A DNA stretch of 64,000 bases from NCBI RefSeq assembly GCF_003150675.1, contig NZ_QGGB01000003.1, positions 1 to 64,000 of the forward strand, read 5' to 3'. This DNA comes from Rhodohalobacter mucosus (GTDB taxonomy: Bacteria > Bacteroidota > Rhodothermia > Balneolales > Balneolaceae). Made by a program: the position numbers and the translations under genes. The notes below the pieces were generated by a model, which was not told where the DNA came from, made no database searches, and saw nothing but the letters and a program-made list of their open reading frames with translations. Shown piece after piece: positions 1-64,000 of the stretch (position 1 is its first letter; the number at the start of each line of letters is the position of its first letter).

Positions 1-39
1 TCAAATATATCGTACTAAACTTCCAGGTTGACATTTGAT

Positions 40-130
40 TTATAACAAAGCAATTCCTGCTGACGGGTTCACGTTTGTTGCTCAACTTTAAAGCTGATTG
101 CCCCGCAGCAGATTTGCCAAACCGTTAGGT
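40..130 (+). other. attC-like recombination site of an upstream gene cassette
   Basis: An imperfect R''-like box (TTATAAC, 40-46) is followed by AAAGCAATTCCTGCTGACGGG, which can pair with CCCCGCAGCAGATTTGCC further right. The site ends in the canonical R' box GTTAGGT (124-130, consensus GTTRRRY). The predicted exchange point lies between 124 and 125. The arms pair with a few unpaired bases and enclose a ~35-nt loop, as in integron attC sites. The cassette to which it belonged lies left of the window. This is from direct sequence reading; no covariance search was run. Confidence 0.6.
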
Positions 131-148
131 TACCTTCAATAGCATTTT

Positions 149-1009
149 ATGACATTTGTTGAAATTATAGCCAGTCACAATTCTTGGGATGCTGAAAGAG
201 AGAAGCTGAATGAAGTTATTGAGTTATTAAATGCTAACGGTTTAAGTGTTAAAGCTGGATCAAGGTTATATAGATATCAACGAATACTAAAGGCGCTAGA
301 AGACGAAAATATTGAGGACTTACCGAAAGGTTTTACGCTAAAAAAGTTTCATCAAATAGCTTCGGAAATTCATCAACTTCATACTGGTGTTGTTGAATTA
401 AGCAATTCAAAAAATTTTGCTGAGTGGTCTGATAAATTAAGCTTCATAATTTCAGGAAAAGAATTGCCTGAAAGTGATTCAGACTACACTGCTAGAAATT
501 ATCAATTTGAATTATACATTGCAGGATTGATAAAAAAATCAGGTTTGGAACCACTTCATAGAGAGCCAGATATTCAGATCAATCAAGATGGAAAGAATTT
601 TGGTATTGCAATCAAAAGGTCAAATTCATTCAATAAATTAGATGAAATTTTAAAAAAGGGCCGTAAACAGATAGTCAAGACGGGAGTGCCAGGTATTATC
701 TTTGTAGACGTGACTAGAATATCTAATCCTGAAAATTATATTGCATATGCGAATTCTGTAAATGACGTAACAAAAGACCTGATTAGATTCCTAGACTTAT
801 TCTATGAAAAAAATTATTCCTCAATGAGAAACATTATATCACACAATCTGGTATTTGGAATCGCATTATATGCCTCATGCTTATGTAATATTAACGGAGC
901 TTTAGGGCATTCTTCTAGAATTACTATCAAGAGTCTTTGTTCTGAAACAAGTCCTTATATAATTGATTTATCTTACTTTGCTAATTCGTTGAGAAATGTA
1001 TTACAATAG
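149..1009 (+). CDS. Gene-cassette protein, PD-(D/E)XK-nuclease-like, unknown function
   Basis: 286-residue protein of unknown function and the only gene in an integron-type cassette: the cassette begins at GTTAGGTTACC (124-134) and its own attC begins with the exact inverse GGTAACCTAAC (1015-1025), directly after the stop codon. It is more AT-rich than its neighbours, as cassette genes often are. The middle resembles a restriction-endonuclease-like fold: a helix with a Glu (FELYIAG), then EPDIQI, then GIAIKR about ten residues later, then a helical Lys/Gln-rich stretch. The acidic residue usual two positions before the Lys is Ala here, so catalysis is doubtful; I recall related families that carry this substitution. 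No signal peptide or membrane segment is seen. Nuclease function is an inference from the motif only. Confidence 0.72.
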   Translation: MTFVEIIASHNSWDAEREKLNEVIELLNANGLSVKAGSRLYRYQRILKALEDENIEDLPKGFTLKKFHQIASEIHQLHTGVVELSNSKNFAEWSDKLSFIISGKELPESDSDYTARNYQFELYIAGLIKKSGLEPLHREPDIQINQDGKNFGIAIKRSNSFNKLDEILKKGRKQIVKTGVPGIIFVDVTRISNPENYIAYANSVNDVTKDLIRFLDLFYEKNYSSMRNIISHNLVFGIALYASCLCNINGALGHSSRITIKSLCSETSPYIIDLSYFANSLRNVLQ

Positions 1010-1018
1010 CCAAAGGTA

Positions 1019-1141
1019 ACCTAACAAAGCGTTTTAATCGGACGCGGACGGGGTTCGATGAAACTTGTTTCTGTGGAATTAATTACGCTACTTCAAAAGA
1101 AATCATAATCCCCGCGCCGTTTAAACGCTGGGTCGTTAGCC
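1019..1141 (+). other. attC-like recombination site downstream of the cassette gene
   Basis: R'' box ACCTAAC (1019-1025) fits RYYYAAC exactly. The right end is GTTAGCC (1135-1141), close to GTTRRRY. Between them, AAAGCGTTTTAATCGG and GACGCGGACGGGG on the left pair with CCCCGCGCCGTTTAAACGCTG on the right with bulged bases, leaving a loop of about 55 nt. The size (123 bp) is within the attC range. The R'' box is the exact inverse of the first bases of the same cassette, which is the strongest evidence that this is a real cassette. Confidence 0.68.
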
Positions 1142-1149
1142 ATATTTCT

Positions 1150-1785
1150 ATGATTCAAGCCCCGAAACAACTGCTTTTTATACTTCTATCCCTTATTTGT
1201 CTTCCTGCTTTTGGTCAGTCCGGCTCTTTTACCGGTAAAATTGTCTACGAATACTAGTTTCTGAATCCGGCTACCGGTGAGGACATCACCAGCAGCCTGG
1301 AACAATTCTTTGGCAGGGAACAGCACTATTATATTAACGAACAAAACTATAAAGCCTACGACGAAAAGGGGCAGCTGAGCCAGCTTTACAACAGCGGAAC
1401 CAATACCTATTATTTTTTCAATTCCGTAAACGGTCAGTTCATCGAACTGGATGCAGGTACAAACAGCTCCGGGCCCGTCTCGGTTGAGCATTTTGAAGAA
1501 ACCGGGCAAATTCTCGGCCGTGAATGTAGAAAGCTGGTTGTTAAAACCGATACGGAAGAGACCATTTACTGGTATAGTCCTGAGATTTCCGTGAATCCTG
1601 AACATTTCAGTAAACATAATGTTGGCAACTGGAACAGATACCTGAAAGAGAGCCAGGGTGCACTCCCCCTTAAGTATACGGTGAAGACGCAAAATTATAC
1701 CTTGATTTCTACAGCTGTTGAGATTGCAGCATTAAACCTGTCGAAAAACGATTTCGATATGGTTACTGAAACCGGGGAAGAGTAA
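1150..1785 (+). pseudogene. Secreted GLPGLI/DUF4412-like protein, interrupted by a TAG stop
   Basis: A single reading frame of 212 codons runs from ATG 1150 to TAA 1783-1785 and is broken only by TAG at 1255-1257 (codon 36). The first ~22 residues are a typical secretory signal (MIQAPKQLLFILLSLICLP then AFGQS). The rest is a beta-rich, Tyr/Asn-rich protein of the small exported type common in Bacteroidota; it resembles DUF4412/GLPGLI proteins, but I do not recognise it firmly. The codon in place of the stop would be Gln by one C-to-T change. No restart site close to the stop preserves the signal peptide, so the allele is probably null unless the stop is a sequencing error or is read through. 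It begins 8 bp after the attC site, so it could be the next cassette, but I find no closing attC after it. Confidence 0.6.
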
Positions 1786-1820
1786 CAGACAACTTTTACT
1801 AAAGGGTACAAGCCAACAAA

Positions 1821-1868
1821 AAGCTGACAGCTGACAGCTGAAGGCTGAAAGCTGATAGCTGATAGCTC
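1821..1868. repeat. Heptamer-period tract (AGCTGAC/AGCTGAA/AGCTGAT)
   Basis: Six to seven consecutive 7-bp units of the form AGCTGAC, AGCTGAA, GGCTGAA and AGCTGAT. It sits between the broken exported-protein gene and the thioredoxin lipoprotein gene and is one of many unrelated 7-bp tracts in this window. Confidence 0.75.
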
Positions 1869-2095
1869 CATTAAGTCCCCAGCCCACATCAACGGAAAAT
1901 GTTATCGATCTGTGAACTTTTTGAACGGGATGTTTACAAACTTTATCGGTTGATCGGTTCATATCACATATATTGTTCTGTTCGCATTACCGGAACTTCG
2001 GGAAGCGCTTAAACCGGTTTTTATTTCTGAGGAAATGCTGCCGCTCTGCGGGATGTTCCAAAGAACAGAATTCCATTAACCTGAAAAAATCTGCC

Positions 2096-3226
2096 GTGAC
2101 TCCAAAAACACTGTCCGCCTTTGCTGCCGTCTGCATCCTTCTCTGCATCTCCTGCACAACGCAGCAGAATAACACCGGGTTTATGCTGGACGGAAAGCTG
2201 CATAACGCCGATCCAAACAGTATCTACCTGTACCAGGCAAAAGGCCTTAACGCAAATGAATATGACGTGGTGGATACGCTGTCCGTACAGGACGACAGCA
2301 CTTTTTCCGCATCCTACAGCCTGGAGCCTCACTTTTATGAGCTCCGAATCAATGATTCGCTGGAGGTGAACTTTGTAGCCGATGCGGGTCAGCAGATCTC
2401 GATTCAGTTTACCCCAGAAGGCGAGGTTGAAATTACCGGTTCACCGGATACGGATCTGTTTGAAGAGTATGAAGCATTCCGGATGGATGTATTGAGAACG
2501 ACCGTCTACCCGATCCGCGACCGGCTCGACAGCCTGATCGACGCCGGCAACCCGGATGACGCGCAGCGCATCGAAGAGCTCGGCGGCCGCGTACTGGTTG
2601 CCGAAAAAGCCTACCGCGATACGCTGGTCTATGCGGTGGAGGACCTGGGAACGTCGATCGCCATCTATCCGACCATGGTGCGCTGGAACGGCGATGAGGA
2701 TATGGCCTTCTACAACAACCTGGCAGAGGAATTTTCTGAGGAGCATCGCGGGCTTGAGGTTGCGGAGTTGGTCTCGGAGAAGGTGCGGATCCTGGAGCAG
2801 GTTTCCATCGGGGGAGAGGTTCAGGAGATCGTGGCCCCGGATCCGTCAGGCGAGGAACGGTCGCTCTACGACAACATGGGAACGGTTACGCTGATCGACT
2901 TCTTCGGCAGTTGGTGCGGTCCGTGCAGGTCGGAGAGTGCCCATCTGGGCAGGATGTATGACAAATACAATGACGACGGATTCGAGATATTCGGTTTCGG
3001 CATCGAATTCACCCGCGAGAGCTGGCTCCGTGCCCTGGAGCAGGACAACCGCACGTGGACCAACGTCTCCACAGTGGACGGCTATACGAGCGACGTTGCC
3101 AGGGAGTACGCGATCACCGCGCTGCCCAAGAACTTTTTGGTGGATGAGGACGGCGTGATTGTAGCGAAGGATGTTCACGGAGATGAGCTGGAACGGAAGA
3201 TTTTGGAGATTTTGGATAAGGAATGA
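2096..3226 (+). CDS. TlpA-like thioredoxin-fold lipoprotein (DUF4369/AhpC-TSA type)
   Basis: Cell-envelope thiol-disulfide oxidoreductase of the Bacteroidota TlpA/ResA type. The C-terminal ~140 residues are a thioredoxin fold with the active site WCGPC (Cys codons at 2915 and 2924) and a cis-Pro loop (ALPKNFLVDEDG). The N-terminal ~150 residues (FMLDGKLHNADPNSIYLYQ...) match the DUF4369-type beta domain that often precedes such thioredoxins. A lipoprotein signal ends in LLCISC. I chose the GTG at 2096, which places the lipobox Cys about 20 residues in; the frame is open back to an ATG at 1973, but that would put 60 residues, many charged, ahead of the lipobox. The likely role is reduction or maturation of exported proteins; the partner is unknown. 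Confidence 0.85.
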   Translation: MTPKTLSAFAAVCILLCISCTTQQNNTGFMLDGKLHNADPNSIYLYQAKGLNANEYDVVDTLSVQDDSTFSASYSLEPHFYELRINDSLEVNFVADAGQQISIQFTPEGEVEITGSPDTDLFEEYEAFRMDVLRTTVYPIRDRLDSLIDAGNPDDAQRIEELGGRVLVAEKAYRDTLVYAVEDLGTSIAIYPTMVRWNGDEDMAFYNNLAEEFSEEHRGLEVAELVSEKVRILEQVSIGGEVQEIVAPDPSGEERSLYDNMGTVTLIDFFGSWCGPCRSESAHLGRMYDKYNDDGFEIFGFGIEFTRESWLRALEQDNRTWTNVSTVDGYTSDVAREYAITALPKNFLVDEDGVIVAKDVHGDELERKILEILDKE

Positions 3227-3228
3227 GG

Positions 3229-3330
3229 TTGAGGGGTGAGGTTGAGGTTAAGGTTGAGGGGTGAGGTTTAAGGTTGAAGGTTGAAAGTTGAAGGTTCAGG
3301 CAGAGGTTGAAGGGCCAGTCTGAGGTTAGT
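3229..3330. repeat. GGTTGAG/GGTTGAA tract, 6-7-bp period
   Basis: Runs of GGTTGAG, GGTTAAG, GGGTGAG and GGTTGAA start immediately after the thioredoxin stop codon. The period alternates between 6 and 7. There is a strong purine/GT strand bias and no coding capacity. Confidence 0.7.
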
Positions 3331-3446
3331 CTCAATGGAGATGGGATTGTGTACGGGGATTGGGTGGGATACCACGTGTGCCAATCGACTTATCAAAGAT
3401 TAAAAGGCCCAATCTAATCGTTTACATACAGAAAACTGCGCTGAAG

Positions 3447-3515
3447 CCATGTCCCGGAGGGACATTTGGTCGGTAGCCCGGAAACGGGCGCCGTGGCCAC
3501 CTCCGGCCGGGATTT
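3447..3515. repeat. REP-like double stem-loop
   Basis: Two adjacent hairpins: TGTCCCGGAGGGACA (3450-3464) and GCCCGGAAACGGGC, followed by a GGCCACCTCCGGCC stretch. The arrangement resembles the palindromic units mobilised by REP-associated tyrosine transposases. It lies in the 600-bp gap between two genes and overlaps no plausible gene. Confidence 0.5.
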
Positions 3516-3555
3516 GTGAAAAATATCTGGGCCGGTTCCGGAGGTGTTGCTGGGA

Positions 3556-3822
3556 TCAGGTTGAGGGATGAGGTTGAGGTTGATGCAGAGGGTTAAAGGT
3601 TGAAAGTTGAAGGTTAAAGGTTAAGACGGGCAACATGCAACCTTCAACGTGTAACATGTAACCGCCACCCGGCAACTCGTAACCATCAACCTGTAACCGC
3701 CGTCCGGCAACAGGTTCCGATTCCTTGGCAGCAACATGCAACCTTCAACCTGTAACCTGTAACTGCCTTCCGCCAACCTTATTCAGGCATCAACACCCGA
3801 CTGCCAACTCCCGACTCCCTAA
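3556..3822. repeat. Heptamer tract that switches strand (GGTTGAA then CAACCTT)
   Basis: The left part (3558-3625) repeats GGTTGAA, AGTTGAA and GGTTAAA. From 3630 the units become CAACATG, CAACCTT, TAACATG, TAACCGC, CAACCTG and TAACCTG, the complementary sense, kept largely in 7-bp phase for over 150 bp. The halves could pair as a long imperfect hairpin. The last part is CCAACTC/CCGACTC. It fills the gap up to the stop codon of the permease gene. Confidence 0.78.
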
Positions 3823-3826
3823 GGGA

Positions 3827-6175
3827 TCAATTCAACGAATCCGGCGAGCTGCTCAGGCCAAGCTGTTCTTTCATTCGCTTTAATCCTTCACTGGCTTTCT
3901 GTTTCCAGTCTTCGGTGACGTAGCGGCGGACCATCAATACGGATGAAGGAGCACTGTCGGCGACAATATCGGTCACGGTTCCAAACAGAACCTGGCGGAT
4001 GCTCCATTCATGCGATGCGCCGATAATGGTCAGATCGTAGGACTCCTCGTTATACTCTTCAAGAATGCCGTTCGTGATGTCCGGGGCGACACGCACTTTG
4101 ATCCGGACACGGTCGGGAGAATCGGTCAGGGTCAGCACAAATTTTCGCAGCCTCTCTTCTTCATCCTCAAGATCCGTGCCCTCCTTCACCAGGCGAAGCA
4201 GGGTAAGCGTGGAATTCATATTACGGGAGATTCGCAGCCCGATCTCCAGTCCCAGCTGCGCATGATAGCCGCCGCCCCACGGAAGCAGAATGGAATCGAT
4301 CTTTTCAAAACCGCGGTCTTTAAACACACCCACATCCGCCTTGGTATCGCTGATGATCTTTTGCACCGGCGACTTGTGAATTCGACCAATATTAAATTCA
4401 CCCTTCCAGCCCATTAATATCATATCGGCCTTGCGCTGCTCCGTTTCGTAAATGAGTCCGTTAAAGACGTTGTACGCCGCTTCGGAGACAGCCTCGAAGG
4501 TGGTTTTGTCCAGGATCTCTTCCTTGCCCGATGCGGCATCCGGCTCTTTCCGCTCGTACTTTTTGAAGGTCTCCCTGATTTTGCCCTCTACTTTATCCCG
4601 CTCACTGAGTTTCTTGCGAATCGTGGAGAGGGGCGTCTGATAGGGAACCTTCACGATGCTGAGTCCCGTTACCTTGCCGCCCTCCGTCTCACCCGTGGCG
4701 ATAAACTTGCTTACCCGCAGCAAAACTCCCTCTGTTTTGGGATTGGCAAGCGCCGTTAGAATATGGCGCGGCTCTTTGGCATTCAGCTCCCGTACGCCGG
4801 GCGTCCACTCTTCGGTCACTTCAGCCTCGTGGCGTTCAATCGGCTGTGTAAAGATTTTCAGACCGGACTGCTCCCAGTTCTTTTTCAGTTCGGGCAGCGA
4901 ATGCTCAAACTCAACTTTGGACCGTCCCCAGGCCGCGTACCAGATCAGGCTTCCCGTGATGAGAACAACCACCGCAATCTGTGCAAAGGTACCCGAGTAG
5001 ATGATGATGCCGAGACATCCCAGAGCCGCGAGGATCTGCAGTCCGGGCGTGCCGGGTGATCGATAGGTAGGTTTGTACCAGTCGGGGTTGGATGCGCGCA
5101 ATATCACGCAGCCGATGTTGAGCGCTGCATAGCTGTAGAGCTGAAGCACGCTGGCAACCTTGGCAAGGTCTTCCAGGCTGTCGAGCAGCAGAAAGGTCAG
5201 CGCCAGGATCCCCGTAAAGATAATGGCACGGTACGGCGTGAGACGCGTTTCATGGATTTTGCTCAGCCAGTTGGGCACCATCCGATCGCGCGCCATGGCC
5301 AGGTTGATGCGGGACGAGGCCAGAATACTTGCATTGGCGGAAGAGACGGTGGCCAGCAGTCCGGCAAAAATGAGGACAACCACACCCGGATTTCCAAGCA
5401 TGGTTCGCGCTGCTGCGGTAAGCGGGTCGCGGACGGAACCGATGGTATCCTGCGTAAACATCCCGCCGATAACCAGCAGAATGACCACGTAAAGAATCGT
5501 CACAAGCGCAACCGAACCGATCAGGGCGCGCGGCAGGTTCTTGGACGGCTCCTTGATCTCCTCTGCGACGGCCGCAATTTTCACAAACCCGAGAAAGGAG
5601 ACAAAAACCAGTGCGGTGGTTCCCATGATAGGGGAGGTGCCGAAAGGAAAAAACGGGCTGAAATTATTCGTATCGATATTGAAGACGCCCAGGAAACTGA
5701 ACGAACTCAGAATCACCAGAAGAGTAAGAACCACGACCACCTGGGTCCGGCCGGACTCCTTGGCACCGATCACGTTCAGCACAGTCAGAAGAACACCCCC
5801 GATAAAAGCGCCCCAAAAGGCGGTGACCGGCAGAAACTGGCTCAGATACTCACCCATCCCGTACAGGTAAAAGGCAATGGCGAATGTGAGGCTGAGCCAG
5901 ATTCCCACGCCCGAGATGGCTCCCAGGGCGGGGCCGAGGGATCGGGAAACAAAATAGTAGTCGCCGCCCGATGTCGGCATGCCGGTAGCCAGCTCCGCCG
6001 CGCTGGAAGCGGTGATCATACAAACGATGCCGGAGAGGATGTAGGCGAAGATGGCCGCAGGCCCCGACATCTCCAGGGCAACCCCCGCAAGCAGAAAAAT
6101 ACCCGCACCGATCATGGTCCCTGCGCCAATGGTCAGCGCGTCCCAAAAACCCAGTTCTCTTTTAAGTTCGCTCAT
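3827..6175 (-). CDS. APC-superfamily amino acid permease fused to a Usp domain
   Basis: Inner-membrane amino acid/polyamine transporter with a cytosolic regulatory tail, 782 residues. Residues ~1-430 carry about 12 hydrophobic helices and the N-terminal APC signature (TIGAGTMIGAGIFLLAG; later EIKEPSKNLPRAL). The remaining ~350 residues are soluble. The end matches the universal stress protein fold, with SILLPWGGG and the nucleotide-loop pattern GASHEWSIRQVLFGTV followed by SSVLMVR. A more degenerate Usp-like half lies around 470-560, so the tail is probably a tandem Usp pair. Such APC-Usp fusions are known in bacteria and archaea. Substrate cannot be read from sequence. The gene stands alone, with repeats downstream and a 250-bp upstream gap. 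Confidence 0.88.
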   Translation of the reverse strand: MSELKRELGFWDALTIGAGTMIGAGIFLLAGVALEMSGPAAIFAYILSGIVCMITASSAAELATGMPTSGGDYYFVSRSLGPALGAISGVGIWLSLTFAIAFYLYGMGEYLSQFLPVTAFWGAFIGGVLLTVLNVIGAKESGRTQVVVVLTLLVILSSFSFLGVFNIDTNNFSPFFPFGTSPIMGTTALVFVSFLGFVKIAAVAEEIKEPSKNLPRALIGSVALVTILYVVILLVIGGMFTQDTIGSVRDPLTAAARTMLGNPGVVVLIFAGLLATVSSANASILASSRINLAMARDRMVPNWLSKIHETRLTPYRAIIFTGILALTFLLLDSLEDLAKVASVLQLYSYAALNIGCVILRASNPDWYKPTYRSPGTPGLQILAALGCLGIIIYSGTFAQIAVVVLITGSLIWYAAWGRSKVEFEHSLPELKKNWEQSGLKIFTQPIERHEAEVTEEWTPGVRELNAKEPRHILTALANPKTEGVLLRVSKFIATGETEGGKVTGLSIVKVPYQTPLSTIRKKLSERDKVEGKIRETFKKYERKEPDAASGKEEILDKTTFEAVSEAAYNVFNGLIYETEQRKADMILMGWKGEFNIGRIHKSPVQKIISDTKADVGVFKDRGFEKIDSILLPWGGGYHAQLGLEIGLRISRNMNSTLTLLRLVKEGTDLEDEEERLRKFVLTLTDSPDRVRIKVRVAPDITNGILEEYNEESYDLTIIGASHEWSIRQVLFGTVTDIVADSAPSSVLMVRRYVTEDWKQKASEGLKRMKEQLGLSSSPDSLN

Positions 6176-6426
6176 TCAGAATCAGTTTATTTGATGAGGG
6201 TCAATCTACAGAACCTTTCTGACTTCTCAAGTTTAAATACAGTTTTGCAGATTTGGGATGGGAAAAACCGGGGAGAACGTCCATTTCCGGGTAAAGAAAT
6301 CAATCCTCAGAGCAGTCTGCTCTTTTTGCCTTTTTAACCTGCCGTTCGTTAATTAACGGTTGCGAATTCCCTTTTGCACAACCGATTCGCAATCTCTTCA
6401 CCCGATCACCCTGAATCCGGAACTGA

Positions 6427-7269
6427 TTGAAACCGCTGTTGCACATCGACGCCATTCCGATCTTTGAGAAAACGCAGCAGGAACTGATTTCCCTGCTGGA
6501 ATCACTGTCGCCCGAAGAGTGGGAGTCGCCAACCTCCAGTGCGGATTGGCGCGTAAAGGATATTGCGGCCCATCTGCTGGACGGCGATCTGAGGCGGCTC
6601 TCCATTCACAGGGACGGGCACCGGCTGCCGGAACCGTCGGCGCCTCCCGACACCCATGAATCCCTCGTGGAGTATCTGGACGGACTGAATGCGGACTGGA
6701 TCAGGGCTTCAAAAAGATTAAGCACCGCATTGATTATTGAGCTGACAGCGTTCACCACTCCGAAAGTGGTAGCACATTTCAGGCAACTGGATCCGGAGGG
6801 CACGGCTCTTTTTCCCGTGGGATGGGCCGGCGAAACCGAGTCGCAGAATTGGTTTGACATCGCCCGGGAGTACACCGAAAAGTGGCACCATCAGCAGCAG
6901 ATCCGGGAAGCGGTTGGGCGTCCGCTGCTGACAGACACGTTGTGGCTTTCGCCGCTTATCGACACGTTAATCCGCGGCGTCCCGGCGGTGTATAACCGCT
7001 ATGCCGCCGATTCAGGTCATGAATCCATGGAGATCGTGATATCCGGCAGCATACATAAGCGCTGGATGTTGTCAGTAAGCGCTTCGGGATGGGATTTATA
7101 TAACCCGGAAGAAGAGAAGGCAGAGACCACGATTGAAATGAGTGATGATACGGCCTGGCGCCTGTTTACAAAGCGATTGCATGAGGACGAGGCACTCAAG
7201 CGAATGCGCATATACGGAAACCGGGATCTGGGTAAGCTCATCGCAAAGACCGTCTCGTTTATGAAGTGA
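6427..7269 (+). CDS. Maleylpyruvate isomerase N-terminal/DinB-fold protein
   Basis: 280-residue member of the DinB/MDMPI (maleylpyruvate-isomerase-like) superfamily, a metal-binding four-helix bundle. The first ~165 residues show the helical bundle with expected metal-ligand positions: the His in WRVKDIAAHLLDG near residue 45 and the EYTEKWHHQQQIREA helix. The C-terminal ~100 residues form an SCP2-like alpha/beta region (HKRWMLSVSASGWDLY). Actinobacterial relatives use mycothiol; no mycothiol pathway is seen here, so the thiol cofactor and reaction are unknown. The start is TTG at 6427; no in-frame ATG lies close by. It is 131 bp upstream of the serine hydrolase on the same strand, so co-transcription is possible. 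Confidence 0.75.
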   Translation: MKPLLHIDAIPIFEKTQQELISLLESLSPEEWESPTSSADWRVKDIAAHLLDGDLRRLSIHRDGHRLPEPSAPPDTHESLVEYLDGLNADWIRASKRLSTALIIELTAFTTPKVVAHFRQLDPEGTALFPVGWAGETESQNWFDIAREYTEKWHHQQQIREAVGRPLLTDTLWLSPLIDTLIRGVPAVYNRYAADSGHESMEIVISGSIHKRWMLSVSASGWDLYNPEEEKAETTIEMSDDTAWRLFTKRLHEDEALKRMRIYGNRDLGKLIAKTVSFMK

Positions 7270-7400
7270 CGGCCGGACGAAGATGTAAGCATACCTGACT
7301 TTTTCTTTAATGGATTTATCTATATTGCCGGCAGTGCAGTCATGCTCAGTGCAGCTCCAGGGTATAAGATCAAACCATCATAAAACAAGATCCTCCTCGC

Positions 7401-8612
7401 ATGAAGAACATAAAAAGTCTGCTCCTGCCATTTTTATTTCTCTTTCTATTCCTGTCCGCTCTGGTTGGATGCACCGCTGGGAACCAGGAAACAGATTCAC
7501 AAGAACTATCGGAATACTTTGATGCCAGCACGCTTCCTGCAGCCGTGATGGGCAGCGTGTCCGCCACGGAAGACACGGAATGGCATACGTTCGGTCCGTC
7601 TGTTTGGGACGAAGAAGAAGCAGTGACAGAAGACCATATTTTCAGAATTTTCTCCATGACCAAAGCGATTACCTCCGTTGCCGCCATGCAGCTCGTGGAG
7701 CAGGGTCTGATCGGCCTGGATGAGCCGCTGAATGAGCTGATGCCCGAATTGGCGTCGATTCCCATTCTTACGGAAAGCGGGGAGCTGGTTCAAAGCGATG
7801 CCCCGGTCACACTCAGGCAGCTGCTGACCCATACCGCCGGTTTCGGCTACGATTTTACGTCCGAGCGACTGGCCGCGTTCAATCCGGATGACTGGGAGTA
7901 TGCAGATAAACCCAGGTTGTTTGAACCCGGTGCGCGATGGCACTACGGCACCAGTACGGACTGGGCCGGAAAGGTTGTGGAAAAAGTGAGCGGGCAGGAT
8001 CTGGAGACCTACTTCAGGGAGAACATCACCGGTCCGCTGGGGATGGACCGTACCTGGTTCAATGTGCCGGACAGCCTGAAGGAGAACATTGTCTCCTGGG
8101 GAACGCGCGACTCCACCGGATTCAGCGAGTACGACCGCATTCCCCAGCAGCCTGCAGCGGAGTACAGCGGAGGCGGTGGACTCTACGGTTCACCGGCCGA
8201 CTATCTGACGTTTCTGACCTGTCTGCTGAATGACGGACAGTATGAAAACGGACAAATTCTGCAGCCCGAAACGGTGGCCATGCTTTTTGAAAATCAGCTG
8301 CCGGAGGGAATGACTATGGATCACAATCTGCCGGAAGAGGGCTTGCCACCGGTTGTGGGCGCCTTTCCGGACGAAACGGACACCTTCGGCCTGGCCTGGG
8401 CAATCGAGGCCAGTGAAGATGAAGACGTGAGGTCGAAGGGAGCCGCCTATTGGGCGGGAATAGCAAATTCCTACTACACCATCGACAGAGTAAACGGAAT
8501 TGCGGTTGTCTATTTCACGCAGTTCCTGCCGTTTAATGACAAGGAGAGCCATGATTTTTACCGGTTGTATGAGGAGCAGGTTTTTTCAGGAATGGGCATA
8601 GGTAATGAGTAA
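7401..8612 (+). CDS. Serine hydrolase lipoprotein of the beta-lactamase/class C esterase family
   Basis: 403-residue exported serine hydrolase. The signal peptide ends in the lipobox SALVGC, so the protein is probably membrane-anchored. The catalytic SxxK is S85-M-T-K88 in FSMTKAITSVAAMQLVEQG, and the second-motif Tyr is likely Y182 in HYGTSTDWAGK. HTAGFGY and YSGGGGLYGS are typical of the family. The strict KTG box of true beta-lactamases is not evident, which favours an esterase or D-aminopeptidase-like hydrolase over antibiotic resistance. Substrate is unknown. A heptamer tract and a DUF6090 gene follow. Confidence 0.85.
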   Translation: MKNIKSLLLPFLFLFLFLSALVGCTAGNQETDSQELSEYFDASTLPAAVMGSVSATEDTEWHTFGPSVWDEEEAVTEDHIFRIFSMTKAITSVAAMQLVEQGLIGLDEPLNELMPELASIPILTESGELVQSDAPVTLRQLLTHTAGFGYDFTSERLAAFNPDDWEYADKPRLFEPGARWHYGTSTDWAGKVVEKVSGQDLETYFRENITGPLGMDRTWFNVPDSLKENIVSWGTRDSTGFSEYDRIPQQPAAEYSGGGGLYGSPADYLTFLTCLLNDGQYENGQILQPETVAMLFENQLPEGMTMDHNLPEEGLPPVVGAFPDETDTFGLAWAIEASEDEDVRSKGAAYWAGIANSYYTIDRVNGIAVVYFTQFLPFNDKESHDFYRLYEEQVFSGMGIGNE

Positions 8613-8639
8613 TCGAGGCTGCAAAATTTTTAGGATGAT

Positions 8640-8770
8640 GGTCGCTAGTCAATGGTCAATAGACGGTCCAGGTCAAATGACCAATATGGCAGACATCCAT
8701 AATTTCCAAAACCTGCCATTGCCAATTAATCAAAAAACTCAACACTTAACACTCATCACTCACAACTAAG
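8640..8770. repeat. Heptamer-period tract upstream of a DUF6090 gene
   Basis: Two blocks: GTCAATG/GTCAATA near 8648, and a run of AAAACTC, AACACTT, AACACTC, ATCACTC units that ends a few bases before the ATG at 8771. The same AACACTC-type block also precedes the broken DUF6090 copy at 9651 and the YfcC gene at 10705. Confidence 0.65.
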
Positions 8771-9514
8771 ATGATTACACTCTTTCGGCGGGTACGGGAA
8801 AAACTGATAGGTGAAGGAAATGTTCGGAGATATCTCCTCTATGCCATAGGGGAGATCATGCTGGTGGTGATCGGTATTCTGATTGCGCTTCAGATCAATA
8901 CCTGGCAGGAAACCCAAAAGCTGCGTGCGCTGGAGCTGGAAACCCTCACCGGGATAGAACAAGCCCTTAAAAAAGACATCAGCGTTCTGGACGCCAATCT
9001 TATCAAGCTGAATGAGAAAACAGGGTATGCAAGAGAGCTCATCAATCATATTGAACAAAAAAGACCCTATAATGAACGCCTCGATAGTTTGATGATGGAT
9101 GTCTATTACCACAGAGGTTATAAAACATTCAATACGGCCGCCTTTGAACTTCTGAAAGAACGCGGTTTTGGGATCATTAAAAACGCCGGTCTCAGGAATA
9201 CGATCACCAGCCACTACACCACCGATCTGTCAGATATCAATAATATTTTAAACAGACTGGAGAGCCTGAATTTGCTTAGGGGGCAAGATGTGTATGATAA
9301 TTTTAAAGTGTATGGTGATGAGGAAGGAAACGGCTTTATCGGCCCGTATGATTACGATGAACTCTTAGAAAATCCCCGAATATTTGGACCGTTCTATCAT
9401 TTTGAATTGATCATTAAAGCCTATCAAAACAATCTTGATGATTATAAAATAAAATCTGAACAGGTTTTAAACGCCGTGACAGCCGAATTGCTGGAAAGAG
9501 GTGAGCAGCGCTGA
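8771..9514 (+). CDS. DUF6090-type single-pass membrane protein (MITLF subgroup)
   Basis: 247 residues of unknown function. A basic cytosolic N-terminus (MITLFRRVREKLIGEGNVRR) precedes one membrane helix at ~22-42 containing the family core YAIGEIMLVVIGILIAL, then the junction QINTWQE. The remaining ~200 residues are helical and charged, probably outside the membrane, with no recognisable catalytic motif. It shares its N-terminus with the copy at 22397 rather than with the MLRFFRH copies. The ATG follows a repeat tract without a clear Shine-Dalgarno. Family membership is clear; function is not known. Confidence 0.82.
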   Translation: MITLFRRVREKLIGEGNVRRYLLYAIGEIMLVVIGILIALQINTWQETQKLRALELETLTGIEQALKKDISVLDANLIKLNEKTGYARELINHIEQKRPYNERLDSLMMDVYYHRGYKTFNTAAFELLKERGFGIIKNAGLRNTITSHYTTDLSDINNILNRLESLNLLRGQDVYDNFKVYGDEEGNGFIGPYDYDELLENPRIFGPFYHFELIIKAYQNNLDDYKIKSEQVLNAVTAELLERGEQR

Positions 9515-9648
9515 TGAGCGATCTTCGATAGACGATTGGCGATAGACGATGGACGATGGACGATGGACGTTTTAAAAAATGACACACCAAAACTCTGCCA
9601 TAGGCATGTCTTCGGCGAAAACTCAAAACTAAACACTCAACACTATTA
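9515..9648. repeat. Heptamer tract (GATGGAC/GATAGAC, then AAAACTC)
   Basis: Starts right after the stop of the DUF6090 gene: GATAGAC, GATTGGC, GATAGAC, GATGGAC three times, then after a short unique stretch AAAACTC, AAAACTA, AACACTC and AACACTA up to the next ATG at 9651. Confidence 0.78.
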
Positions 9649-9650
9649 TA

Positions 9651-9740
9651 ATGCTCAGATTCTTCTCACACATGCGAAAATGGCTAATGGGCCAAAATGA
9701 TAATCACGCAAACACTAATTATGAGCTGACAATGATTATT
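9651..9740 (+). pseudogene. 5' fragment of a DUF6090 gene
   Basis: ATG followed by MLRFFSHMRKWLMGQN, the DUF6090 start, then DNHANTNYELT, which resembles the longer linker of the copy at 53281 (MNDQANPRTQFNKT). Similarity then stops, before the membrane helix. An IS200-type element begins about 30 bp downstream, and no remainder of the gene is recognisable on the other side. The open frame itself continues to 9845, but the later part is element sequence. Confidence 0.65.
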
Positions 9741-9767
9741 TACAGTGCTTGTAATATTCTTGATTGC

Positions 9768-10420
9768 TGTCCCGTCAGGGACAATATATGGGTAGAATTT
9801 GGTTGCACCACCTCAGAACCTTCGTGCCGTAGGTACGATACATGATAGGATCAATCTATGGCTAATACCTACACACAGATTCATATTCACGTCATATGTG
9901 CCGTTAAAAACCGCCAAAGCATGATTCATTCATCGTGGGAAGATCAGTTGTATAAATACATAACGGGGATTGTTCAAAATCAGGGTCACAAACTAATGCA
10001 AGTAAATGGCATGCCTGATCATGTGCATCTTCTTATAGGGTACCGGCCCATTCAATCACTTTCTGATTTAATGAAAAATGTAAAGCAGGACTCTTCCAGG
10101 TGGATCAATCATACCAGACTGGCAGAAGGTCGGTTTGCATGGCAGGAGGGGTACGGCGCTTTTTCGCATTCAAAATCACAGGTTCGGAAGGTAATATCCT
10201 ATATTCAGAATCAGAAGGAGCACCACAAAAAGAAATCATTTCGGGAAGAATATCTTGAGTTCTTGAAAAAATGGGATGTTGAATTCGACGAGCGATATAT
10301 TTTTAAACCTGTCACCTAAGCATATTGCGTATCAGCCGGTTGGCGGACACGGCCTATGGCACGCTGATTTTGTTGTGTTGGGCGATCGTTTTCTACCCAT
10401 GTCCAGTCCCTGACGGGACT
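9768..10420 (+). mobile_element. IS200-like/REP-type element with inverted terminal hairpins
   Basis: The transposase gene is bounded by inverted copies of a hairpin-forming sequence. On the left, GTCCCGTCAGGGAC (9769-9782) is followed by AATATATGGGTAGAA. On the right, the reverse complement of 10391-10419 reads GTCCCGTCAGGGAC, then TGGACATGGGTAGAA; 25 of 29 positions agree. A second weaker inverted block (GTGCCGTAGG / GTGCCATAGG) lies further in. Compact single-gene elements with subterminal hairpins fit the IS200/IS605-RAYT lineage. The exact ends are uncertain by a few bases, because this group makes no target duplication. Confidence 0.72.
9858..10319 (+). CDS. IS200-type Y1 tyrosine transposase (HUH)
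   Basis: 153-residue single-strand transposase of the Y1-HUH superfamily (IS200/IS605 TnpA type). The HUH motif is H55-V-H57 in MPDHVHLLIG, and the catalytic Tyr is Y115 in VISYIQNQKEHH on the C-terminal helix. Length and motif spacing are normal for an intact TnpA. The family cuts hairpin-marked single-stranded ends; the two GTCCCGTCAGGGAC hairpins flanking the gene are the obvious substrates. The start at 9858 (MANTYTQIHIHVI) fits the usual beta-strand beginning of the family. No accessory tnpB is present. Confidence 0.9.
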   Translation: MANTYTQIHIHVICAVKNRQSMIHSSWEDQLYKYITGIVQNQGHKLMQVNGMPDHVHLLIGYRPIQSLSDLMKNVKQDSSRWINHTRLAEGRFAWQEGYGAFSHSKSQVRKVISYIQNQKEHHKKKSFREEYLEFLKKWDVEFDERYIFKPVT

Positions 10421-10467
10421 GATTTCTTAATGAAAATCAGAAAAATCTAAATTTGTATTCATTCAGG

Positions 10468-10509
10468 TTCCGTTTTTCGCACCACACCCAAAAATCGCTT
10501 ATAGAACAG
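10468..10509 (+). pseudogene. Second degenerate DUF6090 N-terminal remnant
   Basis: In the frame starting at TTC 10468 the DNA reads FRFSHHTQKSLIEQ, to be compared with LRFFRHIRKSLMEQ at the start of the intact gene at 19574. At the DNA level AAAAATCGCTTATAGAACAG matches that gene's AAAATCGCTCATGGAACAG. Similarity ends immediately afterwards and a heptamer/stem-loop tract follows. It is too short to be a gene; I list it as a relic. Confidence 0.5.
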
Positions 10510-10514
10510 TGGTC

Positions 10515-10680
10515 AGATAAATGCAGATGGACGATGGATCCCGAATTCTCGGGACTGCGCTCCGAGCCGAAGGCGATTCCCACGAAGTGAACTGCACGCA
10601 GCTGGTGATGGGCGATAAAATAAACTGACTTACCAAAACTAAACACTAAGCACTCAAAACTAAAAACTATCATAATCCCC
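10515..10680. repeat. Composite intergenic repeat (GATGGAC units, dispersed block, AAAACTA heptamers)
   Basis: GATGGACGATGGA, then a dispersed block with CCCGAATTCTCGGGA and GCGATTCCCACGAAGTGAAC (a related block occurs inverted at 48526-48613), then AAAACTA, AACACTA, AGCACTC, AAAACTA, AAAACTA in 7-bp phase up to the YfcC gene. Confidence 0.65.
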
Positions 10681-10704
10681 CTCACTCATGAAAAACTGCC
10701 GTAG

Positions 10705-12189
10705 ATGAAAAATATCACCGCCTATTCCATCATGATGATCATTGCGGCTCTCACTGCGGTGATGACCTGGCTGATTCCGGCCGGCAACTACGACAGCCTT
10801 ACATATAACGCTGCGTCGGATATGTTTACCCAATCGGGTATGGAGCTGTCTCAGTCGCTTCCCGCAACTCAGGAAACGCTCGACAGCCTCAACGTGAAGA
10901 TCCCGCTGGAGAGCTTCACAAGCGGTGCAATTTACCGTCCGGTGAGCATTCCCGGCACCTATAACGTGGTTGAGTCGAGGCCACAGGGCTTTTTTGCATT
11001 GATCATGTCGCCGATCAAAGGGATGATCGATGCGGCGGATATTATTTTCCTTGTACTATTTATCGGCGGACTGATCGGGGTGATGAATATGACGGGAGCA
11101 TTTGACGCATTTATCTCCTGGCTGGCCGGTGTACTGAAAGGGAGGGAATACGTTCTGATAATTCTTACCACTGCACTTATTGCAGCAGGCGGAACCACGT
11201 TCGGTTTTGCCGAGGAGACCATTGCCCTCTACCTGATTCTGGTTCCGGTTTTTATGGCTGCAGGATATGATGCCATGGTGGGCCTGGCATCCATTTACCT
11301 GGGCTCTGTGATAGGAGGCATGAGCTCTACCATCAATCCGTTTTCTGTGATCATCGCCTCCGATTCGGCCGGTATACTCTGGACAACCGGCTTAAGCGGA
11401 CGTATTGTGATGCTCGTTATCTGCATCACCCTTACCATCCTGTTTATCCTCTATTATGCAAACAAGGTGAAAAAAACCCCTTCTTCATCGATCCTGTTCG
11501 ATCAGAAGGAGAAGCTTGAGGAGTATTTCGGCATGCATGCGCGGGAACAGGTTCCCCCGATGACTGTTCAGCGCCTTCTGATTCTGATTGTCTTTATGTC
11601 GTGCTTTGGTGTAATGATTGCAGGGGTGACCCTGCTCGACTGGTGGTTTGTCGAAATCACGGCCACGTTTCTGACTGGCGCCATTCTCATAGGGTTCATT
11701 GCGCGAATCCCGGAGAGGGAGTTCGTGAGCGCTTTTGTCCGCGGCGCATCAGAGCTCCTGGGCGTTGCTTTTATCATCGGCCTTGCGCGCGGCATCTCCA
11801 TTCTGATGAGCGACGGTATGATCAGCGATACCGTTCTGAACCATGCCGGTTCCGTCACCGCAGGCATGAGTGAAGAGTTGTTCGTGAACTCCATGTACCT
11901 GATCTATAACGGGCTCTTTTTTCTGGTTCCGTCCACCTCCGGAATGGCTGTACTCACGATGCCGGTTTTTGCCCCGCTGGCCGATACGGCGGGCTTTGGC
12001 CGCGAGATCATTGTAAACACCTACCTCTATGGTCAGCTCAGTTTTCTGGTCATTCCCACCGGACTCCTGCTTCCATCACTGGCCATCTGCAAAATCGGTT
12101 ACGACCGCTACCTGAAGTTTGTATGGCCGCTGCTGGTTATTCTTTTGATTGTGACGATGGTTGTGCTGACGGTTCAGGTGAATTTGTGA
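10705..12189 (+). CDS. YfcC-family transporter (DcuC/arginine-ornithine antiporter-like)
   Basis: 494-residue inner-membrane carrier with 12 or so hydrophobic helices, of the YfcC/ArcD-like branch of the ion transporter superfamily. Typical features are the start TAYSIMMIIAALTAVMTWLIPAG, the conserved GTTFGFAEETIALYLIL and GGMSSTINPFSVIIASDSAG segments, and the end in VPSTSGMAVLTMPVFAPLAD with a pore-like helix-break. Length fits the family. Homologues are annotated as short-chain carboxylate or basic amino acid carriers, so the substrate is uncertain. The ATG at 10705 follows the repeat tract; no operon partners are evident. Confidence 0.85.
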   Translation: MKNITAYSIMMIIAALTAVMTWLIPAGNYDSLTYNAASDMFTQSGMELSQSLPATQETLDSLNVKIPLESFTSGAIYRPVSIPGTYNVVESRPQGFFALIMSPIKGMIDAADIIFLVLFIGGLIGVMNMTGAFDAFISWLAGVLKGREYVLIILTTALIAAGGTTFGFAEETIALYLILVPVFMAAGYDAMVGLASIYLGSVIGGMSSTINPFSVIIASDSAGILWTTGLSGRIVMLVICITLTILFILYYANKVKKTPSSSILFDQKEKLEEYFGMHAREQVPPMTVQRLLILIVFMSCFGVMIAGVTLLDWWFVEITATFLTGAILIGFIARIPEREFVSAFVRGASELLGVAFIIGLARGISILMSDGMISDTVLNHAGSVTAGMSEELFVNSMYLIYNGLFFLVPSTSGMAVLTMPVFAPLADTAGFGREIIVNTYLYGQLSFLVIPTGLLLPSLAICKIGYDRYLKFVWPLLVILLIVTMVVLTVQVNL

Positions 12190-12202
12190 GATCGTATCCT
12201 TG

Positions 12203-12420
12203 AGGAGTTAGGAGTTAGGAGTGAGGAGGCAGAAGGCAAAAGGGAGAAGTGAAAAGCTATTGTTCATGCCTGGTGAATCTTTACATTTTATCGGTTGCTC
12301 GGTTGCTCGGTTGCTCGGTTGCTCGGTTGCTCGGTTGCTCGGTTGCTCTGTTGCTCTGTTGTTCTGTTTCTCTGTTCGTCGGTTTATCTTAGGTTGCTCG
12401 GTTGTTTTGTTCATCCGTTC
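12203..12420. repeat. GAGTTAG heptamers followed by GGTTGCTC octamers
   Basis: 12203-12265 holds GAGTTAG twice, GAGTGAG, GAGGCAG and AAGGCAA units. From 12290 a perfect 8-bp tandem TCGGTTGC is repeated seven times, then decays to CTGTTGCT, CTGTTGTT, CTGTTTCT, CTGTTCGT with the 8-bp phase still visible, and GGTTGCTCGGTTG recurs near 12393. There are no spacers, so it is not a CRISPR. Confidence 0.82.
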
Positions 12421-12975
12421 TACCGTTCGCTCCCCTGCACTGTCAGTGCGGTTCGGCGCCCAATGCCGGAGGCGTTAAACCTCAATAGCCCCGTGCGGAA
12501 GCGCGGGGTCTGGATGCAGAAGAAAAAAAGCTCCCGAGCCTCGATTTCAATCAGCGTGATAAATGGAACCGAGGGAGTTGTGGAGCTTTCATTCAAATGG
12601 CAGGGCGAGAGGCCCCATGGATACAGGATCCTGGTTTGCAATTCGACCTTTTTCCTCCCCGACAAACCGTATCGGGGACCAAGCGATCCTTTAGCTGAAG
12701 GAAAACGCGCGGAGACATCCCACAATAATGCACATCACGAAGTTCTATCAACGCTTCCCCCAGGAACTACGTATGGGGATGTCTCCACTCCACCGTCGGC
12801 TGACGGTTCCGGTCGACATGACATGGTCAGTACTGGGAGATAGGGGCGGTGCATTAAGATTGAATCATAGATGCACTCTGTCAGCACCGCCAGTCGCCAG
12901 TTTTCCCGAGAATTCGGGATCGCCTGTCACTCATCGCCAATCACTCATCGTCCATCACCCATCTTGCATCACAGG
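12421..12975. repeat. REP-like stem-loops and dispersed repeats, no gene
   Basis: Contains GCCGGAGGCGTTAAACCT, then AATAGCCCCGTGCGGAAGCGCGGGGTCT (hairpin CCCCG...CGGGG), a variant of the element present three times at 14.2-15.1 kb. Further on are CCCGACAAACCGTATCGGGG, CGTCGGCTGACGG, CCCGAGAATTCGGG and a final heptamer block TCACTCATCGCCAA, TCACTCATCGTCCA, TCACCCATC. Short open frames here have no gene-like features. Confidence 0.6.
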
Positions 12976-13043
12976 GAATGGATATCGTTCAGACTGCCTT
13001 ATATTAAAACAGACTTTAATTTTTAAATAACGGGAAGCGCGCT

Positions 13044-14042
13044 ATGGAATACAGATTTTTGGGACGATCGGGCTTAAAGGTATCCGCACTCTCTTTTGGG
13101 TCGTGGGTGACCTTCGGGGAACAGGTGGACACGGAACTGGCAACCAATCAGATGAAGACCGCTTACGATGCGGGCGTTAACTTCTTTGACAATGCGGAGG
13201 CATATGAAAGCGGCAAGTCGGAGGAGATCATGGGAGAGGTGATCCAAAAAACAGGATGGAAACGGTCGGACCTTGTACTCTCCACCAAAATCTTCTGGGG
13301 AGGTGACGGACCGAATGACAAGGGGCTCTCATTCAAGCACATTAAGGAGGGGACGGAAGCTTCGCTCAAGCGAATGCAGACGGATTATGTAGACCTGCTG
13401 TTCTGCCATCGACCCGATCTCTACACACCCATTGAAGAGACGGTGTGGGCCATGGATCAGATGATCCGCGAAGGAAAAGCTCTCTACTGGGGCACCAGTG
13501 AGTGGAGTGCGGAGCAGATCCGTAAAGCGTACGATTTTGCCAGGCAGGAGCATCTGCGTCCGCCGCTGATGGAACAGCCGCAGTACAACATGTTTCACCG
13601 CGACCGCGTGGAAAGGGAATATGCAAACCTCTATAAGGATGTCGGTCTGGGCACCACGATCTGGAGCCCGCTGGCCAGCGGACTTCTTACGGGAAAATAC
13701 AACGACGGCATTCCCGAAGGATCGCGGCTGGACCTGGAAAAGTATAGCTGGCTGAAGGAGATCATGCTTGAGAGCGATGAAGGAGAATCCAGGCTGGACA
13801 AGGTGAAAAAGCTGGTACCCGTAGCAGATGATCTTGGCATTACAATGGCGCAAATGGCGCTGGCATGGTGTCTGAAGAATGAGAACGTAAGCACGGTGAT
13901 CACAGGTGCGTCGAACGTAAAACAGGTGGAGCAGAACATGAGCGCCATGGACGTGGTGGACAAGCTGGATGACAAGGCGATGGAGAGGATTGAAGAGATC
14001 CTGGGCAACAAACCCGATCAGGAGCAGGATTGGAGGAGCTGA
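13044..14042 (+). CDS. Aldo/keto reductase, potassium-channel beta-subunit (KCNAB) type
   Basis: 332-residue NADPH-dependent aldo/keto reductase with a TIM barrel. The catalytic tetrad is visible as Asp and Tyr in [18 protein letters not shown], Lys in [10 protein letters not shown], and His in LLFCHRPD. The cofactor-binding end is [16 protein letters not shown]. The spacing and [19 protein letters not shown] start place it with the Kv-beta-like AKR6 group. Natural substrate is unknown; relatives reduce aldehydes. The ATG at 13044 follows GGGAAGCGCGCT. It stands alone, with repeat arrays on both sides. Confidence 0.9.
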
Positions 14043-14112
14043 TTGGCTACCGGCGATGAGTGATGGACGATGGACGAAGTACGAAGTACGATAGACGATG
14101 AGCGATGGACGA
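14043..14112. repeat. GATGGAC/GAAGTAC/GATAGAC heptamer tract
   Basis: Successive 7-bp units GATGAGT, GATGGAC, GATGGAC, GAAGTAC, GAAGTAC, GATAGAC, GATGAGC, GATGGAC begin right after the reductase stop. Only the last three or four bases of the unit vary. Confidence 0.82.
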
Positions 14113-14113
14113 A

Positions 14114-14398
14114 GTGTCCTGAAAGCAAGGCCACCACATAAAACAAAAACCTGCAGCTTGTTGCCTGAGGCTTTCTATCGTGAGTGTCCTGATTTCCAAA
14201 TATGGAAAAAATACTTCCATTGCCGCAATCCTGGAGAGGGTACCAAACGCCGGAGGCGTTAAACCTGAATAGCCCCGGGTGAAACCCGGGGTAGAATGGA
14301 GCGATCCTTCTGAACCCCGAGGCGCAATCTTTATCAACGCCCGAATCTATGTCGAGGGGTACGGGGAAAGTGTTTGATGGACGATGGACGATAGACGA
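14114..14398. repeat. Long dispersed repeat, copy A (with CCCCGGGTGAAACCCGGGG hairpin)
   Basis: About 285 bp nearly identical to copy C at 14846-15133. The core holds a perfect hairpin CCCCGGGTGAAACCCGGGG (14273-14291), preceded by GCCGGAGGCGTTAAACCTG and followed by GTAGAATGGAGCGATCC. It ends in the GATGGAC heptamer tract. This resembles a REP or MITE-like element without coding capacity. Confidence 0.75.
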
Positions 14399-14677
14399 TG
14401 AGTGATGGACGAAGTGTCCTGAATGCAATGATACCGGATAGGATAAAACCTGTAGCCAGGAATCTGAAGGTTAATTGAAGAATCGACGCGGTGCGAGGAT
14501 GGGAGATTTCCCGGCAGGTGGCGGGTTCAAAAAATTTGCTCGGCTTCGGCATCTTCGTTTCACCTCGTTGCCTGCGCTCGGGATAACAGTGCGAAAATAT
14601 AAACAGCGGCGACGCATGAAATCCTGAAAAGATCATTCGTTAATACCGCGACCTCCGGGACAGAACATTGCACGAAC
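14399..14677. other. Non-coding spacer between repeat copies A and B
   Basis: No credible gene. It contains GTGCGAAAATATAAACAGCGGCGACGC-like sequence, loosely related to 15255-15300 near the glucokinase gene, and a GCAGGTGGCGGGTTC stretch. It replaces the left half found in copies A and C. Confidence 0.4.
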
Positions 14678-14832
14678 CAAACGCCGGAGGCGTTAAACCT
14701 GAATAGCCCCGGGTGAAACCCGGGGTAGAATGGAGCGATCCTTCTGAACCCCGAGGCGCAATCTTTATCAACGCCCGAATCTATGTCGAGGGGTGCCGGG
14801 AAGGTGTTTGATGGACGATGGACGATAGACGA
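14678..14832. repeat. Long dispersed repeat, copy B (core and right part only)
   Basis: Shares the core with hairpin CCCCGGGTGAAACCCGGGG (14707-14725) and the right flank through the GATGGAC heptamers with copies A and C, but has a different left flank. Confidence 0.75.
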
Positions 14833-14845
14833 TTTGTGATGGACG

Positions 14846-15180
14846 AAGTGTCCTGAAAGCAAGGCCGCCAAATAAAACAAAAACCTGCAGCTTGTTGCCT
14901 GAGGCTTTCTATAGTGAGTGTCCTGATTTCCAAATATGGAAAAAATACTTCCATTGCCGCAATCCTGGAGAGGGTACCAAACGCCGGAGGCGTTAAACCT
15001 GAATAGCCCCGGGTGAAACCCGGGGTAGAATGGAGCGATCCTTCTGAACCCCGAGGCGCAATCCTGTTCATCACCCGAATCTATGTCGAGGGGTGCCGGG
15101 AAGGTGTTTGATGGACGAAGGACGATAGACGATGAGTGATGGACGATGAGTGATGGACGATAACCAATGAGTGATATGTG
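14846..15180. repeat. Long dispersed repeat, copy C, and terminal heptamer tract
   Basis: Nearly identical to copy A, including AAAACCTGCAGCTTGTTGCC and the hairpin at 15007-15025. It ends in GATGGAC, GAAGGAC, GATAGAC, GATGAGT, GATGGAC, GATGAGT units up to about 15175. The rest of the gap to 15314 holds no gene that I can see. Confidence 0.75.
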
Positions 15181-15314
15181 ACGTAGCTGAGAAATCTATA
15201 TCTGCGAAAATCTGTGTGTACTCAGCGCAAATCAGCCCCAAAGGAATGCATGCAGCGCGAGAAAATAAACGGAGGTGCAATCTAAAGCAGAGGAATCCGG
15301 AAAAACTATCCATA

Positions 15315-16058
15315 TCAGAACATCTGACCCTTCGACACCGCTAGCGCTGCGCCGATGATTCCGGCGTGATTTCGGCTTTTGGCGGGCACAATCTCCGTCT
15401 GCAGGTCCAGATGGCGCTCAATTTTTTTGAATTTTTTGCTTACGCCGCCGCCCATAATAATGAGGTCGGGCCAGAAAAGCAGTTCAACCAGCTGCAGGTA
15501 CTCGTTCACCCGGCGTCCCCACTTTTTCCAGCTCAGGTCTTCCTTTTTACGTACAGAGTTGGCGGCGTAATCTTCGGCCGGACCCCCGTACATCGGGATG
15601 TGTCCCAGCTCCGTGTTGGGAACCAGCTGCTGATTGTGAAAAACCGCGGTTCCGATGCCCGTTCCGAATGCGGCCATAAAGACGGTTCCATACCGGCCTT
15701 TGCCCGCACCGAACTCCAGCTCCGCAAACCCCGCGGCGTCAACGTCGTTAAGCAGATGGGTGCGGCAGCCGGTCTCTTTCTCAATCCGGGCAGAGGCGTT
15801 TACCCCGATCCAGGATTTGTCAATGTTGGAGGCCGTTTTTACAATCTCGTTTTTCACCGCAGCCGGGAAACCGCAGCCAACGGGGCCCTTCCACTCAAAA
15901 TGCCGGATAATGGCTTCAATGGTTTCAATAACGGCCTCCGGGGTGGCCGGCTTCGGGGTGGGGATACGGTACCGGTCGGTAACCAGCTTTCCTTTTTTTG
16001 TATCGACAATCGCTCCCTTTATCCCGGACCCGCCTACATCAATTCCTAAAATATTCAT
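15315..16058 (-). CDS. ppgK: Polyphosphate glucokinase, ROK family
   Basis: 247-residue sugar kinase that phosphorylates glucose with polyphosphate and/or ATP, feeding glycolysis. It has the ROK phosphate-binding start ILGIDVGGSGIKGAIVD, the catalytic Asp in LLNDVDAAGFAE, and the sugar/phosphate loop AAFGTGIGTAVF. The GHIPMYGG and EDYAANSVRKKEDLSWKKW stretch is characteristic of PpgK-type enzymes and lacks the Cys-rich zinc site of other ROK proteins. I chose the ATG at 16058 (MNILGID); the frame is open 20 codons further to 16118, but those residues are not family-like. Polyphosphate use is inferred from family resemblance. Confidence 0.86.
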   Translation of the reverse strand: MNILGIDVGGSGIKGAIVDTKKGKLVTDRYRIPTPKPATPEAVIETIEAIIRHFEWKGPVGCGFPAAVKNEIVKTASNIDKSWIGVNASARIEKETGCRTHLLNDVDAAGFAELEFGAGKGRYGTVFMAAFGTGIGTAVFHNQQLVPNTELGHIPMYGGPAEDYAANSVRKKEDLSWKKWGRRVNEYLQLVELLFWPDLIIMGGGVSKKFKKIERHLDLQTEIVPAKSRNHAGIIGAALAVSKGQMF

Positions 16059-16225
16059 ACGGAATGATAGGAAACCTCGCCGTGAAAGTGAAACATGCTG
16101 TTTTGCAATGAGCGACACAAAATGATGAATTGTGAGTTTTCAAATGCTTTAAAAATGTCAACAAATTTGTAGATACCGTTTTTAAAAACTAAAATGGCCT
16201 CTTAAAACAGATAGCCGTAGAAATT

Positions 16226-16939
16226 ATGCTTAGGTTTTTCCGAATCATACGTAAGCAACTCATGGAACAGAATAACATTCGTACGTACCTGCTGTATGCA
16301 ATAGGTGAAATTGCCCTTGTCATGATCGGTATCCTGCTTGCCCTGCAGGTGAATAACTGGAATGAAGAAAGAAAAGCCAGGACATTTGAAAATGAAATCC
16401 TCTCCCTGATTGATCAAAATCTGCAGAACGACTCGGTCCAATTGTCTCGTGAACTATCCAAGGCAAAGCAGGCGATAGAATTGACAGACCGTCTGATCGA
16501 AGAGGTGGATCAGGAAAACTACAGCGATAGCCTGAATTACTGGATGGGCAAGATCATTTCATTTGAACGGTTCAAATCACAGACCAGCGCTTTTGAGGTG
16601 CTAAAGGCGAGGGGGATAGAAACCGTAACCAATAAAGAGCTGCAGCTCACCCTGATATCCTATTACGATGAAAACATCTTTGGTGTATATCAAAGCCTTA
16701 CGGACGTAGAAAAATCATTTAATCAGGATTGGGTGCCCGTAATAAAAGAGAAATTTTCTGACTTTAAATGGCGTGACTATCACCAGCCCACAGACCCCGA
16801 AAATTTCTTTGAAGATCCTTCTACAATCGTGCTTTTCAGAATCTATCAGGATAATCGGGAGGCCGGTTTGGATAAGCTGGAAGATGCTCTTGTGAAAAAT
16901 GCTGAAATCAGGGAATTGATAAAAAACCGGCTCCAATAA
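16226..16939 (+). CDS. DUF6090-type membrane protein, first of the tandem array
   Basis: 237 residues of unknown function. N-terminal module MLRFFRIIRKQLMEQNNIRT, then membrane helix ~21-44 with IGEIALVMIGILLALQVNNW and NEER. The C-terminal ~185 residues are predicted alpha-helical and acidic and show no motif I recognise; SFERFKSQTSAFEVLKARGI in the middle is echoed in other copies (AFELLKERGF at 8771), suggesting a common core outside the membrane. It is the first of five genes on one strand with gaps of 65, 2, 3 and 5 bp, so probably one transcript. Confidence 0.83.
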   Translation: MLRFFRIIRKQLMEQNNIRTYLLYAIGEIALVMIGILLALQVNNWNEERKARTFENEILSLIDQNLQNDSVQLSRELSKAKQAIELTDRLIEEVDQENYSDSLNYWMGKIISFERFKSQTSAFEVLKARGIETVTNKELQLTLISYYDENIFGVYQSLTDVEKSFNQDWVPVIKEKFSDFKWRDYHQPTDPENFFEDPSTIVLFRIYQDNREAGLDKLEDALVKNAEIRELIKNRLQ

Positions 16940-17004
16940 TCATTAATCCTGAATAAGCGATACGATACTTTCAGGAAAAAAGATCGAATCACTAAAGAAC
17001 AGTC

Positions 17005-18075
17005 ATGCTCCGCTTCTTCCGTCACATACGAAAACAGCTTATGGAACAGAATAAAGTCCGAACGTACATTTTCTACGCCATCGGCGAAATTTTGCTGGTG
17101 GTGATTGGAATCCTGATTGCGCTCCAGGTGAACAACTGGAATGAGCAGAGTAAACTGGATACCAAGTTTAAATCTACCATCGAGAAGGTTTACAATGATT
17201 TACTACTTGAAGAGGCAATCATAAAATACAGGCTGGACTACTTTGGTGAACAGATATCAATGATGGATACCTTATTGAGTTCCCCGGATTATTACAGGAG
17301 AGAAGAGTTGCCCGGACGATTACTGTTTGTTGACTTACCAAGGACTCCCTCGGGACTAGCTCCCCAAAATGCAGAGTTCAACATGAGTTTACTTGATTAT
17401 TCAGAGTTAAATGTTGAACAGTCAAAATTGGCAAATAAGATCTTTAATTATGGATTAACAGCTTCTAACCAGTTTAATGTTGATCCGGGGATTCTGGAAA
17501 CACCTATCGAGGATTTGATGATCTCATACAACATTCCAACACCGCCTTTATCCCCTGCACTGAATGATTATCAATCAGATGTTTACAGGGCCCATTTTAC
17601 AAATTCACACTTTGATCGGGCTTACCAACTACTAAACTCAAATGAGTTAAAAACTACATTGACTACACAAAGGGTGATGAGAATAGGAGCACTCGTCGGG
17701 TTGACGAATGCAAGGGATGAAAATATTTCATTGAGAAATGCAATTCGCGACTATTTTCCGGATGTGAGCTTTATACACCAGGATATCGGCATTGTTGGAA
17801 GTGCATTACCTGCAGGCTGGGAACCGGCAAATAAACTTTCCCTTACAGCTGACCCGGATGATGGATTCATATTTCAAGGAATATTTTCATTTGAGGATGG
17901 TGAAATTAAGTTTGTGGCAAATGATACGTGGGTTGCAAACTGGGGTGCTACTCCCGCAGGTGACAGGTCCCTGGCTGCAAACGGACAGAATATCTCTGTA
18001 GGAGAGGGTACTTACAGAGTGGTTGTGAATTTTGATACAAACAGGTATTCAATCACTCCATTTGAGGATGAATAG
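17005..18075 (+). CDS. DUF6090 N-terminus with a SusE/SusF-like C-terminal domain
   Basis: 356 residues, about 110 longer than its siblings. Residues 1-50 are the standard DUF6090 module (MLRFFRHIRKQLMEQNKVRT; helix with IGEILLVVIGILIALQVNNW). Residues ~55-265 are helical and divergent. The last ~90 look like the C-terminal starch-binding-type domain of SusE/SusF lipoproteins: GIFSFEDGEIKFVANDTWVANWG, broken by short gaps, then a Gly/Asn turn (GQNISVGEGTYRVVVNF) and a terminal strand (NRYSITPF). In SusE/F this domain binds glycans at the cell surface; here its ligand is unknown. The gene ends 2 bp before the next array member. Confidence 0.8.
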   Translation: MLRFFRHIRKQLMEQNKVRTYIFYAIGEILLVVIGILIALQVNNWNEQSKLDTKFKSTIEKVYNDLLLEEAIIKYRLDYFGEQISMMDTLLSSPDYYRREELPGRLLFVDLPRTPSGLAPQNAEFNMSLLDYSELNVEQSKLANKIFNYGLTASNQFNVDPGILETPIEDLMISYNIPTPPLSPALNDYQSDVYRAHFTNSHFDRAYQLLNSNELKTTLTTQRVMRIGALVGLTNARDENISLRNAIRDYFPDVSFIHQDIGIVGSALPAGWEPANKLSLTADPDDGFIFQGIFSFEDGEIKFVANDTWVANWGATPAGDRSLAANGQNISVGEGTYRVVVNFDTNRYSITPFEDE

Positions 18076-18077
18076 TT

Positions 18078-18827
18078 ATGCTCCGTTTCTTCCGCCACAT
18101 TCGAAAACAGCTTATGGAACAGAATAAAGTTCGAACGTACATTTTTTACGCTATCGGCGAAATTTTGCTGGTGGTAATCGGAATTCTTATCGCCCTGCAG
18201 GTAAACAACTGGAATGAAGAACGTAAACTGGCAAATGAGGAGCAGATTATATTAAATGCCCTCTATGAAGAGATCAGCAGCAACCAGCAGATTTTCAAGG
18301 GTGCAATTACCCGGGCAGAGAATGTCCAAAAGTCGATCTATTCCATTCTGAGTTACACAGGCCCCGGCACTCCGGAGCTTACCAAAGAAAGATCCGACAG
18401 CCTGATTCAAACTCTCGACGCTGTGATTACGGCAGAGGTGAATCAGGGGATTCTGAATGATTTGATGGTGACCGGACGCATTCACCTCATACAAAATGAT
18501 TCGCTCAAACATCAGCTAACGTCCTGGGTACCTCTTTATCAGGATGAAGTGCTGGAGCCGGAAACCAGCATTCTGCACTCCGTGCAAAATATCATCATCC
18601 CGTTTTTGGTGGAACATTACTCTATGGCAACCGAAGGATTCAATCGTCACTCAGGTTATGAAACCAGATTCAGTCATGATTACAGGAAGATTTATCAGCT
18701 CATTGAATTCGAAAATATTGTCCTGTTCAAGGAGATCGACTATTACGTTCTCATCAATAGCTATAAAACCATGATTGCCTATAACGAAGGTTTGCTTGAG
18801 CACATCCGTCTTGAAAGAAAACGCTAG
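18078..18827 (+). CDS. DUF6090-type membrane protein, third of the array
   Basis: 249 residues. The first ~50 residues are essentially identical to the genes at 17005 and 18831 (MLRFFRHIRKQLMEQNKVRT, one membrane helix, NNWNEERK), yet the DNA differs at many third codon positions, so the peptide rather than the DNA is being kept. Beyond residue ~55 there is no obvious similarity to its neighbours except general helical, acidic character; LNDLMVTGRIHLIQNDSLKHQL echoes the GxIxLxxDxxLR core in other copies. Function unknown. Gaps of 2 and 3 bp to the neighbours imply co-transcription. Confidence 0.83.
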   Translation: MLRFFRHIRKQLMEQNKVRTYIFYAIGEILLVVIGILIALQVNNWNEERKLANEEQIILNALYEEISSNQQIFKGAITRAENVQKSIYSILSYTGPGTPELTKERSDSLIQTLDAVITAEVNQGILNDLMVTGRIHLIQNDSLKHQLTSWVPLYQDEVLEPETSILHSVQNIIIPFLVEHYSMATEGFNRHSGYETRFSHDYRKIYQLIEFENIVLFKEIDYYVLINSYKTMIAYNEGLLEHIRLERKR

Positions 18828-18830
18828 ATC

Positions 18831-19568
18831 ATGCTCCGCTTCTTCCGTCACATACGAAAACAGCTTATGGAACAGAATAAAGTCCGAACGTACATTTTTT
18901 ACGCCATTGGCGAAATTTTACTGGTGGTAATCGGAATCCTGATCGCCCTTCAGGTGAATAACTGGAATGTTGAACGCCAAAATACGGTCAATGAAGAGTT
19001 TTATCTGGAAAAGATAGAAGCCTCACTCCGGTCTGATTCTCTCAGGCTCATTCAGACCATTGATCTTGGAAATACGATGCTGGCTATGATCGACTCGGCA
19101 GAGATCATGATGGATGCCCCTGAAGCCTATGAAGCCGTGAATTTTAGAGCTAAGCTGCTTGCATTGGCCTGGCAGAATGAATTCAGAGCATCCCGGTCGG
19201 TTTTTGACAATCTCAATGCTACCGGAGAAATTAAATTACTTAAAGATCAATCGTTTGTGGATGATTTATACATCTACTACAATACCGGTACAGACATTGG
19301 GATGAAAGAATATGCCCGCAGGGAGATCACTCCGTATCTGATGCGGTTTGATGAGATCAGGTATGAAGACTTCGGAAATTTATCCATCCCCATACCTGAA
19401 CTAAATAATTACAGACTGGAAGGCAGACCTATAGAGGACTATAGAAATGACGCGTACATTAATAATGCACTAAAGCTCAAAAGGGTGCAGATTATTAATC
19501 AGAATGCTGCATTTTACCGTTTGCTTGATCTTATAAACGGTGCCATGAAAAAATTAAACGACAGATAA
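18831..19568 (+). CDS. DUF6090-type membrane protein, fourth of the array
   Basis: 245 residues with the same constant N-terminal module and membrane helix as the previous two genes. The variable part contains FDNLNATGEIKLLKDQSFVDDL, again the short Gly-hydrophobic-Leu/Asp core seen across the family, and a C-terminal helical stretch rich in Asn, Lys and Arg. No signal peptidase site, enzyme motif or known domain was recognised. It begins 3 bp after the previous stop. Confidence 0.83.
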   Translation: MLRFFRHIRKQLMEQNKVRTYIFYAIGEILLVVIGILIALQVNNWNVERQNTVNEEFYLEKIEASLRSDSLRLIQTIDLGNTMLAMIDSAEIMMDAPEAYEAVNFRAKLLALAWQNEFRASRSVFDNLNATGEIKLLKDQSFVDDLYIYYNTGTDIGMKEYARREITPYLMRFDEIRYEDFGNLSIPIPELNNYRLEGRPIEDYRNDAYINNALKLKRVQIINQNAAFYRLLDLINGAMKKLNDR

Positions 19569-19573
19569 TAGCA

Positions 19574-20353
19574 TTGCTTCGCTTTTTCCGACATATCCGA
19601 AAATCGCTCATGGAACAGAAAAAAGTCCGTACCTATATGTTGTATGCAGTGGGTGAAATTTTGCTGGTTGTGATTGGTATCCTGATTGCTCTGCAGGTGA
19701 ACAACTGGAATGAGGAGCGCCTGCGGCTGGCCGATGAGCGGGAAGTACTCCAGAATGTTAAGACGGACTTTCAGGATGCTATTCAGGAGCTTAGTTATCT
19801 GAACAGCCTTCGAAAGTCGATGAATGAGATCATTGACGATTTTGTAAAAGACGGACCTTTTCCTGACGAGAGGTTTTCAGAATCGGAGCTGGACAGTATG
19901 TTTGCTATCCTGCAGTATGCGCCAACATTCAACAATCAATCCGGGTCACTGGATGTGCTTCTGAACTCCGGCCGAATCAACCTAGTGCGGGATGATTCGC
20001 TTCGCGCCATGCTGCTGAACTGGCCGGGACTGGTGCAGGATATGGTGGAGGGAGAGATAAGCCAGGTAGAGTTTCAAACGGATAGTTACATCCCCAAAGT
20101 TTTAGAATACTTGTCTCTCAATCGTATCTATAAACATTTTAAGATGACTTTACTGGGAGATGTGCCGATGGATAGATTTGATCGGAAGACCCGGACGGAA
20201 CCGGATTATTCCGGTCTGTTTCGGGATCCGGAATTTGAGAACATTTTGATAAATCGTGAATTTTTTCTCCAAATAGCCCTCGAAGAAACCGAAACGGTGA
20301 TTCAAACGGCCAACCGGATTATTGCACGCATTGATCAGCACACCGGGAGTTAA
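19574..20353 (+). CDS. DUF6090-type membrane protein, fifth of the array (TTG start)
   Basis: 259 residues. The start codon is TTG at 19574; the N-terminus (LRFFRHIRKSLMEQKKVRT, TTG read as Met) aligns without gap to its siblings, so this start is secure. Membrane helix ~22-44, then NNWNEER. The C-terminal part carries SLDVLLNSGRINLVRDDSLRAML, close to the same segment in the distant copy at 52357 (NLINSGNLNLISNKELRDL), so these two share more than the N-terminus. Last gene of the array; a 140-bp gap follows. Confidence 0.83.
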   Translation: MLRFFRHIRKSLMEQKKVRTYMLYAVGEILLVVIGILIALQVNNWNEERLRLADEREVLQNVKTDFQDAIQELSYLNSLRKSMNEIIDDFVKDGPFPDERFSESELDSMFAILQYAPTFNNQSGSLDVLLNSGRINLVRDDSLRAMLLNWPGLVQDMVEGEISQVEFQTDSYIPKVLEYLSLNRIYKHFKMTLLGDVPMDRFDRKTRTEPDYSGLFRDPEFENILINREFFLQIALEETETVIQTANRIIARIDQHTGS

Positions 20354-20494
20354 GCCTATGCGGTCAATAGAAAGTTTTGAAAAAATAATACGTACCTTGC
20401 AAAAGAATCGACGTGCGACAGGTTTTTAATATGACTTAACCGTTTGAATGTCAGCAGGTTAAAAAATTATTCATATTCCCGGAAAACACAGCCA

Positions 20495-20614
20495 ATGGAT
20501 ACCTTCGACATCGTCACGGTGATTGCCATCATCCTCTTTGCACGGCTTGGTATGAGACTGCTCTTCAAATATTTTGAGGCCGCCAAAAAAGAAGAAAAAC
20601 CCGATGAAAAATGA
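20495..20614 (+). CDS. Small single-helix membrane protein, 39 residues
   Basis: A short open frame: MDTFDIVTVIAIILFARLGM, then RLLFKYFEAAKKEEKPDEK. It has one hydrophobic helix followed by a basic then Lys/Glu-rich tail, the pattern of many real small membrane proteins. It lies 141 bp after the DUF6090 array on the same strand and converges on the sugar porter gene. It is conserved-looking in composition, but I have no homologue evidence. Function unknown. Confidence 0.5.
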   Translation: MDTFDIVTVIAIILFARLGMRLLFKYFEAAKKEEKPDEK

Positions 20615-20665
20615 CCCGGTGTCGGTCAGTGACTGATTAAATCACCGGTTCGCCAGCTTACCAAC

Positions 20666-22222
20666 TCATTTCGCAAGGTAGATTTCGAGCTCCTCCAGTG
20701 ATTTACCCTTCGTTTCCGGAACCACAAAGATGATAAACAGAAGTCCTGCAGCAGCAAACACGCCATAGATCAAAAAGGTGAGCGAACTGCCGAAATTGGC
20801 CAGCTCCCAGGGAAACACCAGTTGTACGCCGAAGCTGATTGCCGAATTGATTACCCCAACGAACGAAATGGCCAGCCCGCGTATATAGTTGGGAAAAATC
20901 TCTGAAAAGAGTACCCACATAATGGGTCCGAGTGAAATGGCAAACGATGCCACAAATCCCAGGATACAGATCAGAATAAGCGTTGCGTTGATGTCGGCAG
21001 CGGTTGTGATGAGCTGGGATTCGTATGTCTGCGCAACGTCTTCGCCCAGCGTCTCGGAGAGTGCGCGTTTATAGTCCAGGTCGTTGTCGTACACGGTACC
21101 GACCATGGCACTCAGCTGCTGCTGGTTGATCTCGGCGGGCAGCTCGGTAACCGTGTCCGGCTGCAGGGTATAGGTGGCGTTATTGAATTCATAGGAGAGT
21201 AAAAACATGCAGAGCGCAATTCCACTCACGCCGAATATGAGCAGTGGTTTCCGGCCCACTTTATCGATGAACAGGATGGCAAGTACGGTAAACACCAGGT
21301 TGGTCAAACCCACCAGGATGGCCTGCACGAACGAGGCGTCCGTACCGATTCCCGTCTGTTCAAAAATCATGGGTGCATAAAAGAAGACCGCATTGATGCC
21401 GGTGATCTGCTGCAGAATCCCAATCACCACGCCTACAAGCAGCACAAGCTTCAGGGCCGGCTTAAAAAGGTCAGTTAACGTTCTCTTTTTGAGATCTTTT
21501 TCCGCTTCAAAACTTTTTTTCACGGCAGAGAACACTTCCTGCGCCGTCTCTTTCGGGTTGATCTTGCTCAGAATGGAGAGAGCATAATCGTACTCCTCTT
21601 TCATAATGAGCCAGCGCGGACTGTTGGGCACAAAGAAGAGACCGATAAAGTAGAGCACGGCCGGTATGGTTTCAAGGCCCAGCATCCAGCGCCAGTTGTA
21701 GGTATCAAACTGCAGAGCCTGTGCCCAGGCCATATCCGACTGGCCCAGCTGAAGGACCATATAGTTGGTAAAAAAAGCAACCGAGATGCCCAGTACGATA
21801 TTAAGCTGGTTGATGGAGACCAGGCTGCCGCGAATCTTCGGGGGTGCCATCTCCGCGATATACATGGGGGCGATAATCAGGGAAGCGCCCACGCCCAGGC
21901 CGCCGATCATGCGTGCGATCACCAGTACGATAAAGGAAGGCGCCAGTGCCGAACCGATTGCCGAAATGGTGTAAAGAATGGCTGCAATGCTCAAGACACG
22001 TTTCCGTCCGATTTTGTCACTTAGGGGACCTGCTACCAGCATAGAGAGTGTAGCCGTAAGCGTCAGGGAGGCAACGGCCCACCCAAGCTCAATTTTGGAC
22101 AGGTCAAATTCGATCTCGATAAACCTGTTGACACCTGAAATAACGGATGCATCGAAGCCCATCAGGAATCCGCCCAGGGCTACCACCATCGACACCACAA
22201 AGATATATTTGTTTTTTCCCAT
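20666..22222 (-). CDS. Sugar porter family MFS transporter (proton/sugar symporter type)
   Basis: 518-residue inner-membrane symporter of the sugar porter family. Family signatures are present: GFDASVISGVN in helix 1, DKIGRKRVL between helices 2 and 3, the PNSPRWLIMKEEYDYAL motif after helix 6, QQITGINAVFFYAPMIFEQTG in helix 7, DKVGRKPLL, and the terminal PETKGKSLEELE. An extended ~65-residue hydrophilic loop (TYTLQPDTVTEL... to SQLITTAADINATL) lies between helices 9 and 10, as in XylE-like symporters but longer. Hexose or pentose uptake is likely; the exact sugar is not readable. It is transcribed divergently from the DUF6090 gene at 22397. Confidence 0.9.
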   Translation of the reverse strand: MGKNKYIFVVSMVVALGGFLMGFDASVISGVNRFIEIEFDLSKIELGWAVASLTLTATLSMLVAGPLSDKIGRKRVLSIAAILYTISAIGSALAPSFIVLVIARMIGGLGVGASLIIAPMYIAEMAPPKIRGSLVSINQLNIVLGISVAFFTNYMVLQLGQSDMAWAQALQFDTYNWRWMLGLETIPAVLYFIGLFFVPNSPRWLIMKEEYDYALSILSKINPKETAQEVFSAVKKSFEAEKDLKKRTLTDLFKPALKLVLLVGVVIGILQQITGINAVFFYAPMIFEQTGIGTDASFVQAILVGLTNLVFTVLAILFIDKVGRKPLLIFGVSGIALCMFLLSYEFNNATYTLQPDTVTELPAEINQQQLSAMVGTVYDNDLDYKRALSETLGEDVAQTYESQLITTAADINATLILICILGFVASFAISLGPIMWVLFSEIFPNYIRGLAISFVGVINSAISFGVQLVFPWELANFGSSLTFLIYGVFAAAGLLFIIFVVPETKGKSLEELEIYLAK

Positions 22223-22396
22223 GATATCTGATTTTAGTCTGTCTCGTATGAATCACATCAGCACGCAATGTAGATGAAAATAATGAGGTGTCGTAAAGAA
22301 ATTTTCCAAACAGATTCATCATAATGGTGCCATAATGAATTGCATCTGAAACAATAAACTGCTTAATTTTTACAATTTCCAAACAGATCAAGCCGG

Positions 22397-23140
22397 ATGA
22401 TTACACTTTTCAGGCGCCTCAGGCAAAAATTTATTGGTGAGGGGAATACAGGTCGTTACATCTTGTATGCAATAGGAGAGATTCTTTTGGTTGTGACCGG
22501 CATACTGATTGCACTTCAGGTAAATAACTGGAATGAAGAGCGCCGTGAGCGAAGCACTGAGTTGCTTTACCTGCAGAGTTTTAAAGAGGATCTTGATCAG
22601 AATATGGCCGAGCTGGACCGTGTAATCGAAAAAACTTCCCGGGTAGCTGTGTATAATGATTCTTTATTAACATTTCTTGTCTCTGCAGAATCGGCATCCC
22701 TCGACCAGGAGCTTTTTTTGAGGCTGCTCGGTGAAAGTGCGGGATACACCATTTTCCAGAGCAAAGAGGGTACGATTCAAAGTATTATCGGGTCGGGAGC
22801 TCTCGAAGTAATCCGGGATCCTTTTATCAGGATGAAAATAGCGGTATGGGAAGGGGATTTAAAAAACATAAGGGCCTGGGAGTCGGACAGTAAACGAAGT
22901 TTTGATGAGTATACCGGCTATCTGAAAATGAATCTCCCACGACATCTAATGTTGTTTGACGAGTCTGTAATTGATGATAATGTACTGACTAAACTTCAAA
23001 GCGATACCTTTTTTCTGAATACACTGATGGAGCGTAGTTTTATATCATCATCATTGAATGATCTCTATAAGGAAAAGCGAGAGGAATTGGGCATGCTTTC
23101 CGAGCTTGTGGACAGGGAGATACAAAGTCTGATGGATTAA
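22397..23140 (+). CDS. DUF6090-type membrane protein (MITLF subgroup)
   Basis: 247 residues. N-terminus MITLFRRLRQKFIGEGNTGR, a membrane helix with YAIGEILLVVTGILIALQVN, and NNWNEERRERS. It pairs with the copy at 8771 through the MITLFRR/IGEGN start. The variable part includes SIIGSGALEVIRDPFIRMKI, equivalent in position to the Gly-rich core of other copies. Unlike the tandem array it is a solitary gene, divergent from the sugar porter with 174 bp between them. Function unknown. Confidence 0.82.
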   Translation: MITLFRRLRQKFIGEGNTGRYILYAIGEILLVVTGILIALQVNNWNEERRERSTELLYLQSFKEDLDQNMAELDRVIEKTSRVAVYNDSLLTFLVSAESASLDQELFLRLLGESAGYTIFQSKEGTIQSIIGSGALEVIRDPFIRMKIAVWEGDLKNIRAWESDSKRSFDEYTGYLKMNLPRHLMLFDESVIDDNVLTKLQSDTFFLNTLMERSFISSSLNDLYKEKREELGMLSELVDREIQSLMD

Positions 23141-23205
23141 CTTCGCCCATTTACGTTGCGGGGATCAGCCATTTTTTGAAACAGGCACATGAGGGGAAAA
23201 ACCGG

Positions 23206-23721
23206 TTACCACCCACCGGTTCCGGATTCACCTTTCATGGGGCCGACAATTTCGGATGTGACCCACCCCCCGTAAAATTGCCCGGGTTGAGGCTGTACTC
23301 TCTCACCGTCAACAAAACAGCGTACTTTCCCGGGATAGAATGAGTAGTATCCGTCAATCAACTTAAACCGGCTGCTCGGGTTATGATAAGACCACGCGAC
23401 TTTCCGCAAATTTTGTCCATCAAGGGTGATGTTCCAGTATGTGGCGGAACCTTTCCATTCGCAGAAGGAACTGCCGGACGCTTTCTCGAGAAGATCCTCG
23501 TTTACATCGGCGGGGGGTATGTAAAACGTTGGCGGACTGGCCGTCTCCAGCACGCGAACAGCGCGGTTTGTTTTTGCGATAACGCTGTCGCCTGCTTCCA
23601 CGATAATGGTACGGGAGTCCGGATCGGTTATCGGGGGCCGCGGATAGTCCCAGACCGATTCCTCACCTTCCTCAGGTTCGATGGCAAATGGCGGGCGCTC
23701 GTTACCGGTGTATTTCCACAT
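23206..23721 (-). CDS. DUF427 family protein
   Basis: 171-residue protein of the DUF427 fold, a small beta-barrel-like domain common in bacteria and fungi with no established activity. Characteristic stretches are AVRVLETASPPTFYIPPADV, the CEWKGSATYWN core, and VAWSYHNPSSRFKLIDGYYSFYP towards the end, together one complete DUF427 unit preceded by a ~40-residue N-terminal extension (FAIEPEEGEESVWDYPRPPI). No signal peptide. It is divergent from the ATP-grasp gene. Function unknown. Confidence 0.85.
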   Translation of the reverse strand: MWKYTGNERPPFAIEPEEGEESVWDYPRPPITDPDSRTIIVEAGDSVIAKTNRAVRVLETASPPTFYIPPADVNEDLLEKASGSSFCEWKGSATYWNITLDGQNLRKVAWSYHNPSSRFKLIDGYYSFYPGKVRCFVDGERVQPQPGQFYGGWVTSEIVGPMKGESGTGGW

Positions 23722-23888
23722 AGCTGGCGGATGGTTGTGTTTGAGTAAAAGTAGTCGCTGTTGATTTCACTTATAAAACCAATAGGGGATCTGCTCAGTT
23801 CACTTTCGTGCCTGTCCATGATCAATTAAATGGATATATTCACCAGAACGCTGACCAATCTGCACCCGAAACCCCACAAGGATACCCC

Positions 23889-24818
23889 ATGACTACTCAA
23901 GACAGTGATATTGCCTTGCTCACCAGCAGCGCGTACAAAGTTTCTCATGCAGCGGAGGGAGACTGGTATCTGGCGAACATCCTGAAAGAGGATCAGCTGC
24001 TTCAAGAGGCCCTGAAGGAGAGGGGCATTACGTCTGTAAGGGTGGATTGGGCCGACCCGGAGGTGGATTGGGAGTCGTTCAAGTGTGTGGTGTTCCGGAC
24101 GACATGGGACTATTTTGAGCGCTTCAGGGAATTTACACTCTGGCTGAACCGTGTGGAGAAATTGACCCGCCTCTGCAATGATATCTCCCTGATACGATGG
24201 AACATGGATAAGCACTACCTGAAGGATCTCGAAAACAGAGGCATACCCGTCGTGGACTCGCTCATGATTGAGAAAGAGAGCACTCTCGACCTGAGAAGCC
24301 TCCTGGAGGAGTCGGGCTGGACGGAAGGGGTCATCAAGCCGTGCGTATCCGGTGCAGCCCGGCATACGTACAGGGTGAACCGGGAGAGTGCGGCGGAGAT
24401 AGAAAAATTTATTCGTCCACTGCTAAGCGGTGAATCCTTTATTCTGCAGCCTTTCCTCCCCGAGATCATGACTACCGGCGAGGATACGCTGATGGTGATC
24501 GGGGGAGAGGTGACTCACGCAGTGAGAAAAGTGGCCAAAGAGGGGGATTTCCGGGTTCAGGACGATCACGGAGGTACGGTGCACGAATACAAACCCCTGC
24601 AGGAACAGGTGCAATTGGCCGTAAAGGCGATGGATGCCTGCAATCCCGAGCCGGTGTACGGCCGTGTGGATATGGTCCGCAATCTGGAGGGAGAGTGGGT
24701 GGTGATGGAGCTGGAGCTGATCGAACCGGAGCTATGGATGAGAACGCACCCGGAAGCGGCGGAAGTCTTTGCGGAGGCACTATCGAAATTCATGGAGGGG
24801 GCACCGCAGAGCCGCTAA
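23889..24818 (+). CDS. ATP-grasp ligase-like protein (glutathione synthase/RimK-like)
   Basis: 309-residue soluble ATP-grasp protein. The N-terminal ~110 residues form the substrate-side alpha/beta domain (VDWADPEVDWESFKCVVFRT). The ATP-grasp core shows GVIKPCVSGAARHT as the ATP-binding lysine strand, FILQPFLPEIMTTGEDTLMV, and the metal-binding end VYGRVDMVR...MELELIEPELWM. The ligation substrate is unknown; close relatives are annotated only as ATP-grasp proteins. I use the ATG at 23889 (MTTQDSDIALLTSSAYK); the frame is open to 23808, but the extra residues look like translated spacer. Confidence 0.8.
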   Translation: MTTQDSDIALLTSSAYKVSHAAEGDWYLANILKEDQLLQEALKERGITSVRVDWADPEVDWESFKCVVFRTTWDYFERFREFTLWLNRVEKLTRLCNDISLIRWNMDKHYLKDLENRGIPVVDSLMIEKESTLDLRSLLEESGWTEGVIKPCVSGAARHTYRVNRESAAEIEKFIRPLLSGESFILQPFLPEIMTTGEDTLMVIGGEVTHAVRKVAKEGDFRVQDDHGGTVHEYKPLQEQVQLAVKAMDACNPEPVYGRVDMVRNLEGEWVVMELELIEPELWMRTHPEAAEVFAEALSKFMEGAPQSR

Positions 24819-25730
24819 GGCCGCTGAGTTTTTTGGTGAGGGTTACGGGAGCAATTTCAGGTAATGATCCATTCAATTCGTTGGGGGCTTTTTCATAACT
24901 GAAGGTTTAGGTGTGGCTCATATTTTCAAACCGAATGGAAGTTCCAAAATAAATATGGCAGCCTTAAGTGTTTCGCTTCGCGGGGAAAAGATGAACCGTG
25001 GCTACACCCAACAAGGCATTGCCCATTAAAAAACCCTACCTCCGCGTTTCTGCGGTCTATCTGCGTTAATCCGCTAGAACTCTAATAAGCCATATTTTTC
25101 CAGCGCCACAGGCATCCCTTCAGGGCAGGTTTTGCTGATGTATCGCAGAAATTATTTTAGTCGTATCCGGCTAAGGAGAAGATTTTCCTCCTTCCGTACC
25201 TCCGTACCTCCGTGCCACCGTGCCACCGTGGCTCCGTGGCTCCGTGGCTACCCCCAACCAGCCTCTGACCACTTAAAAACCCTTCCTCCGCGCCTCTGCG
25301 GTAGACACCTCATTATTAATGTGGATAACTTTGTGGAAAACGTGTGGGAAAGTTGTGGAAAAATTGTTGATTTTTTCCTTGACCCGCATACGGATTTTGT
25401 GCTTATTACAAGTGAGTACAGCAGTCACGAACACTACGGTGCGAGCGGCTGAGAGCTGAAAATTTCCGCAGCTTGTTTGTCTGACGAATCCTTCAAAAGA
25501 TGACTCAGGGAAATGTACTCCGGTACTTTTTTTATGCCTGCCTGTTTTTATCACCGCAGAGCCGCTGAGGACACGGAGGAATTATTTATTCCCTACTTAA
25601 ATGTTTCTTAGTTAGCGGTTTTTGCTTTTTCAGTAGCATAAACTCTGCGTAGTCTCTGCGGAACTCTGCGAGAAAGTACAGGGCAGAACCAATTCTCATG
25701 CCACAGTCGTCCCTAAACGGAAAGATGAAC
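24812..25730. repeat. Long direct repeat, left copy (~0.9 kb, non-coding)
   Basis: From TAAGGCCGCTGAGTTTTTTGG to CGTCCCTAAACGGA this segment is repeated at 26602-27560 with most bases conserved. It contains octamer units TCCGTACC, ACCGTGCC, TCCGTGGC (25195-25255), CGCAGAG-rich stretches such as ACCGCAGAGCCGCTGAGG, and the DnaA-box-like cluster. Short open frames present in both copies have no gene-like start or composition. The remaining gap to 25873 shows nothing else. Confidence 0.85.
25320..25362 (+). other. Four phased DnaA-box-like sites, left copy
   Basis: TGTGGATAA (25320), TGTGGAAAA (25332), TGTGGGAAA (25343), TGTGGAAAA (25354). The first is the exact complement of the DnaA box TTATCCACA; the others differ by one or two bases. 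Spacings are 12, 11 and 11 bp, about one helical turn. An AT-rich stretch (AATTGTTGATTTTTTCC) follows. Function as a DnaA-binding locus is inferred. Confidence 0.5.
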
Positions 25731-25873
25731 CGCTGATCCCCAAGAGAAAACCCTAAAATGTGCGGATATATTCTGTTTTAGTCTATTTAAGAGAGCTTCT
25801 TGTGTAGATGGGTTTTAGGCCGTAAGATTGTGATGGTTTTTGATTCCTGAAATTACAACGATTTGATTGATAA

Positions 25874-26590
25874 ATGCCTCAAATGAAGATCCTTTACATA
25901 TTCCCGCACCCGGATGATGAATCCTTTGGTCCGGCGCCCGCCATGCATGCCCAGCTGCGTCAGGGTCATGAGGTGCACCTGCTTACGCTTACCAAAGGTG
26001 AAGCCACCAAACAGAGATTCCGGCTGGGCGTGGATAAGGCAGAAATGGGGGAGGTCCGCTTCAGGGAGATGCAGTGCGTGGAAAAAACGCTGGGCCTGAG
26101 CAGTATGACGGTTCTGAATCTGCCTGACGGTGAACTGAAGCGCATGAATCCAATTGAAATCGAAAAAGTGATAGAGGAGCAGATCCACAGGCTGCGTCCC
26201 GATATTCTGGTGACCTACGCCGTTCACGGCATCAGCGGATTTCATGACCACCTGGTAACCCACGCTGTGGTAAAGCGGGTATTCTGTAAGCTCCGGGAAG
26301 AGCAGGGCGCAGGTTATCCCAAACGCCTTGCCCTCTTCACCAGAATGGGGGAGGTGGTGAAGGACGGAAAATTCAGGCTGGAAGCTTCATCGGAGGAGGA
26401 GATCGCTTTTATTGAAATGTGCAGCGAGGAGGACATGGAAAAATTCAGGCAGGCTCTCGATTGCTACGAAACCTACCAGGAAATCATTGAGGCGAGCAAG
26501 GTGAAAGAGGTAACCACCAAAGAGGTGCCTTTTGAAATCTTCGGCGAGGACATAGACGGCCGGCTGTCATCAATTTCGGAAGGGTTGTAA
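25874..26590 (+). CDS. PIG-L/LmbE family deacetylase
   Basis: 238-residue zinc-dependent N-acetylglucosaminyl-type deacetylase fold. The metal/catalytic motif is PHPDDE at residues 11-16 and the second motif is H124-D-H126-L-V-T-H130; both are intact. The core strand region VHLLTLTKGEATKQRFRLG is typical of bacterial LmbE proteins acting on GlcNAc conjugates in thiol-cofactor or glycan pathways; the substrate here is unknown. No signal peptide, so it is cytosolic. The gene lies alone between two long direct repeats in the same orientation, so it could be lost or amplified by recombination. Confidence 0.9.
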   Translation: MPQMKILYIFPHPDDESFGPAPAMHAQLRQGHEVHLLTLTKGEATKQRFRLGVDKAEMGEVRFREMQCVEKTLGLSSMTVLNLPDGELKRMNPIEIEKVIEEQIHRLRPDILVTYAVHGISGFHDHLVTHAVVKRVFCKLREEQGAGYPKRLALFTRMGEVVKDGKFRLEASSEEEIAFIEMCSEEDMEKFRQALDCYETYQEIIEASKVKEVTTKEVPFEIFGEDIDGRLSSISEGL

Positions 26591-26601
26591 TAAAATTCAC
26601 C

Positions 26602-27560
26602 GCAGAGGCGCTAAGGCCGCTGAGTTTTTTGGTGAGGGTTACGGAAGCAATTTCAGGTAATGATCCATTCAAATCGTTGGTGGCTTTTTCATAACTGAAG
26701 GTTTAGGTGTGGCTCATCTTTTCAAACCGAAGGGAAGTTCCAAAATAAATATGGCAGCCTTAAGTGTTTTGCTTCGCGGTGAAAAGATGAACCGCGGCTA
26801 CACCCAACAAGGCTTTACCCATTAAAAAACCCTCCCTCCGCGCCTTCCGCGCCTCTGCGTTCCACCTTCCCCGCAGTTATTACTTAGCGTCGTTTCTTTG
26901 CGAGAACTAGTTTGGTCATAGTTATTTCTCGCGCCATAGGCACCTCTTAAGGGCAGTCTTTGCTGATGTATCGCAGAAGTTATTTTAGTCGTATTTGGCT
27001 AAGGAGAAGATTTTCCTCCTTCCGTGCGTCCGTGGCTCCGTGGCTCCGTGGCTCCGTGGCTACCCCCAACCAGTCTCTGACCACTTAAAAACCCTCCCTC
27101 CGCGCCTCTGCGGTGAAAACCCCTTTTCCAATGTGGATAACTCTGTGGAAAACGTGTGGGAAAGTTGTGGAAAAATTGTTGATTTTTTTCTTGACCCGCA
27201 CCCGGATTTTGTGCTTATTACAAATGAGTACAGCAGTCACGAACACTACGGTGCTAGCGGCTGAGAGCTGAAAATTTCCGCAGCTTGTTTGTCTGACGAA
27301 TCCTTCAAAAGATGACTCAGGGAAATGTACTCCGGTACTTTTTTTATGCCTGCCTGTTTTTATCACCGCAGAGTAGCCACAGAAGCACAGAGGAAAAAAA
27401 TATCAGCCTTACTTCATAGTTTAGTAATTGAGAAGATGGGCGTTTATTCCTGCAAGTCGCTCTGCGCAACTCTGCGATTCAGATGCGGAACTCTGCGAGA
27501 AAGCACAGGGCAGAACCAATTCTCATGCCACAGTCGTCCCTAAACGGACAGATAAACCGC
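26602..27560. repeat. Long direct repeat, right copy (~0.95 kb, non-coding)
   Basis: Same orientation and order as 24812-25730: GGCCGCTGAGTTTTTTGGTG, the TCCGTGGC octamers (27020-27060), the DnaA-box-like cluster, CTCCGGTACTTTTTTTATGCC, and the end CAGAACCAATTCTCATGCC...CGTCCCTAAACGGA. It differs by scattered substitutions and by the middle segment after TTTATCACCGCAGAG. From 27561 to the AsmA-like gene only a possible promoter is seen. Confidence 0.85.
27132..27174 (+). other. Four phased DnaA-box-like sites, right copy
   Basis: TGTGGATAA (27132), TGTGGAAAA (27144), TGTGGGAAA (27155) and TGTGGAAAA (27166), with the same 12/11/11-bp spacing as the left copy. All four sites are unchanged although flanking bases have diverged (for example CTTTGTGG versus CTCTGTGG). 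Confidence 0.5.
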
Positions 27561-27703
27561 AGTGTTTCGCTGAAATAAACCAGGAAGGTGCAGACAATTA
27601 AATACTGAGTGAAAATATGACGCTGTCCGTACCTCGGTTGCAAATGTACAAATCATTGCACTTCAATTCGTTGCCTATCCCATCCTGCCACCCAATTCAG
27701 AGT

Positions 27704-27730
27704 TTGACAGGAAGTTTTGTATCATATAAA
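27704..27730 (+). promoter_or_regulatory. Possible promoter of the AsmA-like gene
   Basis: TTGACA (27704-27709) and TATAAA (27725-27730) are separated by 15 bp, ~50 bp ahead of the ATG at 27779. Spacing is short, and Bacteroidota-like sigma factors prefer other elements, so this is tentative. Confidence 0.3.
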
Positions 27731-27778
27731 AATACCATTTAGTATTTCAATTAACGTTGAACAGGTAAGAGGTCTATT

Positions 27779-28450
27779 ATGGGCAAGACATTAAAATGGG
27801 GACTGGCCGGAATCCTGATCCTTCTGATTGCCGCAGCCATTACGCTGATCATGAGCGTAAACCTGATTGTAAAATCGGGCATTGAGGAGGTGGGCAGCGA
27901 AATGACCGGTACAGCCGTAACCGTCGAGCGCGTATCCATTTCTCCCTTTTCGGGCAGCGGACAAATCAGCGGTTTTCGCGTGGCCAATCCGGACGGCTTT
28001 TCGCAGCCCGATGCTATGGTGATCGACGACTTCTCCATTGAGCTTGACCTGTTTTCACTGTTCTCGGACGAAATTGTGATTCATGAAGTTTTGATTAACG
28101 GGCCCTCGGTTTATGTGGAGCAAAAAGTTCCCGAAAACAATATCAATGAGATCATGAGCCACATGAGGGATGTTCCGTCCGGTGAAGCTTCGGATGCATC
28201 CATCGTGATTGAACGATTTGTGATGACCGGCGGATCAGTAGAGCTTTATACGGAGATTGCAGGTGAGCAGACAGCCCGGGTCGAAATCAACGATATCGAA
28301 CTCAACGATCTCGGCAGAGGAGGAGGGAGTCAGGCAGCGGAGGATGTGATCCGGGAGATTGCTGAGCGTGTGGCCGGTGAGTCACTCCGCGGCGCAGCGC
28401 GAAGCGGCGGAGAGCAGATACGGGATGCCATCCGGGACATTTTCAACTGA
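27779..28450 (+). CDS. AsmA-like membrane-anchored envelope protein
   Basis: 223 residues: one N-terminal membrane anchor (LKWGLAGILILLIAAAITLI) followed by a periplasmic domain resembling the AsmA/DUF748 N-terminal repeat. Typical features are the GTAVTVERVSISPFSGSGQI segment, the NPDGFSQPDAMVIDDFSIEL strand, and IVIHEVLINGPSVYVEQ. AsmA-like proteins are linked to outer-membrane assembly and lipid traffic; full members are several times longer, so this is a short form. The C-terminus is amphipathic and Arg-rich. Four bp separate its stop from the open frame of the next gene, whose likely start is 28514. Confidence 0.72.
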   Translation: MGKTLKWGLAGILILLIAAAITLIMSVNLIVKSGIEEVGSEMTGTAVTVERVSISPFSGSGQISGFRVANPDGFSQPDAMVIDDFSIELDLFSLFSDEIVIHEVLINGPSVYVEQKVPENNINEIMSHMRDVPSGEASDASIVIERFVMTGGSVELYTEIAGEQTARVEINDIELNDLGRGGGSQAAEDVIREIAERVAGESLRGAARSGGEQIRDAIRDIFN

Positions 28451-28513
28451 TCAATGAGACATGGCGATAACCTTAAGCCGGTTATCCTTTTTTTCAATCA
28501 AGATCATCTATCC

Positions 28514-29029
28514 ATGATTTTCAGATTAAAACTCTCTGTCATCCTTTTTTTCACGTCCGTACTTTTTCTGGCCCTTTCATGCACCTCGCAATCCGGGGAG
28601 CAAAACAAACAAGCGCCCGCTGCAGGCGAACAAATTGATGAGGGTGAATCTGAGATTGCGCTGATCTATCGCATGAGCTTTATCAACCTCTATTCGCAGA
28701 AACTGTGGTTTGCAGGTATGCAGGAGAATTGGGAACTGGCCGACATCTACAGTCATGAGATTGAAGAGATAACAGACGGCATTATTCGGCAGAATATTAT
28801 AGACGATGGCATTAACGTGAGTGAGCTGATGGAATCTATGATAGCTCCTCAAATTGAGCTTATGGAGCAAGCGATCGATAACAGAGACTCCGGGCAGTTC
28901 GAGAACCGCTTCAATACCCTGATCCAGACCTGCAATCAATGTCATACCGCGTCGAATTACGGTGCGGTTCGTATAACGGTTCCGCAGACAAATCCGTTTA
29001 ACCAGGATTTTACTCCGGCTGATAAGTAG
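28514..29029 (+). CDS. Lipoprotein with a single c-type haem motif
   Basis: 171-residue exported lipoprotein: signal MIFRLKLSVILFFTSVLF ending in the lipobox LALSC. Near the C-terminus is C140-N-Q-C143-H144, a CXXCH haem-attachment motif, in a helical domain (LIEL-type helices, NRFNTLIQTCNQCHTASNYG), which resembles a small helical cytochrome. The first ~110 mature residues form helices with Met and Gln that might supply the second axial ligand. Membrane-anchored electron carrier or sensor is the likely role. The frame is open 20 codons upstream to 28454, but the ATG at 28514 gives a normal signal peptide. Confidence 0.75.
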   Translation: MIFRLKLSVILFFTSVLFLALSCTSQSGEQNKQAPAAGEQIDEGESEIALIYRMSFINLYSQKLWFAGMQENWELADIYSHEIEEITDGIIRQNIIDDGINVSELMESMIAPQIELMEQAIDNRDSGQFENRFNTLIQTCNQCHTASNYGAVRITVPQTNPFNQDFTPADK

Positions 29030-29219
29030 GTCGTGGTTTTGCCAGAGTATCCCGGAATAATTGCCACTCTGAGCGGGATGGGGGATATCCCTAATCAGGA
29101 ATTAAGGTATCCGACTATAACTAGAGGATATTATTTTTTGTACATTTTGATAATGGAATAAGCCGGAATAAAAGAGCGGCTCTGAAGAGTATCAACTGTG
29201 TGTTAGAGGTTCTGAATTA

Positions 29220-30668
29220 ATGAAAGAGAAGAAAATACCGTCTTATCAGTTCAGTATACTGGAGAGCATTCTTCATGGTGTAGTTGTAACTGATCTGAAG
29301 GGCTGTGTTCAATTCTGGAATCAGTCTGCTGAAAACATTCTGGGATACAAAAAAAAGGACGTATTGAACCGGCCTGCCTCGATGTTTAAAACAAATGGAG
29401 ACGAAAGTCTGCCAGAAATACTGAAAGAGTGCCGCCGAACGGGGATGATGGATAAGAGATGGAAAGCTGTTCACAAAAACGGCAAACGGGTCTGGCTGGA
29501 TGTTAGGCTTAAACTGATGCAAGCCGATTCTTATCCCAATACCGACAGAGAGGATGAATCATCAGAACAGGAATTCTGTGTGATTTCGATGGTAGATATT
29601 GGAGAACTCAAAAACACACAGAAACGTCTTCATGATAACCTGGCACTGACCGATGCCATCTTTCGCACCAGCGAAGATGCAATGATTGTAATGAACAAGA
29701 AGGGAGAAATTCTCATTATAAACGATGCCGTAATCAACTTATTCGGGTACAAGGTAAATGAGCTGATAGGAAAAAATGTAAACAAGCTTATGCCGTATCC
29801 GCACAATGTACATCATGATGAATTCATGCTAAGCTACCTGTTGTCGGGTAAGGCTGATATGATTGGAAAACGCCGTGAACTGCAGGCCGTCAGAAAAGAT
29901 GGAACGGTATTTCCGATTGAGCTTGCATTGAGCGAAGTGAAAAATGAGGGTGAACATCTTTTTACGGGAATCATTAAGGATATTAGCCGAAGGCGAATCC
30001 TCGAAAAGAAGATTCTGAACATCGGTGAGGATGAAAGAAAAAAAATCGGAAGAGAACTGCATGACGGATTGGGGCAAATGCTCACAGGCATCAGAATGCT
30101 CTCGGAGGGTTTGGCTAGAAAACTTTCAGCAAATGCGCTTCCCGGTGCCGACGAGGTTGAGGAGATTTCAGGGATGATTCAGGAGGCGGATCAATATGCA
30201 AGGGTTTTATCGAGGGGTATGGTTGAAGTTGATATGGAGTCAAATGGCCTTACGGTAGCCCTTGAAAATCTTGCCAAACGGTCATCTCACCTCACTGGTG
30301 CCCGGGTGGAGCTGACAGATACCGGACCTACGGAGATAGAACATCATTCCATGGCTCTGCATCTCTACCGTATTGCACAAGAGGCAGTCAACAATGCGAT
30401 TAAACATGGAAATGCAAGCATGGTGAAGATACGGCTCTCATCCAATCCTCAGCACACTTCTCTTATAGTCGAAGATAACGGTAAAGGATTTGACAGGGAG
30501 CCGGAGGTAACTGAATTTGGCTCTGACGGACCATGCAGCCATGGGGCCGGGCTTCATATCATGAAGCACAGGGCGAACGTGATGGGTGGGATTTTGGGAA
30601 TTGACCGTACGGAAGAAGGAATCACCAGGGTTCGCTGCGTGGTGCCGAATAATCTGGAGTATTTCTAA
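29220..30668 (+). CDS. PAS-PAS histidine kinase, NarX/LuxR-pathway type (HisKA_3)
   Basis: 482-residue cytosolic sensor kinase. Residues ~10-120 and ~135-255 are PAS domains (SILHGVVVTDLKGCVQFWNQ; GEILIINDAVINLFGY then KDGTVFPIELALSEV). The dimerisation/phosphoacceptor region is HisKA_3 with H281 in IGRELHDGLGQMLTGIRML. The HATPase_c domain has its N-box in RIAQEAVNNAIKHGNAS and G-boxes DNGKGFD and GLHIMKHRANVMGG. There is no membrane segment, so the ligand is intracellular (redox, gas or small molecule); no haem or flavin signature is evident. It forms a two-component system with the response regulator 64 bp downstream. Confidence 0.92.
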   Translation: MKEKKIPSYQFSILESILHGVVVTDLKGCVQFWNQSAENILGYKKKDVLNRPASMFKTNGDESLPEILKECRRTGMMDKRWKAVHKNGKRVWLDVRLKLMQADSYPNTDREDESSEQEFCVISMVDIGELKNTQKRLHDNLALTDAIFRTSEDAMIVMNKKGEILIINDAVINLFGYKVNELIGKNVNKLMPYPHNVHHDEFMLSYLLSGKADMIGKRRELQAVRKDGTVFPIELALSEVKNEGEHLFTGIIKDISRRRILEKKILNIGEDERKKIGRELHDGLGQMLTGIRMLSEGLARKLSANALPGADEVEEISGMIQEADQYARVLSRGMVEVDMESNGLTVALENLAKRSSHLTGARVELTDTGPTEIEHHSMALHLYRIAQEAVNNAIKHGNASMVKIRLSSNPQHTSLIVEDNGKGFDREPEVTEFGSDGPCSHGAGLHIMKHRANVMGGILGIDRTEEGITRVRCVVPNNLEYF

Positions 30669-30732
30669 AACCGCAGAAGAGTGTGATGGCAACAGAAACA
30701 GCAACCGGCAGTAGCACAGAAAGGAGAAGATC

Positions 30733-31398
30733 ATGGCACAGTCATTAAAAACAAAGATCGTTATCGTGGATGATCACCCGATCATGAGAAAAGGATTGGC
30801 CAGTACCCTGGAGACAGAACCCGGTTATGATGTGGTGAGGCAGTATGAGAAGGCGGAGGAAGTTCTAAGCGAACTCGATGAAGTGAAGCCCGAATTGATT
30901 GTGGTGGACGTATCCCTGCCGGGGATGAATGGGATCGAACTTGTAAAGAATGTGATTTTCCGTAACCCCGACCAGAAAATGCTGATGGTATCGCGCCATG
31001 AAGAGTCGCTATACGCAGAACGTGCACTCCGTGCAGGTGCCAAAGGCTATGTAATGAAATTCGAACCGAGCGATGTACTAATGAAAGCCGTTCGTAAGGT
31101 GCTGAACGGAGGAATTTACGTAAGCGAGGAGATCAGCGAAAAGTTGCTTCTAAATGCAATGTCGGGACGGAAACCGGTGCTGGAGTCACCCGTCGACATA
31201 CTGAGTGATCGTGAACTGGAAGTGTTTGAACTGATCGGACGCGGCAGAAGCAGCAATGAAATAGCTGACCAGCTGCATCTGGCGGTGAAAACCATTGAAA
31301 CATACCGGTCGCGCATCAAGGAGAAAATGTCGTATAAAAATTCAACCGAGCTGGTGTTTAATGCGGTGAAATGGGTTGAAAGCGGGGAGCAGGTGTAG
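30733..31398 (+). CDS. NarL/FixJ-type response regulator
   Basis: 221 residues. Receiver domain with the acidic pair in VIVDDHPIMRKG (D13, D14), phosphoacceptor D59 in LIVVDVSLPGMNG, and the conserved Lys in AGAKGYVMK. A LuxR-type helix-turn-helix fills residues ~150-215 (LSDRELEVFELIGRGRSSNE; HLAVKTIETYRSRIKEKM). It is expected to be phosphorylated by the PAS-PAS kinase encoded immediately upstream and to bind DNA as a dimer. Target genes are not evident; no obvious repeat of a NarL-type heptamer is seen nearby. Confidence 0.93.
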   Translation: MAQSLKTKIVIVDDHPIMRKGLASTLETEPGYDVVRQYEKAEEVLSELDEVKPELIVVDVSLPGMNGIELVKNVIFRNPDQKMLMVSRHEESLYAERALRAGAKGYVMKFEPSDVLMKAVRKVLNGGIYVSEEISEKLLLNAMSGRKPVLESPVDILSDRELEVFELIGRGRSSNEIADQLHLAVKTIETYRSRIKEKMSYKNSTELVFNAVKWVESGEQV

Positions 31399-31482
31399 GG
31401 GAATGCAGCCGGCAATATGAAGGCGGAGAATGAAAGGCAAAAAAAAACCTTCTCCCCGGGGAGTCTATGGCAAAATACAGGT

Positions 31483-31611
31483 TTACGTGTGGGTATCCCT
31501 GCACTCATCAGGACAACATAAACCGTAGTTCACGTCATCCGGTGCCATCAGCTCCTGTTCCCGGGAAAAAGGCTCCGGTATCAACATGCTCATCATTAGA
31601 TCGTCCGGCAT
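31483..31611 (-). CDS. Possible 42-residue Cys-containing small protein
   Basis: An ATG at 31611 (minus) opens MPDDLMMSMLIPEPFSREQE, then LMAPDDVNYGLCCPDECRDT and HT. It converges on the response regulator gene. Downstream on the same strand a CTCCCCGGGGAG palindrome is followed by nine T (31439-31464), a weak terminator-like structure. The acidic N-terminus and CCPDEC C-terminus give a protein-like look, but there is no homologue evidence and no clear ribosome binding site. The rest of 31399-31857 shows no other gene; GTCCGGCATGGCCGGAC near 31603 is a palindrome over the start. Confidence 0.3.
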   Translation of the reverse strand: MPDDLMMSMLIPEPFSREQELMAPDDVNYGLCCPDECRDTHT

Positions 31612-31857
31612 GGCCGGACAATTCAGGCGTTTTTACCGCCTTCATATAGATCGTTATGCAGAACAAGCTGACCTAAAGGTACGCTGCAAACCGTAGCCGC
31701 AACGTCACTCTTTAATCAATATAACCCGTGGTAAAAGTAAATCAAGATGTGCAAATTATGTAAGGCCAAGAAACGGTTGAAGTGAGACATAGGAATCTAT
31801 TGAAGGACAGAGAGATTTGGCTCTGTGAGGGTTGAATTTTTTTTTGAGATTTTAGTC

Positions 31858-32078
31858 TTGAGTCTTGAAGATTGAGAAGGCAGAAGGCAGAAGGGAGACT
31901 TCAGACGTTAAAAGTGAGAAGTGAAAAGTGAAAGGGGAGTCTTGAGAAGCTGCTCCCGAGGAATCGGAACCGGACAGCGGTTACATGTTACATATTGCAG
32001 GTTACAAGTTGCCCGTCTTAACCTTCAACATTCAACCTGTAACCTTCAACCTTCTTTCTCAACCTCAACCTTAACTCT
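31858..32078. repeat. Heptamer tracts (AAAAGTG units; CAACCTG/CAACCTT units)
   Basis: GAAGGCA/GAAGGGA and AAAAGTG, AGAAGTG, AAAAGTG, AAAGGGG are near 31880-31935. After CTCCCGAGGAATCGGAACCGG there are TTACATG, TTACATA, TTGCAGG, TTACAAG, then CAACATT, CAACCTG, TAACCTT, CAACCTT up to the end of era. The second block is the same unit type as 3630-3780. Confidence 0.7.
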
Positions 32079-32080
32079 CC

Positions 32081-32965
32081 CTAGTACCCCAGATTCCTCA
32101 CCCAGTTCTCTTTTTCGCGCCATTTTTCGCGCACTTTAACGTGGAGATCGAGGAAGATCTGCTTTCCGATAAACTCCTCAATTGATTCGCGCGATCGAAT
32201 GCCCAGCCGCTTGATGGCTTCGCCTCCCTTGCCGATCAGCATGCCCTTTTGTGACTTACGGTTTACAATAATGTTGGCACTGATGCGGTCCAGATCCTCT
32301 CCGGCTTCATAACTCACCACCTCAACCGTACAGGAGTAAGGAATCTCCTCATGAAACAGCAGGAATAGCTGCTCACGAATAAGCTCGGAGACAAAGAAAC
32401 GGACCGGGTGCTCACTCAGATCCTCTTTGGGATAGAAAGGAGGTCCCGGCATCAGGAGTCCGCGAATCGCCTGAATGAGATCGTCTACCCCTTCACCGGT
32501 TACCGCAGATACGTAATGGATCGAGCGGATACGCAGGCGGTCTTCAAGATGTGCCGCTTTCTGTTCAGCCTCTTTCCGGTTGATCAGGTCGATCTTGTTC
32601 ACCACCAGCAGAATAGGCTTGTTGATGGACCGAAGCAGCTCAATCACCTCATCGGTTGGGTGACGGTCATTTGGGTCATAAATGAGAAGAATGACGTCTG
32701 CATCAGCACGTGCACGCTCCACGGTTTTCATCATCGCTTTCTGAAGCTCGTAGGAGGGGGTGATGACCCCGGGGGTATCCAAAAACACTATTTGCGTGTC
32801 GTCGTCAGAGTAGATCCCCACCACCTGGTGCCTTGTGGTCTGCGCCTTGTGCGTTGCAATGGAGATCTTATGCCCCAGAATGCGGTTCATCAGGGTTGAT
32901 TTGCCCGCATTGGGTTTGCCGATAATGGCTGCGTAGCCCGATTTGTGAGGTGTTTCTTCAGTCAA
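32081..32965 (-). CDS. era: GTPase Era
   Basis: 294-residue ribosome-assembly GTPase that binds near the 3' end of 16S rRNA. G1 is GKPNAGKSTLMN, G3 is DTPGVI, G4 is NKID, G5 the VSAVTG stretch. The C-terminal KH domain (residues ~205-285) contains IGKGGEAIKRLGIRSRESIE, the RNA-binding helix-GXXG-helix. Length is normal. pdxJ lies upstream on the same strand, separated by ~250 bp mostly filled with heptamer repeats, so era probably has its own promoter within or near that tract. Confidence 0.96.
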   Translation of the reverse strand: MTEETPHKSGYAAIIGKPNAGKSTLMNRILGHKISIATHKAQTTRHQVVGIYSDDDTQIVFLDTPGVITPSYELQKAMMKTVERARADADVILLIYDPNDRHPTDEVIELLRSINKPILLVVNKIDLINRKEAEQKAAHLEDRLRIRSIHYVSAVTGEGVDDLIQAIRGLLMPGPPFYPKEDLSEHPVRFFVSELIREQLFLLFHEEIPYSCTVEVVSYEAGEDLDRISANIIVNRKSQKGMLIGKGGEAIKRLGIRSRESIEEFIGKQIFLDLHVKVREKWREKENWVRNLGY

Positions 32966-33009
32966 TTTGAGAATCTTTGTTTTCGGGATTAATTGCTTTT
33001 ACCGGTAAT

Positions 33010-33225
33010 GAAACAATGCAGGTGTCAGTGGTTTGTTGCCGGTTGCCGGTTGTGGGTGGATTGTAGTCTATAGCCAATCGTACATGGTTAATTCCAGGTT
33101 TCATGTTATTGATGGCAGTTCCACCAACCAACAACCAACAATCGACAATCAACAATCAACTATCAACAACTGTCAATCAACAAACTATCAACCAACAACT
33201 ATCAACCACCATCTATCAAATACCG
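33010..33225. repeat. Heptamer tract (ATCAACA/ACCAACA/ACTATCA)
   Basis: GTTGCCGGTTGCCGGTTG at 33035-33052, then from ~33122 continuous 7-bp units ACCAACA, ACCAACA, ATCGACA, ATCAACA, ATCAACT, ATCAACA, and ACTATCA, ACCACCA, TCTATCA, running into the last codons of pdxJ. A strong C/A strand bias is evident. Confidence 0.8.
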
Positions 33226-33941
33226 CCCTTCATCAATCCCACATACTCTTTCACAGTCCGGTCCAAACCCCAAAACAGGGCTTTTGAGACCAGCGCGTGA
33301 CCAATGCTGATGTCGTGCAGGTGGGGGACGTTTTCAATGAGTTCAGGCAGATTGGCCAGGTTCAGTCCATGGCCTGCGTTGACCATCATCCCGTGTTTGT
33401 GAATCAATTTCGCTGCGTCATGCAGACGCCTGAGTTCGCTTTTTCCGGAAGCAGCATCCGGCGCGTTTGCGAATGTTCCTGTATGAAGCTCCACCGCATC
33501 GGCGCCCAGTTCGGCGGCCAGTTCAATATCCTCCTGGTTCGGGTCCAGAAAGAGGCTGATTTCAATACCGGTATCCCGGAATGCCGGAAACGCCCTGTTC
33601 TTAAAATCGTCGTATACATGCCTCATGTTTAACCCGCCCTCCGTTGTCAGCTCTTCTCTGCCTTCGGGCACAAGCGTACACAGATCGGGTTTCACTTCCC
33701 TGCAAATCCGGATCATCTCTTCTGAAGCGGCCATCTCAAAATCGAGGACACCCTTGACAGACTTTTTCAGCCTATGTACATCCTCATCGCGAATATGCCG
33801 GCGATCGCCGCGCAGGTGGAAAACAATACCGGCTGCCCCTGCATCTTCACAAACCCGCGCACCTTCAATGGGGTCCGGATAACCCTCGCCGCGTGCATTG
33901 CGCAGGGTTGCAATATGATCGATATTTACAAGTAATCTCAT
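33216..33941 (-). CDS. pdxJ: Pyridoxine 5'-phosphate synthase
   Basis: 241-residue TIM-barrel enzyme of the DXP-dependent vitamin B6 pathway; it condenses 3-amino-2-oxopropyl phosphate with deoxyxylulose phosphate. Hallmarks are LLVNIDHIATLRNARGE at the N-terminus, HLRGDRRHIRDEDV, FEMAASEEMI with the catalytic Glu, and VNAGHGLNLAN near the end. Length is typical (235-245). The last few codons overlap the flanking heptamer tract, so the extreme C-terminus (GLMKGGI) may have been shaped by it. Confidence 0.96.
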   Translation of the reverse strand: MRLLVNIDHIATLRNARGEGYPDPIEGARVCEDAGAAGIVFHLRGDRRHIRDEDVHRLKKSVKGVLDFEMAASEEMIRICREVKPDLCTLVPEGREELTTEGGLNMRHVYDDFKNRAFPAFRDTGIEISLFLDPNQEDIELAAELGADAVELHTGTFANAPDAASGKSELRRLHDAAKLIHKHGMMVNAGHGLNLANLPELIENVPHLHDISIGHALVSKALFWGLDRTVKEYVGLMKGGI

Positions 33942-33998
33942 GTTTTAGTAGATTGGTACCAACAAAGTCATCTAAGTGTCGAAAGATACAAACTCCAT

Positions 33999-34580
33999 TT
34001 GCAAATAGAGAATTCAGTGTTCGGATCCTATTTATACAGATTACATGCTGTTTTACTTTTGCTTGCACTCTTTTTTGCCTCATGCGGCACGGTTAAACGT
34101 GGCAGTATTCCGGGCAGTGCGGCATCAGCGGCACCCTCGCCGATAACTGTTGAAAGCTCTGAGGACAATCCCTCAGCACCTGCTGCTATTTCCGCTGCAG
34201 GACCAGGCATAAGCAGGGTGGTGCAACAGCTTCACAGTGCACACAATGAGTGGAAGGGTACGCCATACCTGCTGGGCGGGACGGGGATGAACGGTATTGA
34301 CTGTTCTGCATTTACACAGGTTGTATACAGTGAATTTTTCGGAACCAGCCTTCCCCGTAATACCCGCCGGCAGCTTAGTGAAGGCCAGGGGGTACGGAGG
34401 AACAATATACGGCCGGGCGATCTTATCTTTTTTCGAACGGGCAGGCGCACATTGCATGTAGGCATCGCCATGCAAAATGGCGACTTTCTGCACGCATCGG
34501 TCTCAGGCGGCGTGATGATCTCAAATCTATCGGAAAACTACTGGGCCGGAAGATTTCTGGGGGTGCGAAGAGTTTTGTAG
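33999..34580 (+). CDS. NlpC/P60 (C40) cell-wall peptidase lipoprotein
   Basis: 193-residue lipoprotein: signal peptide ending in ALFFASC (Cys29). The C-terminal ~115 residues are an NlpC/P60 papain-like domain with catalytic C102 in NGIDCSAFTQVVYSEFFG, His H153 in TLHVGIAMQNGDFLHAS, and the typical RPGDLIFFRTG loop. It is expected to cut gamma-D-Glu to diamino acid bonds in peptidoglycan stem peptides, from the outer-membrane inner leaflet or periplasm. A Ser/Ala/Pro-rich linker (~35-65) joins signal and domain. It starts 57 bp from the divergent pdxJ start. Confidence 0.9.
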   Translation: MQIENSVFGSYLYRLHAVLLLLALFFASCGTVKRGSIPGSAASAAPSPITVESSEDNPSAPAAISAAGPGISRVVQQLHSAHNEWKGTPYLLGGTGMNGIDCSAFTQVVYSEFFGTSLPRNTRRQLSEGQGVRRNNIRPGDLIFFRTGRRTLHVGIAMQNGDFLHASVSGGVMISNLSENYWAGRFLGVRRVL

Positions 34581-34609
34581 CGGCTGGGTCCTATTCTGTT
34601 CTGTTCGGA

Positions 34610-35020
34610 CTATTTTGTTTTGATAACAATAGCTCCTGATGAGCCGCGAAGTCCATAAAGCTGTGCCGACTCAATGGCACGCATCACCCGTATGCTTTGT
34701 ATGTCTTCAACATTAACCATGCTGTCAAGAGCATTGAAATCGCGCCCAATCGGTACATTGTTTACTACAAACAACACCCTCGTCTCCGCATTGAAAGAGT
34801 ACTGTCCCCGCAGATAGACATTCAGCTCGCCGCCACGGCTCTCGACATAAATACCCGGCAGCATGCGGATCTGTTTCAGTAGCGAAATGGATGGATCGAC
34901 GCTGCTGCTCTCAGAAGTTTCAGTTTGTGAGCTGTCTCCGCTATCTGTTGTCCGTTCGGTTGTCGCGCAAGCGGAAAGTAGTATAAACAGGGGAATGAGC
35001 AGATTAGATGCTGATTTCAT
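34610..35020 (-). CDS. Stand-alone TonB-receptor plug-domain lipoprotein
   Basis: 136 residues: lipoprotein signal with lipobox LLSAC (Cys18), a Ser/Thr/Asp-rich linker, then ~85 residues matching the plug of TonB-dependent receptors: LLKQIRMLPGIYVESRGGEL, VYLRGQYSF..., VLFVVNNVPIG, VNVEDIQSIRVMRAIESAQL and the terminal YGLRGSSGAIVIKTK. No beta-barrel follows; the gene ends exactly where a barrel would start. The length is complete for such mini-plug proteins, so it is not evidently a truncated receptor. A receptor partner or regulatory role is inferred; none is encoded nearby. Confidence 0.82.
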   Translation of the reverse strand: MKSASNLLIPLFILLSACATTERTTDSGDSSQTETSESSSVDPSISLLKQIRMLPGIYVESRGGELNVYLRGQYSFNAETRVLFVVNNVPIGRDFNALDSMVNVEDIQSIRVMRAIESAQLYGLRGSSGAIVIKTK

Positions 35021-35207
35021 CAGACCCGTGGTTGGTGAGTGGTAAATCTATACATGTAATATAGCAGAATTCTGAAGAGTTGCCATTTGATAAGTACAAC
35101 ACAACGGATCTTTAAAGAAAGTGAAGGGATTACTCTCTGAATCTATACCAGCAGGAAAGGTAATACTGGTAAATTATACGTCACTGCGCCCATCGCGTTT
35201 CATAGGT

Positions 35208-35345
35208 AAAAAAAAGCCCGCCGGCTTTCAAACCGGCGGGCAATCTCTCTTGTTCTCTGTCTGTGTGTTCTCAGTTCTCAATCAAACTAACGATGACACG
35301 GGGTAAGTGTGTCTGTGTGTGTTGTTCTTTGATCATAATACAAAG
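35208..35345 (-). ncRNA. Candidate small RNA A with intrinsic terminator
   Basis: Read on the minus strand: a 5' hairpin GACAC-ACTTACCCC-GTGTC (35295-35313), a linker, a 34-nt stretch beginning ACTGAGAACACACAG (35242-35275) and a terminator GCCCGCCGG/CCGGCGGGC followed by eight T (35208-35241). A sister copy lies at 36162-36296. The 5' end is approximate. No open frame is conserved between the copies. Between 35346 and 35496 only AT-rich probable promoter sequence is seen. Confidence 0.6.
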
Positions 35346-35496
35346 AAAACAGTATTCGGTTCACCGCATGGCCATGTGGTTTGTCAATAATGAAATTTAC
35401 AGATTTAAATAGCGCAAATATTGAATTAATAATTCTTTAAGATTGTTGTGATAGATGAATTGGAGAAATAAATAAATCAAAAACACAGATTCTGAT

Positions 35497-36075
35497 ATGT
35501 CTGCAGAAAAACTAAAAGATTACACAGCCGACTTACTGACGCTCGAGACACACTTGTATAATGCCGTAAATAAACAGCGTACCAGCGACCAGGCCGGCGA
35601 CGCGGATGCGATGGAGCTGCTTAATAGTATCGATCGTATTCTGAGGAGCCAGATTGACGCACTTGAAAACCAGATTGATCGATTGGGCGGCGGCCGAAAA
35701 TCGGATCTCAAAGAGCTGCTTGGTTCTTTCGCGGGTCTTGCAGCAGGATTGATTGACTCCGTGCGTAAAGATCCCGTATCAAAAATGCTCAGAGACGATT
35801 ATACGGCTCTCTCTATGCTGGCTACCGGTTATACTATGCTCCACACACACGCATTGGGCATGGATGATCAGGAACTGGCAGAACTTTCCGTTAACCATCT
35901 CGGTGAAATTACCCCTGTGATAACGGAACTGAGCAGGGTTATTCCAATGGTAGTAGCCCGTGAATCAACGGGTCTTGATAAATCAACCGCGGAAGAGATC
36001 GGGCGCAAAGCAATGGAAGAGACTCAGAAAATGTGGCGCGCCGGACAGATCGATAAAGAGCCGGTTGTGCTGTAA
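35497..36075 (+). CDS. Helical cytosolic protein, possibly ferritin-like (YciE/DUF892-like)
   Basis: 192 residues, almost wholly alpha-helical by composition, no signal peptide. The first ~150 residues could form a four-helix bundle: LKDYTADLLTLETHLYNAVN, MELLNSIDRILRSQIDALEN, LKELLGSFAGLAAGLIDSVR, DYTALSMLATGYTMLHTHAL. The E-T-H-L in helix 1 and a later H-T-H recall ferritin-like DUF892 stress proteins, but full metal-ligand spacing is not convincing. The C-terminal tail ends EEIGRKAMEETQKMWRAGQI. It lies between two small-RNA candidates on the other strand and has its own terminator. Function unknown. Confidence 0.6.
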   Translation: MSAEKLKDYTADLLTLETHLYNAVNKQRTSDQAGDADAMELLNSIDRILRSQIDALENQIDRLGGGRKSDLKELLGSFAGLAAGLIDSVRKDPVSKMLRDDYTALSMLATGYTMLHTHALGMDDQELAELSVNHLGEITPVITELSRVIPMVVARESTGLDKSTAEEIGRKAMEETQKMWRAGQIDKEPVVL

Positions 36076-36117
36076 AACAGTCCCGGCACTGTAAAGTGCT
36101 GACACCGGTTTACGCAG

Positions 36118-36148
36118 AAACCCTTCCTGATTCGGGAAGGGTTTTTTT
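36118..36148 (+). terminator. Rho-independent terminator of the helical protein gene
   Basis: AAACCCTTCC-TGATT-GGGAAGGGTTT stem-loop with a run of seven T, 43 bp after the stop codon at 36075. Confidence 0.85.
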
Positions 36149-36161
36149 ATGCAGAATAGAA

Positions 36162-36296
36162 AATAAAAAGCCCGCCGGCTCTCAAACCGGCGGGCAATCT
36201 CTCTTGTTCTCTGTCTGTGTGTTCTCAGTCTCAATAACCAATCGGCAGGGGGTAAGTCTGCCAGTGGGGTGTTGTGTTGATCTTGAATCAATTTAA
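36162..36296 (-). ncRNA. Candidate small RNA B with intrinsic terminator
   Basis: Read on the minus strand: hairpin GGCAG-ACTTACCCC-CTGCC (36244-36262), then a shorter linker, the same 34-nt stretch beginning ACTGAGAACACACAG (36196-36229), and terminator GCCCGCCGG/CCGGCGGGC with T-tract (36162-36195). The loop is identical to copy A, while two stem pairs change compensatorily. It begins just after the icd terminator on the same strand, so it is probably transcribed from its own promoter. Confidence 0.6.
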
Positions 36297-36339
36297 TCAG
36301 ATTCATAAACCTGCACACTACATACCCATGCGGGATTAC

Positions 36340-36380
36340 AAAAAAAAAGCCTTCCACCGATTTACCCGGTGAAAGGCTTT
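36340..36380 (-). terminator. Rho-independent terminator of icd
   Basis: On the minus strand, AAAGCCTTTCACCGG-GTAAAT-CGGTGGAAGGCTTT followed by nine T, 26 bp beyond the icd stop codon. Long, nearly perfect stem. Confidence 0.9.
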
Positions 36381-36405
36381 GTACATGGTTTCACTCTGCT
36401 GTGTA

Positions 36406-37653
36406 TCACATGTTGCTTACGATCTCTTCTCCGAATTCAGAGGTCTTGAGCAGGGTGGCACCCTCCATAAGTCGTTCGAAGTCGTAGGTGACCTTCTTGT
36501 TGCTGATGGCTGTTTCCAGACCTTTTTCGATAAGGTCGGCCGCTTCACCCCAGCCCAGATACCGCAGCATCATTACGGCAGAGAGGATCAGTGAACCCGG
36601 ATTCACTTTATCCTGCCCGGTGTACTTGGGAGCTGTACCGTGTGTAGCTTCAAACACCGCAATACCCGTGTCGTAATTGATGTTGGCACCCGGTGCGATC
36701 CCGATACCCCCTACACAGGCTGCCAGGGCGTCAGAGATATAGTCGCCGTTCAGATTCATGGTGGCGATCACGTCGTACTCGTCGGGACGTGTAAGAATTT
36801 GCTGCAGAAAAGCATCCGCAATCACGTCCTTGACTACGATGCCGTTTGGCAATTTACACCAGGGACCGCCGTCAATCTCTTCTGCGCCAAACTCCTCTTT
36901 GGCCAGCTCATAGCCCCAGTTCTTGAAGCTTCCCTCTGTAAATTTCATGATATTGCCCTTGTGAACCAGCGTCACGCTGTCGCGTTTCTGTTCTACAGCG
37001 TAATTGATAGCTGCGCGAACCAGGCGTTTTGTCCCCTCAATGGAGATCGGCTTGATACCCAGTGAAGATGTCTCAGGGAAGCGGATATTGGTGGTTCCCA
37101 TCTCGTTGATGAGAAAATCCCTTACCTTTCTGTTTTCATCTGTGCCGGTTTGATACTCGATACCGGCATAGATGTCTTCTGTATTTTCACGAAAGATTAC
37201 CATATCGGTCAGTTCAGGCTGCTTAACCGGGCTTGGTGTTCCCTTATAGTATTTCACAGGACGCACACATGCGAAGAGGTCCAGTTTTTGTCGGATTGCA
37301 ACATTCAGAGAACGAATGCCGCCGCCTACCGGCGTGGTTAGGGGGCCTTTAATTCCAACCAGGTACTCCTGAAAAGCCTTCAGCGTATCTTCAGGGAGCC
37401 AATCGTCATTTCCGTACACCTCAAGTGCCTTTTCTCCGGCATATACCTCAAACCAATTAATTTCCTTCTCCCCGCCATAGGCCTTTTTAACGGCACTGTT
37501 TACCACATGCTTCATTGCGGGCGTGATATCAATACCGATTCCGTCTCCTTCAATGAACGGAATAATAGGGTCGTTGCCTACCTTCAGGGTGCCGTCTTCA
37601 TTCTTCGTTACAACGGTTCCCTTTGAAGGTTTTTCTAACTTGTCATAGCTCAT
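36406..37653 (-). CDS. icd: NADP-dependent isocitrate dehydrogenase
   Basis: 415-residue TCA-cycle enzyme (isocitrate + NADP to 2-oxoglutarate + CO2), dimeric E. coli-type. The start region [17 protein letters not shown], the substrate-binding/phosphorylatable serine loop [20 protein letters not shown], the metal-site Asp region [20 protein letters not shown] and [17 protein letters not shown], and the NADP loop [19 protein letters not shown] are all intact. Length equals that of E. coli Icd. No icd kinase/phosphatase gene is visible nearby. Confidence 0.97.
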
Positions 37654-37714
37654 TCGTAGTCATGATTTTGGTTAACATTTTTTGCTTCTGAATAATAACG
37701 AAAAAAACGATCTC

Positions 37715-37955
37715 CATCGAGCATTACCCTCACTACTCACCCGATGAATGCCCTGCCCCGGAACCGGTCTAAGGTGGACCATTGAGGTTTGCACTGCGGG
37801 GATTGAACCAATACAGGCGCCTTGAACAGAAATCCGGGCACTGCGACTCACCCGATGACGTGAAGTCATGGGGTGAGGTGACCTTCATCGGATGACTTCC
37901 CGTCATCCGATGAATGCCCTTCCCCGGAACCGGTCAGAAGCGAACCATTGAGTTT
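37715..37955. repeat. REP block left of the RAYT gene
   Basis: Contains two 31-bp hairpins: R1 at 37847-37877 (CTCACCCGATGAC ... GTCATGGGGTGAG) and R2 at 37884-37914 (TTCATCGGATGAC ... GTCATCCGATGAA). They are embedded in flanking sequence (GAACCGGTCTAAGGTGGACC; TTTGCACTGCGGGGATTGAA) that also occurs right of the transposase gene in the same orientation. Confidence 0.85.
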
Positions 37956-38024
37956 TGAGTTGATTTTTTGAGCTATTCTCAATTTAATTAGGAAGGGTTA
38001 GTTTTAACAAAGAGAGAAAGCACG

Positions 38025-38741
38025 ATGAAATTTTATCCGGGAGAACTATATCACATCTTTAATCGGGGAAACATCCGACAGAAAGTTTTCTTTGAGAGCA
38101 GGAATTACATCTTTTTTCTTGAAAAGATGAAAACTCACCTGACTCCATATTGCCATATTCTGGCTTGGTGTTTAATGCCAAATCATTTTCATTGGCTGAT
38201 TAAAGTGAAAGATAATCATGAAATTGAACGGAATGATTTATCACATCTTGCTAAATCAGATGATCAAACGAATAATCTTCACAGCAAATGCAGTAATAAG
38301 CAACTTGCAACACATCACACATCTACTAAAGTAATTGCACAGGATGGATTTCAGTTGCTCGATGTCAGTCAATTGAATCAAAACATTGGCATTATGCTGA
38401 GATCCTACACCAGGGCAATTAACAATGCTCAAAAAAGCAAAGGTTCACTTTTTCAACAAGGCACGAAATCCAAAAATGTAAATCCGGGAATCGAATTCAG
38501 AGAGAATTATGCCCTTATCTGCTTTCTGTACATTTTGCAAAATCCTGTCAGGGCCAAGTTATCTGCAGATTTTTCAGGGTGGCCATATTCCGCATATCTT
38601 GATTATTCAGGGCAAAGAAATGGAACTCTCTGTAACAAAGAACTCGCAACTGAGTTGTTTAATCTTCCCACTGACTGGAATGAGTTCAAGGAGTTCGTCA
38701 GTCAATCTTTGCCTGAAAATTTTCAGGATCATATTTTTTGA
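38025..38741 (+). CDS. REP-associated tyrosine transposase (RAYT)
   Basis: 238-residue Y1-HUH protein of the RAYT branch. HUH motif H54-F-H56 in LMPNHFHWLIK, catalytic Tyr Y169 in ICFLYILQNPVRAKL, and the C-terminal SGWPYSAYLDY and LCNKELATELF stretches typical of RAYTs. It begins with the usual YHIFNRGNIRQKVFF. RAYTs are single-copy, domesticated relatives of IS200 transposases that mobilise REP sequences; hairpin REPs on both sides are the probable substrates. It is more AT-rich than flanking genes, which suggests acquisition. Confidence 0.9.
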   Translation: MKFYPGELYHIFNRGNIRQKVFFESRNYIFFLEKMKTHLTPYCHILAWCLMPNHFHWLIKVKDNHEIERNDLSHLAKSDDQTNNLHSKCSNKQLATHHTSTKVIAQDGFQLLDVSQLNQNIGIMLRSYTRAINNAQKSKGSLFQQGTKSKNVNPGIEFRENYALICFLYILQNPVRAKLSADFSGWPYSAYLDYSGQRNGTLCNKELATELFNLPTDWNEFKEFVSQSLPENFQDHIF

Positions 38742-38759
38742 GTAAGCGGTATTGATTCC

Positions 38760-38995
38760 TCAAAGTGACCTTGAAAACAAATCCAGGCACTGCGACTCAC
38801 CCGATGACGTGAAGTCATGGGGTGAGGGGATCTTCATCGGATGACTTCCCGTCATCCGATGAATGCCCTGTCCCGAAACCGGTCTAAGGTGGACCATTGA
38901 GGTTTGCACTGCGGGGATTGAACCAATACAGGCGCCTTGAACAGAAATCCAGGCACTGTGACTCACCCGATGACGTGAAGTCATGGGGTGAGGGA
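38760..38995. repeat. REP block right of the RAYT gene
   Basis: R1 at 38796-38826, R2 at 38833-38863 and a second R1 at 38962-38992, with the same connecting sequence as the left block (GGTCTAAGGTGGACC, TTTGCACTGCGGGGATTG, ACAGGCGCCTTGAACAG). All hairpins have perfect or near-perfect stems. Confidence 0.85.
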
Positions 38996-39077
38996 GATTC
39001 GTTTTTTCGCAGCCTATCCTGTATCTTCAAAACAATTCAGTCATCACATTCGTTAGGGTTTTAAAACGGAGTAATTT

Positions 39078-39293
39078 ATGATCAGACCGATGATGGGGCG
39101 TCGCCGGCAGCCCAAGAAATTTGACCCTCCGCTGAGGTATTACAATCCTGAAGAGGAGGAGAAACGCCGTAAGAGAATCAGAATCAAAACACGCAGTGCA
39201 AGCACCCGGAACCGGCAGAAAAGCCAGAATATGAGGATTGTTATGTACGCAGCCGGACTTGCAATGGTTATCTACATTATGTCAATTCTTTGA
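39078..39293 (+). CDS. Small tail-anchored basic membrane protein
   Basis: 71 residues: a strongly basic N-terminal part (MIRPMMGRRRQPKKFDPPL; EEEKRRKRIRIKTRS) and one C-terminal membrane helix (IVMYAAGLAMVIYIMSIL), giving a tail-anchored topology with a cytosolic head. The ATG at 39078 follows GGAGTAATTT, a fair ribosome-binding site. It lies about 100 bp upstream of mutL on the same strand. I do not recognise the family; a cytosolic head that binds nucleic acid or phospholipid is only a guess from charge. Confidence 0.6.
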   Translation: MIRPMMGRRRQPKKFDPPLRYYNPEEEEKRRKRIRIKTRSASTRNRQKSQNMRIVMYAAGLAMVIYIMSIL

Positions 39294-39391
39294 CTAAATT
39301 GGCGAACTTGAGGAACCTGTTTTTTTGCATAAGCAGTCCGGGTTCTTTTCAGCACACCTGAACTTTTTAATCCAGCAGTTACCAGAATACG

Positions 39392-41245
39392 TTGAAACAA
39401 ATCGGAGAATCGGGGCAGTCTATTATCCGCACTATGCCCCCGGAACTATCCAACAAAATAGCGGCAGGGGAAGTGATACAGCGTCCCGCATCCGTTGCCA
39501 AAGAGCTTCTCGATAATGCTGTGGACGCAGGCGCAGACCGGATCAGGTTGATCGTTCAACAGGCAGGGCGAACTCTTGTGCAGGTTATTGATAACGGCTG
39601 CGGTATGTCTGAAAGCGATGCGAGACTTTGTTTTGAGCGACATGCCACATCCAAGATCGAATCCATTGAGGACCTTTTCAGAATCAGAACCATGGGTTTC
39701 AGGGGTGAAGCTATGGCATCGATTGCTTCCATCTCACAGATTGAGATGAAAACCAAGCGCTATGAGGACGATGCGGGCACACTGATTGAAATATTCGGTG
39801 GAGAAGAAACCCGTTTTGAACCGGCGGCTACGGATAACGGCACCTCAATTGCTGTTCGCAACCTGTTCTACAATGTGCCCGCCCGCCGGCAGTTTTTAAA
39901 GACGGATGCAACGGAGCTGAAGCATATCATACGCACCTTTCAGAATATGGCCCTGGCCAATACGGGCATTGAGTTCGAGATGCATGCAGACGGTGACCAG
40001 CTCTACCAGCTGCCCCCGCAAACCCTTGAGCAGCGCGTTGCAGACCTGTTCGGCCGCCAATATCGCGCCAGCCTCATACCCTTTGAAGAGGAGACCAGCT
40101 ATGTCAGGATTCACGGGCTGCTGGCCGATCCGAAACTGGCCAAGAAAAGCCGCGGCGAGCAGTTTTTCTTCGTCAATGGCAGGCCATTTCAGCATCGCTA
40201 CCTGAGCTATGTTATTCTGAGTCTGTTCGATGCGTGGACCAAGCAGAATGAATATCCTTTTTATGCCATTTTCCTTGATATGGATCCCGGACAGGTGGAT
40301 GTGAATGTTCACCCCGCCAAGATGGAAGTTAAATTTGACGATGAACGGAGCATTATACAGCTTGCAAGGTCGGTGGTGAAGAAAGCGCTGAACGAATATT
40401 TTGTGGTTCCGGATCCTGGAAGGTCGGGAAGTTTTGAGAGTGATTTTGACCTTACTTTTGACTCGCTGGGCTCCGGCAATGTGCAAAACCGGCCTGAGGG
40501 GCGCGACAGGGGTGAGAGAGAACCGATGCAATTCCCGTCAAGAATAAACTACAGGCAGGGAAACCGGCCGGCCGACGGTGATGAGAGCGCAGAATATCTG
40601 TATGGGGAGCCAGCTTCACCGGATGCAGAGAGCACCGGGGATTACCAATCCGATAGTGAGAAACAGAGCGCCAAAACCGAAAGTGAAAAAGGATTCTGGC
40701 AGCTGCATAACCGCTACATTCTAACCCAAACACGGACGGGACTCTGCGTAATCGACCAGCATGCGGCGCACAAACGCATCATCTACGAGAAAACGCTGAG
40801 CTCTACCGAAGAATCGCTGCCCGGTACGCAGCAGCTCCTGTTTGCACAAACCGTTGAGCTTAGCGCGACGGATTTTGCACTTCTTGAAGAGCTCCTTCCC
40901 ATTATTCAGCGAATGGGCTTCAGTATTCAGCTTCTCAGCGGCAATACGGCAATAATCAATGGCGTACCCGCCGATATTGATATCGGTGATGAAAGGGCCG
41001 TTCTCCGGGATATGCTGCATCAGTACCGGGACCTTGACAATAAAGTGAAGCTGGAAGCGCGTGACAAGGTGGCCATTGCATTTGCCTCACGAACCGCCAT
41101 TCCGCGGGGCAAACGACTTGCCGCGCAGGAGATGGAAATGCTGATTGATCAGCTTTTTGCCTGCAGCGAGCCCTATATGGATCCGCTTCAAAAGCCGACC
41201 CTGGTGTATATGTCGATGGATGAACTGAAGAACCGGTTTCGGTAG
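39392..41245 (+). CDS. mutL: DNA mismatch repair protein MutL
   Basis: 617-residue MutL. The GHKL ATPase has all motifs: LSNKIAAGEVIQRPASVAKE with the catalytic Glu, VIDNGCGMSE, and RTMGFRGEAMASI. The transducer domain follows (DPGQVDVNVHPAKMEVKF), then a ~110-residue acidic, low-complexity linker and the C-terminal dimerisation domain. The endonuclease-type motif DQHA(X)2E(X)4E appears as DQHAAHKRIIYE, with Lys461 where the first Glu is expected, so nicking activity may be altered. The start is TTG at 39392; the conserved SIIRTMPPEL start argues against the internal ATG at 39434. Confidence 0.96.
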   Translation: MKQIGESGQSIIRTMPPELSNKIAAGEVIQRPASVAKELLDNAVDAGADRIRLIVQQAGRTLVQVIDNGCGMSESDARLCFERHATSKIESIEDLFRIRTMGFRGEAMASIASISQIEMKTKRYEDDAGTLIEIFGGEETRFEPAATDNGTSIAVRNLFYNVPARRQFLKTDATELKHIIRTFQNMALANTGIEFEMHADGDQLYQLPPQTLEQRVADLFGRQYRASLIPFEEETSYVRIHGLLADPKLAKKSRGEQFFFVNGRPFQHRYLSYVILSLFDAWTKQNEYPFYAIFLDMDPGQVDVNVHPAKMEVKFDDERSIIQLARSVVKKALNEYFVVPDPGRSGSFESDFDLTFDSLGSGNVQNRPEGRDRGEREPMQFPSRINYRQGNRPADGDESAEYLYGEPASPDAESTGDYQSDSEKQSAKTESEKGFWQLHNRYILTQTRTGLCVIDQHAAHKRIIYEKTLSSTEESLPGTQQLLFAQTVELSATDFALLEELLPIIQRMGFSIQLLSGNTAIINGVPADIDIGDERAVLRDMLHQYRDLDNKVKLEARDKVAIAFASRTAIPRGKRLAAQEMEMLIDQLFACSEPYMDPLQKPTLVYMSMDELKNRFR

Positions 41246-41329
41246 GCAATCAATCTCTGAGTGAAGTTTCACCCTTCGAAGGTGGGGCATCATAGAATGA
41301 TTCCCGAATCTTAGGCTGGTTCGTCCAGA

Positions 41330-41986
41330 TCAACTGGCTTTTCGGGTAACAGCGCGGTGAATGCCCGACCGGTTAACATGACCGATATATTTGCCAATTA
41401 TCCGCACTTCCTCAAACACATCGGGTTCCACTACGATGGCATCATACTCTTCATTTGCAGGTTCAAGCCTGAGGCCGTTTTTGTCGTGATAAATTCTTTT
41501 TAAACTTGTTTCGCCATTGTAAAGCACCGCACCGATATCCCCGTCTTTCACATCGGAGTCCATCAGCAGCACAAAATCCCCGTCATAAATACCTGCATCT
41601 TTCATGCTCATACCCGAAACCCGCAGGGCAAACATATCATCAAGCCGGGGGAAGAGCGTTTCAAGGGTAATGCGCCCAAGATCAGCTTCAACGGCCTCCT
41701 GCAGATAACCGGCCGCAATGAGTCCGCGAACCGGAATGCCCGTGTCACGTTTGGCTCCCAGAAGCTCTTCATGGCTGGGATGAATGTCGTATTCTTCATC
41801 TTCACCGCGGATCAGGTATCCTTTTTTTAAGAGCGCCTGAATATTTTGTGTTACACTGTTGGGCGACTTATAATTGAACTCGTCGGCAATTTCACGATAC
41901 GTGGGCCAGACGTCATGTTCATTTTTGTAGCTGACAATGTAGTCGAAGAATTCCTTCTGTTTACGGGTAAGCTGAGCGTGATCCAT
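41330..41986 (-). CDS. lexA: LexA repressor
   Basis: 218-residue SOS repressor. The N-terminal winged helix reads TRKQKEFFDYIVSYKNEHDV then YREIADEFNYKSPNSVTQNI. The self-cleavage bond is A92-G93 in RGLIAAGYLQEAV; the catalytic dyad is S127 (SGMSMKDAGI) and K163 (ETSLKRIYHD). The C-terminal S24-like fold is complete. I use the ATG at 41986 (MDHAQLTRKQ); a longer frame back to 42106 would overlap the divergent gene and adds unrelated residues. An E. coli-like half SOS box lies just upstream, so autoregulation is likely. Confidence 0.95.
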   Translation of the reverse strand: MDHAQLTRKQKEFFDYIVSYKNEHDVWPTYREIADEFNYKSPNSVTQNIQALLKKGYLIRGEDEEYDIHPSHEELLGAKRDTGIPVRGLIAAGYLQEAVEADLGRITLETLFPRLDDMFALRVSGMSMKDAGIYDGDFVLLMDSDVKDGDIGAVLYNGETSLKRIYHDKNGLRLEPANEEYDAIVVEPDVFEEVRIIGKYIGHVNRSGIHRAVTRKAS

Positions 41987-41998
41987 AGATAATTTGAT

Positions 41999-42018
41999 TA
42001 CTGTATAATATATGTGCA
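41999..42018. promoter_or_regulatory. Possible LexA-binding site between lexA and the divergent PPIase gene
   Basis: TACTGTATAATATATGTGCA. The left half TACTGTATA is identical to the E. coli SOS box half-site, but the right half is poorly matched. The position, 13 bp before the lexA start and 36 bp before the divergent gene, is right for an operator serving both. Confidence 0.35.
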
Positions 42019-42053
42019 ATAAACAAAGAACTTTTTCAAATATCAATGTTAGA

Positions 42054-44015
42054 ATGAATTCAACACACAATTTCCCGGTGTGGGTATGTCTATTTGCTGT
42101 GATCATGCTCTTGCAGGGATGCGGGCCCCAATCCGGACCGATGGATCAAAACCCCGTTGTACGTACGGAGTATCCTGCGATGGCGGAAGCCATTGTGAAT
42201 CGTGAGACAGTTCCGCTCTACGAGCTTACAACCCATCCCGATCCGGCCGCCGCTTCACTTGCACTGCGCGCACTGGCAAAGGCCGGGCCGGGGGATGAAG
42301 GTGCTTTTATGAGCCGGTTTATGGAGAACCCCGCAAGTATAGGCGGTGATATGTGGTATGCGCTCAGCTTCTGGCAGCACGATGATCAGATGATCAGCCG
42401 AATCAATCGTGCATTCCTAACAGGTGAGATCACCGATTCGCCGGTTTGTGAACTTTTTTACCGGCAGGGGGATGAGGGTAGTCTGGAGGTACTTTTTGAG
42501 CGGCCTGACCTGTTTCAAAGTAGCGGGCGCTGCGCCCTGGCACTCAGCACGCTGATGATCCGGTCCGGAGAGGATTATGAGCAGCGGGAACAGGTGATCC
42601 GGTCAGCGCTGACCACAGCAGAGCCGGAGGCCGCCAAAGCATTGCTTTATGGGTTTTACCGAGGCTCGTCGGGGGGATCCGTGATCAGCCCTGAGTCCGT
42701 TGTACCGATAACAGAGGCGTGGGCGGAGTACGGTGTGGGCAGCGACCCTGAAGTGGATAAATATATGGTGAGGATTCTGGGAGGTCCGGCACTGATGGTT
42801 CTTTTTGAAACTTCTGAGCCTGAAAAATATCATGACGATGTACAGCTTTGGGTGGAGGTCGCGAAAGTGGCTGCACGCAACTCTGCCGATGAGGGGATGA
42901 AGCGTGCAGTGGATGAAGTGATGAGGCATAAAAACGCGCATGTTCCTGTTCAGTTTATGGAATCCTTGCGTCTGAGCGGTGATGCAAACGACGACCTGAT
43001 TGAGCGCATTGAGAATTCATTTGCAAAACACACCCGCAATGATGAGATATTTTTTGGGGCACTTCGTTTATTGCACGATCACGAACGAAATATCAGTCCA
43101 TATAAAGAGAAAATGGAGTTTTATGCGGATAGAAACCCCTATCTGTCCGATCGTGCGCTTCCGCTGTTCAGATCAGTTGAATCAACAGATGAATACGGGG
43201 AGAGGCTTCTCATAGCGCTTGAACAGGGGGGAGTCGGTGCGATGCATGCTACACGGGATCTTCTGGGATTCTGGATGGAGAACCGGAGTGCTGAAAATGA
43301 TGACGTATTCAGGGAGCGGATTCGCTATGAGCTTGAACGCGGCAACCGCAGCGTGATGTCTGCGATTCAGCCCATACTGCTGAATGATGAGCTCATTCCG
43401 GACTCTTTTGCAGAGCCCATAGAGCAGGCCCATCAGCGTGCCAGGCAGGACCAGGTTCGTGACAATGCCATGGTGCTGCGCCAGGTACTGGAAGACCGTT
43501 TCCCGGATACCCTGAACGAAGTTGATCCCCTGGAACCGGAACCGCTCCGGATACCGGACTGGCAGCGGCTCTATGAGATGGGAACCCAACCGCACTGGAT
43601 TCTGGAGACCGAAAAGGGGACGATAGATGTGCGGATGGATCCGCTCTCCGCTCCGTTTACCGTTTCGTCTATCGACAGCCTTACCCGGACGGGGCTCTAT
43701 GACGGCGTGGCTTTCCACCGGGTGGTTCGAAACTTTGTGATTCAGGGAGGCGATTACGACCGGCGCGACGGCTTTGGCGGACCGGATTACCGCATACCGT
43801 CGGAACCCTCATTCGACCACTATTTGCGCGGATCGGCGGGAATCGCGAGTTCCGGAACCGACACGGAAGGCAGCCAGTTTTTCTTTATGCATGAACGTGC
43901 ACCGCACCTTGACGGCAACTATACCCGCTTCGGGGAAGTAGTCAGGGGAATGGACGTCGTAGACCGAATTCAGGTGGGAGATAAAATCATCCGGGCAAGG
44001 ATTTCGATCCGGTAG
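42054..44015 (+). CDS. Lipoprotein with HEAT-like repeats and a C-terminal cyclophilin domain
   Basis: 653-residue exported peptidyl-prolyl isomerase. The signal peptide ends in VIMLLQGC. Residues ~40-450 are helical repeats of HEAT/armadillo type (AASLALRALAKAGPGDEGAF; RDLLGFWMENRSAENDD). The last ~155 residues are a cyclophilin: ILETEKGTIDVRMDPLSAPF, GLYDGVAFHRVVRNFVIQGG with the catalytic Arg, GSQFFFMHERAPHLDGNYT. Likely an envelope foldase acting on proteins bound to the helical scaffold. I use the ATG at 42054; the frame is open to 42012. It is divergent from lexA with 67 bp between them. Confidence 0.88.
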   Translation: MNSTHNFPVWVCLFAVIMLLQGCGPQSGPMDQNPVVRTEYPAMAEAIVNRETVPLYELTTHPDPAAASLALRALAKAGPGDEGAFMSRFMENPASIGGDMWYALSFWQHDDQMISRINRAFLTGEITDSPVCELFYRQGDEGSLEVLFERPDLFQSSGRCALALSTLMIRSGEDYEQREQVIRSALTTAEPEAAKALLYGFYRGSSGGSVISPESVVPITEAWAEYGVGSDPEVDKYMVRILGGPALMVLFETSEPEKYHDDVQLWVEVAKVAARNSADEGMKRAVDEVMRHKNAHVPVQFMESLRLSGDANDDLIERIENSFAKHTRNDEIFFGALRLLHDHERNISPYKEKMEFYADRNPYLSDRALPLFRSVESTDEYGERLLIALEQGGVGAMHATRDLLGFWMENRSAENDDVFRERIRYELERGNRSVMSAIQPILLNDELIPDSFAEPIEQAHQRARQDQVRDNAMVLRQVLEDRFPDTLNEVDPLEPEPLRIPDWQRLYEMGTQPHWILETEKGTIDVRMDPLSAPFTVSSIDSLTRTGLYDGVAFHRVVRNFVIQGGDYDRRDGFGGPDYRIPSEPSFDHYLRGSAGIASSGTDTEGSQFFFMHERAPHLDGNYTRFGEVVRGMDVVDRIQVGDKIIRARISIR

Positions 44016-44089
44016 AGGGTTGGTTAGCCACGGAGGCACGGAAGGGATTTATATGGTAGTCAATAGCTAAAGTATTGGCATCCTGATAG

Positions 44090-44190
44090 TTCATGATCAT
44101 CCCCCATTGCCCCCTTCCCACAAAGTGATCCCTACCGGAAAAGGGGACACTCTTTTATTTATTCCTTACCAAAAAAAACTTTCCGTGCCT
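44090..44190. repeat. Dispersed short repeat (GATCCCTACCGG...GGGGAC), first copy
   Basis: GTGATCCCTACCGGAAAAGG then GGACACTCTTTTATTTATTCC resembles 45297-45350 (GGGATCCCTACGGGGGAAGG then GGGACTTATTCTGTTCAATTCC). The pair brackets the GH130 gene. Next to it are CACGGAGGCACGG and CCGTGCCTCAGTGGC, related to the octamer units at 25.2 and 27.0 kb. Confidence 0.45.
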
Positions 44191-44220
44191 CAGTGGCTCA
44201 AAACATCTGCTATCTAAGCT

Positions 44221-45180
44221 TCACTCCAGGTCGGTAAATGCGACGCCAATGCCGGAGTCGCCCATGCCGTAATAGAGGTAACCGCGGCCATTCAGTTCTG
44301 CATAGCCCTCAATAAACACCACATTGGGTATCTGTCCGCCCACCTCCAGTTCATTTACAGGCTCCATAAACCAGGTATCGGATCTCCGGATCAGCCGGGA
44401 GGGGTCGTGCAGGTCAAAAAGCGCCTGACCCGTTCGATAGACCAGGTTTTCATCCGCTGAATTATAGAGAAGCAGAATACCGTGTTCGGTGATGATCGGA
44501 GTGGGGCCGGGTTCAATCAAACGGCTGTCGAAATGGTCATCCCGCGGAAACATTACCGGTTCCTCGATGGCTGTCCAGGTAACCAGATCTTCCGACCAGG
44601 CAATCCAGATATTGGTGTCGCCGAAATACATCCAGTAGCGTCCATTGATACGCTGAGGGACAATGGCACCCGCTTTTGTCCAGCCTCTGTCCGGAAATAC
44701 AAGGCCGTGTTTGGTCCAGTTTCTTAAATCGGGAGACGCGGCCAGCGCCAGGTGCGCTGTTTCTCCGTCGTAGGCGGTATAGGTTAGATAGAAGGTGCTG
44801 TCAATCAGCGCCAGCCGCGGATCCTCCGCACCACCGGGCAGCTCCCAGGACTCCGAAGGTTCGAGTACCGGATCGGGCTCACGGGTGAAGTTCACGCCGT
44901 CGGTGCTCGTAGCCAGCCCGATCCGCGAGGTGCCGTTCCAGTCGCCAATGCCGGTGGAGTCTTCGGCGCGATAGAGCATGTAGATCGTTTCACCGTCCGA
45001 CCAGGCGGCCGGGTTGAACAGGTCCTTGGCTTCCCAGGTGGATCCCTGAGGTGTGAGGATCGGGTTTGATTCATGCCGTTCGAATGGGCCGAGCTGCCAG
45101 CTTGTATCGGTTTTCCCGTAACATCCGCTCAGAAAAAAACAGGCGATGATGAGTGCAGCAGTTGTTGATGAAGTTCCCAT
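44221..45180 (-). CDS. Glycoside hydrolase/phosphorylase family 130-like lipoprotein
   Basis: 319 residues: lipoprotein signal ending in CFFLSGC, then a five-bladed beta-propeller of the GH130/GH43-like clan. Typical segments are RHESNPILTPQGSTWEAKDL followed by FNPAAW, YMLYRAEDSTG, SRIGLATSTDGVNFTREPDP, GGAEDPRLALIDSTFYLTYTA and LLLYNSADENLVYRTG. GED/GAEDPR carries the conserved Asp. Family members phosphorolyse or hydrolyse beta-mannosides; the export signal suggests action on glycans outside the cytoplasm, where phosphate-dependent activity is less likely. I use the ATG at 45180; a TTG at 45195 only adds five residues. Confidence 0.85.
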   Translation of the reverse strand: MGTSSTTAALIIACFFLSGCYGKTDTSWQLGPFERHESNPILTPQGSTWEAKDLFNPAAWSDGETIYMLYRAEDSTGIGDWNGTSRIGLATSTDGVNFTREPDPVLEPSESWELPGGAEDPRLALIDSTFYLTYTAYDGETAHLALAASPDLRNWTKHGLVFPDRGWTKAGAIVPQRINGRYWMYFGDTNIWIAWSEDLVTWTAIEEPVMFPRDDHFDSRLIEPGPTPIITEHGILLLYNSADENLVYRTGQALFDLHDPSRLIRRSDTWFMEPVNELEVGGQIPNVVFIEGYAELNGRGYLYYGMGDSGIGVAFTDLE

Positions 45181-45279
45181 GATTATGTCCCGCAATCAGT
45201 TCAGATTATTCAGGAAATGAAGGAGCAATTTGGGAAGAAGTCAAGAGAAAGGTTGCTTAACGTGAGTTTCCCGATGGCG

Positions 45280-45355
45280 CGCGTCAACCTCCTCGTCCCA
45301 GAGGGATCCCTACGGGGGAAGGGGGACTTATTCTGTTCAATTCCTTATATCGGAT
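45280..45355. repeat. Dispersed short repeat, second copy
   Basis: CCTCGTCCCAGAGGGATCCC, then TACGGGGGAAGGGGGACTTA. Related to 44130-44170. No gene is seen in this gap between the GH130 and propeller genes. Confidence 0.45.
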
Positions 45356-45410
45356 TGGCGTTAGTTATATCGTGGGCACGGAACAAAATCTTACCCGGAT
45401 AAACGGTTTG

Positions 45411-46586
45411 TCAATACGGAAAAAGCAGCACTTCTCCGTCGGAGTTAACAATAAAGATTTCTTTCCTTTCGAAATGGATGTCAAAAATGGGTTTCAGTTT
45501 TTCATCTTCTGCAACCAGTTTATAGCGATTCAACAGAGCCCCGTTGGCTGAAAACCTGTGCAGATAGATATCCCGGTATTGAGTGATCAGCCAGAGTTCA
45601 CCTTCGGGACTTACAGTTCCGGAATGATAGAAATTGAGCGTAATTCTGAATCTGCTGTCATTCTGCATTATCCTTTCCATAGACGAGAAAAATCCTGTTT
45701 TGATGGAATCAAGCTCAGAAATCCCGGTAATTTCTTTTTCCCATGCCATGATTCCGTCCGATTGATAGCGGGCAATTTTCGGCATGGATGAGAAGATCAT
45801 GTAAATGAGGTCTTCGTCTTGTGCAGATGACACAGGAAATGCTTTTGGCAGGTAAAAGGAAGGGATGCGATTCTCCTGAATATCGCTCTTCACCTCTTCA
45901 TTGCTCAGAATAAACGAACTGCCGTCCGGAATGTGTCCGATCCGGGCCAGAAACTCCCGGTCAGAGTTATACCGTCTATACAGTGAGGATATGCTGTCTC
46001 TGACGCCCATGGGTGAGAGCATCAGGTCACCGTTTGCAAGAATATGCGGTTTGTTGTCCAGGTCGGGAGTGATCACTGCTGATGGATTGACCGGTGCAGG
46101 AGGAGGTGCGGCAACGGATGGGAAATATCCCCATTCGCCATAGGATATGGCGGAGTGAAAGCGGCCGTCAAGGCTGTAGCGTTGAATCACAAACTGACCG
46201 GTATCGATCACGTGAATCATGTTGTTTGCGAGCCGTATATGACTTGGACGCACAATTTCACCCGGACCTCTGCCCGGTCCGGCGATGGAACGGATCAGGC
46301 GGGGTTCACCTGCATCAAGTACCTGTACCTGCATAACCGCGGTATCCAGCACGTATAGATTTCCCTCTGCATCAATCTGAATGGATACCGGCGCATAGAG
46401 GAGATTGTCATCAACCGATATGGCTTTGGTGAAACGGTCCAGAACCGTGATTTCCGGCAGGTTCTGATCTGAACTGTTTTCGGGACTGCAGCCCGCCGAC
46501 AGAACTAACAGGATAAGTGCGAGGTAAAGACCTCTACCTTTTGTTGGGAGTGAACCGTGAATCAAGGAGAATTGCATAAGCATCAA
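45411..46586 (-). CDS. Six-bladed beta-propeller lipoprotein (BF3164/DUF4934-like)
   Basis: 391 residues. Signal peptide with lipobox LLVLSAGC, then repeated propeller strands of the NHL/six-bladed type: PVSIQIDAEGNLYVLDTAVM, GPGRGPGEIVRPSHIRLANN, HVIDTGQFVIQRYSLDGRF, GELWLITQYRDIYLHRFSAN. These lipoproteins are common in Bacteroidota and of unknown function; ligand binding at the cell surface or periplasm is the usual inference. Its start overlaps the blaR1-like gene by 4 bp, so it is translationally coupled as the third gene of a BlaI-BlaR1 operon, suggesting a part in that signalling response. Confidence 0.85.
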   Translation of the reverse strand: MMLMQFSLIHGSLPTKGRGLYLALILLVLSAGCSPENSSDQNLPEITVLDRFTKAISVDDNLLYAPVSIQIDAEGNLYVLDTAVMQVQVLDAGEPRLIRSIAGPGRGPGEIVRPSHIRLANNMIHVIDTGQFVIQRYSLDGRFHSAISYGEWGYFPSVAAPPPAPVNPSAVITPDLDNKPHILANGDLMLSPMGVRDSISSLYRRYNSDREFLARIGHIPDGSSFILSNEEVKSDIQENRIPSFYLPKAFPVSSAQDEDLIYMIFSSMPKIARYQSDGIMAWEKEITGISELDSIKTGFFSSMERIMQNDSRFRITLNFYHSGTVSPEGELWLITQYRDIYLHRFSANGALLNRYKLVAEDEKLKPIFDIHFERKEIFIVNSDGEVLLFPY

Positions 46587-48001
46587 TTCCGGTTATTGAT
46601 GCGTCTCTCCGGATCGGGAGGGAAAGGGGGCGGTGGCGGCAGCTGTTCGGCTCCCAATTCTGTCAGGTCTCCCTGTTTATTCCTGAGCCGCTCGTATAGA
46701 TTTGAAACTTCCTGATACGCTTCCTGAAGCCTGGACAGGTTGGACTCTTTCGCTTCCAGGCTCATATAGGCCTCCGATTGCTGAATAAACCTGGCTTCCG
46801 CTATTTGCATGCTGATTCTTGCTTCCCTTAGGGTCCTTGCTTCCCTTACAAGGTCAGACTTGAGGGTATCCTCACTGCTATAATTCAGCCGGCGAAGATC
46901 TGTTCGACGAAGAATACGCTGTACGTCGGTAATGAGGCCGAACGGAGCATTGGGATGAACTTTGAAATGCACCACGTACTCTTCCGGATTGTCGTAGGTG
47001 CTTAGCATCTGTTCAAGATGTGAGAAATGGATCTCTTTGCCGTCAAGCATGATCACCTGCGAAGTGCCGATTTCGATCGAAAGGGTTTTCCGGTCCTGTG
47101 TTTGGGCGTCCGCCTGAATGCCAAAAAGAACCATAGCTGTAAAGAGAATGGTAACCCCTACCGTCTGTTTGAACAGGATGTCGCTTTGGGATCTGGGTCG
47201 GTTCATCATCTGAAACCGTTTTTTGGTGAGTGAATAATTAAAACTGCTTACCATACCGTTTCCGGAAGCCGGCTGGAGTGCCCGGAATAGGATGTGCTGG
47301 TAGCGCGACCTGTTGCCGGTTTTTTGCAGCACGGCGCGGTCTGCAATAAATTCGTGATTGAGCTGCATCGCTCTCTTGAGACGATAGAAGAGCGGGTTGA
47401 ACCAGAACAGGATCCGGATGATTTCAACGGCCAGAATATCCCAGGAGTGGCGCTGGCGGATATGCGTCTGTTCGTGAATGATAATCTCCCGTCCGATTTT
47501 GCCGTCGAGGTATTCCCGTTCATTCACAAATATGCAGTTCAGAAAACTGAAGGGGCCCGTTTGCTTTTTAAGAAGCACGACTATGGAGTTGCCATACATG
47601 GCAGTCTTAAATCGACGCATGGATGAGAGCAGGAAGTGAATGCCTGCAAGGAATTTGATTAAGAGTACAGCCGTGATCAGGATGTATAAAGAGGCTGCAA
47701 GAATGATTATGGTTGGCTTTGACGGGATAGATGGATGGCCGATGGACGCTTTGTCTGAGACGGGAAGTACTGGCTGGACACTCTCCGAAAATCTCCCCGA
47801 TGCGAGGTCAGCCGCTGCAACTCCCGGTAACCAGTTCTCTATGATGCCAAAAGGCATTAGCGGGGCCGCAACGGCCATGAACAGAGTCAGCAGGAGGTAG
47901 GCGCGGTTGAAATGGTGCATCCGTTCCCGCTCAAGAAACAGATGATAAAGACCCAGAAGGAGCAGAAGACACAGTGCTGATTTCACAAGATAGATAATCA
48001 T
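46583..48001 (-). CDS. BlaR1-like M56 metallopeptidase with a TolR/ExbD-like C-terminal domain
   Basis: 472-residue integral membrane sensor-protease. About four membrane helices; the zinc motif is H176-E-Q-T-H180 in REIIIHEQTHIRQRHSWD, with the third ligand in NHEFIADRAVL. After the last helix (~275-295) there is no penicillin-binding sensor. Instead residues ~300-370 resemble a periplasmic ExbD/TolR fold (LSIEIGTSQVIMLDGKEIHF; VHFKVHPNAPFGLITDVQRI), followed by a coiled-coil-like, Glu/Arg-rich stretch and a Pro-rich tail. It should cleave the BlaI-type repressor encoded by the overlapping upstream gene. The stimulus is not a beta-lactam on this evidence. Confidence 0.88.
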   Translation of the reverse strand: MIIYLVKSALCLLLLLGLYHLFLERERMHHFNRAYLLLTLFMAVAAPLMPFGIIENWLPGVAAADLASGRFSESVQPVLPVSDKASIGHPSIPSKPTIIILAASLYILITAVLLIKFLAGIHFLLSSMRRFKTAMYGNSIVVLLKKQTGPFSFLNCIFVNEREYLDGKIGREIIIHEQTHIRQRHSWDILAVEIIRILFWFNPLFYRLKRAMQLNHEFIADRAVLQKTGNRSRYQHILFRALQPASGNGMVSSFNYSLTKKRFQMMNRPRSQSDILFKQTVGVTILFTAMVLFGIQADAQTQDRKTLSIEIGTSQVIMLDGKEIHFSHLEQMLSTYDNPEEYVVHFKVHPNAPFGLITDVQRILRRTDLRRLNYSSEDTLKSDLVREARTLREARISMQIAEARFIQQSEAYMSLEAKESNLSRLQEAYQEVSNLYERLRNKQGDLTELGAEQLPPPPPFPPDPERRINNRN

Positions 48002-48369
48002 GATTGCCTCCGTTTCAGTTCATCATGAATCATATCCTGCAGCTCTTCCAGTTCGGCATCGGAGAGCTTTGTCTCCCTCGTGAAAAATGAGGCAAACTGA
48101 GCGGGCGAGTCATTGAAAAATTTACGGATCAATCCGTTGATGTAGGTGGAGAAATAATCCTTTTTTTCCACAATCGGATAGTACTGGCGCGAGCGGCCCA
48201 TCTGGTTGTAACCCACATACCCTTTCTCCTGCATGCGCTTGAGTAGGGTGGCAATCGTGGTACTGGCCGGCCTGGGCTCCGGATAGCATTCCAGAAGGTC
48301 CTTCATGAAAGCTGTTTCGAGCTTCCAGAGGTGGTTCATCAGTTCTTCTTCCGTTTTCGAGAGCTTCAT
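47998..48369 (-). CDS. BlaI/MecI-family transcriptional repressor
   Basis: 123-residue winged-helix repressor. The DNA-binding part is KTEEELMNHLWKLETAFMKD and ASTTIATLLKRMQEKGYVGY, and the dimerisation tail GRSRQYYPIVEKKDYFSTYI is followed by a helix ending LQDMIHDELKRRQ. The family controls a co-transcribed M56 protease that inactivates it by cleavage. The stop overlaps the start of the M56 gene by 4 bp. A 14-bp palindrome upstream is a likely operator, so the operon is probably autorepressed. Confidence 0.93.
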   Translation of the reverse strand: MKLSKTEEELMNHLWKLETAFMKDLLECYPEPRPASTTIATLLKRMQEKGYVGYNQMGRSRQYYPIVEKKDYFSTYINGLIRKFFNDSPAQFASFFTRETKLSDAELEELQDMIHDELKRRQS

Positions 48370-48392
48370 TCTTCTACATGATTAGAGTTGTT

Positions 48393-48406
48393 TCTACGAA
48401 TGTAGA
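48393..48406. promoter_or_regulatory. Candidate BlaI operator
   Basis: Perfect 14-bp palindrome TCTAC-GAAT-GTAGA, 24 bp before the blaI-like start; a half-site TCTACAT recurs at 48373-48379, directly at the start codon. BlaI-type repressors bind short TACA/TGTA palindromes, so size and position fit. Confidence 0.6.
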
Positions 48407-48434
48407 TTAATGAAACCAGAAAGGCAAGGGATTT

Positions 48435-48769
48435 TAATATTGAGCATTGAGTATTGAGTATTGAGCATTGAGTATTGAGGGTGATCTCAGAAGAATTTAC
48501 AATACTAACCGTTTTTGCCTGTCGCTCCCGCGGAATCGGGACATGTTGCCTGCTTCGTGCAGTTCACTTTGGGGAATCGCCTGCGGCCCGGAGCGCAGTT
48601 TCGATACTTCGGGAAAGCCATCCGAACACACCCCTTGGCGTTATGAAGCGTGCTTCGCACGTTCATGCCGCCATATCCCCTCTCTAGAGGGGACTAGTAG
48701 TCTGCACCCAGCACCCAGCACCCAGCACCCAGCACCCTGCACCCAGCACCCTGCACCCTGAACCGTGCA
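48435..48769. repeat. Heptamer tracts and a dispersed block upstream of the mreB stop
   Basis: TTGAGCA/TTGAGTA repeated six times in exact 7-bp phase (48440-48479). At 48526-48613 is a block with CGTGCAGTTCACTTTGGGGA and GCCCGGAGCGCAGTTTCG, an inverted relative of 10541-10605. From 48705 CACCCAG/CACCCTG heptamers repeat about nine times (CACCCAG, CACCCAG, CACCCTG...) up to the mreB stop. There are no unique spacers, so it is not a CRISPR. No gene is seen. Confidence 0.8.
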
Positions 48770-49861
48770 TCACATCAACACCGTCTCATATTTCTCGTGA
48801 TGCTCCAGAATCATGCCGGTTCCTCGCACTACGGTGGTCAGCGGATCTTCTGCAACGTGCACGGGGAGGTCAATGGCGTCCGAAATCAGTTTGTCCATAT
48901 TGCGGAGAAGCGCGCCGCCTCCGGTAAGCATGATGCCGCGGTCGAGGATGTCGGCCGACAACTCCGGCGGGGTGTTTTCAAGTGATTTGGTGATCGCATT
49001 CAGGCAGGAGTTGACGGTTTCTGAAATGGCTTCGCGAACATCGGCGGAGGTCACCGTGAGTGTTTTGGGCACCCCGCTTACCAGGTTGCGTCCCTTGGTG
49101 GTAAATTCACGCTCATCATCGCCGGGCATGGCAGACCCGATTTCGTGTTTGATCTCTTCGGCGGTCCGCTCTCCAATCAGAAGGTTGTACTTGCGCCGGA
49201 TATGATTCACAATCTCCTCATTCATCTGCTCGCCGCCAAGGCGCACCGATTGCGAATAGACGGTTCCGCCCAGGGAGATGATGGCGATCTCGGTGGTTCC
49301 GCCCCCGATGTCGACCACCATATTGCCGTACGGCGCATTCACATCGAGTCCGATTCCCACGGCCGCCGCTATGGTTTCCTCAACCAGAAAAACCTCCTTT
49401 GCGCCGGCATTCTCCGCACTGTCTCTCACGGCCATGCGCTCTACGTCGGTGATTCCGTTGGGAACGGTGACAAACAGCTTGCGGACTGAAGAGAACCAGC
49501 GCTTTTTCATCACCTTCCGGATCATTTCACGCATCATCTTCTCGGCAATGTCGAAATCGGCTATCACGCCTCCTTTCAGCGGACGCACCGTGCGCAGATC
49601 CTTATGCGTTTTTTCATGCATCAGCCGCGCTTCCTGACCCACGGTTACGATTTGTCCCTTCGGATTCAGTGCGACGATCGTTGGTTCGTTCAGTACAATT
49701 CCCTGATCGCGGGCATGGATGAGCGTATTGACGGTTCCCAGGTCGATCGCCAGGTCTGTATTCAAAGAGCTGAAAAGTCCGGGTTTGCGGGGTTTTGCAG
49801 TTGGTGAAGAGCCGGAAGAAGTTTGAGATTCGGCTTTGGTTTGGGGGATTGATTCAGACAT
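48770..49861 (-). CDS. mreB: Rod shape-determining protein MreB
   Basis: 363-residue bacterial actin that organises side-wall peptidoglycan synthesis. The actin-fold phosphate loops are present: LAIDLGTVNTLIHARDQGIV, the connect region VPNGITDVERMAVRDSAENA, phosphate 2 MVVDIGGGTTEIAIISLGG, and the adenosine loop GIMLTGGGALLRNMDKL. A ~35-residue Ser/Pro/Lys-rich N-terminal extension (ESIPQTKAESQTSSGSS) precedes the core, longer than in E. coli. No mreC is seen next to it; the flanks are repeats and a lone hydrolase gene. Confidence 0.96.
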   Translation of the reverse strand: MSESIPQTKAESQTSSGSSPTAKPRKPGLFSSLNTDLAIDLGTVNTLIHARDQGIVLNEPTIVALNPKGQIVTVGQEARLMHEKTHKDLRTVRPLKGGVIADFDIAEKMMREMIRKVMKKRWFSSVRKLFVTVPNGITDVERMAVRDSAENAGAKEVFLVEETIAAAVGIGLDVNAPYGNMVVDIGGGTTEIAIISLGGTVYSQSVRLGGEQMNEEIVNHIRRKYNLLIGERTAEEIKHEIGSAMPGDDEREFTTKGRNLVSGVPKTLTVTSADVREAISETVNSCLNAITKSLENTPPELSADILDRGIMLTGGGALLRNMDKLISDAIDLPVHVAEDPLTTVVRGTGMILEHHEKYETVLM

Positions 49862-50204
49862 GATTAAGGATCAGAGATAATGAATTTTTCAAACTGAGAA
49901 CATTGGGCGTATCTGTTACGCATCCATATCCCGTCTACACGGGCAGACCCGTACGGTGGATGAAATGGATAACAGAAATGCCGGTGTCAACAAATGATTT
50001 CAGAGCGTTTTTCTTTCAAAAAGCTAAAGTATCTTGTACAACATACGTACTCCATTGTTCCCGCTTATTGAATCTCTGTTTGGCCTGATAAGCATTAACT
50101 GCACGTGAGCAGTTTCATCCCGGATAAAGCACCGGGGTTGTATTTTAAATCATTAAGAATTATTTACCTCTCCTAAAATCATCCGGTTTAAGGATATCTG
50201 CACA
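49862..50204. other. 343-bp gap without a gene
   Basis: Divergent promoter region of mreB and the GDSL hydrolase. It includes GTACGGTGG and GCACGTGAGC-type imperfect palindromes and an AT-rich stretch (ATTTTAAATCATTAAGAATT) just before the hydrolase start. No reading frame, repeat tract or hairpin that I can support. Confidence 0.4.
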
Positions 50205-50924
50205 ATGATAACAACTTTGATCGATCTACTGCTTGCCCCCGTCTATTTTTATCAGGGAAAATTTGTCCGGGATCATATAGTAATGCTGCCCGAACCGGAA
50301 GGGGAACGGAAAGGAATCATTGGGAGCGGTAAGCAGATCAGCCTGCTGGTTGTCGGTGACTCTTCGGCAGCAGGTGTGGGGACGTCATCACAGGAAGAAG
50401 CCTTGCTGGGAAATATCCTCACAAATCTGGATGATATATTTGAAATCTCCTACTGTCTCTTAGCCAAAACAGGAGCACGGACAAGGCACGTGATCACCCG
50501 GCTGAAAAGACAGCCCGAAAAGAGCTATGAACTTGCCGTCACCGCGCTCGGTGTAAATGATGTGACCGCCGGACTTTCACAAAAAGAGTGGATTTCGGAT
50601 CAGCGTGAGCTGTACGGTGTGCTAAGAGAGAAATTCCGAGTTGAGCACATTCTGGTGTCGGGACTTCCCCCGGTATCCGAATTCCCCGCTCTGCCGCAGC
50701 CGCTGCGATGGTTTCTGGGAAGGAGTGCCAGGACTTTTAACACAGCGCTCGAACACCTGTGTGAGGAGGAAGGCTGCCATTATATACCTCCGGATGATGT
50801 AAACGCGGATGTGAGCATGATGGCCTCTGATGGTTTTCATCCCGGCCCGGGAGTGTACAAGGCGTGGGGTAGGGAGATTGCACGGACAATCCGGTTGGTT
50901 CGGGATCAGTCAGCGCAGGGTTGA
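50205..50924 (+). CDS. SGNH/GDSL-type esterase
   Basis: 239-residue SGNH hydrolase. Block I is VVGDSSAAGVGTS with nucleophile S53; the block III Asn is in ALGVNDVTAG; block V is DGFHPGPG with Asp and His. A Gly typical of block II is expected around GARTRHV. A hydrophobic N-terminus (TTLIDLLLAPVYFYQGKFV) might be a membrane-associating helix but lacks a cleavage site. Activity as a lipase, thioesterase or acetyl esterase is likely; substrate unknown. Convergent with the lipoprotein gene that follows. Confidence 0.85.
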   Translation: MITTLIDLLLAPVYFYQGKFVRDHIVMLPEPEGERKGIIGSGKQISLLVVGDSSAAGVGTSSQEEALLGNILTNLDDIFEISYCLLAKTGARTRHVITRLKRQPEKSYELAVTALGVNDVTAGLSQKEWISDQRELYGVLREKFRVEHILVSGLPPVSEFPALPQPLRWFLGRSARTFNTALEHLCEEEGCHYIPPDDVNADVSMMASDGFHPGPGVYKAWGREIARTIRLVRDQSAQG

Positions 50925-50964
50925 TTCTTCAAATCGACAATCAAAGTTTTAAAATTCCGATATC

Positions 50965-51531
50965 CTACTCAGCTGCTGAAGATTCATTCACCGTAAACTC
51001 AACAAACTGCCCCTCGATATCCGCAAATTGTACATTCAGCAGGAAGTTACTGCATTCAGTTGGGTCAGGTGGACCGAGATATATCTGGCCGGACTTTTCA
51101 TGAGAATAGGCACCGGTTCTGTCGAGGCTGATCTGAACTTCCAGCTCATACATTTCGGTCTGTGAGTTGTAGGGGAGGATAAACCAGTTTGGAAATTCTC
51201 CCCGGCTACCCTTGATGAAGGTGAGTGTATTATCCAGAAACAATTCATCGTCTCCCAGGGTAATCAGAGCAACATGATCGCCGGTTTCTTCGAAAAGATT
51301 GACTTGTGTTTGGCGATTATCGATGTAATCTGCAAAGAAATCGTTGGATGCCGGCAGGTCGATCGTTAGAGTCACCACATCGCCCTGCTGAAACGATGAT
51401 TGAATGGGTGCAAGAGTAATGAGTTCAACAACATCTTCTTCCTGCCAATTTTTGAGGGTAACGCAATCATCCTCGCAAGAGGTCATAACCAGCATAGGAA
51501 TCATAACCAGGCTGATAAAGAGTTCTTTCAT
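50965..51531 (-). CDS. Hypothetical beta-rich lipoprotein
   Basis: 188 residues, with lipobox VMTSC (MKELFISLVMIPMLVMTSC). The mature part is acidic and predicted to be beta-sandwich-like (VVTLTIDLPASNDFFADYID; MYELEVQISLDRTGAYSHEK). The extracellular-matrix-like strand pattern recalls DUF4625/IPT-like small surface lipoproteins of Bacteroidota, but I do not recognise the family. Two Cys (EDDCVTL, PTECSNF) could form a disulfide. Function unknown. Confidence 0.7.
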   Translation of the reverse strand: MKELFISLVMIPMLVMTSCEDDCVTLKNWQEEDVVELITLAPIQSSFQQGDVVTLTIDLPASNDFFADYIDNRQTQVNLFEETGDHVALITLGDDELFLDNTLTFIKGSRGEFPNWFILPYNSQTEMYELEVQISLDRTGAYSHEKSGQIYLGPPDPTECSNFLLNVQFADIEGQFVEFTVNESSAAE

Positions 51532-51744
51532 GATGAATGATATTTATTGGGATCGATGGATATTTAAGAATTTAGCATAGTACGCATATATAAACCACAA
51601 TATTGTACGTATTAAGACTCTCTACGGAAAAAACATACATCTGTCTAAAAACATAAGAATCTGATATTAACTAACCGTTACGATATGTTTCCGCTTGAAA
51701 ATAGTACGCCGTATTAAAAAGCTCCAAAAACCCGCAAATTCCTC

Positions 51745-51805
51745 ATAGCATTCAACTCCAAACTCCAAACTCCAAACTCCAAACTCCTAACTCAAAACCC
51801 ATCTC
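51745..51805. repeat. AACTCCA heptamer tract
   Basis: AACTCCA repeated in exact 7-bp phase (CAACTCC, AAACTCC, AAACTCC, AAACTCC, TAACTCA, AAACCCA) immediately before the stop codon of the small minus-strand gene. Confidence 0.8.
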
Positions 51806-51808
51806 ACA

Positions 51809-52084
51809 TCACAAGTCATTTCTCTCCTCAACCAGCCGCCAGGTAAAGGTGTGGGTGTCGAAAAGGAGCCGGCAGTAGATCCCGTCTTTGGTTTTTACAT
51901 CGAAATGAAACTGGTCCCTGCCGCCGGACCGTATTTTATTCACAACCCGAATTTCAGATATTGTGTGAGTGGTACCGTTTTTTCTTTCAAACCGGTAGGG
52001 GATGATCTTGTGTGATGTATAGGGTGCATCAAACCCCTTGAACAGGTTCAGGACGTTGATCGGCTCGTAGTTTCGGGCGTTCAT
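51809..52084 (-). CDS. Small hypothetical protein, 91 residues
   Basis: A compact beta-rich protein: YEPINVLNLFKGFDAPYTSH, IPYRFERKNGTTHTISEIRV, the FHFDVKTKDGIYCRLLFDTH strand pair, and TWRLVEERNDL. No signal or membrane segment. The ATG at 52084 is taken; the frame continues to 52108. It has the regular beta-hairpin look of a conserved small domain, but I do not recognise it. Flanked by an AACTCCA tract and a GGTCAGT tract. Function unknown. Confidence 0.55.
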   Translation of the reverse strand: MNARNYEPINVLNLFKGFDAPYTSHKIIPYRFERKNGTTHTISEIRVVNKIRSGGRDQFHFDVKTKDGIYCRLLFDTHTFTWRLVEERNDL

Positions 52085-52356
52085 ACTTTGAGGATTAGGT
52101 TTATTCAATGGAACCTATCCATAGGCAGTGACATCATGCGTCATCCGTGTTTTGGGTAGTTGTTTGTTGATGGTTGTCAGTGGTCAGTTGTCAGTAAAAA
52201 AGGAAGCCTTTGGTTAATAAGGGAGAAGGGCAGGTTTACCATAACAGATTTCAGAGGTCAGGTTAGGGTAGGAAATGAATGTTTGATGTTTATATTGATT
52301 ACTGATTCTTGGTTAAGCTCTATAAAGTTCAACAACAAATAACACCTTAGAAGAAT

Positions 52357-53145
52357 ATGCTCCGCATCTTCAGCCGATTTCGGAAAGCACTTATGGAACA
52401 GAATAAAGTCCGCACATATACACTGTATGCGGTTGGGGAAGTAGCCCTGGTCATGATCGGGATACTGTTAGCCCTTCAAGTGAACAACTGGAATGAGGAA
52501 CGGCTCGACAGGATAAAAGAACAGGAAATCCTTCATGATTTAAAAGTTGAGTTTGAAGCAAACCTGGTTGACCTGCAGCGAACCTTAAATGAACATCGAA
52601 TCGTTTATGCGGAGCTCAAAGAACTTCAGCAAATATCTCTGTCGGGAAATTTTGATAACCCTGCCCTGGATAGTCTCACCTTTGGATTTATACGATGGTT
52701 CACCTTTACGGATCGTCCGGGTGCATCAAGCAATCTGATTAACTCCGGCAACCTGAATCTGATTTCAAATAAAGAGTTGAGGGATCTGATCACTCAATGG
52801 CCGGGAATTGCAGCTGATGTGAAGGATGACGAAGTCTTTATGGTTGACTATATCAGGGAAATACTCATGCCACTTCTCGCAGAGCTTTATCCTCTTTCCA
52901 ATGTTGAGCAGGTCAATGATCGGTGGATCCGATCCTTTGAAGGTTACAGACTGGATCTTTATGAAACGGTGAAACCTTTAGAGCAGGTAAACTGGAACAG
53001 ATTACTAGACAATAATACTTTTCAAAGTCATTTGGCTTTGAGAAAGCTACTCCAAACTCATTCAATGATAGAGGGTGAAAAAGCAGAGAGGGCTTGTTTG
53101 GAAATCCTTCGATTAATCAATGAAGAGCTGGGGCTATTGCTGTAA
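52357..53145 (+). CDS. DUF6090-type membrane protein (solitary pair, first)
   Basis: 262 residues. N-terminal module MLRIFSRFRKALMEQNKVRT, membrane helix with VGEVALVMIGILLALQVN, then NNWNEERLDR. Its central segment NLINSGNLNLISNKELRDLI is close to that in the array gene at 19574 (LLNSGRINLVRDDSLRAML). More than 30 kb from the array yet with the same N-terminal module, which suggests dispersal by duplication. Preceded by a GGTCAGT-type tract (52170-52200). Function unknown. Confidence 0.83.
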   Translation: MLRIFSRFRKALMEQNKVRTYTLYAVGEVALVMIGILLALQVNNWNEERLDRIKEQEILHDLKVEFEANLVDLQRTLNEHRIVYAELKELQQISLSGNFDNPALDSLTFGFIRWFTFTDRPGASSNLINSGNLNLISNKELRDLITQWPGIAADVKDDEVFMVDYIREILMPLLAELYPLSNVEQVNDRWIRSFEGYRLDLYETVKPLEQVNWNRLLDNNTFQSHLALRKLLQTHSMIEGEKAERACLEILRLINEELGLLL

Positions 53146-53280
53146 CTAAGGAAACCGTTTACGAAGGAGTTGATGAAAATTCTGAAATACGCCTACTGTA
53201 TGATTAATTTTAAACGGAATAACACCTCAGGATAAATTTTTCTTTAGTAATGAGAAATAAGATCCAAAAATCAGTGAATC

Positions 53281-54072
53281 ATGCTACGCTTCTTCCGTCA
53301 TCTTCGTCAAAACTTATTCTCCGGGAACATGAATGATCAGGCCAATCCACGTACTCAGTTCAACAAAACTTCCTACCGGGCATTCAGATATCTTTTATAT
53401 GCCTTGGGTGAGATTGTACTGATTGTGGTGGGGATTCTTCTTGCACTTTACCTTGACAACATCAATTCTGAAAAGCAGGCGAGGGAGACTGAAATTGAAA
53501 TGCTGGAAGAGCTCAGATCCAACCTGGTCAGCAATATTGACATACTGAATCGTACGCTGAGGACAGAGTCAGAATATCTCCACTACAATGAGATGATCCT
53601 GGACTATCTTGATGACCGAAAACCATATGATGAAACGCTCGACAGAGCATTTGCCGTCTATTTCTGGACCATCTCCACCAATCCGGTCACCGGTGGATAT
53701 GAATTCCTGAAATCCAAAGGGATTGATTTGATTACCAATGACAGTTTGCGGAACGAAATCAGCTTCATTTTTGAAAATGAATTCTCCATTCTTAAAAATG
53801 AAAACGAAGTCTGGTCAAACAATTTGCAGCAAAACATCTCCTATCCGTACCATGTAAAACATTTCAGGAGATACTATGCCACAGATGAAAACAACAATGA
53901 AATTGAGCTGGCCAGACCATTCGACTATCAGAGTCTGCTTGATGACAACGAGTTTAAAAGTATCAATACTGAAATTATCTCCAACCGAAAATGGAATATC
54001 AACAGCCTTGAGGTTCTGATCCGGGAAATTGAGCATTTAATTGTGCAGATTGATGCGGAACTTGAGAGATGA
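53281..54072 (+). CDS. DUF6090-type membrane protein with a longer N-terminal linker
   Basis: 263 residues. Start MLRFFRHLRQNLFSGNMNDQ, then a linker of ~15 residues (ANPRTQFNKTSYRAFR) absent from most copies, then the membrane helix with LGEIVLIVVGILLALYLDN. The variable part contains FLKSKGIDLITNDSLRNEIS, again the Gly-hydrophobic-Asp core. Its linker resembles the broken copy at 9651, so this subtype once existed at both places. Last of the nine intact family members in the window. Function unknown. Confidence 0.82.
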   Translation: MLRFFRHLRQNLFSGNMNDQANPRTQFNKTSYRAFRYLLYALGEIVLIVVGILLALYLDNINSEKQARETEIEMLEELRSNLVSNIDILNRTLRTESEYLHYNEMILDYLDDRKPYDETLDRAFAVYFWTISTNPVTGGYEFLKSKGIDLITNDSLRNEISFIFENEFSILKNENEVWSNNLQQNISYPYHVKHFRRYYATDENNNEIELARPFDYQSLLDDNEFKSINTEIISNRKWNINSLEVLIREIEHLIVQIDAELER

Positions 54073-54261
54073 TTTGGGTAGTGGCAGGTTGTCAGTTGTC
54101 AGCTGTTGGTTTTTTAAAGTCTAATTTTCAATCTCAATGAAAACTGACCTCTGTGAATTCAAGTAATCCGTCTGTTGCATAATCCTACCCATTGGATTAA
54201 TTATCCAATTTTACTGAAATATCTTTATTTGATAACAAGATGAAGAATGATAAAGATTTTA

Positions 54262-55059
54262 TTAAAAACGTCTCTTTTTTCTAAATACTCCTCGTTTAGG
54301 ATCAAGATAGTGAGTAGACTCTCTTCTTCGTGTGGTAGCTCTAACTAAAACTCGTGTTTTAATACTATGAATAATTTTAATCTCTTTCTTTTTAAACAAC
54401 TTGCCTTCTTTAGTGTATTGAATAAATGCATCTCGTGGTAAAATTAAAATTTCAGCCCTTGAACTATCTTTGAATGGTAATAAACAGAATAGATAAGTTC
54501 TTGGATCATCGTTTATGTCTAAAGATTTCGTCCCTAAAAAATCAAAGATGACGGGTACAGAGCTATTGAGCCATGAAGAGTTAAAGTATTTATGAGGTGT
54601 TTCAATTGAGTAAATATGTTCGTTTTGGGTTTCTTGAAGCTTAGTTAGTCCTTTAAGAAAACGTGAATAGTCATTCTCGAGCCTTGTTCCATCAACAACC
54701 CAAATCATGTTTTGATAGAAGCTTTCTCTTTTACTGCGGTTTTTAGGACTGATATGTGAATGCTGAAATTCAATTACGAGATCATATTCTGTTTTTATAT
54801 CTGCAACGTGCCACGTTCCTGTTCCATCATCTGGAAATTTGATTTCTTGCCAGCTTTCAGGATAGTTTTCTTTCCAAGCTCGGTGCCAGCGGGTTTCGCC
54901 TTCTTTTACTGATTTGCACTTGCTTTTTGGTTCGTGGGCCCAATGATGGATTCGAATGGGACCACATTTTGCGTAAACGCCTGAACCACAACATTGGCAG
55001 ATTCCTTTAGCCCCTTTAGTAGCTTTTGTTTTCATCCCGTCTATAAGTGCAAATTTCAT
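54262..55059 (-). CDS. CoiA-like competence/nuclease family protein
   Basis: 265 residues, AT-rich compared with its surroundings. The N-terminal part carries a CxxC zinc-like knuckle (ICQCCGSGVYAKCGPIRIHH followed by WAHE), then ESWQEIKFPDDGTGTWHVAD, DLVIEFQHSHISPKNRSKRE and MIWVVDGTRL, a restriction-endonuclease-like Asp...EXQ core as in CoiA. CoiA of Gram-positives aids transformation; in other bacteria homologues sit in mobile regions and their role is open. The ATG at 55059 is chosen; 10 extra codons upstream are possible. It neighbours an HNH remnant and tRNA-Leu, suggestive of an integration hot spot. Confidence 0.75.
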   Translation of the reverse strand: MKFALIDGMKTKATKGAKGICQCCGSGVYAKCGPIRIHHWAHEPKSKCKSVKEGETRWHRAWKENYPESWQEIKFPDDGTGTWHVADIKTEYDLVIEFQHSHISPKNRSKRESFYQNMIWVVDGTRLENDYSRFLKGLTKLQETQNEHIYSIETPHKYFNSSWLNSSVPVIFDFLGTKSLDINDDPRTYLFCLLPFKDSSRAEILILPRDAFIQYTKEGKLFKKKEIKIIHSIKTRVLVRATTRRRESTHYLDPKRGVFRKKRRF

Positions 55060-55166
55060 GATGTTTATAGTCTTTTGAAGAGTGAGCAATTACGATCACT
55101 TGGCAAACTAATAGTTGTATGTGACACCATGGTGTCACCCCTTCTCTAAAATACACTTATAGATTA

Positions 55167-55347
55167 TTAATTCAACAATCCTCTTAATTCATCTTTGTTT
55201 AAAGTGTGGCCCTTTTCTTGGTGAAGCATAGAGTTACAGTTAGGGCATAGAAGAGTAAAATCATTTTGAATGTCAGGCTTATATACTTGCTCTCTTTTAT
55301 AAATCCGTGTAAAGTGATATACATGAATAAAACTTCTACCCTGAACT
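55167..55347 (-). pseudogene. C-terminal remnant of an HNH endonuclease
   Basis: In one minus-strand frame ending at TAA 55167-55169 the sequence reads FIHVYHFTRIYKREQVYKPD, IQNDFTLLCPNCNSMLHQEK, GHTLNKDELRGLLN. This is the end of an HNH nuclease of the IHVHH...YKPD...LCPNCHxMLH type, with the expected HH changed to YH. Upstream of it the frame runs into the tRNA-Leu-derived repeats and no N-terminal domain is present, so the gene is truncated. Confidence 0.6.
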
Positions 55348-55870
55348 TGGATAAGAGCTTGTACCTCGGGCCGGGCTTCCCGAAACTTTTTAAAGAGATT
55401 GTCAGCCTATAGCTTACCAATTCGGGACTGGCTCTCCGCTATCGCTTCGATCTAGCTTCTCGCCCGGCCACAAAAGATTGAGATCATTGAAATAAAAAAG
55501 CCCAGATACCTGATAGATATCCGGGCTTGTACCTCGGGCCGGGCTTCCCGAAGTCTCGGGACAGGCTTCTCGCCCGGCGATTTCTTGCAAAGATAGAAGC
55601 ATAAAAAAGCCCAGATACCTGATAGATATCCGGGCCTGTACCTCGGGCCGGGCTTCCCGAAACTTTTTAAAGAGATTGCCAGCCTATAGCTTACCAATTC
55701 GGGACTGGCTCTCCGCTATCGCTTCGATCCAGCTTCTCGCCCGGCTGTATAAATCAGAAATTTGCACATAAAAAAAGCTCCTATCCAAAACTTGAATAGG
55801 AGCTTGTACCTCGGGCCGGGCTTCCCGAAGTCTCGGGACAGGCTTCTCGCCCGGCGATTTCTTGCAAAGA
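55340..55870 (-). repeat. Four degenerate copies of the tRNA-Leu 3' end, each with a terminator
   Basis: GTACCTCGGGCCGGGCT, the complement of the tRNA-Leu 3' part, recurs at ~55361, 55529, 55638 and 55806. Beside each copy is a terminator-like hairpin: the 55493 and 55603 copies repeat the true tRNA terminator (AAAAAAGCCCAGATA...TATCCGGGC), the 55770 copy has AAAAAAAGCTCCTATCC...GAATAGGAGC, and the 55335 copy is decayed. Between copies are two alternative fillers that begin CTTCCCGAA and end CTTCTCGCCCGGC: a short one with GTCTCGGGACAGG and a long one with GACTGGCTCTCCGC. Confidence 0.75.
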
Positions 55871-55879
55871 TAGAAGCAT

Positions 55880-55912
55880 AAAAAAGCCCAGATATCTGAT
55901 AGATATCCGGGC
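55880..55912 (-). terminator. Terminator of tRNA-Leu
   Basis: On the minus strand GCCCGGATATC-TATCA-GATATCTGGGC followed by six T, starting 3 nt after the tRNA 3' end. Confidence 0.85.
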
Positions 55913-55915
55913 CTG

Positions 55916-56003
55916 TACCTCGGGCCGGGCTCGAACCGGCACTGGCATTTAAATACCAATTGGATTTTAAGTCCAACGCGTCTACCAATTCCGCCACCGA
56001 GGC
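55916..56003 (-). tRNA. tRNA-Leu (anticodon UAA)
   Basis: 88 nt. Acceptor GCCTCGG pairs with CCGAGGT; the anticodon stem-loop is TTGGA-CTTAAAA-TCCAA, giving UAA; a long variable arm (TTGGTATTTAAATGCCAG) marks a class II tRNA; the T-arm is GCCGG-TTCGAGC-CCGGC. CCA is not encoded (ACA follows). It is the intact source of the 3' fragments found at 55.3-55.8 kb. Confidence 0.95.
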
Positions 56004-56269
56004 GTTTTTCAACTATGAAATATAAGGCCATGCCGGTCTTTATACCAACCCCTTTTTAGTGGTTTAAAGACAGATCATCCGGTCGGTTGAATCGTAACGG
56101 AAAACGTTTTTTCAACTCCTTGTTTATTTGCATACTGTAGGTTAGTACTTTACCGGTATCTCTTTTTTCGGTTATATGGCTCTGAAGTAAAAAAATGCAA
56201 GTAAATCGTCGCAGTGGATGGGATTTTATCCGGTTAAAAAACGCACAGGACAGCAATTTTCCGTGACCA

Positions 56270-58552
56270 ATGAACAGCAGTTCGCACAATAAAGTAAATA
56301 TCAGACACCTGCTTCTTTCCATTCTGACCGGCCTGGTCTTCGGGGTGTTTGTATGGTACGTCTGGCGGCTCGACTATGCCGAGGCTGAACAGGATCGCAG
56401 GGATATTGCAGTGGCACAATCGCGACTGATAACTGAACGTTTCATTCAGCGCGCTGATGATGAAATTGAACGGCTCAGGAATTTCAAGCGGCGGATTGAA
56501 ACACACGATGACAATCCCGACCTGCTATGGGAGTTTGAAACCGATCTGATTCTTGCCCAGTCCCTTTCGGTTCCGTTTATACAGTGGATATCACCCGACC
56601 TTACTGTTTTACGGAGTTATGGCGATCCGGATTACCTTTCACTGGAACAGCTCGACCCTTCCGCAAACGATCAGCGAAGGGCAGGGCTGCGTCAGTCGCA
56701 GCAAGACTCCCTTTTGTCAGTGAGCGGAAGCTACAGCTTTAGAGGTGATGGGGATGAGAGTCAGGATGAAAAGTTTTTTATCATCGATATTCCGGTCTAC
56801 AGAAACGAGACGTACATCGGCAGCCTCGCTGCAGGTCTCGACTTCGACATGCTTTTCGATGCAGTGATGCAGCAGCGCGAAACCTACTCCGTTAAACTGA
56901 GAGACGAAGATGGGAATCTTTTCTACAGCTATGGAGAGCATAGTCAGGAAGAACAAAACGGGGACCTTGCCCACAAGCAGCAGCTTGACCTTTACAACGG
57001 CAGGGGTGGGTTCTGGTATTCGACCATTGTGGCCGACCGTGAGGAGCTTCGTGCAGAAATCTTCGCAAACCTGAAGCTGAACCTGGTTCTTGGGTTCATG
57101 TTTTCTGCCTTGGTTGGGGCCGCTCTCTATTTTATACTCGGTTTTTACAGTGCAAAAAGATCCTACGGTATATCGAACAGGAAATTGCGCGCCGTTATCC
57201 GCTCATCGCCGCTTGCAATTTATACTGTGAATAAGAAAGGAATTGTCACAGATTTCTGGAACAGTGCCGCAGAGAATATGTTCGGATTCCGCACCCGGGA
57301 GGTGACAGATCAATATCTGCCTGATATCACAAAGGAGTCGGCTGTTGAGTTTCAGCAGATGATCCATTCGGTACTCGGGGGAGAAGATTTTTATATGGAG
57401 GAAAGTACCAGAACCCGAAAAGACGGTACCGAATTTGATGTACGCGTCTTTGCAACGCCTACAAAAAAATCGGGCGGCGATAAGGGAGAAGTGCTCGTGA
57501 TGGTCGAGAATATCACACTGCAGAAAGAGACAGAACGCGAGCTTCAGAACGAAAAGCAGGTCAGCGATACCATACTGAAGGGGCAGCCGGGTCTGTTCTA
57601 TCTCATTGATGAGAAACGTCACCTGGTGCGGTGGAATAAAAATGTAAATGATTTTTTCGGTCTGACCGATGCAGAGCTCAACGAAATGAATTTTCTTGAA
57701 CTCTTTATCGAGGAGGAGCGACTTAAGGTGCTGGAGGCCATACAGAACGCCAACAACACGGGTGAACTGGAGGTGGAAACTGTGGTGCGATCGGGCGGTG
57801 AATTGTATGATTTCTATTTCAACGGAACCCTTATGACCATCGGCCAGCGCCGCTTTATCGTGGGTAACGGCGTCAATATTACCGAACGCAACCGGACACG
57901 GGACGAGCTGCAGCGTTCACTGGACGAAAAAGAAGTGCTCCTTTCTGAGATTCACCACCGTGTGAAGAACAACCTGGCCATCATCGCCAACCTGATCGAT
58001 ATTCAGCTCATCAACATCGATGACGAAACTATGACTGAGATCCTGCGCGAGACTCAGAACCGCATTTTTTCCATTGCGGGCGTTCATGAAATGCTCTACG
58101 ATGTGAAAAACTTTTCTCAGATCTCTTTCAAGGAGTATTTGAGAAAGCTGTTTCGCCGGATTTTTGATCTTTATGAGGACAAACATCATCTCACCAGCTA
58201 TGATCTGCGGGTAAAGGTAGAGTATCTGAATATCAACCAGGCAATACCGCTTGGGCTGCTGCTCACTGAGTTTATCACAAACTCCTTCAAGCATGGATTT
58301 GACAGAAATCATGCGGGACTCATCACCATAGAAATCACGGGCGGCTCCGATCTGATTCATGTGGTATACAAAGATAACGGGAAGGGATTTGAGACGGATA
58401 TATTTGAAAACTCCTCATCAATGGGCATGATCCTGTCCCGCTCGCTGCTCAAGCAGCTGTCGGCTGAATACTCTGTAAACGGTGAGAACGGCTTTGAAAT
58501 TTCCTTTTCCTTTACCACCCGCATGAGGGGGGCGCATTCGACGCTTAATTGA
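56270..58552 (+). CDS. Membrane-bound histidine kinase: extracytoplasmic sensor, two PAS domains, HisKA_2
   Basis: 760 residues. Membrane helices at ~14-33 (LLLSILTGLVFGVFVWYVW) and ~268-290 (LVLGFMFSALVGAALYFILG) bracket a ~235-residue periplasmic domain of CHASE/Cache-like type. PAS domains span ~302-415 (LAIYTVNKKGIVTDFWNSAA) and ~430-540. The phosphoacceptor is the His in LLSEIHHRVKNNLAIIANL (HisKA_2 type, ~560), and the HATPase has LLLTEFITNSFKHGF and YKDNGKGFE. This histidine-kinase class often controls light, stress or general stress output. No response regulator gene adjoins it, so it is an orphan here. A tRNA-Leu is divergently placed upstream. Confidence 0.92.
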   Translation: MNSSSHNKVNIRHLLLSILTGLVFGVFVWYVWRLDYAEAEQDRRDIAVAQSRLITERFIQRADDEIERLRNFKRRIETHDDNPDLLWEFETDLILAQSLSVPFIQWISPDLTVLRSYGDPDYLSLEQLDPSANDQRRAGLRQSQQDSLLSVSGSYSFRGDGDESQDEKFFIIDIPVYRNETYIGSLAAGLDFDMLFDAVMQQRETYSVKLRDEDGNLFYSYGEHSQEEQNGDLAHKQQLDLYNGRGGFWYSTIVADREELRAEIFANLKLNLVLGFMFSALVGAALYFILGFYSAKRSYGISNRKLRAVIRSSPLAIYTVNKKGIVTDFWNSAAENMFGFRTREVTDQYLPDITKESAVEFQQMIHSVLGGEDFYMEESTRTRKDGTEFDVRVFATPTKKSGGDKGEVLVMVENITLQKETERELQNEKQVSDTILKGQPGLFYLIDEKRHLVRWNKNVNDFFGLTDAELNEMNFLELFIEEERLKVLEAIQNANNTGELEVETVVRSGGELYDFYFNGTLMTIGQRRFIVGNGVNITERNRTRDELQRSLDEKEVLLSEIHHRVKNNLAIIANLIDIQLINIDDETMTEILRETQNRIFSIAGVHEMLYDVKNFSQISFKEYLRKLFRRIFDLYEDKHHLTSYDLRVKVEYLNINQAIPLGLLLTEFITNSFKHGFDRNHAGLITIEITGGSDLIHVVYKDNGKGFETDIFENSSSMGMILSRSLLKQLSAEYSVNGENGFEISFSFTTRMRGAHSTLN

Positions 58553-58554
58553 TG

Positions 58555-58715
58555 GGGTGATAGTTGTCAGTGGTCAGTTGTTAGTTGTCGGTTGATTGTG
58601 GCATCAAAAATCAATTACTGACCACCAACAACAAACAACTGGCAACCAACAATTTTTTTGTCGGGATGATCCCGAGGCTTCGGGAAACCCCGAAGCACTG
58701 CTTCGGAAGAGAGGG
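58555..58715. repeat. GTTGTCA/GTGGTCA heptamers and nested hairpins
   Basis: 58560-58600: GTTGTCA, GTGGTCA, GTTGTTA, GTTGTCG, GTTGATT in 7-bp phase; 58618-58650: ACCACCA, ACAACAA and ACTGGCA-type units. Then TCGGGATGATCCCGA, GCTTCGGGAAACCCCGAAGC and ACTGCTTCGG form nested palindromes at 58673-58712. No gene. Confidence 0.65.
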
Positions 58716-58813
58716 TGGTAAGTGATCAGGTATAAATCACGTACTAAGGAAGGAATCTTGCGATCTAACCTATGCAAGTATAAGACCCTTCTCTTCGCAA
58801 GTTATAAAATTTG

Positions 58814-58889
<76 letters not shown>

Positions 58890-58984
58890 GGGAAAAGACA
58901 GGACTTTATAATTAACCAATAGTCCTTTTATCACGAGAGAACTAAATATAAGAAACTATGCGCACTTAGGATAATGGGCTTCAA

Positions 58985-59150
58985 GTGTCAGCTGTCAGTT
59001 GATAATTGTATGTTGAAGGTTGCATGTGGAAAAACAGATTGGCCCTGGCATCAACCACCAACAACTAACAACCATAAACCAACAGCCATCAACCAACAAC
59101 CATCCCATCCACACGCACTCAGCAATCACCCGTCAACAAACATGCTACTC
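58985..59150. repeat. Heptamer tract (CAACCAC/CAACAAC/CATCAAC)
   Basis: GTCAGCTGTCAGTTGATAA at 58987-59005, then from ~59050 ATCAACC, ACCAACA, ACTAACA, ACCATAA, ACCAACA, GCCATCA, ACCAACA, ACCATCC in 7-bp phase, ending just before the stop codon at 59171. Same C/A-biased type as 33122-33215. Confidence 0.78.
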
Positions 59151-59170
59151 ACAGACCTCGGTGCAACGGG

Positions 59171-60304
59171 TTATCTTAACGGTACGTCTAAAACCGTTTG
59201 CCACATCGTGTAGGCTTCCTTTTCTGCTCCGTCTTCATTGATAATCCCAGTACTGATCCACAATTCTCCCAAATCCCTGACTTCAGCCGGAAAGGTTTCC
59301 CAAAGTTCGTCATAATCGCGGTGTGCCCACCAGATGACGTAACCGTACTCCTGCTCCTGTGCATTTAGAGCGAGTACTTCGAGGTACTCTTGTTGCTCCG
59401 GTTCATTTCCGGGAATAAATAAATTGAAGGATTCAACAGACAAATCTTCCGACAGATGACTTGTCTCAGCAAATACAATAGGCCTTTTGATATTTTCATG
59501 CAGAAAGTCGAAAGCGTTCTGGAAACCGTCCGCCGTATTCAGTCCTTTGAAAAAGGGGTAGAAGCTTATTCCCACAAATTCCATGGAATTTGCGTAGTCG
59601 CTGACTTCCTGAATATACTCTTCAGGGATCTGAACATCCGGCTGGTAGAAATTATGTAATGTAATGGACTCGGAAATTTGCAGCGCTGGAAATTCCCGGC
59701 TGATTCTCGTTTTAACGTTATCCATCAGCAATTTAAAAGAGTCCCACTTTTCAGGGGCATTTTTTAGCAGCTCATTCACTTCTATGGCAATCAGCAGATA
59801 GTCCGGGTTTAACTCCCGGGTGATGTAGGCAAGATGCTTTACATAGGCATCTTCGATATGCGTGTCATTCAGATCGATGTAGTCGGGGATGCTGCCGTCA
59901 TAATCTGGTGCAAGATCCGCCCGGGCATTGTTCAAAATACTTACGGAGACGGTCAATTCAGTGCCGGGCAGCTTTTCCGTCTTTTTTGATTCAATCAGGT
60001 CAATGAAACCGTCAGGCAAGGGCAAATCATTGATCCATGCATTCCAGGGTATTTCGGAGTCGATATGTTCCGAGTAAATATCGGAATGGTCTTCAATAAA
60101 CTGATATGTAGTGGAAACAGATTCAGACGAAGGTGCATAAGGCCAGGTGCTGAATCCCATGCTGAAGGCTCTTGAAGAATATTCACAAAAAAAGTCCTCC
60201 TCTTCACACACGGATGATGAGGTGATCTCTTCATTGCCGCATGCGGATACGAAGAGTATCAATGCAGCGGGTAAAAACAGTAGTAATACGATAGCTCTTT
60301 TCAT
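59171..60304 (-). CDS. Lipoprotein with a glycoside-hydrolase-like TIM barrel (GH53-like)
   Basis: 377 residues. The signal peptide ends in LILFVSAC. The mature part has the features of a clan A glycosidase: FSMGFSTWPYAP, then PDYLLIAIEVNELLKNAPE with a Glu at the acid/base position, EFVGISFYPFF, and RPIVFAETSHLSED with a second Glu at the nucleophile position, followed by GYVIWWAHRDYDEL. The order matches GH53 (endo-beta-1,4-galactanase)-like barrels, but the rest is too divergent for a specific activity. Likely glycan-active at the cell surface. Solitary; preceded by a ~200-bp gap with no visible gene. Confidence 0.75.
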   Translation of the reverse strand: MKRAIVLLLFLPAALILFVSACGNEEITSSSVCEEEDFFCEYSSRAFSMGFSTWPYAPSSESVSTTYQFIEDHSDIYSEHIDSEIPWNAWINDLPLPDGFIDLIESKKTEKLPGTELTVSVSILNNARADLAPDYDGSIPDYIDLNDTHIEDAYVKHLAYITRELNPDYLLIAIEVNELLKNAPEKWDSFKLLMDNVKTRISREFPALQISESITLHNFYQPDVQIPEEYIQEVSDYANSMEFVGISFYPFFKGLNTADGFQNAFDFLHENIKRPIVFAETSHLSEDLSVESFNLFIPGNEPEQQEYLEVLALNAQEQEYGYVIWWAHRDYDELWETFPAEVRDLGELWISTGIINEDGAEKEAYTMWQTVLDVPLR

Positions 60305-60501
60305 GCCGGTGTGTAAAATAAGATCATTTTATCTGGTGTTTACCTTCATGTTATCGGCAATGTTCCGGAACCGGGCGGCTATTCGTTCACATCCGGAATT
60401 AATTCACCATCATAAAGCAGAAGGGGACCGAGAGAATCCCTGCTGCAATAGTCCGGCATTCAGCAGCTTTTTTAAGCCGAAAGAGTCCGAATTCAGTCGC
60501 A

Positions 60502-60897
60502 TTACAGCATTTCAACGATCATCATGTAGTTACCGCATGTGTCGTCGAACATCGCAATTTTTGTAGTTCCCATTTCTGTGGGCTCCATGGTGAATTCAAC
60601 CCCTTTGCCGGACAATCGCTCGTACTCTTCCTGTACATTATCCACTCTGAACTGCGTATATGGCATGCCGGCCTCTTTCACTGCGTTCTGAAAGACCTTT
60701 GCAGGCTCAAAATGATTGGGTGCAGGCTCAAGAAGCAACTCAGGACCATCTTGTTTTTCACCGGATACCACCGTTAACCATCTGTTTCCCTCACCCAACG
60801 GTAGATCCCTCTTCTTGATGAATCCCAATTTCTCTGTATAAAATTTCAGTGCTTTTTCCTGATCCCGGACTGGAATTCCTACAACTCTAATTTTCAT
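60502..60897 (-). CDS. VOC (glyoxalase/bleomycin-resistance) family protein
   Basis: 131-residue metal-dependent vicinal oxygen chelate protein with two beta-alpha-beta-beta-beta repeats: IRVVGIPVRDQEKALKFYTE and LGFIKKRDLP in the first, MPYTQFRVDNVQEEYERLSG and GTTKIAMFDDTCGNYMMIVE in the second. A His/Glu metal pair cannot be assigned with confidence; the first-strand His usual in glyoxalase I is absent. Reaction unknown. The AraC gene is 40 bp upstream on the same strand, so it may be its regulator. Confidence 0.88.
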   Translation of the reverse strand: MKIRVVGIPVRDQEKALKFYTEKLGFIKKRDLPLGEGNRWLTVVSGEKQDGPELLLEPAPNHFEPAKVFQNAVKEAGMPYTQFRVDNVQEEYERLSGKGVEFTMEPTEMGTTKIAMFDDTCGNYMMIVEML

Positions 60898-60936
60898 GAT
60901 CTTATGGATTATTGAAGGTTAATGGTGCAGGTAAAA

Positions 60937-61398
60937 TTAAAAAGCAGCAGGAGATGTGCTTATTGAAAATTGCTGTTTTTGATATTCAGCGGGTGTAACG
61001 CCGGTTTTGGTTTTGAACAAAGTGATGAAAGAACTCAGGCTGTTATACCCTACAGCAAAACAGGTTTCGGTAACCGACATCCCTCTTCCCAGATACAATT
61101 TCGCATTTTCTATTCGGGTGTCAATCAGATATTGCCTGATAGTTATTCCGTAATATTGTCTGAAAAGTCGCAGCAAATGATACTTTGACGTTAAGTGCAG
61201 CCGGGACAATAAGTCTAAATCGACGTCTTTATGATAATTGTTTTTGATATACGCACGCGTCAAAATAACTGTTCTGATCTGTCCTTTATTGGAATAACAG
61301 TTCTCCTTAACTCTACCTATTTTTTCCAGGAAAAAACTCATTTCAGTCTGAGTTTCGTGAATGTTGTATCTGTAAGACGGTTCTGCAGCGTGCAACAA
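60937..61398 (-). CDS. AraC-family transcriptional regulator, short form
   Basis: 153 residues. The C-terminal ~100 residues are a double helix-turn-helix: LTRAYIKNNYHKDVDLDLLS and RLHLTSKYHLLRLFRQYYGI in the first HTH, GRGMSVTETCFAVGYNSLSS followed by FITLFKTKTGVTPAEYQK in the second. The N-terminal ~45 residues lack a full effector-binding cupin, so this is a stand-alone DNA-binding form or a truncated regulator. The VOC gene follows 39 bp downstream on the same strand, in likely operon. Confidence 0.88.
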   Translation of the reverse strand: MLHAAEPSYRYNIHETQTEMSFFLEKIGRVKENCYSNKGQIRTVILTRAYIKNNYHKDVDLDLLSRLHLTSKYHLLRLFRQYYGITIRQYLIDTRIENAKLYLGRGMSVTETCFAVGYNSLSSFITLFKTKTGVTPAEYQKQQFSISTSPAAF

Positions 61399-61632
61399 AT
61401 AGTGAACGACAGAAAATGAAACCTTATCTGCTTACACTGTTTCTAACTATCGTTTTTTATGTATGTCTGATACCCGGGTAATGCAAAACAGTAAAAAACC
61501 AGGTGGTGCAATCGGATTTTGGCGAAACATCGACCGCATCAAATAGGGGGTAAAGCACCCACAGAATAATAACTTCATACTATTTTTCAAAGGTCTGCCA
61601 AATAAGGTTTTTGCTTTGATAGCGGTGATCAT

Positions 61633-61667
61633 CTATATTAATGTTAACTACATTAACATCAATATAG
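61633..61667. promoter_or_regulatory. Large palindromic operator before the TetR gene
   Basis: CTATATTAATGTTAA, spacer CTACA, TTAACATCAATATAG: 14 of 15 positions are complementary between the arms. The palindrome ends 9 bp before the tetR start at 61677, so the site probably overlaps the promoter or leader. This is typical of an autoregulated TetR repressor. Confidence 0.75.
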
Positions 61668-61676
61668 CTCCATTCA

Positions 61677-62252
61677 ATGGCCCGAACCTACGATATGTCC
61701 AGCCGTTCTCAGAAAGCTGCCGAAACTACGCAGAACATTATCGAGGCTACCGAGCGGCTTATTACAGAAACGTCATTGCAGGAGATCAGTCTTCGCTCCA
61801 TTGCTCGGGAATCCGGGGTTACCGTTCAAACTGTGCTTCGTCATATGAAATCAAGAGACGGGTGCCTCCATGCTGTGGCAGAAAGGGTGTCATCCCGGGT
61901 AGAGATGCAAAGAGGTGTCTCTGAACCCGGAAATATTACAGAAGCCATTTCAAAGCTGGTTGAGCATTATGAAGAGGAGGGTAAACTGGTACTGAATCTG
62001 CTTGCTCAGGAACATAGCGGTGATTCCTTTGCCTCAGTCCTTACCAATGAAGGCAGGGCCTATCATCTGAAATGGGTGGAAAGATGTTTTGGTCCTCATT
62101 TATCTGGGAAGAGTTCTGAGATTTTTGATGGAATTGTGGTTGCCACTGATATCTATACCTGGAAATTACTGCGGCTCGATCTTGGCAGATCCATTGGCAC
62201 GACAAATAAAGTTATCGTTGGCATGGTAAGAAGAATTCTGGGGGCGTCATGA
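61677..62252 (+). CDS. TetR-family repressor
   Basis: 191 residues. The N-terminal HTH is AAETTQNIIEATERLITETS, then LRSIARESGVTVQTVLRHMK, the usual TetR helix order. The C-terminal ~130 residues are a helical ligand-binding/dimerisation domain without recognisable specificity. It sits 9 bp downstream of a strong palindrome and overlaps the glycosyltransferase gene by 4 bp, so it very likely represses this two-gene operon until a ligand, plausibly the glycosyltransferase substrate, is bound. Confidence 0.92.
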   Translation: MARTYDMSSRSQKAAETTQNIIEATERLITETSLQEISLRSIARESGVTVQTVLRHMKSRDGCLHAVAERVSSRVEMQRGVSEPGNITEAISKLVEHYEEEGKLVLNLLAQEHSGDSFASVLTNEGRAYHLKWVERCFGPHLSGKSSEIFDGIVVATDIYTWKLLRLDLGRSIGTTNKVIVGMVRRILGAS

Positions 62253-63487
62253 AAACCGTACTGATCTACACATCTCCTGCGCGGGGTCACCTTTATCCGA
62301 TGATGGATGTTGCCATTGAGCTCAGAAATGAGGGGTATGAAGTTATAGTTCAAACCCTGAGCAGTGAAAAAGATCATGTTGAATCCGAAGGCATCCAATT
62401 TGCACCCATTTCCCCGGATATTGAATCGCTGCATCTTCAGGATTACAGAGAAAACAACCCCATTTCACAGATCAGATCCGCTTTCAAAAGCTGGTTGTCA
62501 AGAGCCCCCTATGAAATTGAAGATCTCAGGACCAGCTGCAACGAATTTAATCCGGATCTGCTCATTGTAGATGTCAATACGTGGGGAGCCGGAGCCTATG
62601 CTGAAGCACGGGGCAATCCATGGGTTATGTTTATGCCGTATTGTCTTCCCATATTCTCTGATGACACCCCGGCTTTTGGGCCTGGATTTGCACCTCCCAC
62701 CAATTTTCTGCATCGTTTCAGGGATCGTGTGGTGGATGGGCTGATTCAAAAAGCTGTAAAAAGCATTATCGACGAGTTGAATAACGTACGATCAAGCTTG
62801 CATGTACCCAGGCTTGAAAAATACGAAGATATTTTTTTCAGGCCTGACCTGGTGCTATACCGCACGGCTGAACCTTTTGATTACCCGCGAAAGGACTTCC
62901 CGGATAATATTCTTTCAATCGGACCCGGACTTTGGGCACCTCCGGGTAACAAGCCGGAGTGGATTGAGGATCTTCCTTCACCAAAAATACTGGTGAGCAT
63001 ATCCACAGAGATGCAGGATGACGGAGCCATCATCGAAACTGCACTGCGTGCCACATCCGGCCGGGAGGGAAGCGTAATTGTAACGACGTCTGCATTTGAT
63101 CCTGACCGGTTTAATGCATCCCGTAATAATGTACATATCACCAAATTCCTGCCGCATGCCCAGGTTATCCCGGAAATGGACCTGGTCATCACACATGGAG
63201 GTATGGGGACCACACAGCGCGCATTGTCTGCCGGTGTTCCGGTTTGTGTGGTTCCATGGGGACGGGATCAGAATGAGACTGCCCGCAGGGTGGAGGTGAG
63301 CGGGGCCGGGGTCATGCTTTCAAAAAACAGGCTAAATAAGAAGCGACTTGGGAAAGCAATTCAAGAGGCCATGAACTGTTCGGAAGGAGCCAAAGAGATA
63401 GCTCAGGCCTTTAAGAGAGCCGGCGGCGCTAAACGGGCAGTAAAGGCTATTGCTGATTTGCATCCCGTTCAAAGCGTAGAAAAGTAA
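62249..63487 (+). CDS. GT1-family UDP-glycosyltransferase (macrolide/glucuronosyltransferase type)
   Basis: 412-residue GT-B fold glycosyltransferase. N-terminal acceptor domain starts YTSPARGHLYPMMDVAIELR (conserved His near residue 13). The donor-binding C-terminal half contains ILVSISTEMQDDGAIIETAL, FLPHAQVIPEMDLVITHGGM, GTTQRALSAGVPVCVVPWGR and DQNETARRVEVSGAG, the HGG...DQ pattern of nucleotide-sugar binding. It is related to enzymes that glucosylate or detoxify small hydrophobic compounds. Co-transcribed with and controlled by the TetR repressor; substrate unknown. Confidence 0.92.
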   Translation: MKTVLIYTSPARGHLYPMMDVAIELRNEGYEVIVQTLSSEKDHVESEGIQFAPISPDIESLHLQDYRENNPISQIRSAFKSWLSRAPYEIEDLRTSCNEFNPDLLIVDVNTWGAGAYAEARGNPWVMFMPYCLPIFSDDTPAFGPGFAPPTNFLHRFRDRVVDGLIQKAVKSIIDELNNVRSSLHVPRLEKYEDIFFRPDLVLYRTAEPFDYPRKDFPDNILSIGPGLWAPPGNKPEWIEDLPSPKILVSISTEMQDDGAIIETALRATSGREGSVIVTTSAFDPDRFNASRNNVHITKFLPHAQVIPEMDLVITHGGMGTTQRALSAGVPVCVVPWGRDQNETARRVEVSGAGVMLSKNRLNKKRLGKAIQEAMNCSEGAKEIAQAFKRAGGAKRAVKAIADLHPVQSVEK

Positions 63488-63602
63488 TAATAAAGATGTG
63501 TAAGCCCTTCTTAAGTCAGGGAAATTCGAATCGGCAGGATTACGGTCCGTTTAAAATCCTTGTTATAGGTTTGAACTATTCAAGTTATTCACCGCCCCAA
63601 CT

Positions 63603-64000
63603 CTAATCAGTTTCCCGGTACAGTGGGATCCTCCACATATTTTTTTCATAATCAATTTCTCCGCCTATCACTTCGGTTACAACCCGATCCGTAACAATCA
63701 GCCCTTTGCGGGCCATGTTTTCAAACGTGTCGATGCCATCATCTGGAAAGTTTTGCCTGGTTCTGTGAATATTGAAGCGATTGGAGAATGTTCTGCCGAA
63801 AGTTTCTTCAATTCCCTTCTTTCCGATCATAAACCCAATCAAACCACCCCACGTTGCGGTTGGATTATCAGAATCCCATCCCGCCAGGGTTCCAATTTTT
63901 ATGGTTCTTTTTAAGTCGCCATCTCCATAGAACAGACTTACCAGGCTCGCTGCGAAATTTATTCCAGCCGCGAAGCAGCCATTGCAATACAAATTCTTTG
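63603..64000 (-). CDS. ADP-ribosylglycohydrolase family protein, C-terminal part (runs off the window)
   Basis: The visible 132 codons are the C-terminal end of an ADP-ribosylglycohydrolase-type protein; the gene continues past the right edge, and the apparent first codon at 63992 is an internal TTG, not the start. The hallmark is TLAGWDSDNPTATWGGLIGF, the di-metal-binding Asp motif (GxDxD(N/T)xA) of the family. The rest is helical (FENMARKGLIVTDRVVTEVI). The family removes ADP-ribose from proteins or acts on related substrates; which applies here cannot be judged from a fragment. Confidence 0.85.
   Translation of the reverse strand, partial: KNLYCNGCFAAGINFAASLVSLFYGDGDLKRTIKIGTLAGWDSDNPTATWGGLIGFMIGKKGIEETFGRTFSNRFNIHRTRQNFPDDGIDTFENMARKGLIVTDRVVTEVIGGEIDYEKNMWRIPLYRETD

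Follow-up and report, generated by a model that had tools for sequence, protein, structure and literature searches.

The 64,000-nt window analyzed here, from the genome of Rhodohalobacter mucosus (G000), contained two minus-strand segments that we interpret, with a probability of approximately 0.7, as small RNA (sRNA) genes belonging to a regulon under a single response regulator, the RNAs acting post-transcriptionally on target mRNAs. About ten copies in this bacterium, probably genes for regulatory RNAs, seem to be jointly activated by a single signalling protein. The same predicted promoter design recurred in many genomes of the order (Balneolales; 128 genomes in the order-wide set), and the RNAs matched no catalogued family. 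Established at the level of sequence were the operator, its fixed distance to the -10 box, the terminators, the paralogous copies, and the association of operator and regulator both by position and across genomes. This legible promoter code ties one response regulator to sRNAs in many genomes, so that a pattern search can list the members of the regulon. No sRNA regulon of the order was found in the open-licence literature among the matches listed, and no Rhodohalobacter sRNAs were found in that literature.

The two units were approximately 120 nt long (copy 1, or C3a, 35,208-35,329; copy 2, or C3b, 36,165-36,283; starts inferred from the -10 boxes) and shared an identical 48-nt block, a 9-nt loop (ACTTACCCC), and a terminator. 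The 34-nt stretch and the GCCCGCCGG terminator that the initial annotation had described as common to both lay inside this longer block. Copy 1, read from its predicted start to the end of its T-tract, comprised a 5′ hairpin, GACAC-ACTTACCCC-GTGTC (35,295-35,313, loop 35,300-35,308; from sequence and folding), a purine-rich core, ATTGAGAACTGAGAACACACAGACAGAGAACAAGAGAGATT, conserved on comparison of the copies (35,242-35,282), and an intrinsic terminator, GCCCGCCGG...CCGGCGGGC plus T-tract (35,208-35,241). Upstream were a putative -10 box, TATTAT (35,335-35,340, at offset 39, the usual offset being 38), and, by pattern match, the operator CCACATGGCCATGCGGTG (35,362-35,379), a palindrome of the form CYRCAT-N4-ATGYRGTG. 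The corresponding elements of copy 2, likewise all on the minus strand, were the operator CCGCATGGGTATGTAGTG (36,316-36,333; pattern match), a putative -10 box, TAAATT, at offset 38 (36,290-36,295), the hairpin GGCAG-ACTTACCCC-CTGCC (36,244-36,262, loop 36,249-36,257), and the terminator (36,165-36,195). Against an expectation of 0.16, the loop sequence occurred twice in the window (two were reached in 1 of 100 shuffles), and BLAST with copy 1 recovered copy 2 at 86% identity (E = 5.8e-30); a chance origin of the resemblance is therefore implausible. Both units folded better than shuffled sequences (z = -6.1, 0/200 as good, and z = -4.3, 1/200), with the terminator as the strongest helix in each. 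Terminator-ended minus-strand small RNAs with a C-rich loop, as first proposed, were supported as a prediction. The neighboring genes were also as first described: an icd-like gene (Iso_dh, PF00180; 36,406-37,653, minus strand) lies upstream of copy 2, and a 192-aa ORF (35,497-36,075, plus strand), the helical-protein gene of that description, lies between the two units, has no Pfam match, and is taken here only as a neighbor of the system. Elsewhere in the window, an ORF at 38,025-38,741 presumably resembles REP-associated (RAYT-type) transposases.

What had been called twin RNAs proved to be two among about ten copies in the genome. When 58 relatives were searched at the DNA level, 6 genomes matched, with 7 places in G000, 11 in G024, and 1 in G027; weak matches in G018, G037, and G056 read as terminators or simple repeats. 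In a first whole-RNA alignment (A2) the 5′ domains did not align, and the covariance model (R1, alignment A3, 19 copies) was therefore limited to core and terminator. Searched against the 128 genomes, R1 gave 9 matches in G000 (six at E < 1e-7, and three copies on contig C9 at 0.001-0.0065), 11 in G024, 1 in G027, 1 in G021, and 3 in G001. We counted 23 places, 19 of which had served to train the model; the remaining four were the three C9 copies and G024 C104:22-97. Two almost identical G024 copies, at the ends of contigs C102 and C104, may represent a single place. Two weak matches on G001 C304 (E = 0.002 and 0.0042) had no operator, and single matches in G022, G069, G071, and G082 (E = 0.0015-0.0094) had none within two mismatches; these were not counted, and the G022 match reads as a plain terminator. 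The G001 C304 matches (L131, 1015-1089 and 1691-1772) fell in two long repeats, arranged in tandem ahead of a citrate-synthase-like gene and ending in a core-like plus terminator segment without operator. R1 also found an RNA in G100, outside its training set; in the run giving 11 matches at E up to 1, this RNA scored 0.0012 and the G069 match (L249) 0.023, and there were nine others. Because several of these cover only the terminator part at about equal E, the G069 match proves little. The covariance-model search proposed in the initial annotation did find further copies in Balneolales genomes, with a model of core and terminator.

The terminator itself covaried (93.4% of cells paired, 8/9 pairs changed on both sides, 0/500 shuffles), as is expected of any terminator. 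Rfam 15 had no match at the window segments; ten weak matches (E reaching 5) all fell well short of the gathering scores, so a known Rfam family was rejected, in agreement with the first reading. A coding reading of the core was rejected as well: between the window copies there are indels whose lengths are not multiples of three (GAGAACTGAG vs. GAGACTGAG), and copy lengths vary. A plasmid collection searched with copy 2 gave no match. Five G024 copies stood in tandem between dnaK- and dnaJ-like genes (names from ORF reading), and copies in G000, G024, and G027 preceded an AtuA-family gene (Pfam in G000, ORF likeness elsewhere).

The conserved parts of the family were the core (GAGAACTGAGAACACACA...AGAGA), the terminator, and the operator, the last of which was absent from the initial annotation. 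An exact palindrome preceded 21 of the 23 counted copies, the exceptions being G000 C6c and G024 C102c. G000 contained ten exact operator sites (reversed-pattern control, 0), nine of them before RNAs (one without core) and one before a pilin-like gene. Among 22 sRNA promoters, a TANNNT-type -10 box started at offset 38 in 20 (by base, T38 and A39 in 20/22, T42 in 19, and T43 in 20); the two exceptions, both at offset 39, were window copy 1 and the G024 copy syntenic with it. The spacing was also kept outside the sRNA clade: in regulator-bearing genomes, 28 of 32 perfect operators had TANNNT exactly at offset 38 (same genus, 7/10; other genera, 21/22), and any other offset from 20 to 57 had it in at most 3/32. 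This fixed offset places the operator centre near -42 of the predicted start, which is the usual place of a lux box. The palindrome-plus-box pattern was present in 42 of the 128 genomes (reversed control, 1). Further operators preceded protein genes, among them the regulator gene itself; in G000, no perfect operator lay upstream of the regulator gene. The defining feature of the family is the promoter, not the loop hairpin.

Two operators, at G000 C3:399270-399287 and G024 C232:12247-12290, lay upstream (about 270 and 400 nt, respectively) of pilin-like genes that resemble each other and begin MGQQQLLLVILVTI; a pilin may therefore belong to the regulon. The -10 box of the G000 operator is degenerate. 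In same-genus genomes, the stretches after the operators at L058 3707 (minus strand), L059 7715 (plus strand), and L066 5175 (minus strand) were of a different kind, apparently non-coding and in part self-complementary.

The candidate regulator (G000 C5:405410-406048, outside the window) has a receiver domain (PF00072) and a GerE domain (PF00196; Pfam on the G000 ortholog), i.e., it is of NarL/FixJ type. D58, the expected phospho-site in this family, was invariant in 21/21 aligned orthologs. A regulator match at E ≤ 1e-52, a threshold chosen after the matches had been seen, was present in 56 of 128 genomes, and pattern and regulator occurred together in 38 (odds ratio 36, Fisher P = 3.4e-14; the overlap was counted by hand, and the test ignores relatedness, related genomes not being independent). 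Eighteen of the 56 regulator genomes lacked the exact pattern, and 4 of the 42 pattern genomes had no regulator match at the threshold: G027 (apparent regulator end at a contig edge), G057 (partial match), G083, and G121. Another NarL/FixJ-like response regulator ORF (family by reading), not the sRNA-linked ortholog, lies in the window at 30,733-31,398.

Position told the same association. In G024, G001, G021, G067, G069, and G072, the regulator gene was followed within 25-150 nt by an operator-driven RNA with terminator (RNA-like units at 82-86 nt in the last three). In G000 and G100 the distance was about 0.55-0.6 kb, and G000 had two such RNAs, about 0.6 and 0.85 kb downstream of the gene. 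An RNA-like unit also followed the regulator gene in Fodinibius (G073/L171), with a hairpin seen by eye and no T-run found automatically. At seven f3-family loci, a GC-rich hairpin came after the first operator, accompanied at six of them by four or more consecutive T (by reading); automated end-finding placed the terminator at this hairpin in 4 of 6 tested. The f3-type unit of L055 preceded a small gene and a kinase, and from spacing we infer the same order at the remaining f3-family loci. Many operators sat at a regulator gene whose neighbor encodes a propeller-type histidine kinase, as assigned by Pfam in G001; G039 has a comparable long ORF. Dispersed, non-functional repeats that happen to carry a terminator and a promoter-like palindrome would account for the many near-identical copies, some in tandem, and for a core family confined to few genomes. 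They would not account for an operator-to-box spacing fixed in other genera, a link to one regulator, compensatory terminator changes, or diverse 5′ domains, and we regard this explanation as highly improbable.

On the preferred reading, the regulator would bind the operator centred near -42 and activate transcription as LuxR-type activators do, yielding the predicted RNAs, mostly 93-145 nt long, each with a variable 5′ domain, a purine-rich core, and a terminator. Less surely, the RNAs would act in trans by pairing with chosen mRNAs, the variable loops giving member-specific targets and the core serving a shared target or protein partner, so that the sRNAs would form the post-transcriptional arm of a signalling system. 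The core GAGAACTGAGAACACACA, the AGAGA stretch, and the terminator were common to the copies, with variations. C6b has a hairpin without a T-tract after it, and the T-tract of 102a is weak, its automated end having run to the next terminator. The 5′ domain varied. The ACTTACCCC loop, which had been taken as the invariant signature of the family, was present in both window copies; the three C9 copies had TTACCCC, G024 copies had CTCCCA or ACATCCCA, and remaining copies had TACTTGAG-type or other loops. The two window stems (GACAC/GTGTC and GGCAG/CTGCC) differed, as claimed, in two of five pairs, both compensatory. However, the syntenic G024 copy (L008/L278; C359), whose neighbors are those of copy 1 (by ORF reading, a plug-like lipoprotein gene and NlpC-, pdxJ-, and era-like genes), keeps TTATCCC, has no conserved stem in its sequence, and is predicted by RNAfold to form none. 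By the initial annotation's own standard, such a homologue counts against the compensatory stem; the compensatory changes were rejected as proof of a conserved fold.

The conserved core raises the question of which partner or pairing it serves. The RNAs could be protein-binding decoys: GAGAAC and AGAGA recur in them, probably unpaired, and could sequester an RNA-binding protein in the way that RsmY and RsmZ titrate CsrA, with the loops being incidental; this would be compatible with control by the same regulator. AGAGA was found in 15/15 representative clade RNAs (36 occurrences vs. 12.2 in shuffled sequences, maximum 23), GAGAAC occurred 21 times (vs. 2.0, maximum 7), and AAGAGA was present in 5/7 RNAs of other genera (vs. 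0.7, maximum 3), although these counts, which excluded two f3 RNAs with misplaced ends, are inflated by related copies. In addition, the G100 RNA is only 77 nt long and consists of core and terminator, with no 5′ hairpin. Against titration, GGA was depleted (6 vs. 32.6 shuffled), and no candidate protein was found: Hfq matched in 0/5 genomes, CsrA in 0/6, and RRM_1 in 0/6, with positive controls throughout (for RRM_1, in a Bacteroides; we took RbpB to be an RRM_1 protein). We judge the decoy function unlikely.

Pairing with mRNAs could also be general. C-rich stretches occurred in C3a, C3b, and C9a-c and in the G024 copies 262a-e, 359, and 104a, and such loops might block ribosome-binding sites indiscriminately, like UCCC motifs in Gram-positive sRNAs. 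Shine-Dalgarno-like 4-mers were somewhat commoner at -20 to -4 of the long window ORFs (6/39, start codons unrefined) than in the upstream controls (3/39 at -36 to -20 and 1/39 at -52 to -36), but 6/39 is low and falls below one of the two coding controls (8/39 at +100 to +116; 2/39 at +4 to +20), even if unrefined starts may hide sites. The few 4-mers make specific pairing seem likelier than general anti-Shine-Dalgarno action. Three of 11 further GGGGTAAGT sites (G000 C1:74522, C6:321878, and C7:164233) lay no more than about 45 nt past an apparent start codon; two of these starts are uncertain, and one site is in an EttA-like gene (by reading). Several copies, however, have no C-rich loop, and GGGGTAAGT was rarer in the genome than its reversed control (13 vs. 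35). General blocking is accordingly given little weight. As candidate targets for the ACTTACCCC loop, the three sites amount to a weak lead, and the rarity of GGGGTAAGT also counts against the preferred reading.

A specific antisense match was found at the regulator itself. In G000, the core is antisense to the leader of the regulator mRNA, 18-32 nt before the start codon, which would give negative feedback. The antisense pattern TTCTCAGTTN{0,4}CAA occurred three times in this genome (control, 0): at window copy 1, in the regulator leader (C5:405378-405392), and inside an amine-oxidase-like gene. The leader duplex was significant with C3a (z = -4.2) and C6a (z = -4.0) and not with C3b (-1.4), C5a (-0.9), C5b (-1.7), C6b (-0.3), C9a (-1.1), or C9c (-0.5); in G024, G001, and G021, none of eight pairs was significant. 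The leader complementarity could be a decayed inverted sRNA copy.

Among known systems, the closest design is that of the CiaR-dependent csRNAs, followed by LhrC; none is a membership match. In the GacA-RsmX/Y/Z system, a LuxR-type response regulator drives several sRNAs via a palindrome, and the Rsm RNAs carry GGA motifs for CsrA. The present RNAs are similar in their putative LuxR/GerE-type regulator, whose control over them is suggested by operator and co-occurrence, and differ in the depleted GGA and the 0/6 CsrA result. The streptococcal csRNAs are several related sRNAs driven by CiaR through one regulator site, an appropriately spaced -10 box, and a terminator (PMC3091779, PMC8186281), an arrangement found here save for C6c, C102c, C6b, and, less clearly, 102a. 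Further likenesses are low overall similarity, a short conserved stretch, Hfq not found, and some tandem duplicates (PMC3091779, PMC8186281). However, CiaR is of OmpR type and recognizes the direct repeat TTTAAG-N5-TTTAAG (PMC3091779, PMC8186281), whereas the regulator here is of GerE type and the site is a palindrome. The csRNAs carry sequences complementary to translation initiation regions; here, such complementarity was looked for at the regulator leader, where 2 of the 8 G000 copies showed it. If correct, our reading would add an independent case of a two-component regulator working via several sRNAs, with Hfq not found.

Listeria LhrC1-5 are multicopy 111-114-nt sRNAs under LisRK with C-rich loop motifs (PMC4132741). 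Multicopy sRNAs with C-rich loop motifs also occur here, under one putative regulator, but the LhrC copies are described as almost identical, Hfq-binding, and bearing three UCCC sites each (PMC4132741), whereas TCCC occurred 7 times over 15 RNAs and at most once in each. No LhrC-like match was found for these RNAs in Rfam. Bacteroides FopS and GibS are likewise paralogous multicopy sRNAs of Bacteroidota, FopS being transcribed from canonical sigma-ABfr promoters and bound by RbpB (PMC11697453). This sets FopS apart from the present RNAs, which have operator-type promoters in genomes with 0/6 RRM_1 matches.

The kinase and a small gene that lie between the carboxylase and regulator genes in G001 were absent in G000 and G024. 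The kinase precedes the regulator in G001 and G021, whereas in G024 and G000 the carboxylase gene (Pfam in G000, likeness in G024) is followed by the regulator after about 0.14 and 0.34 kb, respectively, with no kinase gene in the interval. Neither genome yielded a close kinase match, which is weaker evidence in G024 because that genome is 84% complete. A tentative and rather doubtful extension of the preferred reading is that the regulator became an orphan without its lost sensor kinase, while the sRNAs expanded to about ten and fed back on the regulator mRNA, each copy presenting its own targeting loop on a common scaffold. Small proteins encoded before the kinase gene in two loci (L069 1251-1643, with no Pfam match, and L055 7374-7793) share a C-terminal EDIIVI motif.
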